DNA of 49,429 bases from Prochlorococcus sp. AG-363-G03 (lineage in GTDB: Bacteria; Cyanobacteriota; Cyanobacteriia; PCC-6307; Cyanobiaceae): positions 1-49,429 of the forward strand of contig QCFJ01000005.1 of the NCBI GenBank assembly GCA_003280265.1, read 5' to 3'. This document shows, one piece after another, positions 1-49,429 of this stretch; positions within the stretch are counted from its first letter, which is position 1; each line of letters opens with the position of its first letter. A program made the position numbers and the translations under genes. The notes beneath the pieces were generated by a model, which did no database searches, was not told the origin of the DNA, and saw only the letters and a program-made list of their open reading frames with translations.

Positions 1-448
1 GTCTTTGAAGTACTCTAGAAATTAATAATGGTAAAGTAGTCTTCTTTTCATCAATCAAAAAGGATTCGACTACGCTTGGATCTGAATTAGATTCTGCTAA
101 TAATATAGTCTTATCTGAGGTTAATATTTCCTTATTAAAACAAAGCCAGAATCTTCTTTGTTCTGATATTTCACAAACAACCATCCAACAATTACCCCCT
201 ACGACTGGTCGATTACCTTGTATTAATTTTATATCTATAACTGATACACCTTTATTTTCAATAGATGACTTTAAACCAGGAATTAAATGACTATTTATAA
301 ACTCATCAAAGGGTTTATCTTCAAGTTTAGGAGGTTTAATAGGTTTTTTCGGAATTGATGATGCTTCTACATTCGATGACGATGCTGATACAGCATTAGT
401 TACTTCTTTGATGGATTCAATTTTTTTGATTTGTTTTTTATTTTCCAT
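1..448 (-). CDS. DUF2996 family protein (C-terminus beyond window edge)
   Basis: Reading leftwards from an ATG at 446-448, the frame stays open for 149 codons to the window edge, so the gene is cut at its 3' end. The first 40 residues are lysine-, serine- and proline-rich and probably disordered. They are followed by the stretch KPPKLEDKPFDEFI, which I recognise as the conserved start of the cyanobacterial DUF2996 domain, and then by a compact alpha/beta-like region with a GGNCWMVVCEIS core. DUF2996 proteins have no function that I know of. The gene lies 69 bases downstream of the LapA-like gene on the same strand and could be the last visible member of that transcript. Family assignment is fairly sure; function is unknown. 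Confidence 0.75.
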   Translation of the reverse strand, partial: MENKKQIKKIESIKEVTNAVSASSSNVEASSIPKKPIKPPKLEDKPFDEFINSHLIPGLKSSIENKGVSVIDIKLIQGNRPVVGGNCWMVVCEISEQRRFWLCFNKEILTSDKTILLAESNSDPSVVESFLIDEKKTTLPLLISRVLQR

Positions 449-517
449 AAAATTATATTAGCAAAAATCTTAAGATGATTGTTGAGTTATTATTGATTAA
501 AAATAATTGTGTTTTAA

Positions 518-1060
518 CTACCAGCTTGAAAATGAATCATCATTCCAGTCAGACAAGTTTTGCGCTTCTGGATTAAAAGATTCACTTTTCTCATCATGAT
601 CAAAGCTTGATTCCTCATAGTCATTACCAGTATCATATTTAACTCGATTATCTTTATCATCAGTATCATATCTTTTTATTTTACCAATCACTCTGAATTG
701 TGCATTAACGGTAGGTGATGGATCATTAATATCTCTCTCGATTAAGGTTTTTCCTTCAGATTCTGTGAAATTTGATTCATTATATTGCCTTTTATCTTCA
801 TAATAATTTTTATACTTATACTCTAATGATTTATTCTTATTAGATTTATTAATATTTGCAATACTAGTAGTTAATAAATATGAGATTATGAATCCAATTC
901 CTGTCGATGCTGAAAGATATGTTCCTAAAGAGTATGATGGAGTATTCCAAATAAGTATTCTTAATTTTGTGTTTTCTTCCTGATTACTATTATGTAAAAA
1001 AAATATTAATAGTAAGGTTGATATAAAGGGTAAAGTTTTAGCTAAAAATTTTAATTTCAT
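518..1060 (-). CDS. LapA-like (DUF1049-type) small membrane protein with long polar tail
   Basis: This 180-residue protein has two hydrophobic helices, at about residues 7-23 and 41-66, separated by the short segment NQEENTKLRILIWNTPSYSL. The pattern of helix, NxE, a strand ending in a W, and a second glycine-containing helix is what LapA/DUF1049 proteins show, so I assign it there on architecture rather than close identity. After residue 70 it becomes a very polar, Asp/Glu/Lys/Ser-rich tail of about 110 residues, probably cytoplasmic and disordered. The start codon overlaps the ubiX stop by four bases (ATGA), which suggests translational coupling with ubiX. The role is unknown; LapA homologues in proteobacteria are linked to lipopolysaccharide assembly, but that should not be transferred confidently. 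Confidence 0.65.
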   Translation of the reverse strand: MKLKFLAKTLPFISTLLLIFFLHNSNQEENTKLRILIWNTPSYSLGTYLSASTGIGFIISYLLTTSIANINKSNKNKSLEYKYKNYYEDKRQYNESNFTESEGKTLIERDINDPSPTVNAQFRVIGKIKRYDTDDKDNRVKYDTGNDYEESSFDHDEKSESFNPEAQNLSDWNDDSFSSW

Positions 1061-1665
1061 TTATTAGGACCATTCCATCTTTTGATATAATTTAAGTCCT
1101 CACCAAGTGAATCAAACAATCTAACAACAATAAAATCTATTAAATCATCAATAGTTTTTGGGTTTGTATACCATGCTGGAATTGGTGGAACAATTAATGC
1201 ACCTGCAGTAGCTAAACGCTTTATGTTTTCAATATGAATTAAATTTAATGGAGATTCTCTTGGAGAAATAATTAAAGGTCTGTTTTCCTTTAAATGAACA
1301 TCGGCACATCTCTCAATTAAATCTAAAGAAAAACCAGAAGCAATTCTTCCCAATGTTCCCATTGAACATGGAACGATTACCATCCCCTTTGTTTTGTGGC
1401 TTCCGCTTGCAATTGAGGCTGAATGATCATTCCATCTATAACATCTCAAATTTCCTGATTTAACTCTTAATAGATTTCTCCAATAATCTGATTGAGCTTT
1501 TGGCTCTACTGGGATATTAATATTACGTTCACTTTTAGCAACTTCATATGCACCTTTACTGAGTATTAAATCTACAGAGCGATTATTTTCTAACAATAAT
1601 TGAATTGAGCGCTCCCCTATTTGCATAGCAGAAGCTCCTGTGATTGCAATTACAATACTTTTCAT
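1057..1665 (-). CDS. ubiX: UbiX-type flavin prenyltransferase
   Basis: UbiX attaches a dimethylallyl group to FMN to make prenylated FMN, the cofactor of UbiD-type decarboxylases. The 202-residue protein has the expected length and fold signature. The N-terminal FMN-binding strand-loop ITGASAMQIGERS is at about residues 8-20, PCSMGTLGRIASG at about 99-111, the ADVHLKENRPL strand at about 121-131, and the C-terminal PPIPAWYTNP and DFIVVRLFDSLG segments follow. The first loop reads GASAM rather than the common GASGA. It sits between the RNB-fold gene (5-base gap upstream) and the LapA-like gene (4-base overlap downstream), so the three are probably co-transcribed. No UbiD homologue is in this window. 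The family call is strong; the in vivo pathway is inferred. Confidence 0.9.
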   Translation of the reverse strand: MKSIVIAITGASAMQIGERSIQLLLENNRSVDLILSKGAYEVAKSERNINIPVEPKAQSDYWRNLLRVKSGNLRCYRWNDHSASIASGSHKTKGMVIVPCSMGTLGRIASGFSLDLIERCADVHLKENRPLIISPRESPLNLIHIENIKRLATAGALIVPPIPAWYTNPKTIDDLIDFIVVRLFDSLGEDLNYIKRWNGPNK

Positions 1666-1670
1666 TTATT

Positions 1671-3968
1671 TTAATTTTCAGAGTCAGAATCAATACTGAT
1701 GTCATTTTTATTATTTGATTCGTTATCTATGTCCTTCACAAGCTCTAAGTCAATTTGATTTTTTAGGATATCTACTTTTAAAACCCTGATATTTACTTTT
1801 TGACCAAGTTGATATGTCTTTTTGCTCTTCCTTCCGATTAAAAGATTTTGTCTAGATCTATATTCATACCAATCGTCACCAAGAGTACTTACGTGAACTA
1901 AACCTTCTGCTGTTAAATCATCTATTTCAGCAAAAAAACCATAACTTTGTACTCCGGTTATTGTCGCTTCTACCTCTTTTCCGACAATTCCCTGGGCTTC
2001 TCTACCTTGAGCAATTGAAATAAGATTATTTCTAAATGTTTTAGATTTTTTTCTAGTTTCATTTAAATTATGAATTAAACGTAAATTTGAATATTTATTA
2101 ATATTTTCATTAATTTTAGATGATAAGACATCCCAATTTAAATCTTTCCAACTATCTTTTTTTCCTAATTCAATGATCTCCTTACTTCTACTTGATGCTT
2201 TATTTTTACCATCATTTAATAGTGCAGTTAATATAAATTGATTAAATATATTCCAATAATTTAAGGTTGGGCAGCACCAAGGAGATTCAATATTAATTGA
2301 TGTTATCTCAGTATCTAAAGCACTTGTTTCTGCATAAGAATTAGGTTTATAAAGTTTTAAATGAATTCCTGGAATTATATGTTTAAGAAGCTTATGAAGG
2401 ATCTTTTTCTCAGAACTTGGTTCGAAGGATTTTATCAATTCTGATGTTGTAACTGACCCATCAATATTAACGTTTATATTATTATCTAAAGCTAGTGCAG
2501 ATTTAGTTAATTCGTTAATTGCGGATGAATCAATTTCCTCATGCTCTTTATAAATAAATGGTAATTTATACCCTAATAAATGCTTGGCCAAAATATTGTT
2601 AGAGAGCCTAATATATACATCAATAATTGATTGGGGGTCAATACAATTAAATGTTCTTGACCATCCGTGAAAGTCCCTTCCAGGAAATGCTTTATGTAAT
2701 TCATTTAGCCTTTCTAAATGAGGAATTGTTTCGTCTAATTTGATGGATGATTGGTTATTTGAATTGATTTTTTTTGATGTATGTAAAATTGTATAGATAA
2801 CTTCTAGATTATCTTTTATGTTTTTAAGTGCAATTGGAATTGACTTGGATGTCGCTTTTCTATTAACAATAGTTTTTAGGTGTTTTGTCGTAATAATATT
2901 TATTGGCTTAATAATACTGGTACTAAATTTCCAGTCAATTACATGCCCATCACTATTAATATCAACCATTAACGAAATAGCTTCATTTACCTCATTTAGT
3001 TTGAATTTTGAGGCTGATTTTAAAGACTCATTTAGAAAATCAAGCCAATTATTTCCTAAACAAATAATTTCCCCTTTATCTTTAAGAAATTGATCTAGTT
3101 TTCCACCTAAATTAATCCTTTCAGAAACTGTAGGAGAATGAATCCAAATTCTATTACCTCCTTCATTTGGTTGTGCAAATATAGCTGGTAGAGATGGAGC
3201 GTTCTCAGATTCCCAACTTTCAAATAATAATGAAGGTTGAGTAGTTAGGTCTTCTCTTCCTTTTATGGGAATTTTCTTTGGAGCAACCTTTGGAGGACTT
3301 ATTTTTCTAGATATGTTGTTTTTTGAGAGTAATAATTCAATGTCACCTTCTACACCGGCATTAATAGGTAATTCTCTAATTATTGATCCTTTTGCATTAA
3401 ATTGAGCAATTGGATATTTAATTATATTTATTTCATAAATATAATCTTTACTTGGCTCCCTTTTATCTTTTTCATTTTCTAACTCAATAATTACTGGAAT
3501 CCTATCGTCCAAAGGGAATGCCCTCAAGTCCCCAGTAGATTTATCTAATTCAATCTTTGCAAGCAAAGTATCATTATATCTATTTAAAATACATTGGATA
3601 GATCCTTCAGGTGCTCTTCTTTTTACACCTTGTTTTGTAATTGATACAATAACAGAATCACCATGCCAGGCATTATTCAAATTAGCTTCTCTGATGTAAA
3701 TATCTTCACCTTGATCTTCTCTAACAACAAAACAATAGCCCTTACTACTACAGCGGACTCTGCCTTTTATCAAGCCAATATCACTATTAAAAATTAGTTT
3801 ATCATCACTAATAAATTGAACTATACCTAGCTTTGAAAGAGCCTTAATTGCTATGTGTAATTTATCTCTATCAAGTTTTTTGGTAAGCTTTAAAGACTTT
3901 TCTAACTTAGATACTTCTAATCCACCTTCTCTATCAAGACTTTCTAATATTTGAAAAACTGTTGTCAT
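1671..3968 (-). CDS. RNase II/R-fold protein with degenerate catalytic site (probable pseudo-exoribonuclease)
   Basis: The 765-residue product has the RNase R domain order. A winged-helix-like N-terminus is at residues 1-60, a cold-shock domain at about 62-112, an RNB-like body at about 235-600 and an S1 RNA-binding domain at about 661-745. In active enzymes the RNB domain opens with an Asp-rich motif ending in D-x-D-D-A and contains an HxTSPIRRYxDL signature. Here the first region (residues 238-260, GREDLTTQPSLLFESWE then SENAPSL) has no aspartate cluster. The second (about 552-575, DTEITSINIESPWCC then PTLNYWNIF) has lost the arginines. The fold still seems kept, for example IWIHSPTVSERINLGG matching the HIADVxxYV strand. 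I infer an RNA-binding protein without exonuclease activity. Another RNB protein in the window (20442-21725) keeps the signature. The low-complexity acidic C-terminus follows the S1 domain. Confidence 0.8.
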   Translation of the reverse strand: MTTVFQILESLDREGGLEVSKLEKSLKLTKKLDRDKLHIAIKALSKLGIVQFISDDKLIFNSDIGLIKGRVRCSSKGYCFVVREDQGEDIYIREANLNNAWHGDSVIVSITKQGVKRRAPEGSIQCILNRYNDTLLAKIELDKSTGDLRAFPLDDRIPVIIELENEKDKREPSKDYIYEINIIKYPIAQFNAKGSIIRELPINAGVEGDIELLLSKNNISRKISPPKVAPKKIPIKGREDLTTQPSLLFESWESENAPSLPAIFAQPNEGGNRIWIHSPTVSERINLGGKLDQFLKDKGEIICLGNNWLDFLNESLKSASKFKLNEVNEAISLMVDINSDGHVIDWKFSTSIIKPINIITTKHLKTIVNRKATSKSIPIALKNIKDNLEVIYTILHTSKKINSNNQSSIKLDETIPHLERLNELHKAFPGRDFHGWSRTFNCIDPQSIIDVYIRLSNNILAKHLLGYKLPFIYKEHEEIDSSAINELTKSALALDNNINVNIDGSVTTSELIKSFEPSSEKKILHKLLKHIIPGIHLKLYKPNSYAETSALDTEITSINIESPWCCPTLNYWNIFNQFILTALLNDGKNKASSRSKEIIELGKKDSWKDLNWDVLSSKINENINKYSNLRLIHNLNETRKKSKTFRNNLISIAQGREAQGIVGKEVEATITGVQSYGFFAEIDDLTAEGLVHVSTLGDDWYEYRSRQNLLIGRKSKKTYQLGQKVNIRVLKVDILKNQIDLELVKDIDNESNNKNDISIDSDSEN

Positions 3969-4048
3969 AATAGGATGGCTAATTAATAAAATTCATTTTA
4001 TTAAGGTCTTTAAATTAAAAGACTTGCTTATTGAAAAGAATTGGTTTA

Positions 4049-4342
4049 CTAGCTATCACAAGTAAACTCTTTTTTGCTTTCTGCTACAAGTTTAATACCT
4101 ATAATTAAGAATACTATTCCAGATAGCAGTTTCAGTATGAATGCAGGGACAAGGTTTGCAATAGATCCTCCTGCTAAGACTCCTAAAAGAGTAGCCAATA
4201 TAAGGGCTAATGAGGATCCTATAAATACTGCTAATGGCTTATTAGTCGTACTACTTAAAGTTATTGTTGTTAATTGTGTTTTGTCACCCATCTCAGCTAG
4301 AAATACAGTAACAAAAGTTGTAAAAAGAAGCGTTAGAATCAT
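4049..4342 (-). CDS. UPF0016/GDT1 family half-size cation transporter, second subunit
   Basis: The protein has 97 residues and about three hydrophobic helices, with the family signature E-x-G-D-K-T at residues 17-22 (AEMGDKTQLTTITLSS). GDT1/TMEM165 proteins export or redistribute Mn2+ and Ca2+, and the cyanobacterial full-length member Mnx exports manganese. Full-length proteins carry the signature twice in about 200 residues. This gene carries one copy, and its neighbour 17 bases upstream carries the other, so a heterodimer is the natural reading. Mn handling matters for the photosystem II Mn cluster. The transport substrate is inferred from the family only. Confidence 0.85.
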   Translation of the reverse strand: MILTLLFTTFVTVFLAEMGDKTQLTTITLSSTTNKPLAVFIGSSLALILATLLGVLAGGSIANLVPAFILKLLSGIVFLIIGIKLVAESKKEFTCDS

Positions 4343-4359
4343 AAATTTTTGAACAAATC

Positions 4360-4710
4360 CTATTTTTGCATAAAGTCAATAAAACCTTGTGTCACCAGAT
4401 AGGTACCCAAACCTAACATAATTACCCCTGAAAGAACTGTAAACCTTTGCCTGGGAAGGTTATTTGCGATCCATCTACCAATAAGAACTCCAAGAAGACT
4501 TGTTGTGATAAGTGCAAGTGCTGCACCTATAAAAATAATTAATGGTCTGCCAGACTGAGCAGATAGAATTAATGTGGCAAGTTGTGTTTTATCTGCTAAC
4601 TCAGCCAGAAATATGGTACTAAAAGTGGTTATTAATATACTTAAAAAGGAAGTTGAATCATTTGTGTCGGTAGTTTCGAGTTGAGAGTTTGGATTACCCA
4701 TTACTTCCAA
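4360..4710 (-). CDS. UPF0016/GDT1 family half-size cation transporter, first subunit
   Basis: The protein has 116 residues: a polar N-terminal extension of about 22 residues rich in Asn, Thr and Asp, then three predicted hydrophobic segments. The signature at residues 37-42 reads E-L-A-D-K-T (AELADKTQLATLILS), with alanine where the usual motif has glycine. The partner gene starts 17 bases downstream and keeps the canonical EMGDKT form. Together they equal one two-repeat GDT1 protein, so they are likely translated from one message and assemble as a heterodimer in a membrane. Mn2+ (or Ca2+) export is the likely activity from family knowledge. An upstream ATG gives the polar extension; a start at residue 4 (MGNPN) is also possible. 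Confidence 0.85.
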   Translation of the reverse strand: MEVMGNPNSQLETTDTNDSTSFLSILITTFSTIFLAELADKTQLATLILSAQSGRPLIIFIGAALALITTSLLGVLIGRWIANNLPRQRFTVLSGVIMLGLGTYLVTQGFIDFMQK

Positions 4711-4796
4711 TTAAGTGATGTTATCTTTTTTTATGCTTATCATTAATTCTATATTAGATAGATACTGAAAATGATCAAGCTAAAAATAATCTCACT

Positions 4797-4925
4797 ATGA
4801 ATAATGTTTTTTACAAGGTCATAGATTACTTTACTCAATTTATGAATAAATCACTATCAATGTTTTTAGTATCTCTGGTTATTGTATTCGGGGAAGATTC
4901 TCAATATCAGAAAAATAAAACCTGA
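4797..4925 (+). CDS. possible 42-residue single-helix membrane peptide
   Basis: An ATG frame of 43 codons encodes MNNVFYKVIDYFTQFMNKSL followed by a hydrophobic stretch (SMFLVSLVIVFG) and a short polar tail. It fills most of the otherwise empty gap between the transporter pair and psb30. There is no recognisable family and no clear ribosome-binding site, so it may be chance in AT-rich DNA. I list it because picocyanobacteria carry many real peptides of this kind. Confidence 0.25.
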   Translation: MNNVFYKVIDYFTQFMNKSLSMFLVSLVIVFGEDSQYQKNKT

Positions 4926-5007
4926 TATGAGTTAAGATCAATATTTTTTAATTATTGTGAAGTAAAGTCAGATTGTTTAGTAAAATATTTTCAGTTTTTA
5001 AACCATC

Positions 5008-5091
5008 ATGGGAAACCTCTTGCCACTAGTAGCAGTATTTCTTGCAGGACCAGCTATCATCGCATTGATCTTCTATAGAAGAGGTGTATAA
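5008..5091 (+). CDS. psb30: photosystem II subunit Psb30 (Ycf12)
   Basis: The frame encodes a 27-residue peptide: a single hydrophobic helix followed by a basic end, with core VAVFLAGPAIIALIFYRRGV. Psb30/Ycf12 is a one-helix photosystem II core subunit, and its family pattern of a helix with a central GPAxI and a C-terminal RRG is visible here. Length fits the family, which runs to about 30-35 residues, although this copy is at the short end. It faces recJ tail to tail with a 5-base gap. It is too short for routine gene finding but the motif match is convincing. A different one-helix photosystem peptide is the main alternative. Confidence 0.8.
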   Translation: MGNLLPLVAVFLAGPAIIALIFYRRGV

Positions 5092-5096
5092 CCCCC

Positions 5097-6986
5097 CTAG
5101 GAAGCTTTGCCAAGTGCAATTTCAGCAAAAGCAAGAATCTTTTTAACAAATGCTAGCTGACTAGTATTAATATTCGTAGAGTTCATAGAAAAGTCTGAAC
5201 TAATGCATTCGCCATTGGTATTAGTGATTAATACTGCGCTATTTTCGATCAATTGACATTTATAAATTCTTTTATGTATTTTTAATTCTATAACCTTATT
5301 GTGACTTTTTATATCAATAATATTTAATTGTAAGTTGTTATTTTTTTTCCATTTATTCACCTCAATGTAAAAAGCTATATCTATTAAGTCATCCTTCTTT
5401 AATTTAGTAGTTTCATTCCATTTTATTGCATTTATTGAACTAGTACCATCATTTAAAATCATTATTATATGTCCACCATTAAGTTTAGAGATTTTTGTAA
5501 TTTTACATTTCCTAGTCCAAAAAATCGGGGCTGGATTCATAATTCCAAAGGGGCCCATCAAAGATAACTGTCTATAAAAATCATAGTTTATATCAGCAAG
5601 ACGAATGTAGGCTTCGGGCTTTATAGCCTTATTTAAATCAATATTTTTAAATTCATTTTTAGCTATATTGTTTAGCCTTGCCATCAATTTAACTATATTT
5701 TCTTCTTTTATTGAAAATCCTGCGGCATCAGAATGTCCACCATGAGCTATTAGAAGATCGTTACATTCTTCTAATGCTAGATTTACTTTTAATAGGGAAT
5801 TAGATCTTATAGATCCTCTATATTTTCCATCATTTGCTAATGAAAGTATTGCAGTAGGTAAATTAAACTTGTCAACAATTCGAGCAGCTACGATTCCAAT
5901 AATACCTGGGTGCCATTCTCTTTTAGCGAGTACAAGAAACTTTGTACCATTAAAATATTGAGTCTTTGCAATTTCAAGCGCCTCTTCTTCTATTAGGGCA
6001 GTAAGTCTTTTTCGTTCTTTATTAATTTCAATACACTTATTAGCAATTCTATCTATAGATTCTTTAGATTTATTTGTAAGAAGATCTATTATTATCTCTG
6101 GATCACTAATTCTACCAACTGAATTAATTAATGGAGCAATCTTATAACCTATATCTTCTGTTGTTATGTCGTTTTCATTAATTGATAGTTTTTTTATAAT
6201 AGATTTAACTGCTTTATTATTTGTGCTAGATATTTTGGGCATAAAGTCTTTAAGCCATTTTCTATTTGCTCCTTTGAGGGGTGCCATATCAGCAACAGTT
6301 CCAATACTAAAAAGAACATTTGCTGTTGTGTTATTGATATCAGAATTTAGCTTGTTACATATGTTTTTACCTAATAGATATGCAATTCCAACTCCCGCGA
6401 GATATTTATAGGGAGAGTTATTAGGAGTATTTTCTGGGTGAATTAATGAGTGAATATCTAATTTTTGATCAGGAATTCTATGATGATCTGTAATAATTAA
6501 ATCAATGCCAAATTCTTTTGCCTTTTTAATTGCATCAAAGGCAGATATTCCATTATCAACAGTAATAATCAATTTTATTTGTTTACTATTTATATCAGAG
6601 ATCATATCAACATTTAAGCCATAACCTTCTTCCTGTCTTGAAGGTATATATGGAGTTACATGAGCGCCATGTAGAGTTAATAATTCAACTAACAGGACAG
6701 TACTTGTCATACCATCAGCATCATAATCTCCGCATATAGCGATTTGATCGTTTCTAGTACATGCATCAATTATTCTGTCTGTTGCTTTTTTTAATTCACT
6801 GAAGTGAACTTCTGGATTAGGAAGTTCTTTAGGTGTTATGTACTCATCCAGTTCATTATTTAAATCAAAACCTCGTCTAATTAATACTTTCTGTAAAATG
6901 TAGTTTAAAGAGCAATTATCTTTTTCTGTTTCTTTTACTGGTTTTGGTAATATCCATGTTTTAACTTGATTATTGTCTGTTTTCAA
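5097..6986 (-). CDS. recJ: single-stranded-DNA-specific exonuclease RecJ
   Basis: RecJ is the 5'-to-3' single-strand DNA exonuclease used in RecF-type recombination and in base-excision and mismatch repair. The 629-residue protein shows the DHH-family metal motifs in order: CGDYDADGMTS at about residues 85-95, the VDNG strand at about 143-146, ITDHHR at about 165-170, and the DHHA1 segment AHGGHSDAAGFSI in the middle. A C-terminal OB-like region follows. It is slightly longer than the E. coli enzyme. The start ATG lies 61 bases from the divergent HAD gene, leaving a compact shared promoter region. The call is firm; nothing looks disabled. Confidence 0.95.
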   Translation of the reverse strand: MKTDNNQVKTWILPKPVKETEKDNCSLNYILQKVLIRRGFDLNNELDEYITPKELPNPEVHFSELKKATDRIIDACTRNDQIAICGDYDADGMTSTVLLVELLTLHGAHVTPYIPSRQEEGYGLNVDMISDINSKQIKLIITVDNGISAFDAIKKAKEFGIDLIITDHHRIPDQKLDIHSLIHPENTPNNSPYKYLAGVGIAYLLGKNICNKLNSDINNTTANVLFSIGTVADMAPLKGANRKWLKDFMPKISSTNNKAVKSIIKKLSINENDITTEDIGYKIAPLINSVGRISDPEIIIDLLTNKSKESIDRIANKCIEINKERKRLTALIEEEALEIAKTQYFNGTKFLVLAKREWHPGIIGIVAARIVDKFNLPTAILSLANDGKYRGSIRSNSLLKVNLALEECNDLLIAHGGHSDAAGFSIKEENIVKLMARLNNIAKNEFKNIDLNKAIKPEAYIRLADINYDFYRQLSLMGPFGIMNPAPIFWTRKCKITKISKLNGGHIIMILNDGTSSINAIKWNETTKLKKDDLIDIAFYIEVNKWKKNNNLQLNIIDIKSHNKVIELKIHKRIYKCQLIENSAVLITNTNGECISSDFSMNSTNINTSQLAFVKKILAFAEIALGKAS

Positions 6987-7047
6987 AAGGTTAACCTAGT
7001 TTGATTCTTTGTTACTAAGAATTATATTTGTATTATGCAAAAATAAC

Positions 7048-7809
7048 ATGCAAGAGTTAAAAGCTGTCTTTTGGGATGTAGATGGAACAATAGCCGATAC
7101 TGAGTTGTGTGGGCATAGAGTTGCTTTTAATTTAGCCTTTAAAGATTATGAGTTGGATTGGAACTGGAACGAGAAAGAATATTTGGAGCTTCTAAAAGTA
7201 TCAGGAGGCTTAAACAGAATAATCCACTATCGAAACCAAATACACAGCAAACTTACTGATAGCCAATGTACAAAAATTCAATCAAGAAAGCGCATACATT
7301 ACGAGAAATTAATTCGATCTGGAGAGATTAAAGTAAGAGAAGGAGTAATAAGACTAATTAATGAATTGGCTAACTTTGATGTTGGACAATTCATTGTTAC
7401 GACCAGCGGTAGACATTCCTTGGAACCTTTCTTAGAGGCTTCGTTGAGTTCGCATTTAAAATATTTTTCCGGAATAATTACTTATGAAGATGTATGTAAA
7501 CACAAACCCTTTCCAGATGCATATAATTTAGCAGTTCAATTAAGCAAGAAGTCAGAGGTAAATTGCCTAGCAATTGAAGATTCTACAATTGGTGTACAGG
7601 CTGCCAAGGCTGCAAATCTTAGTTGCCTATTGACACTGCCACCTTGGACAAGCTCTAAACAGAAAATAACTACAAAAGCTAATGCTTGTGTTCATAGCCT
7701 TGGAAATATAAATAATCCTTCTAGATTAATTTACGGAGAACGTTTAATTAGTAATAATGTAGATTATGAATATTTGACCGCTATTATAAATAAAAATGCA
7801 GAAAACTAA
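7048..7809 (+). CDS. CbbY-like HAD-superfamily sugar-phosphate phosphatase
   Basis: From the ATG at 7048 the product is 253 residues. It has the HAD nucleophile motif DVDGT at residues 10-14 and a helical cap domain at about residues 20-95. Motif II appears as the TTSGR segment, with the lysine region KHKPFPDAYNLA and then the acidic motif AIEDSTIGVQAAKAA. This arrangement, with the GHRVAFNLAF start of the cap, resembles CbbY, which in Rubisco-containing organisms removes the inhibitor xylulose-1,5-bisphosphate; that role is inferred. A longer frame begins at 7009, but the added residues (MLLRIIFVLCKNN) precede the conserved first strand, so I prefer 7048. It overlaps the next gene by 14 bases. 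Confidence 0.85.
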   Translation: MQELKAVFWDVDGTIADTELCGHRVAFNLAFKDYELDWNWNEKEYLELLKVSGGLNRIIHYRNQIHSKLTDSQCTKIQSRKRIHYEKLIRSGEIKVREGVIRLINELANFDVGQFIVTTSGRHSLEPFLEASLSSHLKYFSGIITYEDVCKHKPFPDAYNLAVQLSKKSEVNCLAIEDSTIGVQAAKAANLSCLLTLPPWTSSKQKITTKANACVHSLGNINNPSRLIYGERLISNNVDYEYLTAIINKNAEN

Positions 7810-8125
7810 ATTTAGGAAACTGATTAATTTAATTTTTACATATCTCAATCCTCTAATATCTGATTCCTGGAGTAAGAGAAGTGTTGTTCTTCTATCTTTA
7901 CTCTTTGGTTATTATTTTACTAACAGTATACTTTCTTATTTATTAGATAAATCTGTTAATACAATAATACTTGCAATTTTTATATTAATAATTATGGAAT
8001 TATTTATAAGATCATCACTACTGTCAAAATATGGTAAATTATCAGTAATTATAATATCAATTAATAATTTCAGAATTGGCTCAACCTATGCCCTTCTTCT
8101 TGAAGCTTTTAAACTTGGTTCTTAA
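7796..8125 (+). CDS. ycf20: Ycf20 / DUF565 family membrane protein
   Basis: The protein has 109 residues with two central hydrophobic segments (about 29-48 and 54-72) and ends in LLLEAFKLGS. NPLISDSWSKRS before the first helix and the closing YALLLEAFKLGS are the features I recognise from the DUF565/Ycf20 family of cyanobacteria and plastids. A plant homologue has been connected with non-photochemical quenching, but the molecular function is not established. The reading frame begins inside the end of the HAD gene (14-base overlap), so the two are probably translated from one transcript. Confidence 0.8.
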   Translation: MQKTKFRKLINLIFTYLNPLISDSWSKRSVVLLSLLFGYYFTNSILSYLLDKSVNTIILAIFILIIMELFIRSSLLSKYGKLSVIIISINNFRIGSTYALLLEAFKLGS

Positions 8126-8130
8126 TTAAA

Positions 8131-8310
8131 TCAATCAGAATCCTCCTCTGATGTCTCATCCATAGGATAAACAAACCCTTGTGCTCTACCAGTAAGAACT
8201 GATTTCCCTATAGATAAAGCCTTTTCTGCAGCCACAGCAGCCTTGCCTTTCCAGGTTGCATGTCTTTGGTTTCTCTTTCCTTTAGAGGTTTTTTTCTTAG
8301 GTACCGCCAT
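8131..8310 (-). CDS. rpmF: 50S ribosomal protein L32
   Basis: This is a 59-residue basic protein starting [20 protein letters not shown], the near-invariant bacterial L32 opening. The acidic tail DETSEEDSD closes it. It lacks the zinc-binding cysteines found in some L32 forms. It lies tail to tail with ycf20 (5-base gap) and head to head with the FtsH-like gene, with 171 bases between the two starts that must hold promoters for both. Confidence 0.95.
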
Positions 8311-8481
8311 TTCAACTCAGCATTAACAATGTAATATCTTATAACGTCAAGCACCAATTTAACAAAATACCTTTAAACAAAAACCAACGACTTGTCTATT
8401 TTTCTTTAAAAGCTCTGTTAGTTTAGAATTTGACTATAGTTTATATATAAATACTTTTGAATCTATAAATTTAATAATCAA

Positions 8482-10209
8482 ATGAATAATAGTTATAGTA
8501 AATTATTAAAGGATATTGAAAGTGGTGAGATAGTATCTATTATCCTAATCCCAAATAGAAGAGAGGTTATAGTTGAATTTAGAAATTCAGAGAAGAGGGT
8601 AATTCCAATATTTTACAATGATCAGAAAATTCTCCGGCTATCTGAGGAATATAGTGTTCCACTTACGGTAAAAGATATTAGATCAGAACAGCGTTTAGCT
8701 AGTTTTATTACTGGGCTTGGTCTATCATTAATATTTATTTTATCACTTGCATTTCTAATTAAAAGATCCTCCAAGTTGTTAAATAACATGCAGAGTTTTT
8801 CTCGCCGATCCTCTCAGGTTAAAGAAGATGATATTAGAAATATCACGTTTGATGATGTAGCTGGGTTAAATGAAGAATCTGATGAGTTAAAAGAAATAGT
8901 AACCTTTTTAAAAAATCCAGATAAACTCATTGACCTTGGTGCAAAAGCTCCCAAAGGAGTCTTGTTGGTTGGACCACCCGGTAATGGTAAAACTTTATTA
9001 GCTCGCGCTATAGCAGGAGAAGCCAATGTTCCATTCTTCTCCATTTCTGCATCAGAATTTGTTGAAATGTTTGTTGGTGTTGGAGCTGGAAGAGTCAGAG
9101 ACCTTTTTAAAAGTGCAAAATCAAAATCACCATGCATAATTTTCATTGATGAGATTGACTCAATTGGTCGTCAGAGAGGATCTGGAATCGGAGGAGGGAA
9201 TGATGAAAGAGAACAAACACTTAACCAATTACTAACAGAGTTGGATGGTTTCAAAACTAATAATGGTGTTATTGTCATTGCAGCGACAAATAGGCCTGAT
9301 ATTCTTGATCAAGCCTTAACAAGGCCTGGAAGATTTGACCGTCGTATCGATATTTCACTACCTGATAGGAAAGCTAGGCATAAAATCTTGTCTGTACATG
9401 CAAGAACAAAACCTCTATGTGATTCTGTTAATCTCATGGAATGGGCGACTAGAACTCCCGGTTTTTCAGGAGCTGACCTACAAAATCTTCTAAATGAAGC
9501 TGCAATATATGCCGCAAGAAACAATAAATTAAAAATAAGTTCTATTGATATAGACAAAGCTCTTGAAAAAGCTCGTTTCGGCATATTAGCAAAACCACTT
9601 TCAAATAGTTCGAAGAAAAGACAGATTGCATATCAAATTATTGGCAAAACATTAGTAGCTTTATTAATTCCATCTCAGGATAAATTAGAAAAAATATCAT
9701 TATTTAAGTCACTTGGTGATATGTATGGAATGACTTATTTCACACCCGATGAGGAGACCATAGATAGTGGACTTCTAACACGGCGTTACATTTATAACAA
9801 AATCGTAATTTTACTTGGATCGAGAGCTGCCGAAATTGTTGTTTTTGGATCTAAGGAAGTTACGCAAGGTTCGCAAAGGGATCTAGAGAGTGTGTACTAT
9901 TGGGCTAACCAAATGGTTACAAGATTTGGTTTCTCAGACCTTGGTCCAATTGCTTTTGATTCAGATAAAGATTCAATATTCCTAGGAAAAGATATTTTGA
10001 AAAATATAAAAGAATATTCTCAACATACAAGTAAAGCTATTGACAGAGAAATAATATCCATATCCAAAAAAGCACTAGAAAATGCAATTGATCTGTTATC
10101 AGATAAAGTTAGTTTAATGGATACACTAGTTGATGAACTAATAGTTAATGAAACACTTGAATCTGCATATGTTATAAATTCACTTAACTCCTATCTTTCT
10201 GACAAATAA
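8482..10209 (+). CDS. FtsH-family AAA+ membrane protein lacking the protease zinc site (FtsH-inactive type)
   Basis: The 575-residue protein aligns with FtsH along its length. Residues 1-60 match the exposed N-domain ([18 protein letters not shown]), and one membrane helix lies at about 74-95. Walker A is GPPGNGKT at 164-171, Walker B IIFIDE at 219-224, and the second region of homology [19 protein letters not shown] is at about 270-288. The AAA half looks active. In the peptidase half the expected H-E-A-G-H reads Q-I-I-G-K at 385-389 ([10 protein letters not shown]), removing both zinc histidines and the catalytic glutamate. The usual first membrane helix is also absent: the frame starts directly at the N-domain with stops upstream. 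I infer an ATP-driven unfoldase or chaperone, perhaps a partner of active FtsH subunits, as proposed for plant FtsHi proteins. The gene is intact, so not simple decay. Confidence 0.9.
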
Positions 10210-10229
10210 CCAATTATAAAATATTTATT

Positions 10230-10826
10230 TTAGAGAGCAGAAAAGTATTCTTTGCTTCCTTTAGGGTCTTCTTTCATAGTCTTGTCACCAGGCGTCCAGC
10301 CAGCAGGACAAACCTCGTCTGGGTGAGATTCAACATATTGATATGCTTGTAAAATTCTTAGAGTTTCATCAATATTTCTTCCCACAGGTGCCTTGTTAAT
10401 GGTTGAGTGCATGATGACTCCATTTGGGTTAATTATAAATAAACCCCTATCAGCTTCTCCATCCTCATTTAGTACATTATAAGATTGGCAGATTTCACGC
10501 TTTAAGTCTGATACGAGAGGATAGTTAATATCCCCAATACCTCCTTCATTTCTTGGTGTTTGAATCCAAGCTAGATGAGTAAATTTACTATCAACAGATA
10601 CACCCAAAACTTCTGTGTTCTTACTACTGAAGTCGCTATATCTGTCGCTAAATGCTGTAATTTCAGTGGGACAGACGAATGTGAAATCTAAAGGGTAGAA
10701 AAATAAAACCACATACTTTCCTCTGTACTGAGAAAGAGTAATGTCCTTAAATTCTTGGTCAAAGACTGCAGTAGCAGTAAAATCTGGTGCTTGCATACCT
10801 ACCCTTAGGCACTCATTTGTCGTCAT
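10230..10826 (-). CDS. typical 2-Cys peroxiredoxin
   Basis: This thioredoxin-linked peroxidase reduces H2O2 and organic peroxides. In the 198-residue sequence the peroxidatic cysteine is C52 in [13 protein letters not shown], and the resolving cysteine is C173 in [10 protein letters not shown]. The C-terminal YF motif (KEYFSAL) is the feature linked to peroxide-sensitive, floodgate-type enzymes. Length and motifs match the plastid/cyanobacterial 2-Cys class. It is convergent with the FtsH-like gene (20 bases between stops) and divergent from the next gene, with 68 bases between starts. Confidence 0.95.
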
Positions 10827-10894
10827 GGAACTTGTTGTGTATTTTGATTGGTTTGGAGGGTAGAGAACTTCCCTTTTCCTCTTTATAATTTATC

Positions 10895-11368
10895 ATGTTA
10901 AGACCAAAGGAACTTCTTAGTCTCTCTCTAACCAAAGGAGAATATTCTATAAAAATGAATGAACCAATAAGTTGGGATCCATCCCTTGTTAAAAAATTTA
11001 GTTCATCAAATCATTCTAAGTTGTTAAATCAATTAAGAAGTGAAGTTAAAATGTATCCCTTAAATAATAAAAAGAATTTAAAAGCAGATCAAACTAAGAA
11101 GAGTATTCAAGATCTCAAAAATAAAACAAATGTTGAGCACCTCAAAAATACATCAAGAGCAAACTATTCTAATAAAAACGTTGATAACAATACCAATAGC
11201 ACTAATGTTAGTTTTAATAATTCAAAGAATTTTTCTATATATAATCAAACTAATGATAAAACTATGATTCGACAAAGCGAAAGTTTCTCAAGTGATAAAT
11301 TAAATTCAAATGAAGACTCATCATCTATATCCTTCAAAGAACGTCTTAATCAGATAGACATGAAATAG
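10895..11368 (+). CDS. conserved-looking hypothetical protein with Asn/Ser-rich middle
   Basis: I do not recognise a named domain in this 157-residue protein. It has a well-formed N-terminal block (residues 1-57, including PISWDPSLVKKFSSSNHSK and LLNQLRSEVKMYPL), then about 85 residues of Asn, Ser, Lys and Thr low complexity with no predicted structure. A short C-terminal block follows, SISFKERLNQIDMK. The ordered ends joined by a variable linker suggest two short interaction motifs on a flexible tether. The start is uncertain: ATG 10895 or the internal ATG at 10955 (MNEPISW). It diverges from the peroxiredoxin. Confidence 0.6.
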   Translation: MLRPKELLSLSLTKGEYSIKMNEPISWDPSLVKKFSSSNHSKLLNQLRSEVKMYPLNNKKNLKADQTKKSIQDLKNKTNVEHLKNTSRANYSNKNVDNNTNSTNVSFNNSKNFSIYNQTNDKTMIRQSESFSSDKLNSNEDSSSISFKERLNQIDMK

Positions 11369-11488
11369 TGCCTATTTTTTTAATAACTCATAGTAAAACT
11401 AAACTCAATAATACAACTGAAAAAAAAGAATGCTAGAAAAAAATACACAACATCATTGTTTGATATTTTCTTTAATCTAATAATCTAA

Positions 11489-11562
11489 TGTCAGTGGAGA
11501 GACTTGAACTCTCGACCTCAGCGTTATGAATGCTGTGCTCTAACCGGCTGAGCTACACTGAC
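11489..11562 (-). tRNA. tRNA-Met (CAU), elongator-like
   Basis: Read on the minus strand it folds as a standard cloverleaf. The acceptor stem is GTCAGTG paired with CACTGAC, and the D-arm is GCTC...GAGC with AGCCGGTTA as loop. The anticodon loop is TTCATAA with CAT at positions 34-36, and the T-arm GAGAG/CTCTC surrounds TTCAAGT. The anticodon stem has one A-C mismatch next to the loop. The discriminator base is A and CCA is not encoded. CAU could also mark an initiator or a lysidine-modified tRNA-Ile. The paired first acceptor base (G-C) argues against initiator; tRNA-Ile2 is less likely but not excluded. Confidence 0.9.
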
Positions 11563-12249
11563 TGGGGGATACACCCATAACACATATCAGATTTACCCTA
11601 GCTTTACAAAGAAAAAAGTTCTTTAAACCAGAGTAATCAAACCTGAAATGATAAGGTATCATTCAATATAATAATTCAGGATGGTCATCTACGGAAGAAA
11701 TCTTTAGATCAAAATATTTTTTGAGGCCTATGAATAAAGAAAATCTAATGAAGCTGACGTTATTAAATTTATTAAAATCAAGTATTCCTTAAGCTGTTGC
11801 TCAGGAGAGTAGATTAAAAAAAGCAAACAGCACTTATTAAAACTACAAAAACATTTTATATAAAATAGTTATATATGTGCAAGAAATTACTTAAAATATT
11901 GAATTAGGCAAAATAGCTAATATTACATGTAAAATTTGAATAGTAAATATACAAGAGATATTAAAAAGTTATTTTCTAAAATTACTTTGGCAATATAAGA
12001 AAAATTTTTTTTTAGAAAGAAAATAAAAACCTGAACATATTAAAAATACCTTAAATAACAAACCAGAATAATTAATTTATATAGAAGAAAAAATCCAAAA
12101 CTTCGTTTCTTATTATTACAATCCATTTTTTTTGTTCTTAGTGATCTATTAGATGTTGCAATTACAAAAGAATATTGCTAAGTATATATTGAGGATGATC
12201 GGAATATAGAGAAGCTTCCCCAACAGCAAGCTTCGTCATCCTCAATTAT
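11563..12249. other. gene-poor AT-rich interval upstream of tRNA-Met
   Basis: These 687 bases hold no frame I would call a gene; the longest starts give peptides under 30 residues. A short hairpin occurs at 11647-11663 (AATGATA, loop AGG, TATCATT), and a larger two-part inverted repeat closes the interval at 12189-12245 (listed separately). Homopolymer A and T runs are frequent around 12000-12140. Confidence 0.6.
12189..12245. repeat. nested two-arm inverted repeat, possible structured RNA or terminator
   Basis: The outer arms TTGAGGATGA (12189-12198) and TCATCCTCAA (12236-12245) are perfect complements. Inside them GAAGCTT (12211-12217) pairs with AAGCTTC (12228-12234) around a 10-base loop. 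The left side has a 12-base bulge between the two helices and the right side a single base. It ends 4 bases before the stop of the PPOX gene at 12250, so it may fold at the 3' end of that message, but no strong T-run follows on the minus strand. Confidence 0.55.
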
Positions 12250-12792
12250 TTATGGGTTTATACGCTCCTCGATCCATTCATTTTTTCTTATCCATCTTCT
12301 CCTTATATGAACAGGTTTACGAAGAACCAATTGATCAACTTGAGTTATTTCGATTTTTAAAATAGCAAAATTATTTGATATATCTTGCTTTGCATTAAAT
12401 GATATGTCATTTAATTGGTCAATAACAAAATGCTTCCCAGGACATGGCCAATTCCACATTGACTTCGATTTTTCACTTAGTTTATCCCAATGACGCAATT
12501 TTTCCTTGCTTAAGTCAATTGTTGACATTCCTCGAAACCTAAATTGGCATTTTGATTTAAAAAAAAGCCAACATATTTCAACGTTATTATTAAATGCTAA
12601 TTCATCAAATTTCTGGCTTCTGTTGTCACTATATATAAGCATTTCTAAGGATTTACTCCATCCTCTAAACACTACTGTTCTAACTCTTGGTGTATTATCT
12701 GTTCCTATTGTGGCTAATTGAATCCAATTTGAGGAATCAAATTTTGCTTCTTTCCTCTGAGCAGAGCTAAGAAGTGATAACCATGGAGGCAT
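12250..12792 (-). CDS. pyridoxamine 5'-phosphate oxidase-like (Alr4036-type) flavoprotein
   Basis: This 180-residue protein is of the FMN-binding split-barrel fold. The first strands carry WIQLATIGTDNTPRVRTVVFRG (residues 23-44), the usual PPOX opening with arginines for the FMN phosphate. A central region QKFDELAFNNNVEICWLF and QFRFRGMSTI follows, and the closing segment HIRRRWIRKNEWIEERINP matches the plant/cyanobacterial variant. It lacks the full PdxH substrate signature, so I do not call it pdxH; the substrate is unknown. It stands alone on the minus strand in the gene-poor region. Confidence 0.8.
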   Translation of the reverse strand: MPPWLSLLSSAQRKEAKFDSSNWIQLATIGTDNTPRVRTVVFRGWSKSLEMLIYSDNRSQKFDELAFNNNVEICWLFFKSKCQFRFRGMSTIDLSKEKLRHWDKLSEKSKSMWNWPCPGKHFVIDQLNDISFNAKQDISNNFAILKIEITQVDQLVLRKPVHIRRRWIRKNEWIEERINP

Positions 12793-12924
12793 AATAGAAA
12801 CGTTCGAAACTATATAAATAATATTAAAATTATAAATTTAGATAAATTTTTTAATTGATTCTATTTAGTTGATTTAAATAATAATAGCGAAATCTTAATT
12901 ATTTATTTTTTTAAAAATTGTTTA

Positions 12925-13065
12925 TTAGGATTCTTCATCTTCATTTCCAACCCTAACTTCTACACCAACAAAAGTTGCAAATAAAACTATGAATAAGCCA
13001 ATAATCGATTTCCATAAAACAGTATGATTTACTGCATCAGGAGATTGAAAGAAATCTGGAATCAT
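12925..13065 (-). CDS. small single-helix membrane protein, unknown
   Basis: The frame encodes 46 residues: a polar start MIPDFFQSPDAVNHTVLWKS, one hydrophobic helix at about 21-35 (IIGLFIVLFATFVGV) and an acidic end NEDEES. The helix followed by an EVRVGNEDEES tail suggests a peptide with its tail exposed. It lies 15 bases downstream of the next minus-strand gene (13081-13287), probably on the same message. I know no function. The size resembles the one-helix subunits of photosynthetic complexes, but no family signature is visible. Confidence 0.6.
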   Translation of the reverse strand: MIPDFFQSPDAVNHTVLWKSIIGLFIVLFATFVGVEVRVGNEDEES

Positions 13066-13080
13066 AACTCAATGATACAA

Positions 13081-13287
13081 CTATTTCTCTTCTTCCCAAT
13101 TTTCTTCTGCCTTATCGAGAATATCTTCAACAGTATTATCAAAGGTTTCAGCTACAGACCTCAACATTTTTGAAATAGTTAAATCCGGACAAGCTAGATC
13201 TTTTTGGATAGCTTCAGCACAGTCTTTGATATCTTCCCATGCATCAACGAGAATTTGAGAATCTTCTGGTTTCCAATCATCTGTCAT
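13081..13287 (-). CDS. small acidic hypothetical protein
   Basis: The product is 68 residues, very acidic and tryptophan-containing (MTDDWKPEDSQILVDAWEDI, then VEDILDKAEENWEEEK), and predicted all helical with no membrane segment. The ATG at 13287 is preferred over an in-frame TTG two codons earlier because GGGGAG lies at good ribosome-binding distance from it. A pair of cysteines occurs in KDCAEAIQKDLACPD. It is not recognised; it is likely co-transcribed with the membrane peptide at 12925-13065. Confidence 0.65.
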   Translation of the reverse strand: MTDDWKPEDSQILVDAWEDIKDCAEAIQKDLACPDLTISKMLRSVAETFDNTVEDILDKAEENWEEEK

Positions 13288-13422
13288 AGTCAACTCCCCA
13301 TTATTTATTAATAATAAAATATTTCATCACAAAAAAAATTTTAACTTTATGAAAGGGAGTAAATGTCTTGGTTTCTACATTTAAATCCAAGGTCCAAGCT
13401 CAACTGTTACCTTTTTAGCCAT

Positions 13423-13578
13423 ATGAAAAACAAATCAGGTCAGATTCTAGAGCTGCGTTCAAAAGATGACGCAACATTTAAAAATACTGCTCTAGTCCAA
13501 CAAGCGCTAGCTCAACTAGAGGCGAACCTCTCTAGAGAAGAAAATCAAAAGGTCACAGAAAAATACCAAAAAAGATAG
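13423..13578 (+). CDS. 51-residue hypothetical mini-protein, paralogue of 14046-14213
   Basis: The frame MKNKSGQILELRSK through LVQQALAQLEANLSREENQK is helical and charged. Ungapped comparison with the protein at 14046-14213 gives 23 identical positions of 51, including the shared core QQxLAQxEANLS and QKVxEK. That match begins at both Met-Lys starts, which supports ATG 13423 over the open frame that extends back to 13363. There is no named family, no membrane helix and no signal peptide. Two related small genes in tandem indicate local duplication. A possible terminator lies 190 bases downstream. Confidence 0.65.
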   Translation: MKNKSGQILELRSKDDATFKNTALVQQALAQLEANLSREENQKVTEKYQKR

Positions 13579-13669
13579 TTTCCCTTGTGTCAAGAAGTTT
13601 CAAACTTATAAATCTTATTTACGATTTTTGAAAAACACCTATAAATAAAATAGACATTAGATTTTTATC

Positions 13670-13729
13670 ATGCTATTGCCTAAGCCAGTTAGACCAGTTG
13701 ATTCTGAAAAGAAAGGAAAAGACAATTAG
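13670..13729 (+). CDS. possible 19-residue peptide
   Basis: An ATG frame encodes MLLPKPVRPVDSEKKGKDN. It is basic, proline-containing and ends 38 bases before the terminator-like hairpin at 13768. Being closest to that hairpin is the only support; it could equally be untranslated sequence of the upstream gene. Confidence 0.2.
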   Translation: MLLPKPVRPVDSEKKGKDN

Positions 13730-13767
13730 ACTTTAATGAATCTGTTTATTTAATTTTTTTTTAATTT

Positions 13768-13806
13768 AAGAACATAGGTATGAAAACATACTTGTGTTCT
13801 TTTTTC
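13768..13806 (+). terminator. Rho-independent terminator, plus strand
   Basis: The outer stem AAGAACA pairs with TGTTCTT, and the inner stem GTATG pairs with CATAC around an AAAA tetraloop. The right arm runs straight into a T-tract (TTCTTTTTTCG). It would end transcripts from 13423-13578 and any small RNA or peptide between. Confidence 0.65.
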
Positions 13807-14045
13807 GTTATATAAGATAAAATATTTTTATAAAATATATATTATTTGAATAAGAAATCTAAGAATATATTAATTTACACACATCAATCGATAGTTTTAG
13901 TCAACTATTGATTTATCAATAAATCATGATTACAACTATTGACATCTAGAAAATATTTGGGATATTTGTTCTTGTATTATTCCTATTAATTCATTAGTTA
14001 CTTATCTAATGCTTATTAGGGAAAATTCATATTCTCACTTTGTCT

Positions 14046-14213
14046 ATGAAAACTGCCTCTATAGAACTTCAGAAACTTAGAACCATGGCTGAGGACTCAT
14101 TGAATAAAACAGCTGAACTACAACAGGTTTTAGCCCAAATAGAAGCTAACCTCTCATTGGCTGAATGCCAAAAAGTTAAAGAAAAGACTAATCAAAATTT
14201 AAACAGCAATTAA
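14046..14213 (+). CDS. 55-residue hypothetical mini-protein, paralogue of 13423-13578
   Basis: The frame MKTASIELQKLRTMAEDSLN continues with LQQVLAQIEANLSLAECQK and an Asn-rich tail, predicted as one long amphipathic helix. Similarity to the product at 13423-13578 runs across nearly the full length. One cysteine is present in the conserved block and absent from the paralogue. It sits alone between two AT-rich gaps and should have its own promoter. Function unknown. Confidence 0.65.
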   Translation: MKTASIELQKLRTMAEDSLNKTAELQQVLAQIEANLSLAECQKVKEKTNQNLNSN

Positions 14214-14984
14214 TTATAATATTAATATCCCAAAGCAATAATTTATATAGTTATAAATTTACTTATAAGTCTATCTTGAATTGTTGTAAGAAATGTAATA
14301 AAATAAATATGGATAAATCATAGTTATATTTTTTGAATTGACTTAGCAGTTAACTTTTCTAACTTAGGATTAGTTGCTGAAGTAAAAGAATTTCAGGTAT
14401 TATCCAAAAACCTGTAATAACAAAGGTCATGAGAAACCTTTTTCAAAGAGAGCTTTTATCATTTATTCCTAATCTTATATAATTATTATGTATTGGTGAT
14501 TTTATAAGGTAAGTTTTTATTTATAGTATTCCTATAACAAATAATAGTATATTTTATATGAATATATTCTATGTCGTGTAATAAAAATATGGTATAGCTA
14601 AAAAACAATCTGAATAAAATACAAAATTACTTACTTTTGATATTGTTTACTCATTTTAGACATAATTTATTGTATTTAAGACGAGATTGTTTTTTTGATC
14701 TAGTAATTACACTTGAAAAATATTATATTGTTTTAAAGACCGGCAAAATTAGGTAACATTTGCCGATTATTAGGAGAAAAAAAAGGTATATATTGACAAA
14801 TAAAATTTTAAATATTACCGAATAGTAATTAAACAGAAAATTAAGATTAAGCTAAAAATTTTAAAGAACCCTTGAACTTTAATAAAATTTTGTTAAAATA
14901 AAAAAAATTTTATTCCTTTATAGGATTTAGTTGAACAAAAAAATGTTCTTCTAAATAGAAATTTTGCTTTAAAATTTTCCAATA
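14214..14984. other. 771-base AT-rich interval with two hairpins
   Basis: No credible gene was found on either strand. A terminator-like hairpin at 14422-14443 (AAAGGT, ACCTTT, then T residues, plus strand) could end the 14046 transcript. A second hairpin at 14741-14765 has perfect 7-base arms CGGCAAA and TTTGCCG around an 11-base loop; its GC-rich stem stands out in this DNA and may belong to a small RNA or an upstream leader of the gene at 14985. Confidence 0.5.
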
Positions 14985-15095
14985 ATGACTTGCAACTGTC
15001 AACACTGCGTCGAAATTAAAAGACAAATTATTAGAGCAGAACAAAGGCATGCAGTCTTATTTAAAGTAAGAAGTTCTAGATTAAATAATAGGTAA
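14985..15095 (+). CDS. 36-residue cysteine-cluster peptide (CxCxxC)
   Basis: The frame begins MTCNCQHCVEIKRQIIRAEQ and continues HAVLFKVRSSRLNNR. Three cysteines in a C-x-C-x-x-C pattern with an adjacent histidine at the N-terminus look like a metal-binding or redox motif, followed by a basic helix. No family is recognised. It ends 4 bases from the stop of the convergent gene at 15100. Cysteine clustering in so short a frame is unlikely by chance in such AT-rich DNA, which is why I give it moderate weight. Confidence 0.5.
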   Translation: MTCNCQHCVEIKRQIIRAEQRHAVLFKVRSSRLNNR

Positions 15096-15099
15096 AACA

Positions 15100-15318
15100 C
15101 TATTCCCTATATGGGAATACTGGTATAGATATTCTTACTTGTTTTTTATCTTCTAGAATTGATTCTTTCTCATTAATTTGACTTTCTGATTTTATAATAG
15201 ATTTAGTTTTTTGTTCTTCTAGTGCTTCAAGATTTATAAAGAAGAAATACAGTGCAATTAATGAAAAATAGGGTATAAGAGTTTTAATGTTTTTTACTAT
15301 CAAACTTATTAGCTTCAT
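15100..15318 (-). CDS. small membrane-anchored hypothetical protein
   Basis: The 72-residue protein has one N-terminal hydrophobic segment (about residues 13-29, LIPYFSLIALYFFFINL), a charged coiled middle rich in Glu and Lys, and a short non-polar end, RISIPVFPYRE. The helix could be a signal anchor with the tail outside or a signal peptide with poor cleavage site. No family recognised. It is convergent with the CxCxxC peptide. Confidence 0.5.
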   Translation of the reverse strand: MKLISLIVKNIKTLIPYFSLIALYFFFINLEALEEQKTKSIIKSESQINEKESILEDKKQVRISIPVFPYRE

Positions 15319-15782
15319 ATTTTAATCAATTGATATTATATATTATAATTCACTATTAGAATCTATGCAAAGATTTATTAATTTCCGTGGTAAATTAATA
15401 AACAAAAACGTTAATATTATATATATTTAATATTACATATAATGTAAAATTCATAACTAAAAGATACTTAAGCTAAAAAGAAAATAATGTAAAAATTTTA
15501 TATTATTTTTTCTATAGAAAAAGTTATGATTATAGTTAATAGAAATTATACCTTTTATACTTTCTTAGTGAAATAATTTTCATTAACAACTGCACTTTTT
15601 TTGTTGATTATGTGAATGCTTTTTTTTCTTTGTGATCTAATACTTTTCAATTTATATTTCAGCAATATTTATAACATTTATTATTATTTTTTTAATTCAG
15701 CGTGAAATTCTGACAGAGATAATACCAATATAATTAGACTATATTTCCAGACTTGCATCCTAGGGCCTAAATCAATCACATA
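15319..15782. other. 464-base AT-rich interval without genes
   Basis: I see only short frames (under 20 codons) and homopolymer runs here. It contains no clear terminator or repeat. It separates the 15100 gene's start from the 3' end of the 15783 gene and presumably holds the promoter of the former. Confidence 0.5.
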
Positions 15783-15962
15783 TTAATTAATTTTATTAAC
15801 GAATAAAACATCGTAATTTTTATTGTCGCTTTCAATAGCATCTATCCATTCTTTGAACTCGCTTTCTAGAGCTTTCTTATTTTTACCTTCTAGAGTAGAA
15901 AGTCTCTTGATTGCTGAATTAATAGTCACCTCACAGCTATCAATTAAGCTTGATTCTGACAT
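15783..15962 (-). CDS. 59-residue hypothetical, paralogue of 16198-16374
   Basis: The product starts MSESSLIDSCEVTINSAIKR and continues LSTLEGKNKKALESEFKEWI, predicted as two helices with an acidic linker. Over a 30-residue core it has 15 identities with the product of 16198-16374, including EVxxN, KRLxxLxGK and YKEW/FKEW. The two genes point away from each other with 235 bases between their starts. Family and function are unknown to me. Confidence 0.65.
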   Translation of the reverse strand: MSESSLIDSCEVTINSAIKRLSTLEGKNKKALESEFKEWIDAIESDNKNYDVLFVNKIN

Positions 15963-16197
15963 TCATTTTATTGATGCTATAGTTATTATATTAATTTGAC
16001 TAAATAAGGTTAATTAGTAAATACCGTAATATTTTCAATTTTATCCTGTGTTTAAATTTCATAAGTATTGTTTTTTAGAATTTTTTTATATTAATTCTTA
16101 AAATCTATCTACTTATTACAATGATTTGGAAATCTGTAATAATTGAAACGGAAACTAGTATTTTTATGATTTAAAATTGGTTTTATTTAATTATTCA

Positions 16198-16374
16198 ATG
16201 GAATCTGGAGCTTTACAGGCAGTTGAGGTAATGCTTAATGGATCACTTAAGCGTCTTAATAGTTTAAAAGGTAAGAGTAGGGAGGCACTTTATGATGAAT
16301 ATAAGGAATGGTTAGAGGTAGATAATAATAATGTAATTAATGATGGAGTATTATATTGTAACTATATTGGTTAA
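16198..16374 (+). CDS. 58-residue hypothetical, paralogue of 15783-15962
   Basis: It begins MESGALQAVEVMLNGSLKRL and continues NSLKGKSREALYDEYKEWLE, then has an Asn-rich tail and ends VLYCNYIG. The match to the divergent paralogue begins near this ATG, so I prefer 16198 to an upstream in-frame TTG at 16177. The conserved pattern is L-K-R-L-x-x-L-x-G-K followed by a tyrosine- or phenylalanine-K-E-W helix. It is convergent with trmL, 8 bases apart. Confidence 0.65.
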   Translation: MESGALQAVEVMLNGSLKRLNSLKGKSREALYDEYKEWLEVDNNNVINDGVLYCNYIG

Positions 16375-16382
16375 ACAAAAAA

Positions 16383-16883
16383 CTATTTAATTAGTAAATC
16401 TAATTGCAAACAGGCTGAATAACAAACTATCCCACATGCAACAGATAAATTCAAACTTCTGACTCCGCCATTCTTTAATTTATTTTCACCTCCTGGCATA
16501 GGTATTCCAGCAACTATTTCACATTTTTTCATTATAGTATCGGGTAATCCTGTATCCTCTCTTCCAAATAAAAGGATATCTGTGTCTTTATAAATAATAT
16601 TTGAAATTGAATTACTACTTTTTTTAGTAAGCGCAATAATTCTTGAATTGGCAAAAGTATTTTTATATTGTTCAAATGATTCATATAAATGTACATCAAC
16701 TTTAGTCCAGTAATCTAAACCTGCTCTTTTTAAATATTTATCTTCAAAGCTAAAACCAGTTGGCTTAATAATATCTAGAGACATATCAAAAGCTAAGCAT
16801 GATCTACCAATTGTTCCTGTATTTTGTGGAATTCTTGGTTCAAATAATGCGACTCTTGGTCGAGAACTATTTAATGAATTCAT
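16383..16883 (-). CDS. trmL: tRNA (cytidine/uridine-2'-O)-methyltransferase TrmL (SPOUT)
   Basis: TrmL methylates the 2'-OH of the wobble base in tRNA-Leu using S-adenosylmethionine. The 166-residue single-domain SPOUT protein has the family length and its three motifs: FEPRIPQNTGTIGRSC near residue 14, LLFGREDTGLP near residue 105, and GGVRSLNLSVACGIVCY near the C-terminus, which builds the trefoil knot. The RAGLDYW segment is also typical. Its start overlaps cobU by four bases, so the two share a transcript. Strong call at family level; the exact tRNA target is inferred. Confidence 0.9.
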   Translation of the reverse strand: MNSLNSSRPRVALFEPRIPQNTGTIGRSCLAFDMSLDIIKPTGFSFEDKYLKRAGLDYWTKVDVHLYESFEQYKNTFANSRIIALTKKSSNSISNIIYKDTDILLFGREDTGLPDTIMKKCEIVAGIPMPGGENKLKNGGVRSLNLSVACGIVCYSACLQLDLLIK

Positions 16884-17437
16884 GGTATAAGATCACCAAT
16901 TTTATCTAGGTCAATAGCTGTGCCATTGACAGCAAGCCACCTTTTTTTTGATTGGTGACTTATCAATGAGGTTAGGGTACTAAGCCGTTCACGAAATAAA
17001 TGACCAATTGGTGTAGCTGGAACTATTCCCCAGCCAATTTCCTCAGAAACCACAACAATGCACAAATTATTTTCTGTAAGACAACAAAGCAAGTTATTTT
17101 GGAAATTGTTCCATTGATCGTTATCGTCGATTAGGTGATGTTCCACCAACCCACCTAGTGAGTCTATTAGAATTGATTCATTTCTTGTGATCGATTCGAT
17201 TGCATTACAGATGTCCTTTGGATGCTCAATAATCGTCCAGCTAACAGGTCTTCTACTTTTATGCAGATCGATCCTCCGTTGCCAATCTGGATCATTTGGT
17301 CTTGGTTTTGATGTCGCTATGTAAGTGACGAGATCTTGCTCCTTGATTAAAAATTCGGCTAATTTACTTTTTCCACTTCTTGTAGGTCCTGTTATTGATA
17401 TGAGTCCTTTATAATTTTTAGCTATTGGTGTGATCAT
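16880..17437 (-). CDS. cobU: adenosylcobinamide kinase / adenosylcobinamide-phosphate guanylyltransferase CobU
   Basis: CobU phosphorylates adenosylcobinamide and then transfers GMP to it, a late step in assembling the cobalamin nucleotide loop. The 185-residue protein has the P-loop GPTRSGKSKLAE near residue 17, the YIATSKPRPNDPDWQRRIDL strand-helix, HKSRRPVSW, LIDSLGGLVEHHL (Walker B-like) and the closing VVSEEIGWGIVPATPIGHLF. All are expected CobU features. It is first in a two-gene unit with trmL. With cobN and metH elsewhere in the window it belongs to the cell's B12 economy; picocyanobacteria make pseudocobalamin. Confidence 0.93.
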   Translation of the reverse strand: MITPIAKNYKGLISITGPTRSGKSKLAEFLIKEQDLVTYIATSKPRPNDPDWQRRIDLHKSRRPVSWTIIEHPKDICNAIESITRNESILIDSLGGLVEHHLIDDNDQWNNFQNNLLCCLTENNLCIVVVSEEIGWGIVPATPIGHLFRERLSTLTSLISHQSKKRWLAVNGTAIDLDKIGDLIP

Positions 17438-17570
17438 ATTCTGAGATATTGGATAAATCTATTATTAGTGTTTGTTATATCTTATATCGATTTAGACTAA
17501 AATAAAGACAGTCATAGGTATGTATAATACAAAATCAATAAATTAATTTTAAACTGTATTGAATAGATAA

Positions 17571-18188
17571 ATGTATAAAATTTCTAGCTTAGTTATAATA
17601 TTCGGAGTATTTTTATTAATTTTATCAATTATAAATATTGCGACCGCTAATCAAATAAATCCAAACTTAGTTAGAGCTGAGACCATATCTGGAATAGCTT
17701 CAATAGCATTAATTACTATAGGTTATCTCTGGACTGAGATTAAACCTAAACAATCATCGAAAGCAAAGTTAACTGGGAAGGAAGGTTTTGAACTTTGTAA
17801 TAAATTAAATGACGATCAAAGAAATGAGTTGGCTTGGGGAAGTCAGCAAATACTTACGGCAACAGCAGCAAGTACAATTTTAATATATTGGGATAATAAA
17901 GTAATCCTTAGAAGGGGCCTGATATCTGAAAAAATATTTATACCTGGAGAAATATGTAAGAGGTCAATCGATCAAAAACGATTAATTTCATTAGTTAATA
18001 CAGAATTATTTCCAGGAAGAGATGAGTTTGATGGCGTTCTAAAAAATTTGCCTGCTGTGATTGTTTATCCTCTAGAAAATAGAGGTTTCACGATAGTAGG
18101 AGGATGGTCAAAAAGATCATTTACCAGTTCAGATGAAATATGGATATCAGGGTGGTCCGACAAGTTATATGTTTTACTGAGTAAGTAG
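17571..18188 (+). CDS. CCB2/CCB4-like cofactor assembly factor for cytochrome b6f
   Basis: The 205-residue protein has two N-terminal membrane helices (about 4-22 and 40-57), then a soluble domain with SSKAKLTGKEGFEL and a block ending FTIVGGWSKRSFTSSDEIW. This layout and the PNLVRAETISGIASIALITI segment match the cyanobacterial DUF2930/CCB2-CCB4 group, which in plastids helps attach haem c-i to cytochrome b6. The role here is inferred from that homology. Its last 15 bases overlap the end of the convergent lptC gene. Good family confidence, moderate functional confidence. Confidence 0.75.
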   Translation: MYKISSLVIIFGVFLLILSIINIATANQINPNLVRAETISGIASIALITIGYLWTEIKPKQSSKAKLTGKEGFELCNKLNDDQRNELAWGSQQILTATAASTILIYWDNKVILRRGLISEKIFIPGEICKRSIDQKRLISLVNTELFPGRDEFDGVLKNLPAVIVYPLENRGFTIVGGWSKRSFTSSDEIWISGWSDKLYVLLSK

Positions 18189-18833
18189 GAGGTTAATAGT
18201 TGTTTCTACCTGTTTTTCATTAGATGAAAACTCTAAAGTATTATCTCTTTTAAACCATTTAGCAAAATCAGATACAATTTTTACCTGATATTCCTCTTCT
18301 CCAGTTAAATTATATACATTTCTATTAAATTCACTATTCACTATATTCAGTAATCCTGAACCAATATTATAAATTCCATTAGATGCATTGATCTTAGTAT
18401 TATCAAAATTAATATTAACTGCATTATCTATATCTATAACTGAGCTATTTAAATCCCAATCAAATGAATTAGTAGTAATATAGTAATCATGGTTATTAGA
18501 AAATGATATGTTTACATTGTTAAAAACTCTAATAGAGTTGGTTAAATTGTTGAGACTAGAATTACCAGATTTAACTTTAAAGTCTTGACCATTATTGTTA
18601 AATATTTCAATTAAGCTTTCGTGTAGCTCTATATCATTACTCGTTGGATCAATTATGGCTTTAGGACTGACGATTTTTAAGCTAGTTTGACTATTAGGGT
18701 TTTCCTGAAGTAGCTCGAAATTATTAATATAGCTTTTATTATCAACCTGAGAAGTCAAATTGTTAGATTTTTGACATCCCAATAAAGGTAATAAAGTGAT
18801 TATTAATAGAAAATAGTAACGTAAAAGTATCAC
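18174..18833 (-). CDS. lptC: LptC-like lipopolysaccharide transport lipoprotein
   Basis: LptC is the bitopic protein that passes lipopolysaccharide from the inner-membrane LptBFG transporter to LptA. The 219-residue product has a lipoprotein signal (LLIITLLPLLGC, cysteine at 20). It is followed by repeated short beta strands with asparagine-rich turns, for example VKSGNSSLNNLTNSIRVFNN and TTNSFDWDLNSSVIDIDNAV, the beta-jellyroll pattern of LptC/LptA. Here it would be anchored by lipid rather than a helix. The start codon is GTG (18831-18833) and overlaps the metG stop by one base (TAGTG). No ATG precedes the signal peptide. Function inferred from pattern, not close identity. Confidence 0.75.
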   Translation of the reverse strand: MILLRYYFLLIITLLPLLGCQKSNNLTSQVDNKSYINNFELLQENPNSQTSLKIVSPKAIIDPTSNDIELHESLIEIFNNNGQDFKVKSGNSSLNNLTNSIRVFNNVNISFSNNHDYYITTNSFDWDLNSSVIDIDNAVNINFDNTKINASNGIYNIGSGLLNIVNSEFNRNVYNLTGEEEYQVKIVSDFAKWFKRDNTLEFSSNEKQVETTINLLLTQ

Positions 18834-20386
18834 TATATAGAATTCTGATAAAATTCAATCTTATCCATTACAGGACATGGATCTTCTAGACCATTATCAG
18901 GATCTAGCAACCCCCAATTTAATGATTTTTGGAAATTGATAGATAAAGTATCTACTTTTAATTGATCTAATATTCTAATACTTAAATCTGGTACAATCGG
19001 ATTTAGTAATAATCCAATTATTCGACAAGTTTCAAGTACAGAGTATATATCAAAAGCAACAATATCCTTATTTTTTATATCTTTAATAAGTTTCCAGGGA
19101 GCTCGGTCATTTAAATAAAGATTTGCTGTGTTAGCTAAGTCAATAATAGCATTTGCAGAGTTTTTAAAATTACTATTTTTAAATGATTTCATATATTCAT
19201 TTATTTTTAACTCTGAATGGACCTTAAGAGAACAATCAGTTAATAAAGACTTATCTAAAGGTATTTTATCATTAAACCATTTTTTTGACATTGTAATTGT
19301 TCTGTTTAACAAGTTTCCAATAGTATTACATAAATCACTATTAACAATATCGACAAAACGTTTCATTTGAAAATCACCATCTTCACCAAATTCAATATCT
19401 CTTAAAAGATACCATCTCATTGCATCTATACCCCCATATTCCAAGAGTTCAATGGGATCAAGTACGTTCCCTAATGATTTTCCCATTTTTTGTCCTTCTC
19501 GTGTTAGGAAACCATGCCCAAAAACACTTACTGGTGTTTTAATACCAGCAGAAAGTAACATTGCAGGCCAATAAACTGCATGAAACCTGAGTATATCCTT
19601 ACCAATTACATGTATATTTGCGGGCCAATTACATAACGACTCATCGGTGAGTTCTGGAGAGCTTTGATCTAGAAGAGATCCACTAATATATCCTAATAAA
19701 GCATCGAACCATACATAAAAAGTGTGATCCTTGTTACCAGGAACATTTATACCCCATTTTAAATTTACTCTAGAAATTGAGAAATCCCTTAAACCTTTGG
19801 AGACAAAATTAACAATTTCATTTTTTCTACTTTTAGGAGAAATGAAACCATCAATTTGAATTAATTTCTCAATTTGATCTTGATATTTTGATAGTTTAAA
19901 AAATAAATTCTCTTCATCTCTCCATTCTAATTCCTTTTTATGAATTGAGCAGATTGGACTTTTATCATTCTCCTCTACATCCTTATATTCCTCGCATCCA
20001 ACGCAATACCAACCACTTTGTCTACCCATATATACATCATCCGATTCAAGAACTTTCGAATAAAATTGATGAACTAAGGATATGTGATCTTCTGAAGTTG
20101 TTCTAACAAAACGATCATAACTAATATTTAATTTGTCCCATAAATACTTATACTTTTCTGTAATTTCATCACAATGTGATTGTGGTTGGAGATTTTTACT
20201 TTCTGCGGTTCTCTCAATTTTTTGACCATGTTCATCAACACCAGTAAGAAAAATGACTTTATTTCCATTTAGCCTTTGAAATCGAGCTAGTGCATCACAA
20301 GCGATTGTTGTATAAGAACTGCCTAGATGAGGCTTATCATTAACATAATATAGTGGTGTTGTAATTGTGTATTTCATATTCATCAT
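18833..20386 (-). CDS. metG: methionyl-tRNA synthetase
   Basis: This enzyme charges tRNA-Met for initiation and elongation. The 517-residue protein has the class I signature TTPLYYVNDKPHLGSSYTT near residue 8, so the HIGH box reads HLGS, as in plant and cyanobacterial enzymes. A zinc-type CVGC...CSIH knuckle is near residue 128, followed by the EEYKDVEEN region, KDILRFHAVYWPAMLL and the KMSKS-like GQKMGKSLGNVLDP. It lacks the C-terminal tRNA-binding appendage of longer forms. Several ATGs within four codons could start it. It lies in a minus-strand cluster between the RNB gene (55-base gap) and lptC. Confidence 0.95.
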   Translation of the reverse strand: MMNMKYTITTPLYYVNDKPHLGSSYTTIACDALARFQRLNGNKVIFLTGVDEHGQKIERTAESKNLQPQSHCDEITEKYKYLWDKLNISYDRFVRTTSEDHISLVHQFYSKVLESDDVYMGRQSGWYCVGCEEYKDVEENDKSPICSIHKKELEWRDEENLFFKLSKYQDQIEKLIQIDGFISPKSRKNEIVNFVSKGLRDFSISRVNLKWGINVPGNKDHTFYVWFDALLGYISGSLLDQSSPELTDESLCNWPANIHVIGKDILRFHAVYWPAMLLSAGIKTPVSVFGHGFLTREGQKMGKSLGNVLDPIELLEYGGIDAMRWYLLRDIEFGEDGDFQMKRFVDIVNSDLCNTIGNLLNRTITMSKKWFNDKIPLDKSLLTDCSLKVHSELKINEYMKSFKNSNFKNSANAIIDLANTANLYLNDRAPWKLIKDIKNKDIVAFDIYSVLETCRIIGLLLNPIVPDLSIRILDQLKVDTLSINFQKSLNWGLLDPDNGLEDPCPVMDKIEFYQNSI

Positions 20387-20441
20387 ATATCCTAATTATT
20401 ATATTATATTTTTAAAACTTTTGCACACTTACGATTGTCCA

Positions 20442-21725
20442 TTATGTATATGAAGATATAAATTCAAAATAATTTATATCGTTATCATTATTAATTATAT
20501 TTTTAACGGTGAAGCTTAATCCGATATTCAATCTTTTTTTTGTATGTAGATTACATATAGTAGAAAAATGATATTCTATAAAATATAGAATACAAATATT
20601 TTTATATCTATTAATCCAATTTAGCAATATCACATTATATTCCTTAAAAGAGTTATTTTCGAACCATCTATTTAGCCAATATTTTTGATCCTCTCTATAT
20701 CTCATAATATTTTCTCTTCCTTGATTATTAATCTTATGAATAATCTGTTCAACATCTTCTTTAGATATAAGTTCTTTATTATTGAGATACCTATTTAATT
20801 GATAGTTAACTAACAAGTCAGCATATCTTCTAATCGGTGAGGTAGCATGTACGTAAGATTTTAATCCCAAACTTGAGTGAGGCATTGGATTTATCGAATA
20901 ATATGACTTACCCATTGTTTTCTTTAGTAAAAAATTGTATAAAACTTTATTATCCGAACCTTTAATAATATCTTTAGACACCTTCTCAAAACGTTGTTGA
21001 ACCCTATACGGAACTGGTATTCTATTAACTCTAGTAAAATCTGAAATTATATTTCCATACAGAATCATAGCTTCACTAATTAATTGTCTCGATAACGTTG
21101 GATCTATTATCTTAAGTATTGGAATATTATCTTCTACAAAAATCTTTCCATATGATTCCAAAATTTCCGTAGCACCAGATATCCGTCTCCAACATTTTCT
21201 ACTTTGTAAAATCCTAGAAATAATACTTAAATCTTCTTCTTCTTTTGGGGCATAATCAATAAGTTCATCAGCTTCTATATAATTTAACCTGAAGTCTACT
21301 TTAATTATACTCCTAACTATTTCTGTAGAGCCAAGACTACCGTCTTCGTTAAAAATAACACCTAAGCTTATTGATTCTCTCTTTTCTTTATCACTTAGAC
21401 TAAACACCTCATTAATTAATATTTCGGGAAACATATAGTAATTATGAGTTGATAAATAAACAGTAGAAACAAGATTTCTTGCCTTCTCATCAATAGCTGA
21501 TTGATATTCTAAATATGAAGTTGGGGAGGCAATGTGGATCCATATCTTGTACTTAGAAGAGGTCTTTTCTAAGGAAATAGCATCATCTATTTCAAAAGTT
21601 TCATAATCATCTATAGAGTAAGTTTTAAGATAAGTAAGGTCTCTAACTACAGGATTAATATTATTTGATTGTTTAAATCTAGAAATTATGTCATTAACAT
21701 GATTATTTATTATTTTATTGCACAT
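20442..21725 (-). CDS. RNase II-family (RNB) exoribonuclease-like protein
   Basis: The 427-residue protein starts directly at the catalytic domain: RDLTYLKTYSIDDYETFEID then DAIS at residues 28-51, and IWIHIASPTSYLEYQS just after. YVHATSPIRRYADLLVNYQL lies near residue 290. These are the RNB active-site and arginine motifs, so it is probably catalytic. In the D-x-D-D-A motif the first aspartate is glutamate (E45), while D39, D47 and D48 remain. It lacks the N-terminal cold-shock domain, and the C-terminal S1-like part is short and divergent. It resembles the Synechocystis Zam-type proteins. It lies between metG and rpsR in a translation cluster, suggesting RNA turnover or ribosome-linked RNA processing. 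Confidence 0.8.
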   Translation of the reverse strand: MCNKIINNHVNDIISRFKQSNNINPVVRDLTYLKTYSIDDYETFEIDDAISLEKTSSKYKIWIHIASPTSYLEYQSAIDEKARNLVSTVYLSTHNYYMFPEILINEVFSLSDKEKRESISLGVIFNEDGSLGSTEIVRSIIKVDFRLNYIEADELIDYAPKEEEDLSIISRILQSRKCWRRISGATEILESYGKIFVEDNIPILKIIDPTLSRQLISEAMILYGNIISDFTRVNRIPVPYRVQQRFEKVSKDIIKGSDNKVLYNFLLKKTMGKSYYSINPMPHSSLGLKSYVHATSPIRRYADLLVNYQLNRYLNNKELISKEDVEQIIHKINNQGRENIMRYREDQKYWLNRWFENNSFKEYNVILLNWINRYKNICILYFIEYHFSTICNLHTKKRLNIGLSFTVKNIINNDNDINYFEFISSYT

Positions 21726-21748
21726 TCTATTTTTAATAGAATATTATC

Positions 21749-21970
21749 TTATCCTTCTGGATTAACGAAGGGAAGTAGTGCAATTATTCTTGCTCTTTTA
21801 ACTGCTATGGTTAAATCTCTTTGTTGCTTGGCTGTTAATCCTGTGAGCCTTCTAGGTAAAATTTTCCCTCTATCCGTAATAAATTTCTTTAATAACTCTA
21901 CGTCCTTATAGTCAATAGGATCACCAGGCTTTATAGGAGAGAGCTTTTGTTTAAATAGTGAATTAGTCAT
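21749..21970 (-). CDS. rpsR: 30S ribosomal protein S18
   Basis: The 73-residue protein has the S18 core, [20 protein letters not shown] then [17 protein letters not shown], and ends at [11 protein letters not shown]. It sits 27 bases downstream of rpmG and 23 bases upstream of the RNB gene, an arrangement consistent with a shared transcript. Confidence 0.97.
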
Positions 21971-21997
21971 TTTTAAAAAGTGTATAAAAGTAAATGA

Positions 21998-22195
21998 TTA
22001 TTTGATTTCTCTATGAATAGTCATCTTATTTAATTCAGGACAGAATTTTTTAAGTTCTAGTCTCTCAGTAGTGTTTCTACGATTTTTTTCTGTGGTGTAT
22101 CTAGATACTCCTGCAGAACGCTTTTCTGAGCTAGGCACAGATCTAGACTCAGTACATTCTAAAGTGACCACTATTCTGGTACCTTTTTTAGCCAT
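21998..22195 (-). CDS. rpmG: 50S ribosomal protein L33
   Basis: The 65-residue protein begins [20 protein letters not shown], has [20 protein letters not shown] and ends [14 protein letters not shown]. The Cys pairs of zinc L33 are partly absent (one Cys at each site). It is divergent from pheT, with 116 bases between starts. Confidence 0.97.
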
Positions 22196-22311
22196 ATGAA
22201 CTTAGCTCAGCTTTTGTGAGTCAACGGAACAAAGTACAATCTTACTAGGCTAAGTACCCTTTTTTATAAATTCATTTGAACACCTATGTTTAAGTCCTGT
22301 CAGAGAAAATC

Positions 22312-24786
22312 ATGAAGGTATCAGTTTCTTGGCTAAAAGACCTTGTCGAATTTAACAATGATATCGATGAATTAGCTGAAAAGCTTTCAATGACTGGTTT
22401 TGAGGTTGAATCATTAGAGGACTTATCAGAACAAGCAAAGAATGTTGTTATTGGTTTTGTTGAAGAAATAAAACCACATCCAAATGCCGAAAAACTCAAA
22501 GTTTGTTCTGTAGATGTTGGTTTACCCAAAAAACTAAGTATTGTTTGTGGTGCACCAAATGTAAAAGCCGGATATCACGTCCTTGTTGCGAAGGTTGGAG
22601 CCTATTTGTCTTCAAAGTCATTAAAGATAAAATTGTCTAATTTAAGAGGCGTAGAAAGCGCAGGAATGATTTGTTCATTGGATGAATTAGGAATTGAAAC
22701 TAATAACAAAGGGATAGAAATTCTTGAAGAAAATGAAGCAAGTATCCCTCCAATCGGTTCAAATGCTGTCGATTATCTTGGTTTAAATGACACCATAATT
22801 GAATTAGCAATTACTGCTAACAGACCTGATGGTATGTCGATGGTTGGGATAGCAAGGGAAATAGCAACAATAACAAATTCAAAATTAAAACTACCAACTT
22901 TAAATTTCAATGATGACTTTGAAAAATTTCATCCTAATGTAATTGACAGAGAAACGATCGGATCAGACTGTATTTATTCACTTACATATATAGATAATAT
23001 AGACAATACTGGAACAATAGATAAATCTATTGTTTATAAATTAAGTTCATTACGACAAAATTGTATAAACCCAGTTGTAGACATAACTAATTATGTAATG
23101 CTTGAACAAGGCCAACCTCTACATGCATTTGATGCAGATCTATTAGATAACATTGTTGGTAGAAAAGTTATACCTAACGATTTTGGTATTAGAAATGGTA
23201 AAGCAGGCGAATCATTTGTTGCACTCGACAAAAAAGAATATAAATTAAATGAAAATATAAAGGTAATTACCTGCGATGATTTTCCAATTGCAATAGCTGG
23301 CGTTATCGGTGGAAACAATTCTTCCGTAAGCTCTAAAACTACAAGAATCTGGCTAGAAGCTGCTGTTTTTACACCTACATCAATTAGAAATAGTAGCAGA
23401 GAGATAGGGCTTAGAACAGATGCCAGCAGTAGATACGAAAAGGGTATATCAGCAAATATGACAATAGCAGTCTCAAAAAGAGCTAGTGAACTTATTTCAT
23501 TAGGATTAGGAGGTAATATTAAATCAACCTATGTTAATAGTGAATTTATTAAAAAAAATATTAGTGTCAATCTTAGAATGGAGAAAATAAACAGTGTTTT
23601 AGGTAAATTACACAATAAAGATAATAATAAAGTCAATAAACAATCTAATAAACTTCGTAATCTTAATAAGGATGAGATTGAACCTCTACTAATAAAACTT
23701 GGTTGCCTACTCACGTCTAATTCTCGAGGTTGGGATGTACAAATTCCTCCTTACAGATCATCTGATTTAATAAGAGAAATTGATTTGATAGAAGAAATAG
23801 CGAGATTAATTGGTTACGACAATTTTGATTCAAATATGCCCAAGCCTCTTGAGCCAGGAGTACTAACACCTACCAATTTAGTTGAAAGAAGATTAAGAAA
23901 TTCCTTTATAAATAATGGTTTTCAAGAAGTTGTTACTTCATCACTTGTTGGTCCTGATAATACTGATGGTAATCCTGTAATAATCAAAAATCCATTACTA
24001 TCTGAGACAAGTAGGTTAAGAACAAATGTATGGGATGAACATCTTAAAATTCTTCAGAGAAATGTATCGTTTGGTGCTGAAGGTTGTTGGATCTTTGAAA
24101 TAGCAAAGACATACAAAAAAGATAACGAAAACTTTGTTGAAACAAATTTATTAGCAGGTTCTTTAACTGGTAATAAACGAGTTAGTAAGTGGGGCAAAGC
24201 ATCAAAACAAATATCTTTAGATTATTTTGAAGCAAGAGGGAAACTTAAACAATCTCTTGAAGTTCTAGGAATTGAAACTTTTGACAAACAACTAACCGAC
24301 AAAGATTTCATGCATCCGGGGCGAACTTCAGAATTGCTTGTTGAAGGTAAAAGTATCGGCTTCTTTGGACAAATACACCCTTCTCTCTCTGAGAAATATG
24401 ATGTTATTAAAGAAACCTACTTATTTAACCTGGACTTTGATTCATTAATTAAAGCAGCAACAAGGAAAACAAATTGGATAAGAATTTATAAGGATTACCC
24501 CACTGTTCCTTATATGGAAAGAGATATTGCACTTATTCACTCAAAAAAATATAGCTCATTAGAAATAATAAACCTAATAAAGAAATCTGGACGACCACTC
24601 TTAGAGAAAGTGGAATTAATAGACCGCTACGAGGGATCTTCTATTCCCGAGGATTCAGTTAGCCAGGCTTTTAGAATAAAATACAGAGATCCTAAGAAAA
24701 CTCTAGTAGAAGAAGATATAAATCCAATACACGAAAAAATAAGAACTGCTCTTAAAGAAAAAGTAAATGCTGAACTCAGAAGCTAG
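22312..24786 (+). CDS. pheT: phenylalanyl-tRNA synthetase beta subunit
   Basis: PheT forms the (alpha-beta)2 PheRS that charges tRNA-Phe. The 824-residue protein has the expected order. It opens MKVSVSWLKDLVEFNNDIDE, then carries an EMAP-like tRNA-binding domain at about 40-150 (PHPNAEKLKVCSVDVG and GVESAGMICSLDELGI). The B3/B4 editing domain follows, with NRPDGMSMVGIAREIA and ITNYVMLEQGQPLHAFDADL, then B5, the catalytic-like domain, and the C-terminal ferredoxin-like anticodon-binding domain (YPTVPYMERDIALIHS). The pheS gene is not adjacent. It is followed by a likely terminator at 24804. Confidence 0.97.
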   Translation: MKVSVSWLKDLVEFNNDIDELAEKLSMTGFEVESLEDLSEQAKNVVIGFVEEIKPHPNAEKLKVCSVDVGLPKKLSIVCGAPNVKAGYHVLVAKVGAYLSSKSLKIKLSNLRGVESAGMICSLDELGIETNNKGIEILEENEASIPPIGSNAVDYLGLNDTIIELAITANRPDGMSMVGIAREIATITNSKLKLPTLNFNDDFEKFHPNVIDRETIGSDCIYSLTYIDNIDNTGTIDKSIVYKLSSLRQNCINPVVDITNYVMLEQGQPLHAFDADLLDNIVGRKVIPNDFGIRNGKAGESFVALDKKEYKLNENIKVITCDDFPIAIAGVIGGNNSSVSSKTTRIWLEAAVFTPTSIRNSSREIGLRTDASSRYEKGISANMTIAVSKRASELISLGLGGNIKSTYVNSEFIKKNISVNLRMEKINSVLGKLHNKDNNKVNKQSNKLRNLNKDEIEPLLIKLGCLLTSNSRGWDVQIPPYRSSDLIREIDLIEEIARLIGYDNFDSNMPKPLEPGVLTPTNLVERRLRNSFINNGFQEVVTSSLVGPDNTDGNPVIIKNPLLSETSRLRTNVWDEHLKILQRNVSFGAEGCWIFEIAKTYKKDNENFVETNLLAGSLTGNKRVSKWGKASKQISLDYFEARGKLKQSLEVLGIETFDKQLTDKDFMHPGRTSELLVEGKSIGFFGQIHPSLSEKYDVIKETYLFNLDFDSLIKAATRKTNWIRIYKDYPTVPYMERDIALIHSKKYSSLEIINLIKKSGRPLLEKVELIDRYEGSSIPEDSVSQAFRIKYRDPKKTLVEEDINPIHEKIRTALKEKVNAELRS

Positions 24787-24803
24787 TCTCGCTTGTCTAG
24801 CAT

Positions 24804-24861
24804 AGGTCTTAAAACTAGTCTAGTAATGGGACTAGGGCGAGTCAGGTAAGACTTGTTTTTT
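24804..24861 (+). terminator. possible terminator of pheT with nested hairpin
   Basis: Eight bases AGGTCTTA (24804-24811) pair with TAAGACTT (24847-24854), with one G-T pair. Within the loop CTAGTC (24815-24820) pairs with GACTAG (24830-24835). A T-rich tract (TTGTTTTTT) follows the right arm. An alternative pairing between CTCGC near 24788 and GCGAG near 24838 competes with the outer stem, which could matter if the region is regulatory rather than just a stop. Confidence 0.5.
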
Positions 24862-24862
24862 A

Positions 24863-24890
24863 AATAAAAATAATTCGAATTATTTTTATT
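24863..24890. repeat. perfect 28-bp AT-rich palindrome
   Basis: Bases 24863-24890 equal their own reverse complement, centred on TTCGAA, with arms of alternating A-runs and T-runs. Coming directly after the pheT terminator it could act as a bidirectional terminator or as a protein-binding site. Confidence 0.8.
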
Positions 24891-25477
24891 ATTTATTGGG
24901 TTATCAGCCAATTATTTGTATGATCAAAAAAATTATTAAACCTAAAGACTTAAGAGCAATAAAACGAAAAATCACATCAAAAATATAAATCTCGGAATTC
25001 TCATAATAGAATCTACCTAGGACTCATAAAGAGACTCATTGAAGATAAACGAGAAAAGGTCGTTCGACCTACGGCTTAATTGTCTGTTCACTTGAAACCC
25101 AGCATCGGCCTATAGAAGTTATTGCATAACTGTCTAATAAGCAGTTATGCGTAATCAATAAGCAAGTCATATCAATAGTTTAGAAAATAGAAAATCAAAA
25201 TGGACATATTATGGACATTTATAGCAGAAGAAACATAAAGACTAGATAAAACTGTTAAACAAAACCAAGAGCAATTTTGTATTTAAAAATGCACTGAACG
25301 AGGTCTAGCTACTCTTGATTTGTTTTTCATATGGAAAACATGCAAATAATTGGTATGGCCGATTCAAATACCAAAAATTGAATTCATAAATAAAAACACA
25401 ATGCAGAGATTCTATAAAGTCTCATGCGAGTCGCTTCTCTAGACCAGCTTCGAGACCAATTCGAGACTTCCAAGAAG
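24891..25477. other. 587-base interval with several hairpins, no clear gene
   Basis: Only tiny frames exist, for example 22 codons from 24920. Structural signals: AGGTCG/CGACCT around TT at 25057-25070, and perfect 9-base arms GCATAACTG (25124-25132) and CAGTTATGC (25142-25150) around a 9-base loop. Words related to GAGTC/GACTC recur (for example 25020-25040 and 25415-25470). This may be a non-coding RNA, but no known class (including tmRNA) could be recognised. The 25478 gene points leftwards, so its 3' end faces this interval. Confidence 0.5.
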
Positions 25478-26536
25478 CTAATTTTTATATAAATCTTTTA
25501 GTAATTGATAAGCCTCGTTTAATTTTCTCATATTTTCGTTTGATCCTCCAGCATCAGGGTGATTGGAAAGAGCTTTTTCTTTATATGCCTCTCGGATGAA
25601 TGAGAGAGTTAGAGATGATCCCGCCTTTGTTGGTAAACCCAATAACTTCAAAGCACCATGAACAGTCATAGTTGATTCAAGTGTTTGGAACGAAGTCACA
25701 TTTTGACTACGTTTGAATTTATTAACAAACCTTCGAATAAGAGTGGGAATTCTATTTCTTAAGTTTTTAGTTGAAAAGGGGTCTTCGAGAGCACCCGCCA
25801 AGATGACGACATCATCAAAAGTTACTGAATCGATATTCCATTCTCGACAATATGAATTAAGCATCTTACAAGCAGCATTCCAGGTAAAAGGTATGTTTTC
25901 TGTACCATCGACATGGGGCCAGATATCTCTTGCAAGCCAAATCATTGATGCCTCAATAACACTTTCAGTCGGTTTTTGCCCATAAAGATATATCCAATGC
26001 TTTTCTGCAGCGTCTTTCGCTTTTATTAAATCATCAATATTGATTGTGGTTATTGAAGTGTCTTCCATATTTTTAAAATTTTTGTCTCTACTCAAACTTT
26101 TTTTTAGGTTTGTCGTCTGTTTTCTGATAAAACCTGGTAATTCAATGCCTGTAGTGACAGTTCCCTTTTGATTTGTTTTTGCATTATTAGTTTTGACATG
26201 ATTTACAGTTACATTTTTTATTTCAATATTTTTATTTCCTACTATTACTAATGCTTTTTCTTCCTTTTTACTATTTTCAATTTCACCTTGATCGCTTATA
26301 GAGTCATCATTGTCACTATGAGTAAAATCTAATTGCTCATTTTCAATTAATTCATCATCTAAATCCTTAGGTAAAATAACTTGTAATAGTCTCTCAAAAA
26401 CTTGTCCTCTTCTTCTAAATCCCCACTCTTTACGAAGGCGATCGACGCCTTCTATCAGATCAATTGGTAAATCAATTGAAATTCTCTTAATATCTTTTTC
26501 TTCACCTTCCGTCACAAGATCATAAAAACTATTCAT
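25478..26536 (-). CDS. ribbon-helix-helix-like N-terminus with C-terminal J-domain, unknown function
   Basis: This 352-residue protein has an unusual layout. Residues 17-54 (KRISIDLPIDLIEGVDRLRK then GFRRRGQVFERLLQVIL) look like a ribbon-helix-helix DNA-binding fold. Residues 57-165 are acidic, then Asn/Lys/Thr-rich and probably disordered. A helical globular part lies at about 165-285 (KHWIYLYGQKPTESVIEASM, IWPHVDGTENIPFTWNAAC). The last 44 residues form the second half of a J-domain with HPD at 326-328 (AYKEKALSNHPDAGGSNENM). J-domains recruit DnaK (Hsp70). I infer a DNA- or protein-binding co-chaperone; no specific function is known to me. It stands alone between two non-coding gaps. Confidence 0.7.
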   Translation of the reverse strand: MNSFYDLVTEGEEKDIKRISIDLPIDLIEGVDRLRKEWGFRRRGQVFERLLQVILPKDLDDELIENEQLDFTHSDNDDSISDQGEIENSKKEEKALVIVGNKNIEIKNVTVNHVKTNNAKTNQKGTVTTGIELPGFIRKQTTNLKKSLSRDKNFKNMEDTSITTINIDDLIKAKDAAEKHWIYLYGQKPTESVIEASMIWLARDIWPHVDGTENIPFTWNAACKMLNSYCREWNIDSVTFDDVVILAGALEDPFSTKNLRNRIPTLIRRFVNKFKRSQNVTSFQTLESTMTVHGALKLLGLPTKAGSSLTLSFIREAYKEKALSNHPDAGGSNENMRKLNEAYQLLKDLYKN

Positions 26537-26699
26537 ATATTAATGGCCTTTTTATTTTCAACACACCTATAGCTTTGAATTTATATAATTAAATTGATTA
26601 TGAAATGAATATAATTTTGGACATATTGTTTAAAAACTAGGAAATAGCCACATCGAGTAACACTATTAAGTATTATTTAAAAAAAATGAGTAACTTTAA

Positions 26700-26879
26700 A
26701 TGAACTTCTGCACATCATCCCAAGATTGGAGTGAAAGAAAAAATTTTTTTCAAGCAAGGAAATTAAATTTTTTAGTTTCTGTTAAAGAATCCTATGAAAG
26801 AAAACTTGCAGCTATTAATGCATCAATATCAAAGCTCGAAGAACAAATGAATACAAACAGTCCAAGTATTGAAAGCTAA
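26700..26879 (+). CDS. 59-residue conserved-looking coiled-coil mini-protein
   Basis: The frame begins MNFCTSSQDWSERKNFFQAR and continues KLNFLVSVKESYERKLAAIN, then ISKLEEQM, predicted as a helical hairpin. The pattern of FLVSVKExxERKLAA and LEEQM is one I associate with small conserved proteins of marine picocyanobacteria, without known function. It is convergent with the Ap4A phosphorylase gene (19 bases between stops) and its start is about 160 bases from the divergent RHH/J gene. Confidence 0.6.
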   Translation: MNFCTSSQDWSERKNFFQARKLNFLVSVKESYERKLAAINASISKLEEQMNTNSPSIES

Positions 26880-26898
26880 ATTAACTCTAATCTAGTTA

Positions 26899-27735
26899 TT
26901 AAATTACATCTTTCAATATTTGTTCTGGACCAAACTTAATAAGTTGGTCTACATCAGATCTTTTTGTTCCAAGAAAATATCCAGCAAAACCAAGAGCATT
27001 AATACTAAATCCATAAGCCCTATCTGTTTTACGCTTAATAAGCGCAATCCACTCTGGAGTAATAATCAAATTATATGGTTTTAAAGGTTTACTATCTAAA
27101 TCAATATCACCTATATTCATCTCATGAATCAAAGATTTATATGAACTATATAAGTCATTCGAATTTGAGTCTGATTTATTATTCCTTCGTTTAATTGAAA
27201 CACAACGAGAAATCAGAGAGTTTCTATTATCTTTACTATTTAATAATGAGCAAAACCAATCATATCTGGGACAAATACTCTCATGATTATGTCTTGGCAA
27301 CAATTGAAAATGTCGATGTGGTTGACTTGCACCAGCTTCCTTACTGCTATTAAAAAACCATAAACCAGTAGTATCATTATCAACATTTTTTATAGCATCG
27401 AAATCATCATTATCAAGCCATCCATTTTGCGGTTTCCATTTATTTGTTATTAATAACATATGTCCAATTTGTACTGGATATTTATTTAAAATTAATGTAT
27501 GTTTAGTATCTATTGGTTGAATTTCAAGTCTGGCATCCCAAGGAATAAATGGGTTTCTTTTTGGACCATATTCAATTAAATAACTTGGAATAGAACTTAA
27601 AAGAATACGTAGTTCATAATCACAATATAAGTTATTTGCTTTATATTTTTTGGTTTCTAGAGGAATTACAGCCCCAGAATAAACACCTTTTCTACTAATC
27701 TGAAGAGCTTTAGCCCATATAATTTGGCTCTTCAC
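26899..27735 (-). CDS. ATP adenylyltransferase / Ap4A phosphorylase (HIT family)
   Basis: The enzyme phosphorolyses diadenosine tetraphosphate to ADP and ATP, limiting this stress-linked dinucleotide. The 278-residue protein has the family core NKYPVQIGHMLLITNKW, then AGASQPHRHFQLLPR near residue 132, which is the HIT-like catalytic motif with the histidine nucleophile. YNLIITPEWIALIKRK and SINALGFAGYFLGT follow at the C-terminus. Length fits the cyanobacterial group. It is a stand-alone gene. The call is solid. Confidence 0.92.
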   Translation of the reverse strand: MKSQIIWAKALQISRKGVYSGAVIPLETKKYKANNLYCDYELRILLSSIPSYLIEYGPKRNPFIPWDARLEIQPIDTKHTLILNKYPVQIGHMLLITNKWKPQNGWLDNDDFDAIKNVDNDTTGLWFFNSSKEAGASQPHRHFQLLPRHNHESICPRYDWFCSLLNSKDNRNSLISRCVSIKRRNNKSDSNSNDLYSSYKSLIHEMNIGDIDLDSKPLKPYNLIITPEWIALIKRKTDRAYGFSINALGFAGYFLGTKRSDVDQLIKFGPEQILKDVI

Positions 27736-28249
27736 CTCAAATAGTCCTTTGATAAATAATCTTATTCAATTATATTATTAATATTCAAAAATATAAAGAT
27801 TAAATAAAAAGCTTAGTAACTACACGTCAAATGATAAATTTCAAAGTACTCGAAAAACAACATAAAGATTGTTCAAATCAGGTAATTTATGCCTATTAAG
27901 GCTTCCAAGGTTTGAAAGTTGGATTTAGATCTACTTGAATGGTTTGGTGCTCTAGAGACGATTTATGGGCATCTACAGACCGATTTATTACTTAAAAGAT
28001 CGTTTTAAAAAATTGTTGTATGAAAGTTAATAAAAACAAATTTACAAAAATAAAAGAAAAAAAAGACGTGAATAATGAATTGGTAATTAAATGAGCATAA
28101 TCTCGAGACCTATTGTACTGGAAAGGTTTTGGGATAAGCCATGAAAATTCAAATTTATCAATTTGCAAAATAGTTTCAGATTATTAGCAAATAAGGTTGA
28201 CGAAAGCAGGGGGGAAAGAGGTAAAACCTCTTTCAGTAATGTGTCCTCG
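27736..28249. other. 514-base interval with tiny frames and a perfect hairpin
   Basis: No convincing gene. From 28020 three tiny frames (24, 17 and 10 codons) follow each other with ATGA overlaps at 28091 and 28141; this may be chance. A perfect hairpin GAAAGAGG (28214-28221), loop TAAAA, CCTCTTTC (28227-28234) lies just upstream of the 28250 gene and could control it. Further left the sequence is AT-rich with a small GCCT/AGGC hairpin near 27892. Confidence 0.5.
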
Positions 28250-28477
28250 ATGGATTGGGACTTTTCTGAAGACGAAGCTTTTTTAGCTCTGTGCGATGCT
28301 CTTCGCGAAAGCGGGGAAACTTCTGCAATGGAATTTTTAGCAACAGGTGAAGGTGCTTTTCACTTTCAGGAATTAACTCAAAATGCTGCTGGAGAAGGGA
28401 TTGATTTGAGTGACTCAGAATCAATGGCAGAGTTTCAGATGGAAGTATTAGAAAAAATCGATGAAATGAATAGCTGA
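28250..28477 (+). CDS. 75-residue acidic hypothetical protein
   Basis: The frame begins MDWDFSEDEAFLALCDALRE and continues SGETSAMEFLATGEGAFHFQ, then a helical acidic end. There is no recognised family. Codon use is more GC-rich than in neighbouring genes (CGCGAAAGCGGGG near 28304). Start choice is uncertain: an in-frame TTG at 28163 would add 29 residues, and GTG 28241 is also possible. I choose ATG because the added residues look non-conserved in style and cross a perfect hairpin. It is convergent with metH (38 bases between stops). Confidence 0.5.
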   Translation: MDWDFSEDEAFLALCDALRESGETSAMEFLATGEGAFHFQELTQNAAGEGIDLSDSESMAEFQMEVLEKIDEMNS

Positions 28478-28515
28478 TATTTTTGGATAATTATTTAGAA
28501 ACAGGGGGAAGATAT

Positions 28516-31500
28516 TTAGATCCCAAAGTATTTAGCTACTGGATGTAGTGCAACAATAGCTGTTGTACTTTGCTCTGGATGAAGTTGCTCACTTTCGTCC
28601 ATTGTGATGTTAATTTTTTTAGCATCTAGCCATAGCAATTGTTTTTTTGAGTCTGAAACTTCAGGACAAGCTGGGTAACCAAAAGAATAACGACAGCCAC
28701 GATACTTAACATCTAAGATATCTTTTATATTGTCAGGTTCATTAACTTTAAATCCACATTCAATCCTAATAATAGAATGAATATATTCAGCAAGTGCTTC
28801 TGCAAGTTGAACGGTCAAACCATGGAAGAATAGATAATCAGAATAAGAATCTTGACTAAAGAGTTTGTGTGAATATTCACTAGCTATTTCTCCCATAGTT
28901 ACAGCCTGCATTGGTAAATAATCTGTAGGCTGATTATTAGTTAAGTCATTATAAAAATCTGCTATACAAAATCTTTTTCCGGATCTTTGCCGAGGTAATA
29001 AAAAATTACCCAACAAACTTTTGTGATCCTTCTCATATACATTTAAAGAATTACCATCTCTACCACAGGGGAAATACCCATAGACTAATGAAGGGTTAAT
29101 TAGCTTTTCATTTATTATTTTATTCATCCAGTAATCTAATTTCGGTTCTGCCTTCTCTAGTAAAAAATTCTTATAGTCGGATGCAGACATTTGCTTGGAC
29201 CGTTTCATTTGCCATTGACCTGAAAACAAAGCATTACGATCTAAGAATTCATAAACTTTGGTTATGTCTATATCCTTTTCTAGTAAAAACCTAGAGCCAA
29301 TGAATGGTGGTTTTATAGGGTCTATTTCAGATATATCTTTTGATCTTGATGTATCTTCAATAGAGTTGTCTTTGATTTTTTTGATATCAATTATTTGATT
29401 AGAATTGGTGTTTTTATACTCACCAATAGTAATTCCATCAGGAGCACCTTCTTTAAAGCCAGAGATATTATTCCAGTTATTTAATTCCTTTGCTTTCATA
29501 TATGAATCCATAAATTTTAAATCTGTAAATGCATCTTTACCGTAAATAACTTTACCTTTATAAACACTTGCACAGTCTTGATTAACGAATTTTGGAGTGA
29601 GAGCGGCGCCACCAAGAATAATTGGAACAGATATATCTTCTTCATTTAATGCTTTTAGATTATCTTTCATAAATGCTGTAGATTTAACAAGAAGACCACT
29701 CATAGCAATACAATCAGCATTATATTTCTTTTGTGCATTAATTATTGAATTAACTTCTTGCTTAATTCCTAAATTGATAACTTCATAACCATTATTTGAC
29801 AAAATAATATCAACTAAATTTTTGCCGATATCGTGAACATCACCCTTAACTGTTGCTATAATAAATTTTCCCTTTGATTGATTAGCCTCAGATTTATCCA
29901 TATACTGTTCTAAATATGAAACTGCAAATTTCATTGTTTCTGCAGATTGGAGAACAAAGGGCAATTGCATTTGGCCAGATCCAAATAGTTCACCAACAAC
30001 TTTCATTCCATCTAATAAATATTCATTTATTATTACCAGAGGTTTATATTTCTTTAATGCCAAATCAAGATTTGAGTGTAAATTTGTTTTTTCACCATCT
30101 ATAATATGATTTTTTAGTTTTTCTTCTATTGGTAATTTAACATCGTTATTATTATTACTTTTATTTAAGAGTTTCTTTGAGTCATCGAAATAACTAGTTA
30201 ATGTTGTTAGAGGATCATATGTGCATACATTATTATCAAATATTCTTTTATCATAAATAAGATCCATACATATTTTTATCTCTTCTTCACTTATTTTATT
30301 TAGAGGTAAAATCTTGGATGGAGAAACAATTGCACAATCTAATCCGACTTTAATTGCTTCATTTAGAAAGATAGAGTTAAGGACAATTCGTGCACTAGAA
30401 GACAAACCAAAACTTACATTTGAAATTCCAAGGATTATATGAACTTCTGGATAATGATCCTTTATTAATTTAATGGCATTTAAGGTTTCAAAACCATTTT
30501 TTCTATCTTCTTCTAATCCTGTTGAAATAGGTAATGCTAAAGGATCATAAAAAAGTTCATAAGATCTTAGTCCATAAGCAGTCGCATCATCATATGCTCT
30601 TGTAGCTATTTCTACCTTTTTTTCAGCTGATCTAGCCATTCCATCTTCATCAATAGTTCCAATTACAACAGCTGATCCGTATTGCTTAGCAAGATCAAGA
30701 ACTTTATAAAATCTATCTGGTCCATCTTCATAATTAGTAGAATTTAATATACATTTTCCACCTGCATGTTTCAGCCCACTCTCCATTTTTTCATAATCTG
30801 TTGAATCAAGCATCAAAGGCAAATTAATATTATTAACCAACCTTTTAACTAGCGTAGACATATCCTCAATCCCATTTCTTCCGACAAAATCTACATTTAC
30901 ATCTAATACATGAGCATTTTCCTTAAGTTGTGATTTTGCAATTCCAACAAGCCCATCCCAGTCCTCATTATTTAAGAGTTCTCTTACTTTTTTAGATCCA
31001 CTAGCATTTAATCTCTCACCAACTATCAAGAAAGAGTTATCTTGTTCATAAGGAATAGACTCGTATATTGAAGATGCTGCAGGAATTATAGATCTTTCTT
31101 TTGAAAGGGTAATCAATCTTTTCTCAGAAGATAAAAGCTCTTTAGATAGATCTGATAATTGCTTTATATGTTCTGGTCTAGTTCCACAACAACCCCCTAT
31201 TAGTTGAACACCTAAATCATTAATAAAATGACTAAGTTGGAACTTAAGTTCCATTGGGGTTAAACGATAATGAGCCTTACCACCTACATTTTCAGGAAGT
31301 CCAGCGTTTGGTATACAACTTATATGAAATGGTGAATGCTCAGATAAATATTTAATATGATCTTTCATTTCTTCGGGGCCAGTCGCACAATTAAGCCCCA
31401 AAATGTCAATATCAAATGGTTCCAATATTGTTGTAATGGAAGAAATATCACTACCAATGAGCATCTGGCCAGTAGTTTCCATGGTTACCGAAACCATTAA

Positions 31501-32064
31501 TGGAATTCTTTTTCCAGAACCAATAGCTTCATTTACGCTTTGCAGAGCTGCCTTGATTTGCAGGACATCTTGGCAAGTTTCAATAATAAAAAGATCTATT
31601 CCACCTTCAATAAGTGCTTTAGCTTGCTCAAAATAAGAATTTTTTAGCTCATCAAAACTGATATGACCAAGGGTTGGTAGCTTGGTTGTTGGTCCAATAG
31701 ATCCAGCTACAAATCTTGGCTTTTCCTCTGATTGATATTTATTCGCAACATTCCTTGCTATTTGTGCTGCTTTTAAATTGATCTCATAAGCTTTATTACC
31801 AATTCCATATTCATCGAGAACAATTGAAGTAGCACCAAATGTATTTGTTTCGATTACATCACAACCTACCTTTAAAAATGATTCATGTACTTTTTCGACG
31901 CTATTTACTGATGTCAATACAAGGTTTTCATTACAACCTTCTAATGAGGCTCCGCCATAGTCCTTTGCATTAAGTTGTTGATCTTGCAGAGATGTGCCGG
32001 TTGCTCCATCAAAGACTAATATCGGTCTCTTATCAGAGTTAAGATAGTCTAAAAAATCAGTCAT
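28516..32064 (-). CDS. metH: cobalamin-dependent methionine synthase
   Basis: MetH transfers a methyl group from methyltetrahydrofolate to homocysteine through methylcobalamin. The 1182-residue protein has all four modules. The homocysteine domain has zinc cysteines C226 (GLNCATGP) and C292-C293 (GGCCGTRP). The pterin-binding domain is at about 345-620. The cobalamin domain has [12 protein letters not shown] (D-x-H-x-x-G) near residue 743. The C-terminal reactivation domain holds YPACPEVSD (residues about 1139-1147). The length is near the usual ~1,200. B12 for it must come from the pathway that includes cobN and cobU in this window. Confidence 0.97.
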
Positions 32065-32127
32065 AAATTATATATTTAACTTATAAAAATGAAAATCATT
32101 AATTTAAATAAGTTATATATTCTTATT

Positions 32128-33042
32128 TTAATCTATTCTTACACGTTTAACCCAATTTTCATATTCAGGAACTAAACCTTCTGTAATTTTAGTCAACTTC
32201 GTTCTTAATGAATTCATTATTGGCATATCTTTACTCATTGATGTAGTTTCAATCATTTTTATAGGGGTAATTTTTGCCGCCGTTCCTGTAAGGAATACTT
32301 CATCAGATATAAACAATTCTGTTTTATCTACTGGTCTTTCTATAACTTTTAGACCATCTCTTTTTGCCAGTTCTATAACACTGGAGCGAGTTATACCTTC
32401 AAGAATATCTTGATCGACACCAGGTGTAATTAATTCACCATTACGAACTATAAAAATGTTCATACCGCTAGCTTCACTGATTTTCCCTTGACTATTTAGT
32501 AAGAGTGCTTCATCAAATCCACTTTTTACTGCTTCTGTTTTGGCTAAGGAGCTAGTAATATAAGCACCACTAATTTTACCTCTTAATGGAAGTGAGTTGT
32601 CTTGCTGACGAGTCCAACTACTAACGCGACAAGTAACGCCATCAGGTGATAGATAATCACCTAGTTCTATTCCATAAATAAAGAAATTAGTTTCTATATT
32701 ATGTAGCCTTGGTGCAATACCTAAGTCGCTAGTATATACAAAGGGTCTGATGTAAACAGGTTGAGTCGGCTTGTTCTTAACAAGAAAGGTTTCAAGAGAC
32801 TTTAATACAAAATCCTCATCTAATTCAGTCATCAAAAATTTTGCACTTTGACATAATCTTTTTGCGTGTTTTTCTGCTCTAAATAATAAAAATGATTTAT
32901 TATTATTTGGATCAGGAATAGCCCGCATTCCTCCAAAAGCTGCCGTTCCATAATGAAGTGCGTGAGTAGCTATAGAAAGCTTCGCCTCATTAAATGGGAT
33001 ACATTGCCCTTCAAACCAAGCAAATGGAAGAAAATTATGCAT
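32128..33042 (-). CDS. ilvE: branched-chain amino acid aminotransferase
   Basis: IlvE is the PLP enzyme that makes Leu, Ile and Val from their 2-oxoacids. The 304-residue fold-type IV protein starts FLPFAWFEGQCIPFNEAKLS, has HYGTAAFGGMRAI, YIRPFVYTSDLGIAP, the lysine region RGKISGAYITSSLAKTEA and EALLLNSQGKISEASGMNIF, and ends EVFLTGTAAKITPI. These are all standard. It lies 63 bases upstream of metH on the same strand and is divergent from cobN with 71 bases between starts. Confidence 0.95.
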   Translation of the reverse strand: MHNFLPFAWFEGQCIPFNEAKLSIATHALHYGTAAFGGMRAIPDPNNNKSFLLFRAEKHAKRLCQSAKFLMTELDEDFVLKSLETFLVKNKPTQPVYIRPFVYTSDLGIAPRLHNIETNFFIYGIELGDYLSPDGVTCRVSSWTRQQDNSLPLRGKISGAYITSSLAKTEAVKSGFDEALLLNSQGKISEASGMNIFIVRNGELITPGVDQDILEGITRSSVIELAKRDGLKVIERPVDKTELFISDEVFLTGTAAKITPIKMIETTSMSKDMPIMNSLRTKLTKITEGLVPEYENWVKRVRID

Positions 33043-33113
33043 TATTAGTTCCAGCTAAGATGAAAAAAATCAGCATTTCAGTTTTTACCGCTCTAATTAC
33101 ACATAATAAATGA

Positions 33114-36100
33114 ATGCATAGAATTGCCACCCTTCCGGGGAATGAACCTCAAGAAGAAAATACATTTATAGAACAGCCATCAGCTCCAGTTATCTTCCTA
33201 ACTAGCGCTACATCTGATATAACCTGTCTATCTACAGTATTAAAGCTCCCTGACAATAAAAAGTGGAAAAATAAAATAAGAGCATTACCAATATCTTATT
33301 TATCTTCAAATGCATCAATTGATCATTATATATCTAATACATGTAATAATACTGAAATTATTGTTGTTAGGTTTTTAGGGTCAAGATCATACTGGTCTTA
33401 TGGTTTTGAACAATTGGGTTTATGGCAACTAGAGAAACCAAATAGACATCTAATAGTAGTCTCTGGAATTGTAAGTACAGCAAATGATGTTCAAGAAATT
33501 AGCAGCATAAATCAAGAGAAAATTGAATTAATTCAAACACTTTTAAATCAAGGAGGTATAAAAAACTATAATTATATGCTTCAAACCTTAGAGAAAATAA
33601 TTAATGTCGAAGAAATTACTTTAAATTCAGATTTAATTGAATATCATGATGAGCTAATAAAATGGAAATGGAAAAATAATGATAATCCATCAATTGCCGT
33701 ATTTCTCTATAAATCACTTTTACAATCTGGTAATACAGAGTTAGCTGATAAAATAGATAATATATCTAATAAATATAACTTAAATGCCAAAATAATATGG
33801 ATTACAAGTTTTAAATCCAAAAATATAGAAAATCAAATTATAAGTTTACTAGAAAAAGAGAACATAAAGGCAATTATTACTACAACCTCATTTTCATCAG
33901 TTGAATATAAAGATGATGATGTCAACAATAACTTGTGGGATAGATTAGATATACCTGTATATCAACTTCTTATATCCAGCTCATCTATAACTGAGTGGAA
34001 TGAATCTGCTGTAGGTCTTAACCCAATAGACTTATCAATTCAAGTTGTTTTACCAGAAGTTGATGGTCGAGTCTGTACAATTCCAGTTGCATTTAAAAAC
34101 CTTACTTATATAGATAATGAATTATCTATTGCTGTATATAAAACAGAGCCATATGAAAAACATATTGAATGGTGCATAAAATATATAAAAAATCTAACTT
34201 ATCTTCAAGATTCTCATAATTCAAATAAAAAAATAGCACTTGTGATAGCAAACTACCCTGTAAAAGACTCAAGAATTGCGAATGGAGTTGGATTAGATAC
34301 CCCTGAAAGCCTATTAAATATTTTAAACTGGCTGAAAGACGATGGATATAATCTAGGAGATAAAAATATTCCTGATAATAGTAAAGAATTAATAAACCTG
34401 ATAGTAAATCATAGGACCAATTCTGAAGAGACAATCTCAAATGAAGCACAATCATATCTAAATATTCAAGATTATTTAGTTTATTGGAATGAACTCGAAT
34501 CTAGTATTAAAGAAAAGATATCAAATCGATGGGGAGAGCCAATTGATTCAATTCAATTGGAAAAGTCTGGATTTCCCATTAATGGAATAACCTTTGGAAA
34601 TATAACAATTTTAATTCAGTCAAATAGAGGTTATGAGAGCGATAATTTATCTGATCTACACTCACCTGACTTACCTCCAACACATAAATATAATGCACAA
34701 TATTTTTGGTTATTTAATACTTTTAAAGCGAATGCAATTGTACATTTGGGTAAACATGGAAGCTTGGAATGGTTACCAGGAAAAGGAGTTGGTTTAAGTA
34801 ATAATTGTTTCCCTTTTATTCTTTGTCCTCCAATTCCAAATATATATCCATTTATTGTAAATGATCCTGGTGAAGGCTCTCAAGCAAAAAGAAGAACGCA
34901 TGCTATTATTATAGATCATTTAACTCCCCCGTTATCTCATGCGGGTAGTTTTAAAGATCTACTAATAATAGAGAATCTAATTGATGAATATTATGAATCT
35001 AAACTAATTAATGATAATAGAAATGAATTATTAGAAAAAAAGATACTTGATTTTTTAATTAAAAATTCATGGCCAGGTATAGAATCAAATAAATTAAAAG
35101 CAGAAAAAGAAACTTTAATCCTACAAGAACTAATAGATAAAGCAGAGAGTTATTTATGTGAAATTAAGAATTCTCAGATAAGAACTGGTCTTCATGTTTT
35201 TGGAGTTAATCAAAGTATGGATAAATTTTTAGAGTTAGCACTCACAATTTCTAATGTCCCTACAGGAAGAATTCTCGGTCTTACACAATGTTTAGCAGAA
35301 GATCTAGGGTTTACTTTTAACCCTTGGAGTGACGAAGAGAGTAAGAACCTAGCTAAAACAGACATAGATTTATTTAAAGACTATACATCTATTAATGCAA
35401 GGAAAGTAGGTAAAGTAGTTGAATGGTTAAATGAAATCGGAAAATATATAATAGCTTTTCATTATTATAAAATACTTAATCAAAAAATCAAATCAAAAAA
35501 AGAGAAAAAACTTGACAGTAAAATCTTAAATTACCTAAATCATGAAAAGCCTAATATTTTTATTAATCATTTATTAAATAATATCTTCCCAAAACTATTA
35601 AATAGTTCAGTTAATGAAAAGTCTAATTTACTCAGAGCTTTAGAAGGTAAACGAATTTCTAGCGGTCCTTCTGGGGCACCCACTAGAGGGAAATTAGAGG
35701 TTTTACCTACAGGTAAAAATTTCTTTTCGGTTGATATTAGAGCAATACCAACTGAAACAGCTTGGGACTTAGGGAAAAGAAGTGCTGAACAAATATTGGA
35801 ACTTTACCTGCAAGATAATGGAGAACATCTTTCACATCTAGCTATATCAATATGGGGTACATCAACGATGAGAAATGGTGGGGAAGATATTTGTCAGCTA
35901 TTTGCTCTTATGGGTTTAAGGCCAATATGGGACGGGACGCTAAGAAGAGTAATCGACGTTGAGGTCATTCCCATCAGTATATTGAACAGGCCAAGAGTAG
36001 ATGTAACAGTAAGAATTTCTGGTTTATTCAGGGATGCATTTCCACAGATAATTGAATTGATTCGACGAGGTCAAAACCTTATTGGGAATTTAGAAGAATC

Positions 36101-36887
36101 CTCGTCTTTTAATCCACTTGCTGAGTCATATAGAAATGGAAATAGAAAATCAAGAATATATGGATCTGCTCCTGGATCTTACGGAGCAGGATTACAAGAA
36201 ATAATCAATAGTGGATCTTGGGAGAATCAATCAGAACTCGCTGATGCTTTTATCGAATGGAGTAAATGGAGGTATGAAGGCTCAAATAAAATCGTAAAAG
36301 ACAAAAAAGGGTTAGAACGTAATTTATCAAACGTAAAAGTAGTACTTCATAGTCAGGACAATCGAGAACACGACATCCTCGATTCAGATGATTACTATCA
36401 ATTTCAGGGTGGATTGATATCCGCGATAAAAAAAACAAGTGGAACAGATCCTCAAGCTTATTTTGGTGATAATTCAAGGTACCAACGACCAAGAGTTCAT
36501 AAACTCTCGAAAGAAATTGATAAAGTCGTTCGCAGCAGATTATTAAATCCAAAATGGATAGATGGGATGAAAAAGCATGGATATAAAGGAGCTTTCGAGT
36601 TATCAGCTAGCCTTGACTATTTATTCTCTTTTGATGCAACTACAAACTTAGTTCCAAATTGGTGTTATCAATCTATTTTGAATAATTGGTTAAAGAATAA
36701 TAATACGAAAAAATTTATTAGTGTAAACAATCCTTGGGCTTTAAGAGATATCGCTGAAAGATTACTAGAGGCATCTAATAGAAAACTTTGGACTAATGCA
36801 ACTATTGAAGAAATATCATCTATAAAAAATATTTTATCTGATGTAGATAGTAAAATTGAAACCTATTATTCTAATAATAATTTATAA
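33114..36887 (+). CDS. cobN: cobaltochelatase subunit CobN
   Basis: CobN is the large subunit that inserts Co2+ into the corrin ring on the way to cobalamin; it is homologous to ChlH. The 1257-residue protein carries recognisable family blocks: [56 protein letters not shown] and then [20 protein letters not shown], and [20 protein letters not shown] further on. It ends in a variable helical tail. The insert around residues 740-830 is Asn/Lys-rich. It diverges from ilvE and is convergent with the PHP gene (5 bases). Confidence 0.95.
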   Translation: [1257 protein letters not shown]

Positions 36888-36892
36888 ATTGC

Positions 36893-37552
36893 TCAACGCC
36901 TAAGAAGAGATAATCCGTGGCTATCGGTACCACATGTTGATAATAATGAATAAGAATTTGCACAATCGAATATTTTATCGCAGACAAATTCTGAAGGGAT
37001 CCAATTATGAGCTCTTTCATAGTTATACCATGTTTCAACAGCATCAAATTTTAGATTAGAAGCTTCATTAATCAAAAGATCAAATGGAAGCTTATATCTA
37101 GCAGGATGAGCTAATACAGCAATTCCTTTAGCTTTATGAATCGAATCAACTACAGTCGAAGCTAATAATTCATTACCAATAGCAGACTTATGATCAACAT
37201 AAGGTAATAGGTATTTTGATTTGTAATCAAAACCAAGGCCTAAAACATGAACTAAACACCCTTTCAATAGACAAGTAATTTCAATTCCAGACCAAAGTTT
37301 AGGAAATTTTAGTCTGGAATTGTTTGTAGATTCATTGAATTCACTTAATTCGATATAAGCATCAACTGAATGATGATCTGTAATTGCATAATGTTCAATA
37401 TTTAGTTCAATCGCTTGATAATAAATTTCTTTAGCAGTCAAACTTCCATCACTATATGTTGAGTGAATGTGAAAGTTAATAGAATTCGGGCAACTTGTCT
37501 TGGTAATTGATTTAATTATTTTAAGTAGTTGGGCAGAATTAATATCAGACAT
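36893..37552 (-). CDS. PHP-domain metal-dependent phosphoesterase
   Basis: This is a predicted phosphoesterase with a trinuclear metal site of the PHP (polymerase and histidinol phosphatase) family. The FHIHSTYSDGSL motif near the start and AITDHHSVDAY supply the metal histidines; AVLAHPARYKLP and CGTDSHGLSLL complete the set. From ATG 37552 it is 219 residues; a longer frame reaches 37588 but runs back across the hemJ stop region, so I prefer 37552, 5 bases after hemJ. Related enzymes hydrolyse 3',5'-bisphosphate nucleotides or oligoribonucleotides. Substrate unknown. Confidence 0.85.
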   Translation of the reverse strand: MSDINSAQLLKIIKSITKTSCPNSINFHIHSTYSDGSLTAKEIYYQAIELNIEHYAITDHHSVDAYIELSEFNESTNNSRLKFPKLWSGIEITCLLKGCLVHVLGLGFDYKSKYLLPYVDHKSAIGNELLASTVVDSIHKAKGIAVLAHPARYKLPFDLLINEASNLKFDAVETWYNYERAHNWIPSEFVCDKIFDCANSYSLLSTCGTDSHGLSLLRR

Positions 37553-37557
37553 ATTAA

Positions 37558-38121
37558 TTAAGTCAATTGTTTTCTGTTCCTCCTCCATTTAGCATAAAAC
37601 TGAATACTTGCAGCCATGAAGAGAATCAAACCAAATATCAACCAACTTGCTGCACTAGTTGGAAACTGACTTTTAAATACAACGAGCATTACAACAACTA
37701 CTAATAACAGCGTGGGCAACTCATTTAGAGCACGAAGTTGTTGGCCACTATAATTATATTGATTATTGCATAATTCGTTCATAATCTTATAGCAATAAAA
37801 ATGATAAATAAGTAAAAAAGCTACAAACAATAATTTAATCTGCATCCATGCTTGACTAAGATAAATAGGTTCCATATATAATAATCCAGACGCCATAATC
37901 ACAGCCAATATCATCCCGGGAGTGGTTATAATATTAGCTAATCTTTTCTCCATTAATGTATATTGCTTATTAAATACATCTCTAATTTCTTCCTTCTCAT
38001 TCTGCACTTCTACATGATATATAAATAATCGTACCAAGTAAAATAAACCTGCGAACCAAACAACTACACCGATAATATGAAAAGATTTAAACCATAAATA
38101 TGTCTCAGGTGAAAAAATCAT
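37558..38121 (-). CDS. hemJ: protoporphyrinogen IX oxidase HemJ
   Basis: HemJ oxidises protoporphyrinogen IX to protoporphyrin IX, the shared precursor of haem and chlorophyll, in the membrane. The 187-residue protein has about five hydrophobic helices. The first (YLWFKSFHIIGVVVWFAGLF) contains the conserved histidine thought to bind haem, and the QAWMQIKLLFVAFLLIYHF and RALNELPTLLLVVVVML segments are typical. Start at ATG 38121. It is 5 bases upstream of the PHP gene start, so the two are co-transcribed. Confidence 0.93.
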   Translation of the reverse strand: MIFSPETYLWFKSFHIIGVVVWFAGLFYLVRLFIYHVEVQNEKEEIRDVFNKQYTLMEKRLANIITTPGMILAVIMASGLLYMEPIYLSQAWMQIKLLFVAFLLIYHFYCYKIMNELCNNQYNYSGQQLRALNELPTLLLVVVVMLVVFKSQFPTSAASWLIFGLILFMAASIQFYAKWRRNRKQLT

Positions 38122-38213
38122 ATTCTATTAAATGTTTCGTACTTTTATATCACTCTATACATTACTATAATATAGATTGGGTGTCCTAGTATCGTTAATA
38201 ATTTATCAGTAGA

Positions 38214-40136
38214 TTAATTATTCTCATTTGGGTGAAAATAATTACGGATAACTGCAGCAGTAGATGTTCCTAAGCCTGGTGTTGACGAAAGTTCGGAAAG
38301 AGATGCCATTTGTATAGCCTCTATTGATCTAAAATGCTCCAATAATAATTTAATTCTTTGTGGTCCCAATCCAGGAATCTCATTTAATTGAGAGCGTTTC
38401 ATACGTTGACTTCTTTTTTGTCTGTGGAAGGTAATTGCAAACCTATGAGCTTCATCTCTAAGTCTTCTTAGTAAAAGCATTCCTGGTTGATTGGGGTCAG
38501 TGTCTAATGATTGTTTAACATTTGGAATAAATATCTCCTCCTTCTTCTTGGCTAAAGATATAAGATTTATATTTTGATCAAGATTCAACTCCTCTAAAGC
38601 CTTTAATACAGAGCTTAATTGCCCTTTACCTCCATCTATCACTACTAAATCAGGCCAGTCATTCAAATTGTCATTGTCTAATACACTAGATGCATTACTT
38701 GATAGTTGATTCATATCGCCACCATCTTCTTTATAACGAGCCCATCTTCTAAATCTTCTAGTAATAACTTCAGCCATTGATTCGAAATCGTCACTATGTC
38801 CTAGTTTTATATTTGTACTTTTAATTTTATATTTTCTATAATGTTGTCTAGCTGCGATACCATCAATAAATACAACCTGAGAAGCTACAGCATCACTACC
38901 TTGAATATGACTAATATCGTAACATTCAATTCTTCTTGGAATTTTTATTAACTCAAGAATATTGGATAAATCGTCTAGCTCAAATAGATTTTTATCATGA
39001 GATTGTTTTATTCTTTGTAACTCCATATATGCATTCTTTTCTACTAATTTTATAATTTCAGCTTTCTTAGATCTTTTGGGGATTTTAATATTAACTTTTT
39101 GTTTTTTTAATTCACTTAGCCAATCTGAGATTATCTCTGTATTTTGTAATTGATGTTGAACTAATATTTCTGAAGGAATCTCTACTGGATCTACATTTGA
39201 GTAATGATTTTCTACAACTTTTTGCAGTATTTGAGATTTACTTAGTTTACTATTTTCAGAAAAATACCCAAGCCTTCCTATTAATTTTCCAGATCGCATT
39301 TGAAAAATTTGAATAGAACTTACATTTTCTTCTGATGCCAATGCGATAGTATCTCTGCATACAGTTGAATCAGGAATAATCATCTTTTGAGATTCATACA
39401 ATCTATCTATCCCCTTTAGCTGATCTCTGACAGATCCAGCTTCTTCAAATTTCAATGACTCTGAAAAAGAGTGCATCTGTTTTTCCAATAATAGTCTCAA
39501 TTCTTCTGTTCTTCCTTGAAATATCATTTCAACTCGTTTTAGTGTATTTTTATAATCTTCTGAACTTATTTCTTCTTGACAAACACCTGGACATCTCCCA
39601 ATTGAAAAATTAAGACATGTTCTGTCTTTGTAAAGTGGTAATCTTCTTTGTCTTAGAGGAAACAATTTTTTTATACTAAATAGGGTCTGTCTAAGTAAGT
39701 GAACATCAACATATGGACCATAGTACTTATCTTTTATCTGTCGTTCACGTCTTTTCCTAGTTAAAAAGATTCTTGGATATTTATCACCCCAAGTTATACA
39801 AATATAGGGATATTTCTTATCATCTTTTAATAAAACATTAAAATAAGGTTGATTAGATTTTATTAAATTTGATTCTAAAGTTAAAGCTTCGCTTTCTGTA
39901 TCAGTAACGATTAACTCGATATCTACAACTTGCCTAACCATTAAAGAAATTCTTGGACTCAATTCATCAGTTGATCGAAAATAACTTCTAACTCTATTTC
40001 TTAATTTTTTTGACTTACCAACATATAATAGTCTGTCTTCACAATCTTTCATTAAATAACAACCAGGATCATTTGGTATATCCTTCAAAAAATTAGATAG
40101 TCTTAATTTGTCCTTAATTAACGGCGTTAATTCCAC
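38214..40136 (-). CDS. uvrC: UvrABC nucleotide excision repair subunit C
   Basis: UvrC makes the two incisions flanking bulky DNA lesions. The 640-residue protein has a GIY-YIG domain at residues 22-55 (DPGCYLMKDCEDRLLYVGKS), the UvrBC helix pair with ESLKFEEAGSVRDQLKG, the RNase H-like domain with CYDISHIQGSDAVASQVVF and VIDGGKGQLSSVLKAL, and the terminal helix-hairpin-helix NEIPGLGPQRIKLLLEHF. It is the standard size. It lies 18 bases downstream of the flavin reductase gene. Confidence 0.97.
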   Translation of the reverse strand: MELTPLIKDKLRLSNFLKDIPNDPGCYLMKDCEDRLLYVGKSKKLRNRVRSYFRSTDELSPRISLMVRQVVDIELIVTDTESEALTLESNLIKSNQPYFNVLLKDDKKYPYICITWGDKYPRIFLTRKRRERQIKDKYYGPYVDVHLLRQTLFSIKKLFPLRQRRLPLYKDRTCLNFSIGRCPGVCQEEISSEDYKNTLKRVEMIFQGRTEELRLLLEKQMHSFSESLKFEEAGSVRDQLKGIDRLYESQKMIIPDSTVCRDTIALASEENVSSIQIFQMRSGKLIGRLGYFSENSKLSKSQILQKVVENHYSNVDPVEIPSEILVQHQLQNTEIISDWLSELKKQKVNIKIPKRSKKAEIIKLVEKNAYMELQRIKQSHDKNLFELDDLSNILELIKIPRRIECYDISHIQGSDAVASQVVFIDGIAARQHYRKYKIKSTNIKLGHSDDFESMAEVITRRFRRWARYKEDGGDMNQLSSNASSVLDNDNLNDWPDLVVIDGGKGQLSSVLKALEELNLDQNINLISLAKKKEEIFIPNVKQSLDTDPNQPGMLLLRRLRDEAHRFAITFHRQKRSQRMKRSQLNEIPGLGPQRIKLLLEHFRSIEAIQMASLSELSSTPGLGTSTAAVIRNYFHPNENN

Positions 40137-40154
40137 CGATCTTGTCTCGTTAAA

Positions 40155-40637
40155 TTAGCCGCCATAGTTCCAACCTGTACTCGCTAAATTTAAGGCAGTT
40201 CCATCTTTATTCAATACTGCACTCTTTACTTCCGCGACAAAGACTGTGTGGTCGCCGTGTTCTACACCTGAAATAACTTCACATTCAACGCCACCTATTA
40301 CATCTTCAATTAAAGGCATACCAAACTCTCCATAAGTAAATTTACAAGCTTCAAATCGTCCACCTAATCCTTTTTGTGGCTTGAAGAACACAGCTGCTAA
40401 ATCTTTTTGATCTTCTCTCAAAACATTTAGAGAAAACATCTTCGTTCTTTGAATAATTCCATGACTAGATCCATCAGCGCGAACAGCCATTACAACTAAA
40501 GGAGGCGTAAATGAACCTTGGGTTACCCAGCTAGCAGTAAAACCATTTATTTCATCTCCTTCTCTTACCGCACATATAAATAATCCATGAGGGATTTTGC
40601 GCAAAAGAACTTTTTTGGCATCCTGATTAAGAGTCAT
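40155..40637 (-). CDS. flavin reductase-like FMN-binding protein
   Basis: The 160-residue split-barrel protein is of the flavin reductase family. It has IPHGLFICAVREGDEINGFT near the start, ASWVTQGSFTPPLVVMAVRA, then FSLNVLREDQKDLAAVFFKP and a GGVECEVISGVEHGDHTVFV segment for FMN and NAD(P)H contacts. The same domain is found at the C-terminus of cyanobacterial flavodiiron proteins, but here it is alone. Electron acceptor unknown. It shares a strand with uvrC and is divergent from coaD (67 bases between starts). Confidence 0.85.
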   Translation of the reverse strand: MTLNQDAKKVLLRKIPHGLFICAVREGDEINGFTASWVTQGSFTPPLVVMAVRADGSSHGIIQRTKMFSLNVLREDQKDLAAVFFKPQKGLGGRFEACKFTYGEFGMPLIEDVIGGVECEVISGVEHGDHTVFVAEVKSAVLNKDGTALNLASTGWNYGG

Positions 40638-40704
40638 GCGCTTTGATACGTTTATAGATATGAGATTCTATGAAAGAAATGGACTTTTTTAAAGTTAAAA
40701 AACC

Positions 40705-41181
40705 ATGAAGGCGCTTTATCCCGGCAGTTTTGACCCGTTAACCTTTGGGCACCTTGATCTAATTCAAAGAGGAAGTGATTTATTTGGAGAAGTTCTCATT
40801 GCAGTTTTGGAAAATCCTTCAAAAAAGGCAACATTCTCCTGCGAGAGGAGAATAGAGCAGATTAATCATGCTACCAAAGATATACCTGGCTGTAGAACAA
40901 TAGCTTTTAAAGGACTAACTGTGGATTGTGCTAGTAAACACAATGCTGACCTTATTTTAAGAGGCTTAAGAGCCATGAGTGATTTTGAATATGAATTACA
41001 GGTTGCTCATACAAATAGGTCATTAAATAATCAATACGAAACAATTTTTCTCGCGACAGAAACACATCATAGTTTTTTAAGTAGTTCTGTAGTCAAAGAA
41101 GTCGCAAGATTTGGTGGTGAAATTCGCCACATGGTTCCTGAGTTTATAGCCAAAGATCTCATGGAACTAAATACTAATTAA
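40705..41181 (+). CDS. coaD: pantetheine-phosphate adenylyltransferase
   Basis: CoaD makes dephospho-CoA from 4'-phosphopantetheine and ATP. The 158-residue nucleotidyltransferase starts [20 protein letters not shown], with the T/HxGH-type loop FGHLD. It continues [16 protein letters not shown] and ends [19 protein letters not shown], all diagnostic. Its stop overlaps the stop of the convergent dacB gene by 4 bases. Confidence 0.97.
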
Positions 41182-42413
41182 CTACAATTGTTAGTATTAT
41201 TTACTATAGATAATATTTTCATTATATGTTTTGTCGAATCATCCATATTGTTAACTATAATACTAAAGATTTTTCCCTCGCCTAATATAATACCAGAAAC
41301 GGATCTAACGTTATTAAGTCTTCCAGATTTAGCCAGAATTCTACCCTTAAGGCTTACAGGAGCACTTACATTAGCTAATGACCCCCTAACACCTAAAATT
41401 GAAAAAGACGAGAAATAATAGTCAGAAAATCTATTAAGCTTCATTCTTCTCAAAAACTGAGATAAACCATAGGTGGTTACTCTATTCTTTCTTGATAAAC
41501 CACTGGCATCTGCAAAAATAAAATTATTTGAATTAAAGTTTTGATCTTTTAACCAATTACTGTATTTTATATTAGGAAAATCGTGAGACCAGTTATTTAA
41601 TGCATGCCTGAAAATAACCTCAGCAGTAAAATTGTGGCTCTCAGAGTTAACAAGATTTAGTAAAATAAATAAAGGAGCAGAATTGATAACTTTTATGGTT
41701 GAAATATAATCAATAGGATAATCATTACTTACGACTTCTACAAAAAATGTTTTAGATAAATTCTTTTTTCTTAGAGCAGTCTCTAATTCATAAATAAAAT
41801 TATCAAATGGATTAATTAGAGAGTTAATACTTGAATTACTAGCTATTGAATATTTAGTAATAGGTGCTCCATATTCTTCTTTTCTATCGGAAAGTGACCA
41901 GCTAGAAGGCCACCAATTTTTAGTATTGGTACTTTTAATAATTATTGGATATTTTAAATTAGGATTATAATGAGTATTATTAAGATCGATAATCAACTCT
42001 TCTAAATGACTTCTTTCAAAATCTGGATCACCAGATGCCTCAATAAAAAAGCTACCATCATTTATCTCTTTTAAAGATGTATTAAGAGTATACTGAGGTC
42101 CTAAGATATCTAAAGAGAAAGCACTTGAAAGAATCTTCTGATTAGAAGCAGGTATCCTAGGTATTTTGCCATTAATATCTACAATAAAATCGCCAGCGTC
42201 GTCCAAAATACTAATACTGATTTTAGAATTAAAGTTATAAGTATAATCCAGCAATCTGTTTTGCAAAGGCTCACATATATTTATCTTTTCAGGGCTTACA
42301 GAATTAATATATACCCTTTGTCTTATGTATGAAAGTATTGAAATTATATTGCCATTAATTATATTTGCTGATAAAAAAATTAAACTACCATATAAACAAA
42401 ACTTTTTAATCAT
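41178..42413 (-). CDS. dacB: D-alanyl-D-alanine carboxypeptidase, PBP4 (DacB) type
   Basis: This penicillin-binding protein trims or cuts peptidoglycan cross-links in the periplasm. The 411-residue protein has an N-terminal hydrophobic signal ([19 protein letters not shown]) and the three catalytic motifs. SxxK is SNQK (in [17 protein letters not shown]), SxN is the SRKN segment ([20 protein letters not shown]) and KTG appears as KSG ([16 protein letters not shown]). The serine and lysine are intact, so it should be active. It is separated from the DUF1995 gene by 4 bases on the same strand. Confidence 0.88.
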
Positions 42414-42417
42414 AAAG

Positions 42418-43062
42418 TTATAAGCTAAGGATTATAGTTTCATCGTCAGGACGCCTATCGAATGATTTAACAAAAGAATAACCATTAGGGTTCAATTTAA
42501 AAAGCTCCCAATTATTAGGAAATCTCATTAATAATGCACCCATAGATAATGGTTGAAGAAAATAAAGAACTTTCCATTTTTCAGCAAATCTTTTTCTCAT
42601 TTCCCTACCGACACTTCCGATTCCTACAATGGGATCTTCCAATTTACCATTTATCATAATAACGGTTGAATTTGTATGGGAACAAACCTGCTCAAACATC
42701 TCAATATCATATGGTTGAGGGGAACATACAATTAATACTGAATTCAAAAACTCTGTAGAGTTAATAAACTCCTTAAATGTAAAGATCTTATTAGCCAAAT
42801 CAGGGTTATCCCTTTTAGCAAGGGCCGCTCCACCAGCATCGGCCCATAATAAAATATTATCGAATTTAAATTCAGTTAGTTTATTGGATAAACGAAAAAT
42901 TATTGGATTGATTCTTAATCCTTCAAATTTTAGATTAATAGAAAGAAAAGATTGTTCAGAATTACTTAAAAAATAACTTTGAATTGATTCATATATATTT
43001 GATTCTGCTTCTCTAAGATCTGAGGGTAGTTTATTGTTCATTTGATAATCATTCCTTTTCAA
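42418..43062 (-). CDS. DUF1995 domain protein
   Basis: The 214-residue protein belongs to DUF1995, common to cyanobacteria and plastids. It has the start LPSDLREAESNIYESIQSY, WADAGGAALAKRDNPDLANK, SVLIVCSPQPYDIEMFEQV and GRPDDETIILSL-like end (RRPDDETIIL). It has no membrane helix. Plastid members are linked to photosynthesis, but no activity is known. The first ATG (43062) overlaps nifS by 14 bases; ATG 43041 (MNNKLPSDL) is an alternative start after the nifS stop. Confidence 0.8.
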   Translation of the reverse strand: MKRNDYQMNNKLPSDLREAESNIYESIQSYFLSNSEQSFLSINLKFEGLRINPIIFRLSNKLTEFKFDNILLWADAGGAALAKRDNPDLANKIFTFKEFINSTEFLNSVLIVCSPQPYDIEMFEQVCSHTNSTVIMINGKLEDPIVGIGSVGREMRKRFAEKWKVLYFLQPLSMGALLMRFPNNWELFKLNPNGYSFVKSFDRRPDDETIILSL

Positions 43063-44230
43063 TTTCTAAGGATTGTAATGATTCGTATATTATATTTGAA
43101 ACTGACTTAATATCATCATTTGAAATCCATGGACCAATAGTTATTCTTAATCCAGATTCTTGAAGTGATTTATCAACATTAATTGCTACCAATATGGGAT
43201 TTGGTCCTTGATTAGATGAAGAGCAAGCACTACCACTACTTATATAAACGCCTTGTTGTGATAATAATCGAACCATTTCTCTACCTTTAATAGGTATCAT
43301 TGATTTTGTATGACAGAGAAATGAAATATTATTCGGTAGTCGTTCTTTATGAGGTCCAATAAAAGTAAGTTGTTTATTCTTAACTAGATCTTTTTTTAAC
43401 AGTGAAGTCATTTTGGAAACATTATTCTCAGGGAATAATGTTTGATTGCCATTAACCTCTATGTATTCATTTAACAGGTCAATTGCTGTGGCAAACCCTG
43501 CAATAAGGGGAACCGGTTCAGTACCAGATCTTATAGAGCCACTCTTAAATCCATATGAAAGATCATTCATTAATAAATCTCTAACACCCTGTCGCAAAAT
43601 TAATAAGCCAATACCTTTAGGGCCTTGAAGTTTATGCGCAGAAGCACTAAGCATATCAACATTTAAATTACTCCAATCAATAAGACCGCTTGGGAGAACC
43701 TGTGTAGCATCAGTATGAAAAAGTATATTTCGTTTTTTACATTCCATACCTATGAGATTTATGGGCTGAATTGACCCAATTTCACTTTGGCCCCAGATTA
43801 TCGAAACCAATTTTGTTGGAGGAGATAACATCTCCTCCAACAAATCTAAATCAATAATTCCATAACGATCTACAGGCCAGTATTTAATATCCCAGCCTTC
43901 ATTATATAATTGGTTGGCTATTAAGTTAATCGAAGGGTGTTCAACGCTACTTATAACAAGTCTTCCTCTATTAAGATTATTAGATACAACTTTAAGAGAA
44001 AGGTAATTTGACTCAGTTGCACCAGATGTAAAAAAAATATCTTCGGATGAAGCTTTAAATTTAGTAGCAATTGATAATCTAGATCTTTCCAAAATCTCAC
44101 TCGCATTAACACCAACTTTATGGATACTTGATGGATTCCCCCAGCATTGCAATTGAATATCCTTTAGTTTATTAATAACATCTATATGTGGCGGAGTAGT
44201 CGCTGATGCATCAAGATAAATATTATTCAT
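43049..44230 (-). CDS. NifS/IscS-type cysteine desulfurase
   Basis: This PLP enzyme removes sulfur from cysteine for Fe-S clusters, thiamine or tRNA thiolation. From ATG 44230 it is 393 residues. It has MNNIYLDASATTPPHIDVIN, SSEDIFFTSGATESNYLSLK, the PLP lysine in LSASAHKLQGPKGIGLLILR and the catalytic cysteine in SSGSACSSSNQGPN. A longer frame starts with TTG at 44242 but ATG gives the usual family start. The loop length suggests the IscS-like group I. The partner in this window is not clear. Confidence 0.93.
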   Translation of the reverse strand: MNNIYLDASATTPPHIDVINKLKDIQLQCWGNPSSIHKVGVNASEILERSRLSIATKFKASSEDIFFTSGATESNYLSLKVVSNNLNRGRLVISSVEHPSINLIANQLYNEGWDIKYWPVDRYGIIDLDLLEEMLSPPTKLVSIIWGQSEIGSIQPINLIGMECKKRNILFHTDATQVLPSGLIDWSNLNVDMLSASAHKLQGPKGIGLLILRQGVRDLLMNDLSYGFKSGSIRSGTEPVPLIAGFATAIDLLNEYIEVNGNQTLFPENNVSKMTSLLKKDLVKNKQLTFIGPHKERLPNNISFLCHTKSMIPIKGREMVRLLSQQGVYISSGSACSSSNQGPNPILVAINVDKSLQESGLRITIGPWISNDDIKSVSNIIYESLQSLEIEKE

Positions 44231-44242
44231 ATTGAAGAACAA

Positions 44243-45097
44243 TTAAATATCAATCTCTCCACTAAATACTTTTAATGCAGGCCCCTGCATTAAGACTGGA
44301 CCGGCTTGATTGGGCCATTCAATTTGTAATTTACCACCAGGTAAATAAACGTTAGCGTTGTTAAAAGTTTTACCTAGCTTAGATGTTACGACAAGACACG
44401 CGCATGCTCCTGTACCACAAGCCAATGTTGGCCCGCATCCCCTTTCCCATACTTTAACTTTAATATTTGATTTATCAATTAATTCAACAAAGTGAACATT
44501 CGTATCGTTGGGAAATGTATTGTGTTTTTCAAGATATTGTCCCCATTCTTCAAAAGGTATCTCATCAATTTTATTAACAAATACAATCATATGAGGATTC
44601 CCCATGCTAGCTGCATAAACATTTAATTTTTGATCATTTATAGTAATCTTTCCATTAGGAACTGTTAAATTATTCATTAACAATTTTGTAGGTATATCTT
44701 CAGGAGAAAGGATAGGTTCTCCCATATTAACTTTAATATCTTTATTAATATCAATAGAGGTAAGAATACGACCAGCTTTAGTTTCAATTTGAATCTCAGA
44801 CATCTCATTAATTTCATTATTATCGTTTAAAAAAGCAATCAAACATCTTATTCCATTGCCACACATTTCAGGCTCAGAACCATCAGAATTAAATATCCGC
44901 ATTCTCACAAAACATTCATCTTTGGATTCTAATATAAGAATAATGCCATCAGCTCCAATGCCAAAATTTCTATTACATAAACGTTCAATAAAGTTTTTCT
45001 TATTTTCAGTAAAGAAATTATCTAAGTTATTCCCACGTGCATCAAAGATAATAAAATCATTACCAAGTCCTTGATATTTTGAGAATTTATTTTTCAT
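44243..45097 (-). CDS. dapF: diaminopimelate epimerase
   Basis: DapF converts LL- to meso-diaminopimelate for lysine and peptidoglycan. The 284-residue protein begins KNKFSKYQGLGNDFIIFDAR and has both active-site cysteines: NSDGSEPEMCGNGIRCL and GCGPTLACGTGACACL. It is near the usual 280 residues. It lies 12 bases upstream of nifS and divergent from leuS, with 135 bases between starts. Confidence 0.97.
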   Translation of the reverse strand: MKNKFSKYQGLGNDFIIFDARGNNLDNFFTENKKNFIERLCNRNFGIGADGIILILESKDECFVRMRIFNSDGSEPEMCGNGIRCLIAFLNDNNEINEMSEIQIETKAGRILTSIDINKDIKVNMGEPILSPEDIPTKLLMNNLTVPNGKITINDQKLNVYAASMGNPHMIVFVNKIDEIPFEEWGQYLEKHNTFPNDTNVHFVELIDKSNIKVKVWERGCGPTLACGTGACACLVVTSKLGKTFNNANVYLPGGKLQIEWPNQAGPVLMQGPALKVFSGEIDI

Positions 45098-45219
45098 GAT
45101 TTAATGTTTCTTTTACTATGTTCTTAGTAAATTAGGCTTTGTTGGTAGTAATTTCAAAACTAATTGCATATTGGGCATCAATTTATGAGAACATTATCTG
45201 ATTGGTAAATCAACTACTG

Positions 45220-45227
45220 AAGGAGAT
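45220..45227 (+). promoter_or_regulatory. strong Shine-Dalgarno for leuS with TTG start
   Basis: AAGGAGAT ends 5 bases before the TTG at 45233-45235. No ATG occurs in frame near this position before residue 46, so the SD decides a TTG start. Confidence 0.75.
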
Positions 45228-45232
45228 CTTCC

Positions 45233-47821
45233 TTGAATAATACTACTTCAGAGATTATTGACCAGCGTTACGATCCACGTAATGTAGAAGGTTATTGGCA
45301 AAAAGAGTGGGCTAATCAAGGGCTTTATAAAACTAAAACGGATGTAAACAAAGACAATACCTTTTACGCTTTGTCGATGTTTCCATACCCTTCAGGTTCT
45401 TTACATATGGGGCATGTGAGGAATTATGTCATTACAGATGTACTGGCTAGATATAAAAGGATGCAAGGTTATAACGTTCTTCATCCAATGGGATGGGATG
45501 CATTCGGCCTACCGGCTGAAAATGCAGCAATAGAAAGAGAAACAAGTCCATCTACCTGGACAGATAAAAATATTTCACAAATGAAAGCTCAATTAGATCG
45601 ACTTGGATTATCAATAGATTGGTCTAAAGAAGTTACTACTTGCAAAGAAGATTATTATAAATGGACTCAATATATATTTAATCAATTACATAAAAATAAT
45701 CTTGCCTATCAAAAAAAAGCGACGGTAAATTGGGATCCAATTGATCAAACCGTGCTTGCTAATGAACAAGTAGATGCTGATGGTAAATCTTGGAGATCTG
45801 GAGCAAAAGTTGAGAAAAAAGAATTAAATCAATGGTTTTTAAGAATTACAAGTTTTGCCGAAGATTTAAATAAAGATTTAGTCAAGCTAAATGACTGGCC
45901 AGAAAGAGTCAGGGTTATGCAAAAAAATTGGATTGGTAAATCAATCGGCGCGGAAATAACATTTGATATAAAAAATCATGATCAAAAAATAACAGCTTTT
46001 ACGACAAGAATCGATACACTCTATGGAGTAAGTTATCTTGTCTTAGCCTCAAATCATCCAATAATTGATCAATTAATAAGTGATAAAGATATTGATCAAT
46101 TAAGAGAATTCAGAAAAAATCAAGAAAAGTTAAGCGATCTAGAACGAAATTCAGATAGTAGAAAAAAACTTGGAATGTATTTAGGAAAAAATGCAGTCAA
46201 TCCAGCAAATAATAAAGAGATCCCTATTTGGATTGGCGATTATGTGATTATGGAATATGGAACTGGGGCTGTTATGGGTGTTCCAGCGCATGATAGTAGA
46301 GATTATCAGTTTGCTAAATCTTATGATTTACCAATTAATTATGTAATAAAACCCAACAACGATGAAGATGATAATTATTTAAATGCCGAGTATGTAGATA
46401 AGGGAATAATGATAAATTCTGATATATTCAATGGGATTGAATCTGATATTGCAAAAGCTAAAATACTTGAATTAGGATCCAATTCCAATTGGGCAAAATC
46501 CAAAATTACTTATAAATTAAGGGATTGGCTTATATCTAGACAAAGATACTGGGGTTGCCCAATTCCGATTATTAATTGTAAGAAGTGTGGTCAAGTAAGA
46601 GTCCCAGACAAGGATCTCCCTGTTTCTCTACCTGTTGATATTAAATTAACTGGTAAAGGCAAGTCACCTTTAACTACAAAAACAGAATGGATAAATACTT
46701 GTTGTCCTAAATGTGGACTTGAAGCAAAAAGAGAAACTGATACAATGGACACATTTATGTGTTCATCATGGTATTTTCTTAGATATATAAACCCTGAGAA
46801 TGAGAATGATCCATTTATAAAAAGCGAAATAGATAAATGGCTACCAGTTAAACAATATGTTGGTGGTATTGAACACGCAATCCTTCATTTACTTTATTCA
46901 AGATTTTTAACCAAAGCTCTAAAAAGCTGTGGATTATTAAATATTGATGAACCCTTTAAGAAACTATTAACTCAGGGGATGGTCCAAGCTATTACTTTTA
47001 AAAATCCAAAAAATAATAAATATTTTTCAAAAGATCAAATCAAAGATATTAATGATCCTAAAGATCCAATTAGCGGAGAAAATATTGAAATTATCTATGA
47101 AAAGATGTCAAAGTCTAAATATAATGGTGTGGACCCATCATTGGTCATTGATAAATACGGTGCTGACACAGCCAGAATGTTTATTCTTTTTAAGGCTCCT
47201 CCTGAAAAAGATTTAGAATGGGATGACTCAGATGTAGAGGGACAATATCGATTTATACAGAGACTCTGGAAATTTGTTATTAATACTTTAGAACTAACAA
47301 AGAGTAATTCAAGATCAAAGATAGAAAAAGAAAAATCTAAAGATGATGAGGCTTTACGTTTAATTAATATTGCTATTAGAGAAATTACTGATGATCTGGA
47401 CAATCTTCAATTTAATACAGCAATATCTGAACTTATGAAAGCTGTGAATGGCCTAAGTTCAATAGTTAATTACTGTAGTAATGAAACTCTAAATAATGTT
47501 ATTTCAATTTTAATTAAAATAACTTCTCCATTTTCACCTCATATTGCAGAGGAACTTTGGAAGACAATGGGATATGCTCAAAGTATTCATCTTCAGTCAT
47601 GGCCAAAATTCGATGCAGGTGCAATTGAACAAGATACTTTTAAACTTATGATTCAAATTAATGGAAAAGTTAGAGGATCAATCGATGCAAGTAAAAACCT
47701 ATCTAAAGACGAATTAGTGGATATAGCTATTAAAAGTGAGGCCGCTCAAAAATGGATAAATGGAAATGATCCAAAGCGAATAATTGTTGTTCCGAATAAA
47801 CTAGTGAATATAGTTATTTAG
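45233..47821 (+). CDS. leuS: leucyl-tRNA synthetase
   Basis: LeuRS charges tRNA-Leu. The 862-residue class I enzyme starts at TTG with a good ribosome-binding site. It shows [20 protein letters not shown] (HIGH box), [15 protein letters not shown], the editing domain with a [16 protein letters not shown] segment, a zinc knuckle with CGQ and CPKCG near residues 450-500, and [20 protein letters not shown] (KMSKS). The length is standard. It is convergent with pgi (3 bases between stops). Confidence 0.97.
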
Positions 47822-47824
47822 AAA

Positions 47825-49423
47825 TCAATTTTTTGAAATTATTAATTGATCTGGATTTGATTGATTACCATTAATTAAATAATGATCAGAATTTTCCGAA
47901 AGTTTCCTCAGAATTAAATAAATCGACTCAGTTGAGTCAGTTGACAATTCATCATTAATTTGACTTACAGTTCTTTCCTCTCCATCTTCCAAAAGCTCCT
48001 CAATTTTTTTTTGTAGATTAATTATGCTTGTTGCGGCTTTCTTTCCAGCTTCAACACCTGGTTGATTGTAAGCATTAACATTAATCAATTCTGCATATAA
48101 ACTTACTGCTCGCTCAAATAAAGCAATTAAAGCCCCAAGACTTGATTCATCAAATGATTTAAATGTGATTGTCAAATTCTGTCTACCGCCTTCAGTCAAT
48201 GCTGATCGAGTTCCTTGAAGAAAACCTGACAAATAGTCTCCTGGTTGTTTATTTTTAACTTCTACTATCTCAGATGGATCTTGAAGAATCTCAATAAAAT
48301 TAACAAAGAAATTATCAATACCATCTCTTAATTGCTGCACATATGCATGCTGATCTGTAGAACCTTTATTTCCATAAACTGCGATACCTTGATTAACTTG
48401 ATTTCCATCTCTATCTAACTTCTTGCCTAAAGATTCCATTACTAATTGTTGAAGATATCTACTGAAAACTTCTAACCTGTCTCTATATGGAAGTACAACC
48501 ATATCTCTTAACCCCTTTCCATTTCCGGATTTGAACCAAGCTAAGGATAAAAGTCCGGCTGGATTATTTTTAATGTCTTTTTCTCTTGTTAGTGCATCCA
48601 TTCGAGATGCACCATCTAAAAACTTGTTTATATCAGCGCCAATTAGGACGGCAGGCAATAATCCAACGGCACCAGTAATACTTGTCCTTCCACCAACCCA
48701 ATCAGGTAAATCAAAAACATTTAACCAATTTTCATTTACTGCTAAATCATCTAACTTGCTACCTTTAGATGTAATTGCTATTGCTCGAGATGACCAAATC
48801 TGGTTGTTATCTTGGACAAACTTCATTGCTTGCTCCATTCCTATCAAGGGTTCAGGAGTGCCACCTGATTTACTAACAACTACAAACAAAGTTGATTCAA
48901 TATTAGGAAGAATGGAACTTAATTTATGCGAAATCCCCTCGGGGTCAACATTGTCTAGAAAATGAAGATTCAATCCGATTGAGTCTCTCTTAAATGACTC
49001 TTTGATAAGTAAGGGACCCAAACCACTACCACCTATTCCTATCCAAAAAACATCGGTATATTTTTTTCCATCGCTGTTAGTTATTTCACCATTTAATATT
49101 GATGCACCAAACTTAGATATATCTTCAATTTCTTTGGTGATAGAGTCTGAAATTTGTTGAGTTGGAGCAATCTTGGGATTTCGAAGCCAGTAATGACCAA
49201 CTTGTCTATTTTCGTCGATGTTGGCAATCGATCCATTCTCAAGACTTTCTAAAGAATCAAAAGCTTGGGAATAAATGTCCTTAAATTTTTCGAAATCGCT
49301 CATCTCCACATCCATTCTGCTTATATCTAGCCAAAAACCTAATAAATCATCGCAAAATAAAAGATCGCAGTACCTTAACCATTTATCGTTGTTATTCAAC
49401 TGGAAGATGTCAGCTATTGTCAT
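47825..49423 (-). CDS. pgi: glucose-6-phosphate isomerase
   Basis: PGI interconverts glucose-6-phosphate and fructose-6-phosphate in glycolysis and the pentose phosphate pathway. The 532-residue protein has the sugar-isomerase core: [60 protein letters not shown] and [20 protein letters not shown]. The complete frame from ATG 49423 starts six bases from the window end. It ends close to the leuS stop. Confidence 0.96.
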
Positions 49424-49429
49424 TATTGA

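Follow-up and report, generated by a model that had tools for sequence, protein, structure and literature searches.

A protease-dead form of the FtsH4 subunit, predicted from sequence, in Prochlorococcus: a conserved AAA+ motor behind a lost zinc site

Cyanobacterial FtsH subunits are described as belonging to two types. In Synechocystis, FtsH1 and FtsH2 are assigned to type B, their partner FtsH3 to type A (PMC9020784). FtsH1 pairs with the type-A FtsH3 (PMC9020784, PMC11287208) and is part of an essential complex (PMC11287208). Inactivating the protease of a type-B subunit is reported to be harmless to PSII repair, inactivating its ATPase to be harmful (PMC9020784). In Arabidopsis, FtsHi1, 2, 4 and 5 have a motor together with a substituted HEXXH motif, NEAAM in FtsHi2 and REAAV in FtsHi4 (PMC11266112), and so has the protein described here. 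In picocyanobacteria, FtsH4 has been paired with Synechocystis FtsH1, a link that the authors called 'less obvious' (PMC6300248). A study of 2024 ascribed 'cell viability' to Prochlorococcus FtsH4 by analogy with Synechocystis FtsH1 and presumed parallel functions for all four FtsHs (PMC11262661).

An inactive homologue is on record. According to PMC6460958, repeated in PMC8197885, P. marinus SS120 has one FtsHi and the chlorophyll a cyanobacteria have none; the available text of PMC6460958 concerns a single strain and gives neither motif nor FtsH4 identity, distribution or history. The available texts of PMC6300248, PMC11262661 and PMC11287208 discuss Prochlorococcus FtsHs with no mention of an inactive one, and the words 'zinc' and 'inactive' are absent from that of PMC6300248. 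Our literature search, which covered few subscription papers and no preprints, returned nothing on the spread, the single origin or the FtsH4 identity of a dead FtsH. The inactive FtsH of SS120 most likely belongs to the orthologous family treated here.

The window analysed, i.e., the whole stretch of DNA considered, comprises 49,429 nucleotides of contig QCFJ01000005.1 from Prochlorococcus sp. AG-363-G03. The features of the locus are:

8482..10209, plus strand: FtsH4 gene, protease-dead by prediction; ATG start, 575 residues plus stop (open reading frame, Pfam, NCBIfam)
8482..8703, plus strand: N-domain, residues 1-74, beginning at the initiation codon without a first membrane helix
8704..8760, plus strand: single membrane helix, residues 75-93, the sole stretch above the membrane-helix threshold
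8812..9585, plus strand: AAA+ motor domain and lid, residues 111-368
8971..8994, plus strand: Walker A, GPPGNGKT
9070..9078, plus strand: pore-loop motif, FVG
9136..9153, plus strand: Walker B, IIFIDE
9283..9342, plus strand: second region of homology with the sensor-1 Asn and both arginine fingers
9586..10206, plus strand: M41 domain without the proteolytic site (pseudo-protease)
9634..9648, plus strand: QIIGK in place of HEXXH, residues 385-389
9880..9882, plus strand: D467, position of the third zinc ligand, still Asp
8131..8310, minus strand: divergent conserved neighbour, used as orthology marker, named by its sequence as rpmF (ribosomal protein L32); ends set by eye
10230..10826, minus strand: peroxiredoxin-like neighbour, named by sequence

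The product is an FtsH by its architecture. It has an AAA+ module with Walker A and B, second region of homology and pore motif FVG (Pfam AAA, 1.3e-47), followed by a C-terminal M41 domain (Peptidase_M41, PF01434, 2.4e-38; 132.4 bits against a cut-off of 29.9). The NCBIfam model TIGR01241 (FtsH_fam) matches with 612 bits, just over its cut-off of 600, and the FtsH_ext match of the N-domain stays under the Pfam cut-off (20.1 versus 25.5 bits). Walker A, Walker B and a further 23 residues are all intact; the claim of the sequence-only reading, an FtsH-family frame with Walker A, Walker B and the second region of homology preserved, is confirmed at the level of sequence. What is missing is the complete zinc site, HEXXH plus an Asp ligand: QIIGK is found instead of the motif, aligned with the HEXXH zinc helix of the solved FtsH structures of E. 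coli and T. maritima, and the Asp alone is retained. The replacement of HEAGH by QIIGK at codons 9634-9648, also noted in that reading, is confirmed to the nucleotide, and the motif, protease-dead by sequence, is conserved in the genus. All 29 distinct genomes of the genus that hold the gene read Q[IV]IG[KR] and none HEXXH, which is present in 34 distinct FtsH4 orthologues outside the dead clade and in all 113 other FtsHs examined. As a functional kind the protein is therefore an FtsHi pseudo-protease, an FtsH homologue without HEXXH. We infer that this dead form of FtsH4 is unable to cut peptides. Its nearest relatives are active cyanobacterial FtsH4s, which suggests, from trees of cyanobacterial sequences, an origin independent of the plant FtsHi proteins.

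That the gene is the picocyanobacterial FtsH4 follows from published primers (PMC6300248): both MED4 FtsH4 primers match an NEVGR locus (L141, genus g12) without mismatch, and both MIT9313 primers do the same at an HEIGH locus (L169). Judged by sequence, then, MED4-type genomes have a dead FtsH4 and those of the MIT9313 type an active-looking one. Orthologues were searched for in 300 genomes of the same family (32 by handle) and recognised by identity, by falling into one clade, which includes the FtsH4s of MED4 and MIT9313, and by the divergent rpmF neighbour. The latter is found at 97 of 98 FtsH4 loci, five genomes being represented twice among the 98; the exception, L109, sits on a short contig that also lacks the first codons of the gene.

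The relation to the FtsH classes of other cyanobacteria is less straightforward. The Synechocystis-type FtsH1 (slr1390-type, type B, subunit of the FtsH1/3 heterocomplex) is the remaining class once the other three are assigned, and it is the counterpart of FtsH4 in print (PMC6300248). In an HMM comparison with 17 active FtsH4s as queries (classes of 14 FtsH1-like, 23 of 33 FtsH2-like and 28 of 57 FtsH3-like sequences), the FtsH1-like class, named by elimination and after PMC6300248 without the slr1390 sequence in the comparison, gave the top mean score for N-part, AAA, M41 and the whole protein. Whole proteins averaged 812.8 bits against 722.1, 683.3 and 472.3 for the other classes, the AAA domain only about 6 bits more than the next class (447.3 versus 440.9). 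Dead FtsH4 differs from FtsH1, however, in the lost zinc site, in having no signal-like first stretch and in its position outside that class: in a tree of 211 sequences FtsH4 joins between the FtsH1/FtsH2-like and the FtsH3/FtsH4-like groups. Also, rpmF and the other neighbours of FtsH4 were not conserved at 13 FtsH1-like loci. FtsH4 is probably the counterpart of the type-B FtsH1 of other cyanobacteria, as judged from these scores.

The source genome (G000; 1.21 Mb, 61 contigs, 57% complete) belongs to a genus, g1, that is apparently low-light clade I (NATL2A group). It encodes two further FtsHs, both with HEVGH, and a more distant AAA protein. No FtsH2-type copy turned up in this 57% complete assembly; as FtsH2 is present in the three complete genomes of the genus that were inspected, its absence here probably reflects missing sequence. 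The FtsH4 gene is present in 29 of the 41 genomes of the genus, the source, Prochlorococcus sp. AG-402-B05 and all six single-contig genomes included; one copy (L109, in G024) lacks its first 38 codons. No full FtsH4 was found in the other 12 (G010-G014, G017, G028, G034, G036-G038, G040), which are drafts of at most 90% completeness except one of 97%; one of them has a 160-residue piece. Since a close copy of the peroxiredoxin neighbour was not found in these 12 either (best identities 30-43%, none in G012), we claim no gene loss; assembly gaps are the likely cause, a regional deletion being the other candidate. Outside the genus, G057 and G088 have the peroxiredoxin gene at a contig end.

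Dead FtsH4 occurs in five genera. Apart from g1 with its QIIGK type, g12 (HL-type) has NEVGR, read in 28 of 28 newly inspected loci, and carries the gene in 54 of 61 genomes, one copy being cut short; the seven without it are drafts. In g9 a full copy is found in 10 of 14 genomes and a two-piece copy in one more, with the variants NEIGR, HEIGK, NEAGK, YEIGR, NTIGR, NEVGR and NEIGI. Full copies are present in two of three genomes each of g26 (NEVGK, HEAGR) and g4 (RNASK, QQVGR). A search among phages gave 199 records, 197 at less than 60% identity and two at 60-80%. HEIGH or HEVGH stands at the FtsH4 loci inspected from Synechococcus, Cyanobium, MIT9313 and several further genera. The FtsH4s of MIT9313, marine Synechococcus and Cyanobium share the rpmF neighbour, the clade and the single helix with the dead form, but differ from it in keeping HE[IV]GH and the third-ligand Asp; they are presumably active proteases.

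The sequence-only reading had regarded orthologues with a normal HEXXH as fatal to its claim. Such orthologues do exist, as just listed, yet the trees present the dead site as a derived loss rather than an artefact. A quick tree under a mixture model, made from 51 selected sequences after deletion of the motif columns and with four FtsH1-like sequences as outgroup, gathers all 22 dead representatives into one clade (SH-aLRT 99). A FastTree of MetH and LeuS from 29 genomes, which contains no FtsH, groups the 16 genomes that carry a dead copy (support 1.0); of the 13 genomes outside this clade, 12 have the gene with an intact HEXXH and in one no copy was seen. Since the dead copies form one clade in the former tree and their genomes one in the latter, a single inactivation, in an ancestor shared by much of Prochlorococcus, is likely. 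Several independent inactivations are rejected on the evidence of the gene trees and of the MetH and LeuS tree.

Conservation was counted on distinct sequences, identical ones taken once (87 dead FtsH4, 34 active FtsH4, 113 other; L005 and L098, which come from the same genome, count once). The second His (389) is gone in 87 of 87 dead sequences; the first (385) survives in 5 and the Glu (386) in 55. The order was therefore probably loss of the second His, then, on more than one occasion, of the first, and finally of the Glu, this final step in g1, g4 and a single genome of g9. It is likely that the zinc site drifted after the inactivation while the motor residues stayed fixed. Sites that lack only the second His, HEAGR in L130 and HEIGK in L143, L182, L186 and L187, are possible natural steps of inactivation. 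Residues 227 and 464 (9160-9162 and 9871-9873) are Ser in 84 of 87 dead FtsH4s and Ala in at least 95% of the active FtsHs; on the aligned sequences these are shared derived changes of the dead clade.

The N-terminus differs from that of a common FtsH in that helices on both sides of the N-domain are not found. There is one helix, in the active orthologues too, and the frame starts directly at the N-domain, as the earlier reading had it; only residues 75-93 pass the threshold. No first helix can be hidden upstream, for the open frame extends only 7 codons above the ATG (582 residues) and rpmF lies upstream of it on the opposite strand. One or two membrane helices are permitted for FtsH, and mature thylakoid FtsH of Arabidopsis may likewise have a single one (PMC9020784). 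A hydrophobic stretch before the N-domain is absent in 97 of 98 FtsH4 sequences, active ones included, and the one exception has it a long way upstream, where the open frame is not necessarily translated. Applied to the other FtsHs, this rule finds such a stretch in 105 of 113, and all 8 without it belong to the FtsH1-like class. The presence of the single helix in active FtsH4s refutes a joint origin of this topology and the dead protease; the helix is probably older than the dead site. The further suggestion that a single helix places the N-domain differently found no support: from the difference in charge across the helix the ordinary topology, N-out/C-in, is predicted for all 87 dead and all 34 active FtsH4s (121 distinct sequences). 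Being common to active orthologues and having this charge pattern, the single helix by itself predicts no misplaced N-domain. Some FtsH1-like proteins of other cyanobacteria (L015, L019, L031, L032, L053) have N-termini that, by eye, resemble a cleavable signal peptide with ends like PALAQ more than a strong first membrane helix; the helix-less FtsH4 may have arisen by way of such an N-terminus.

The motor residues K170, T171, D223, E224, N270, R284, F197 and G199 are invariant in all 87 dead sequences, and V198 and R287 are kept in 86. In active FtsHs 128 AAA positions reach a conservation of at least 95%, and the dead clade retains 110 of these at 90% or more; the corresponding M41 figures are 32 and 19. 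Among the 13 M41 positions lost (379, 385, 386, 389, 390, 409, 410, 446, 447, 463, 464, 467, 500) are the four with a zinc or catalytic role, without exception, and the adjoining A390, G463 and A464. Pairwise dN/dS, a rough estimate here with several high dS values, is 0.042-0.156 in AAA, 0.109-0.203 in M41 and 0.074-0.281 in the N-part for nine pairs of dead FtsH4. Six active FtsH4 pairs gave 0.014-0.030 in AAA and 0.022-0.183 in M41 (one M41 value saturated), six paralogue pairs 0.000-0.025 and 0.006-0.035. Dead FtsH4 is under clear purifying selection that is less strict than in its relatives, the motor included.

The reading that we favour, at a probability of about 0.5, is that dead FtsH4 would be a motor subunit without protease in mixed hexamers with the active type-A FtsH2. 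Its zinc site would have been destroyed once, in an ancestor, leaving a subunit unable to cut peptides. The subunit would still bind and hydrolyse ATP and pull substrates by its intact pore loop. It would make up half of the ring, the other half being the type-A FtsH2 with HEAGH; the latter would cut, and FtsH4 would supply motor strokes, ring geometry and targeting. The fixed motor residues, the purifying selection, the FtsH1-like score and the type-B precedent argue for this arrangement. By analogy, dead FtsH4 conforms to the type-B pattern, i.e., protease lost, ATPase residues kept and HEAGH on the type-A side, where it is found in 30 of 30 picocyanobacterial type-A sequences among those listed, not all of them from genomes with dead FtsH4. 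The precedent, however, stems from the PSII-repair subunits, not from FtsH1. Against the mixed ring stand the position of FtsH4 outside the FtsH1-like class, the neighbours not conserved there, the faster evolution of dead FtsH4, motor included, and a source genome in which no FtsH2 was found, presumably because of a gap. Nor do transcript data from MED4 single out FtsH4: FtsH1, 2 and 3 are said to have balanced shares of the pool, and FtsH4 is not named as a large part of it in the available text (PMC6300248).

The earlier proposal of a dedicated unfoldase that possibly mixes with active FtsH thus stands in its second half, the partner role being plausible; the dedicated homohexamer is a somewhat less likely rival, and on balance we doubt it. 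It would be a membrane-anchored unfoldase or extractor without proteolysis, like the import motor built from chloroplast FtsHi. The complete motor, the absence of proteolytic residues from an M41 domain that is still recognised, and the protein translocation by plant FtsHi complexes (PMC9020784, PMC11266112) speak for it. The class that scored closest, however, forms mixed hexamers in Synechocystis. In its boldest version, which we consider rather unlikely, an essential FtsH subunit would have been turned wholesale into a non-cutting membrane motor in a major marine lineage. This motor would form a ring of its own, extracting or translocating membrane proteins but leaving them undegraded, and would be the equivalent, in a free-living bacterium, of the FtsHi motor of chloroplasts.

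Slow decay in reduced genomes, where cutting became dispensable and the rest now drifts, is improbable as a full account. Partial decay is possible, because dead FtsH4 evolves faster than most active pairs and the paralogues, in the motor as well: its dN/dS mostly exceeds that of active FtsH4 and always that of the three paralogues in AAA and M41. The zinc site is still drifting, with 17 motif types among 87 sequences, and 12 of 41 genomes of the source genus are without a full copy, though all but one of these are at most 90% complete. The most divergent dead FtsH4, L151 (genome G043, 1501-3171, genus g4; RNASK), sits on a branch of 1.6, with a program warning that its placement in the 51-sequence tree is unsure; with GSPG as Walker A and Lys as second arginine finger its motor may be failing. 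Yet dN/dS is far below 1, the residues of the ATP site and pore do not vary even between distant genera, and the gene persists in 54 of 61 HL-type genomes, the remaining seven being drafts, and in all six single-contig genomes of the source genus.

Far less probable still is that dead FtsH4 has a different chemistry for cutting peptides, or that its altered site takes up some other metal. Of the 87 dead sequences 68 retain D467, and 86 have a basic residue, Lys or Arg, in place of the second His; one idea is that this residue pairs with D467 in place of zinc. In the source genus, however, both His and the catalytic Glu are lost, and the altered site differs between genera. A sequencing or assembly error at 9634-9648, conceivable in a fragmented draft of 57% completeness, is ruled out for practical purposes by the agreement of all 29 gene-holding genomes of the genus, six of which are single-contig.

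The analogy with Synechocystis FtsH1 needs reworking if FtsH4 is indeed unable to cut in MED4 and its relatives. MIT9313, with its active-looking copy, and the related MED4, with its dead one, would then provide a natural test of the need for a protease in both subunit types of a mixed FtsH ring.

The window contains what looks like a second pseudo-enzyme. An RNase R/II-like protein with OB_RNB, RNB and S1 domains is encoded at 1674-3968 on the minus strand, and the stretch aligned to the Asp-rich RNB stretch of the solved RNase R contains no Asp. In a shorter RNB protein (20445-21725, minus strand) the DD-rich stretch is, by eye, apparently kept.
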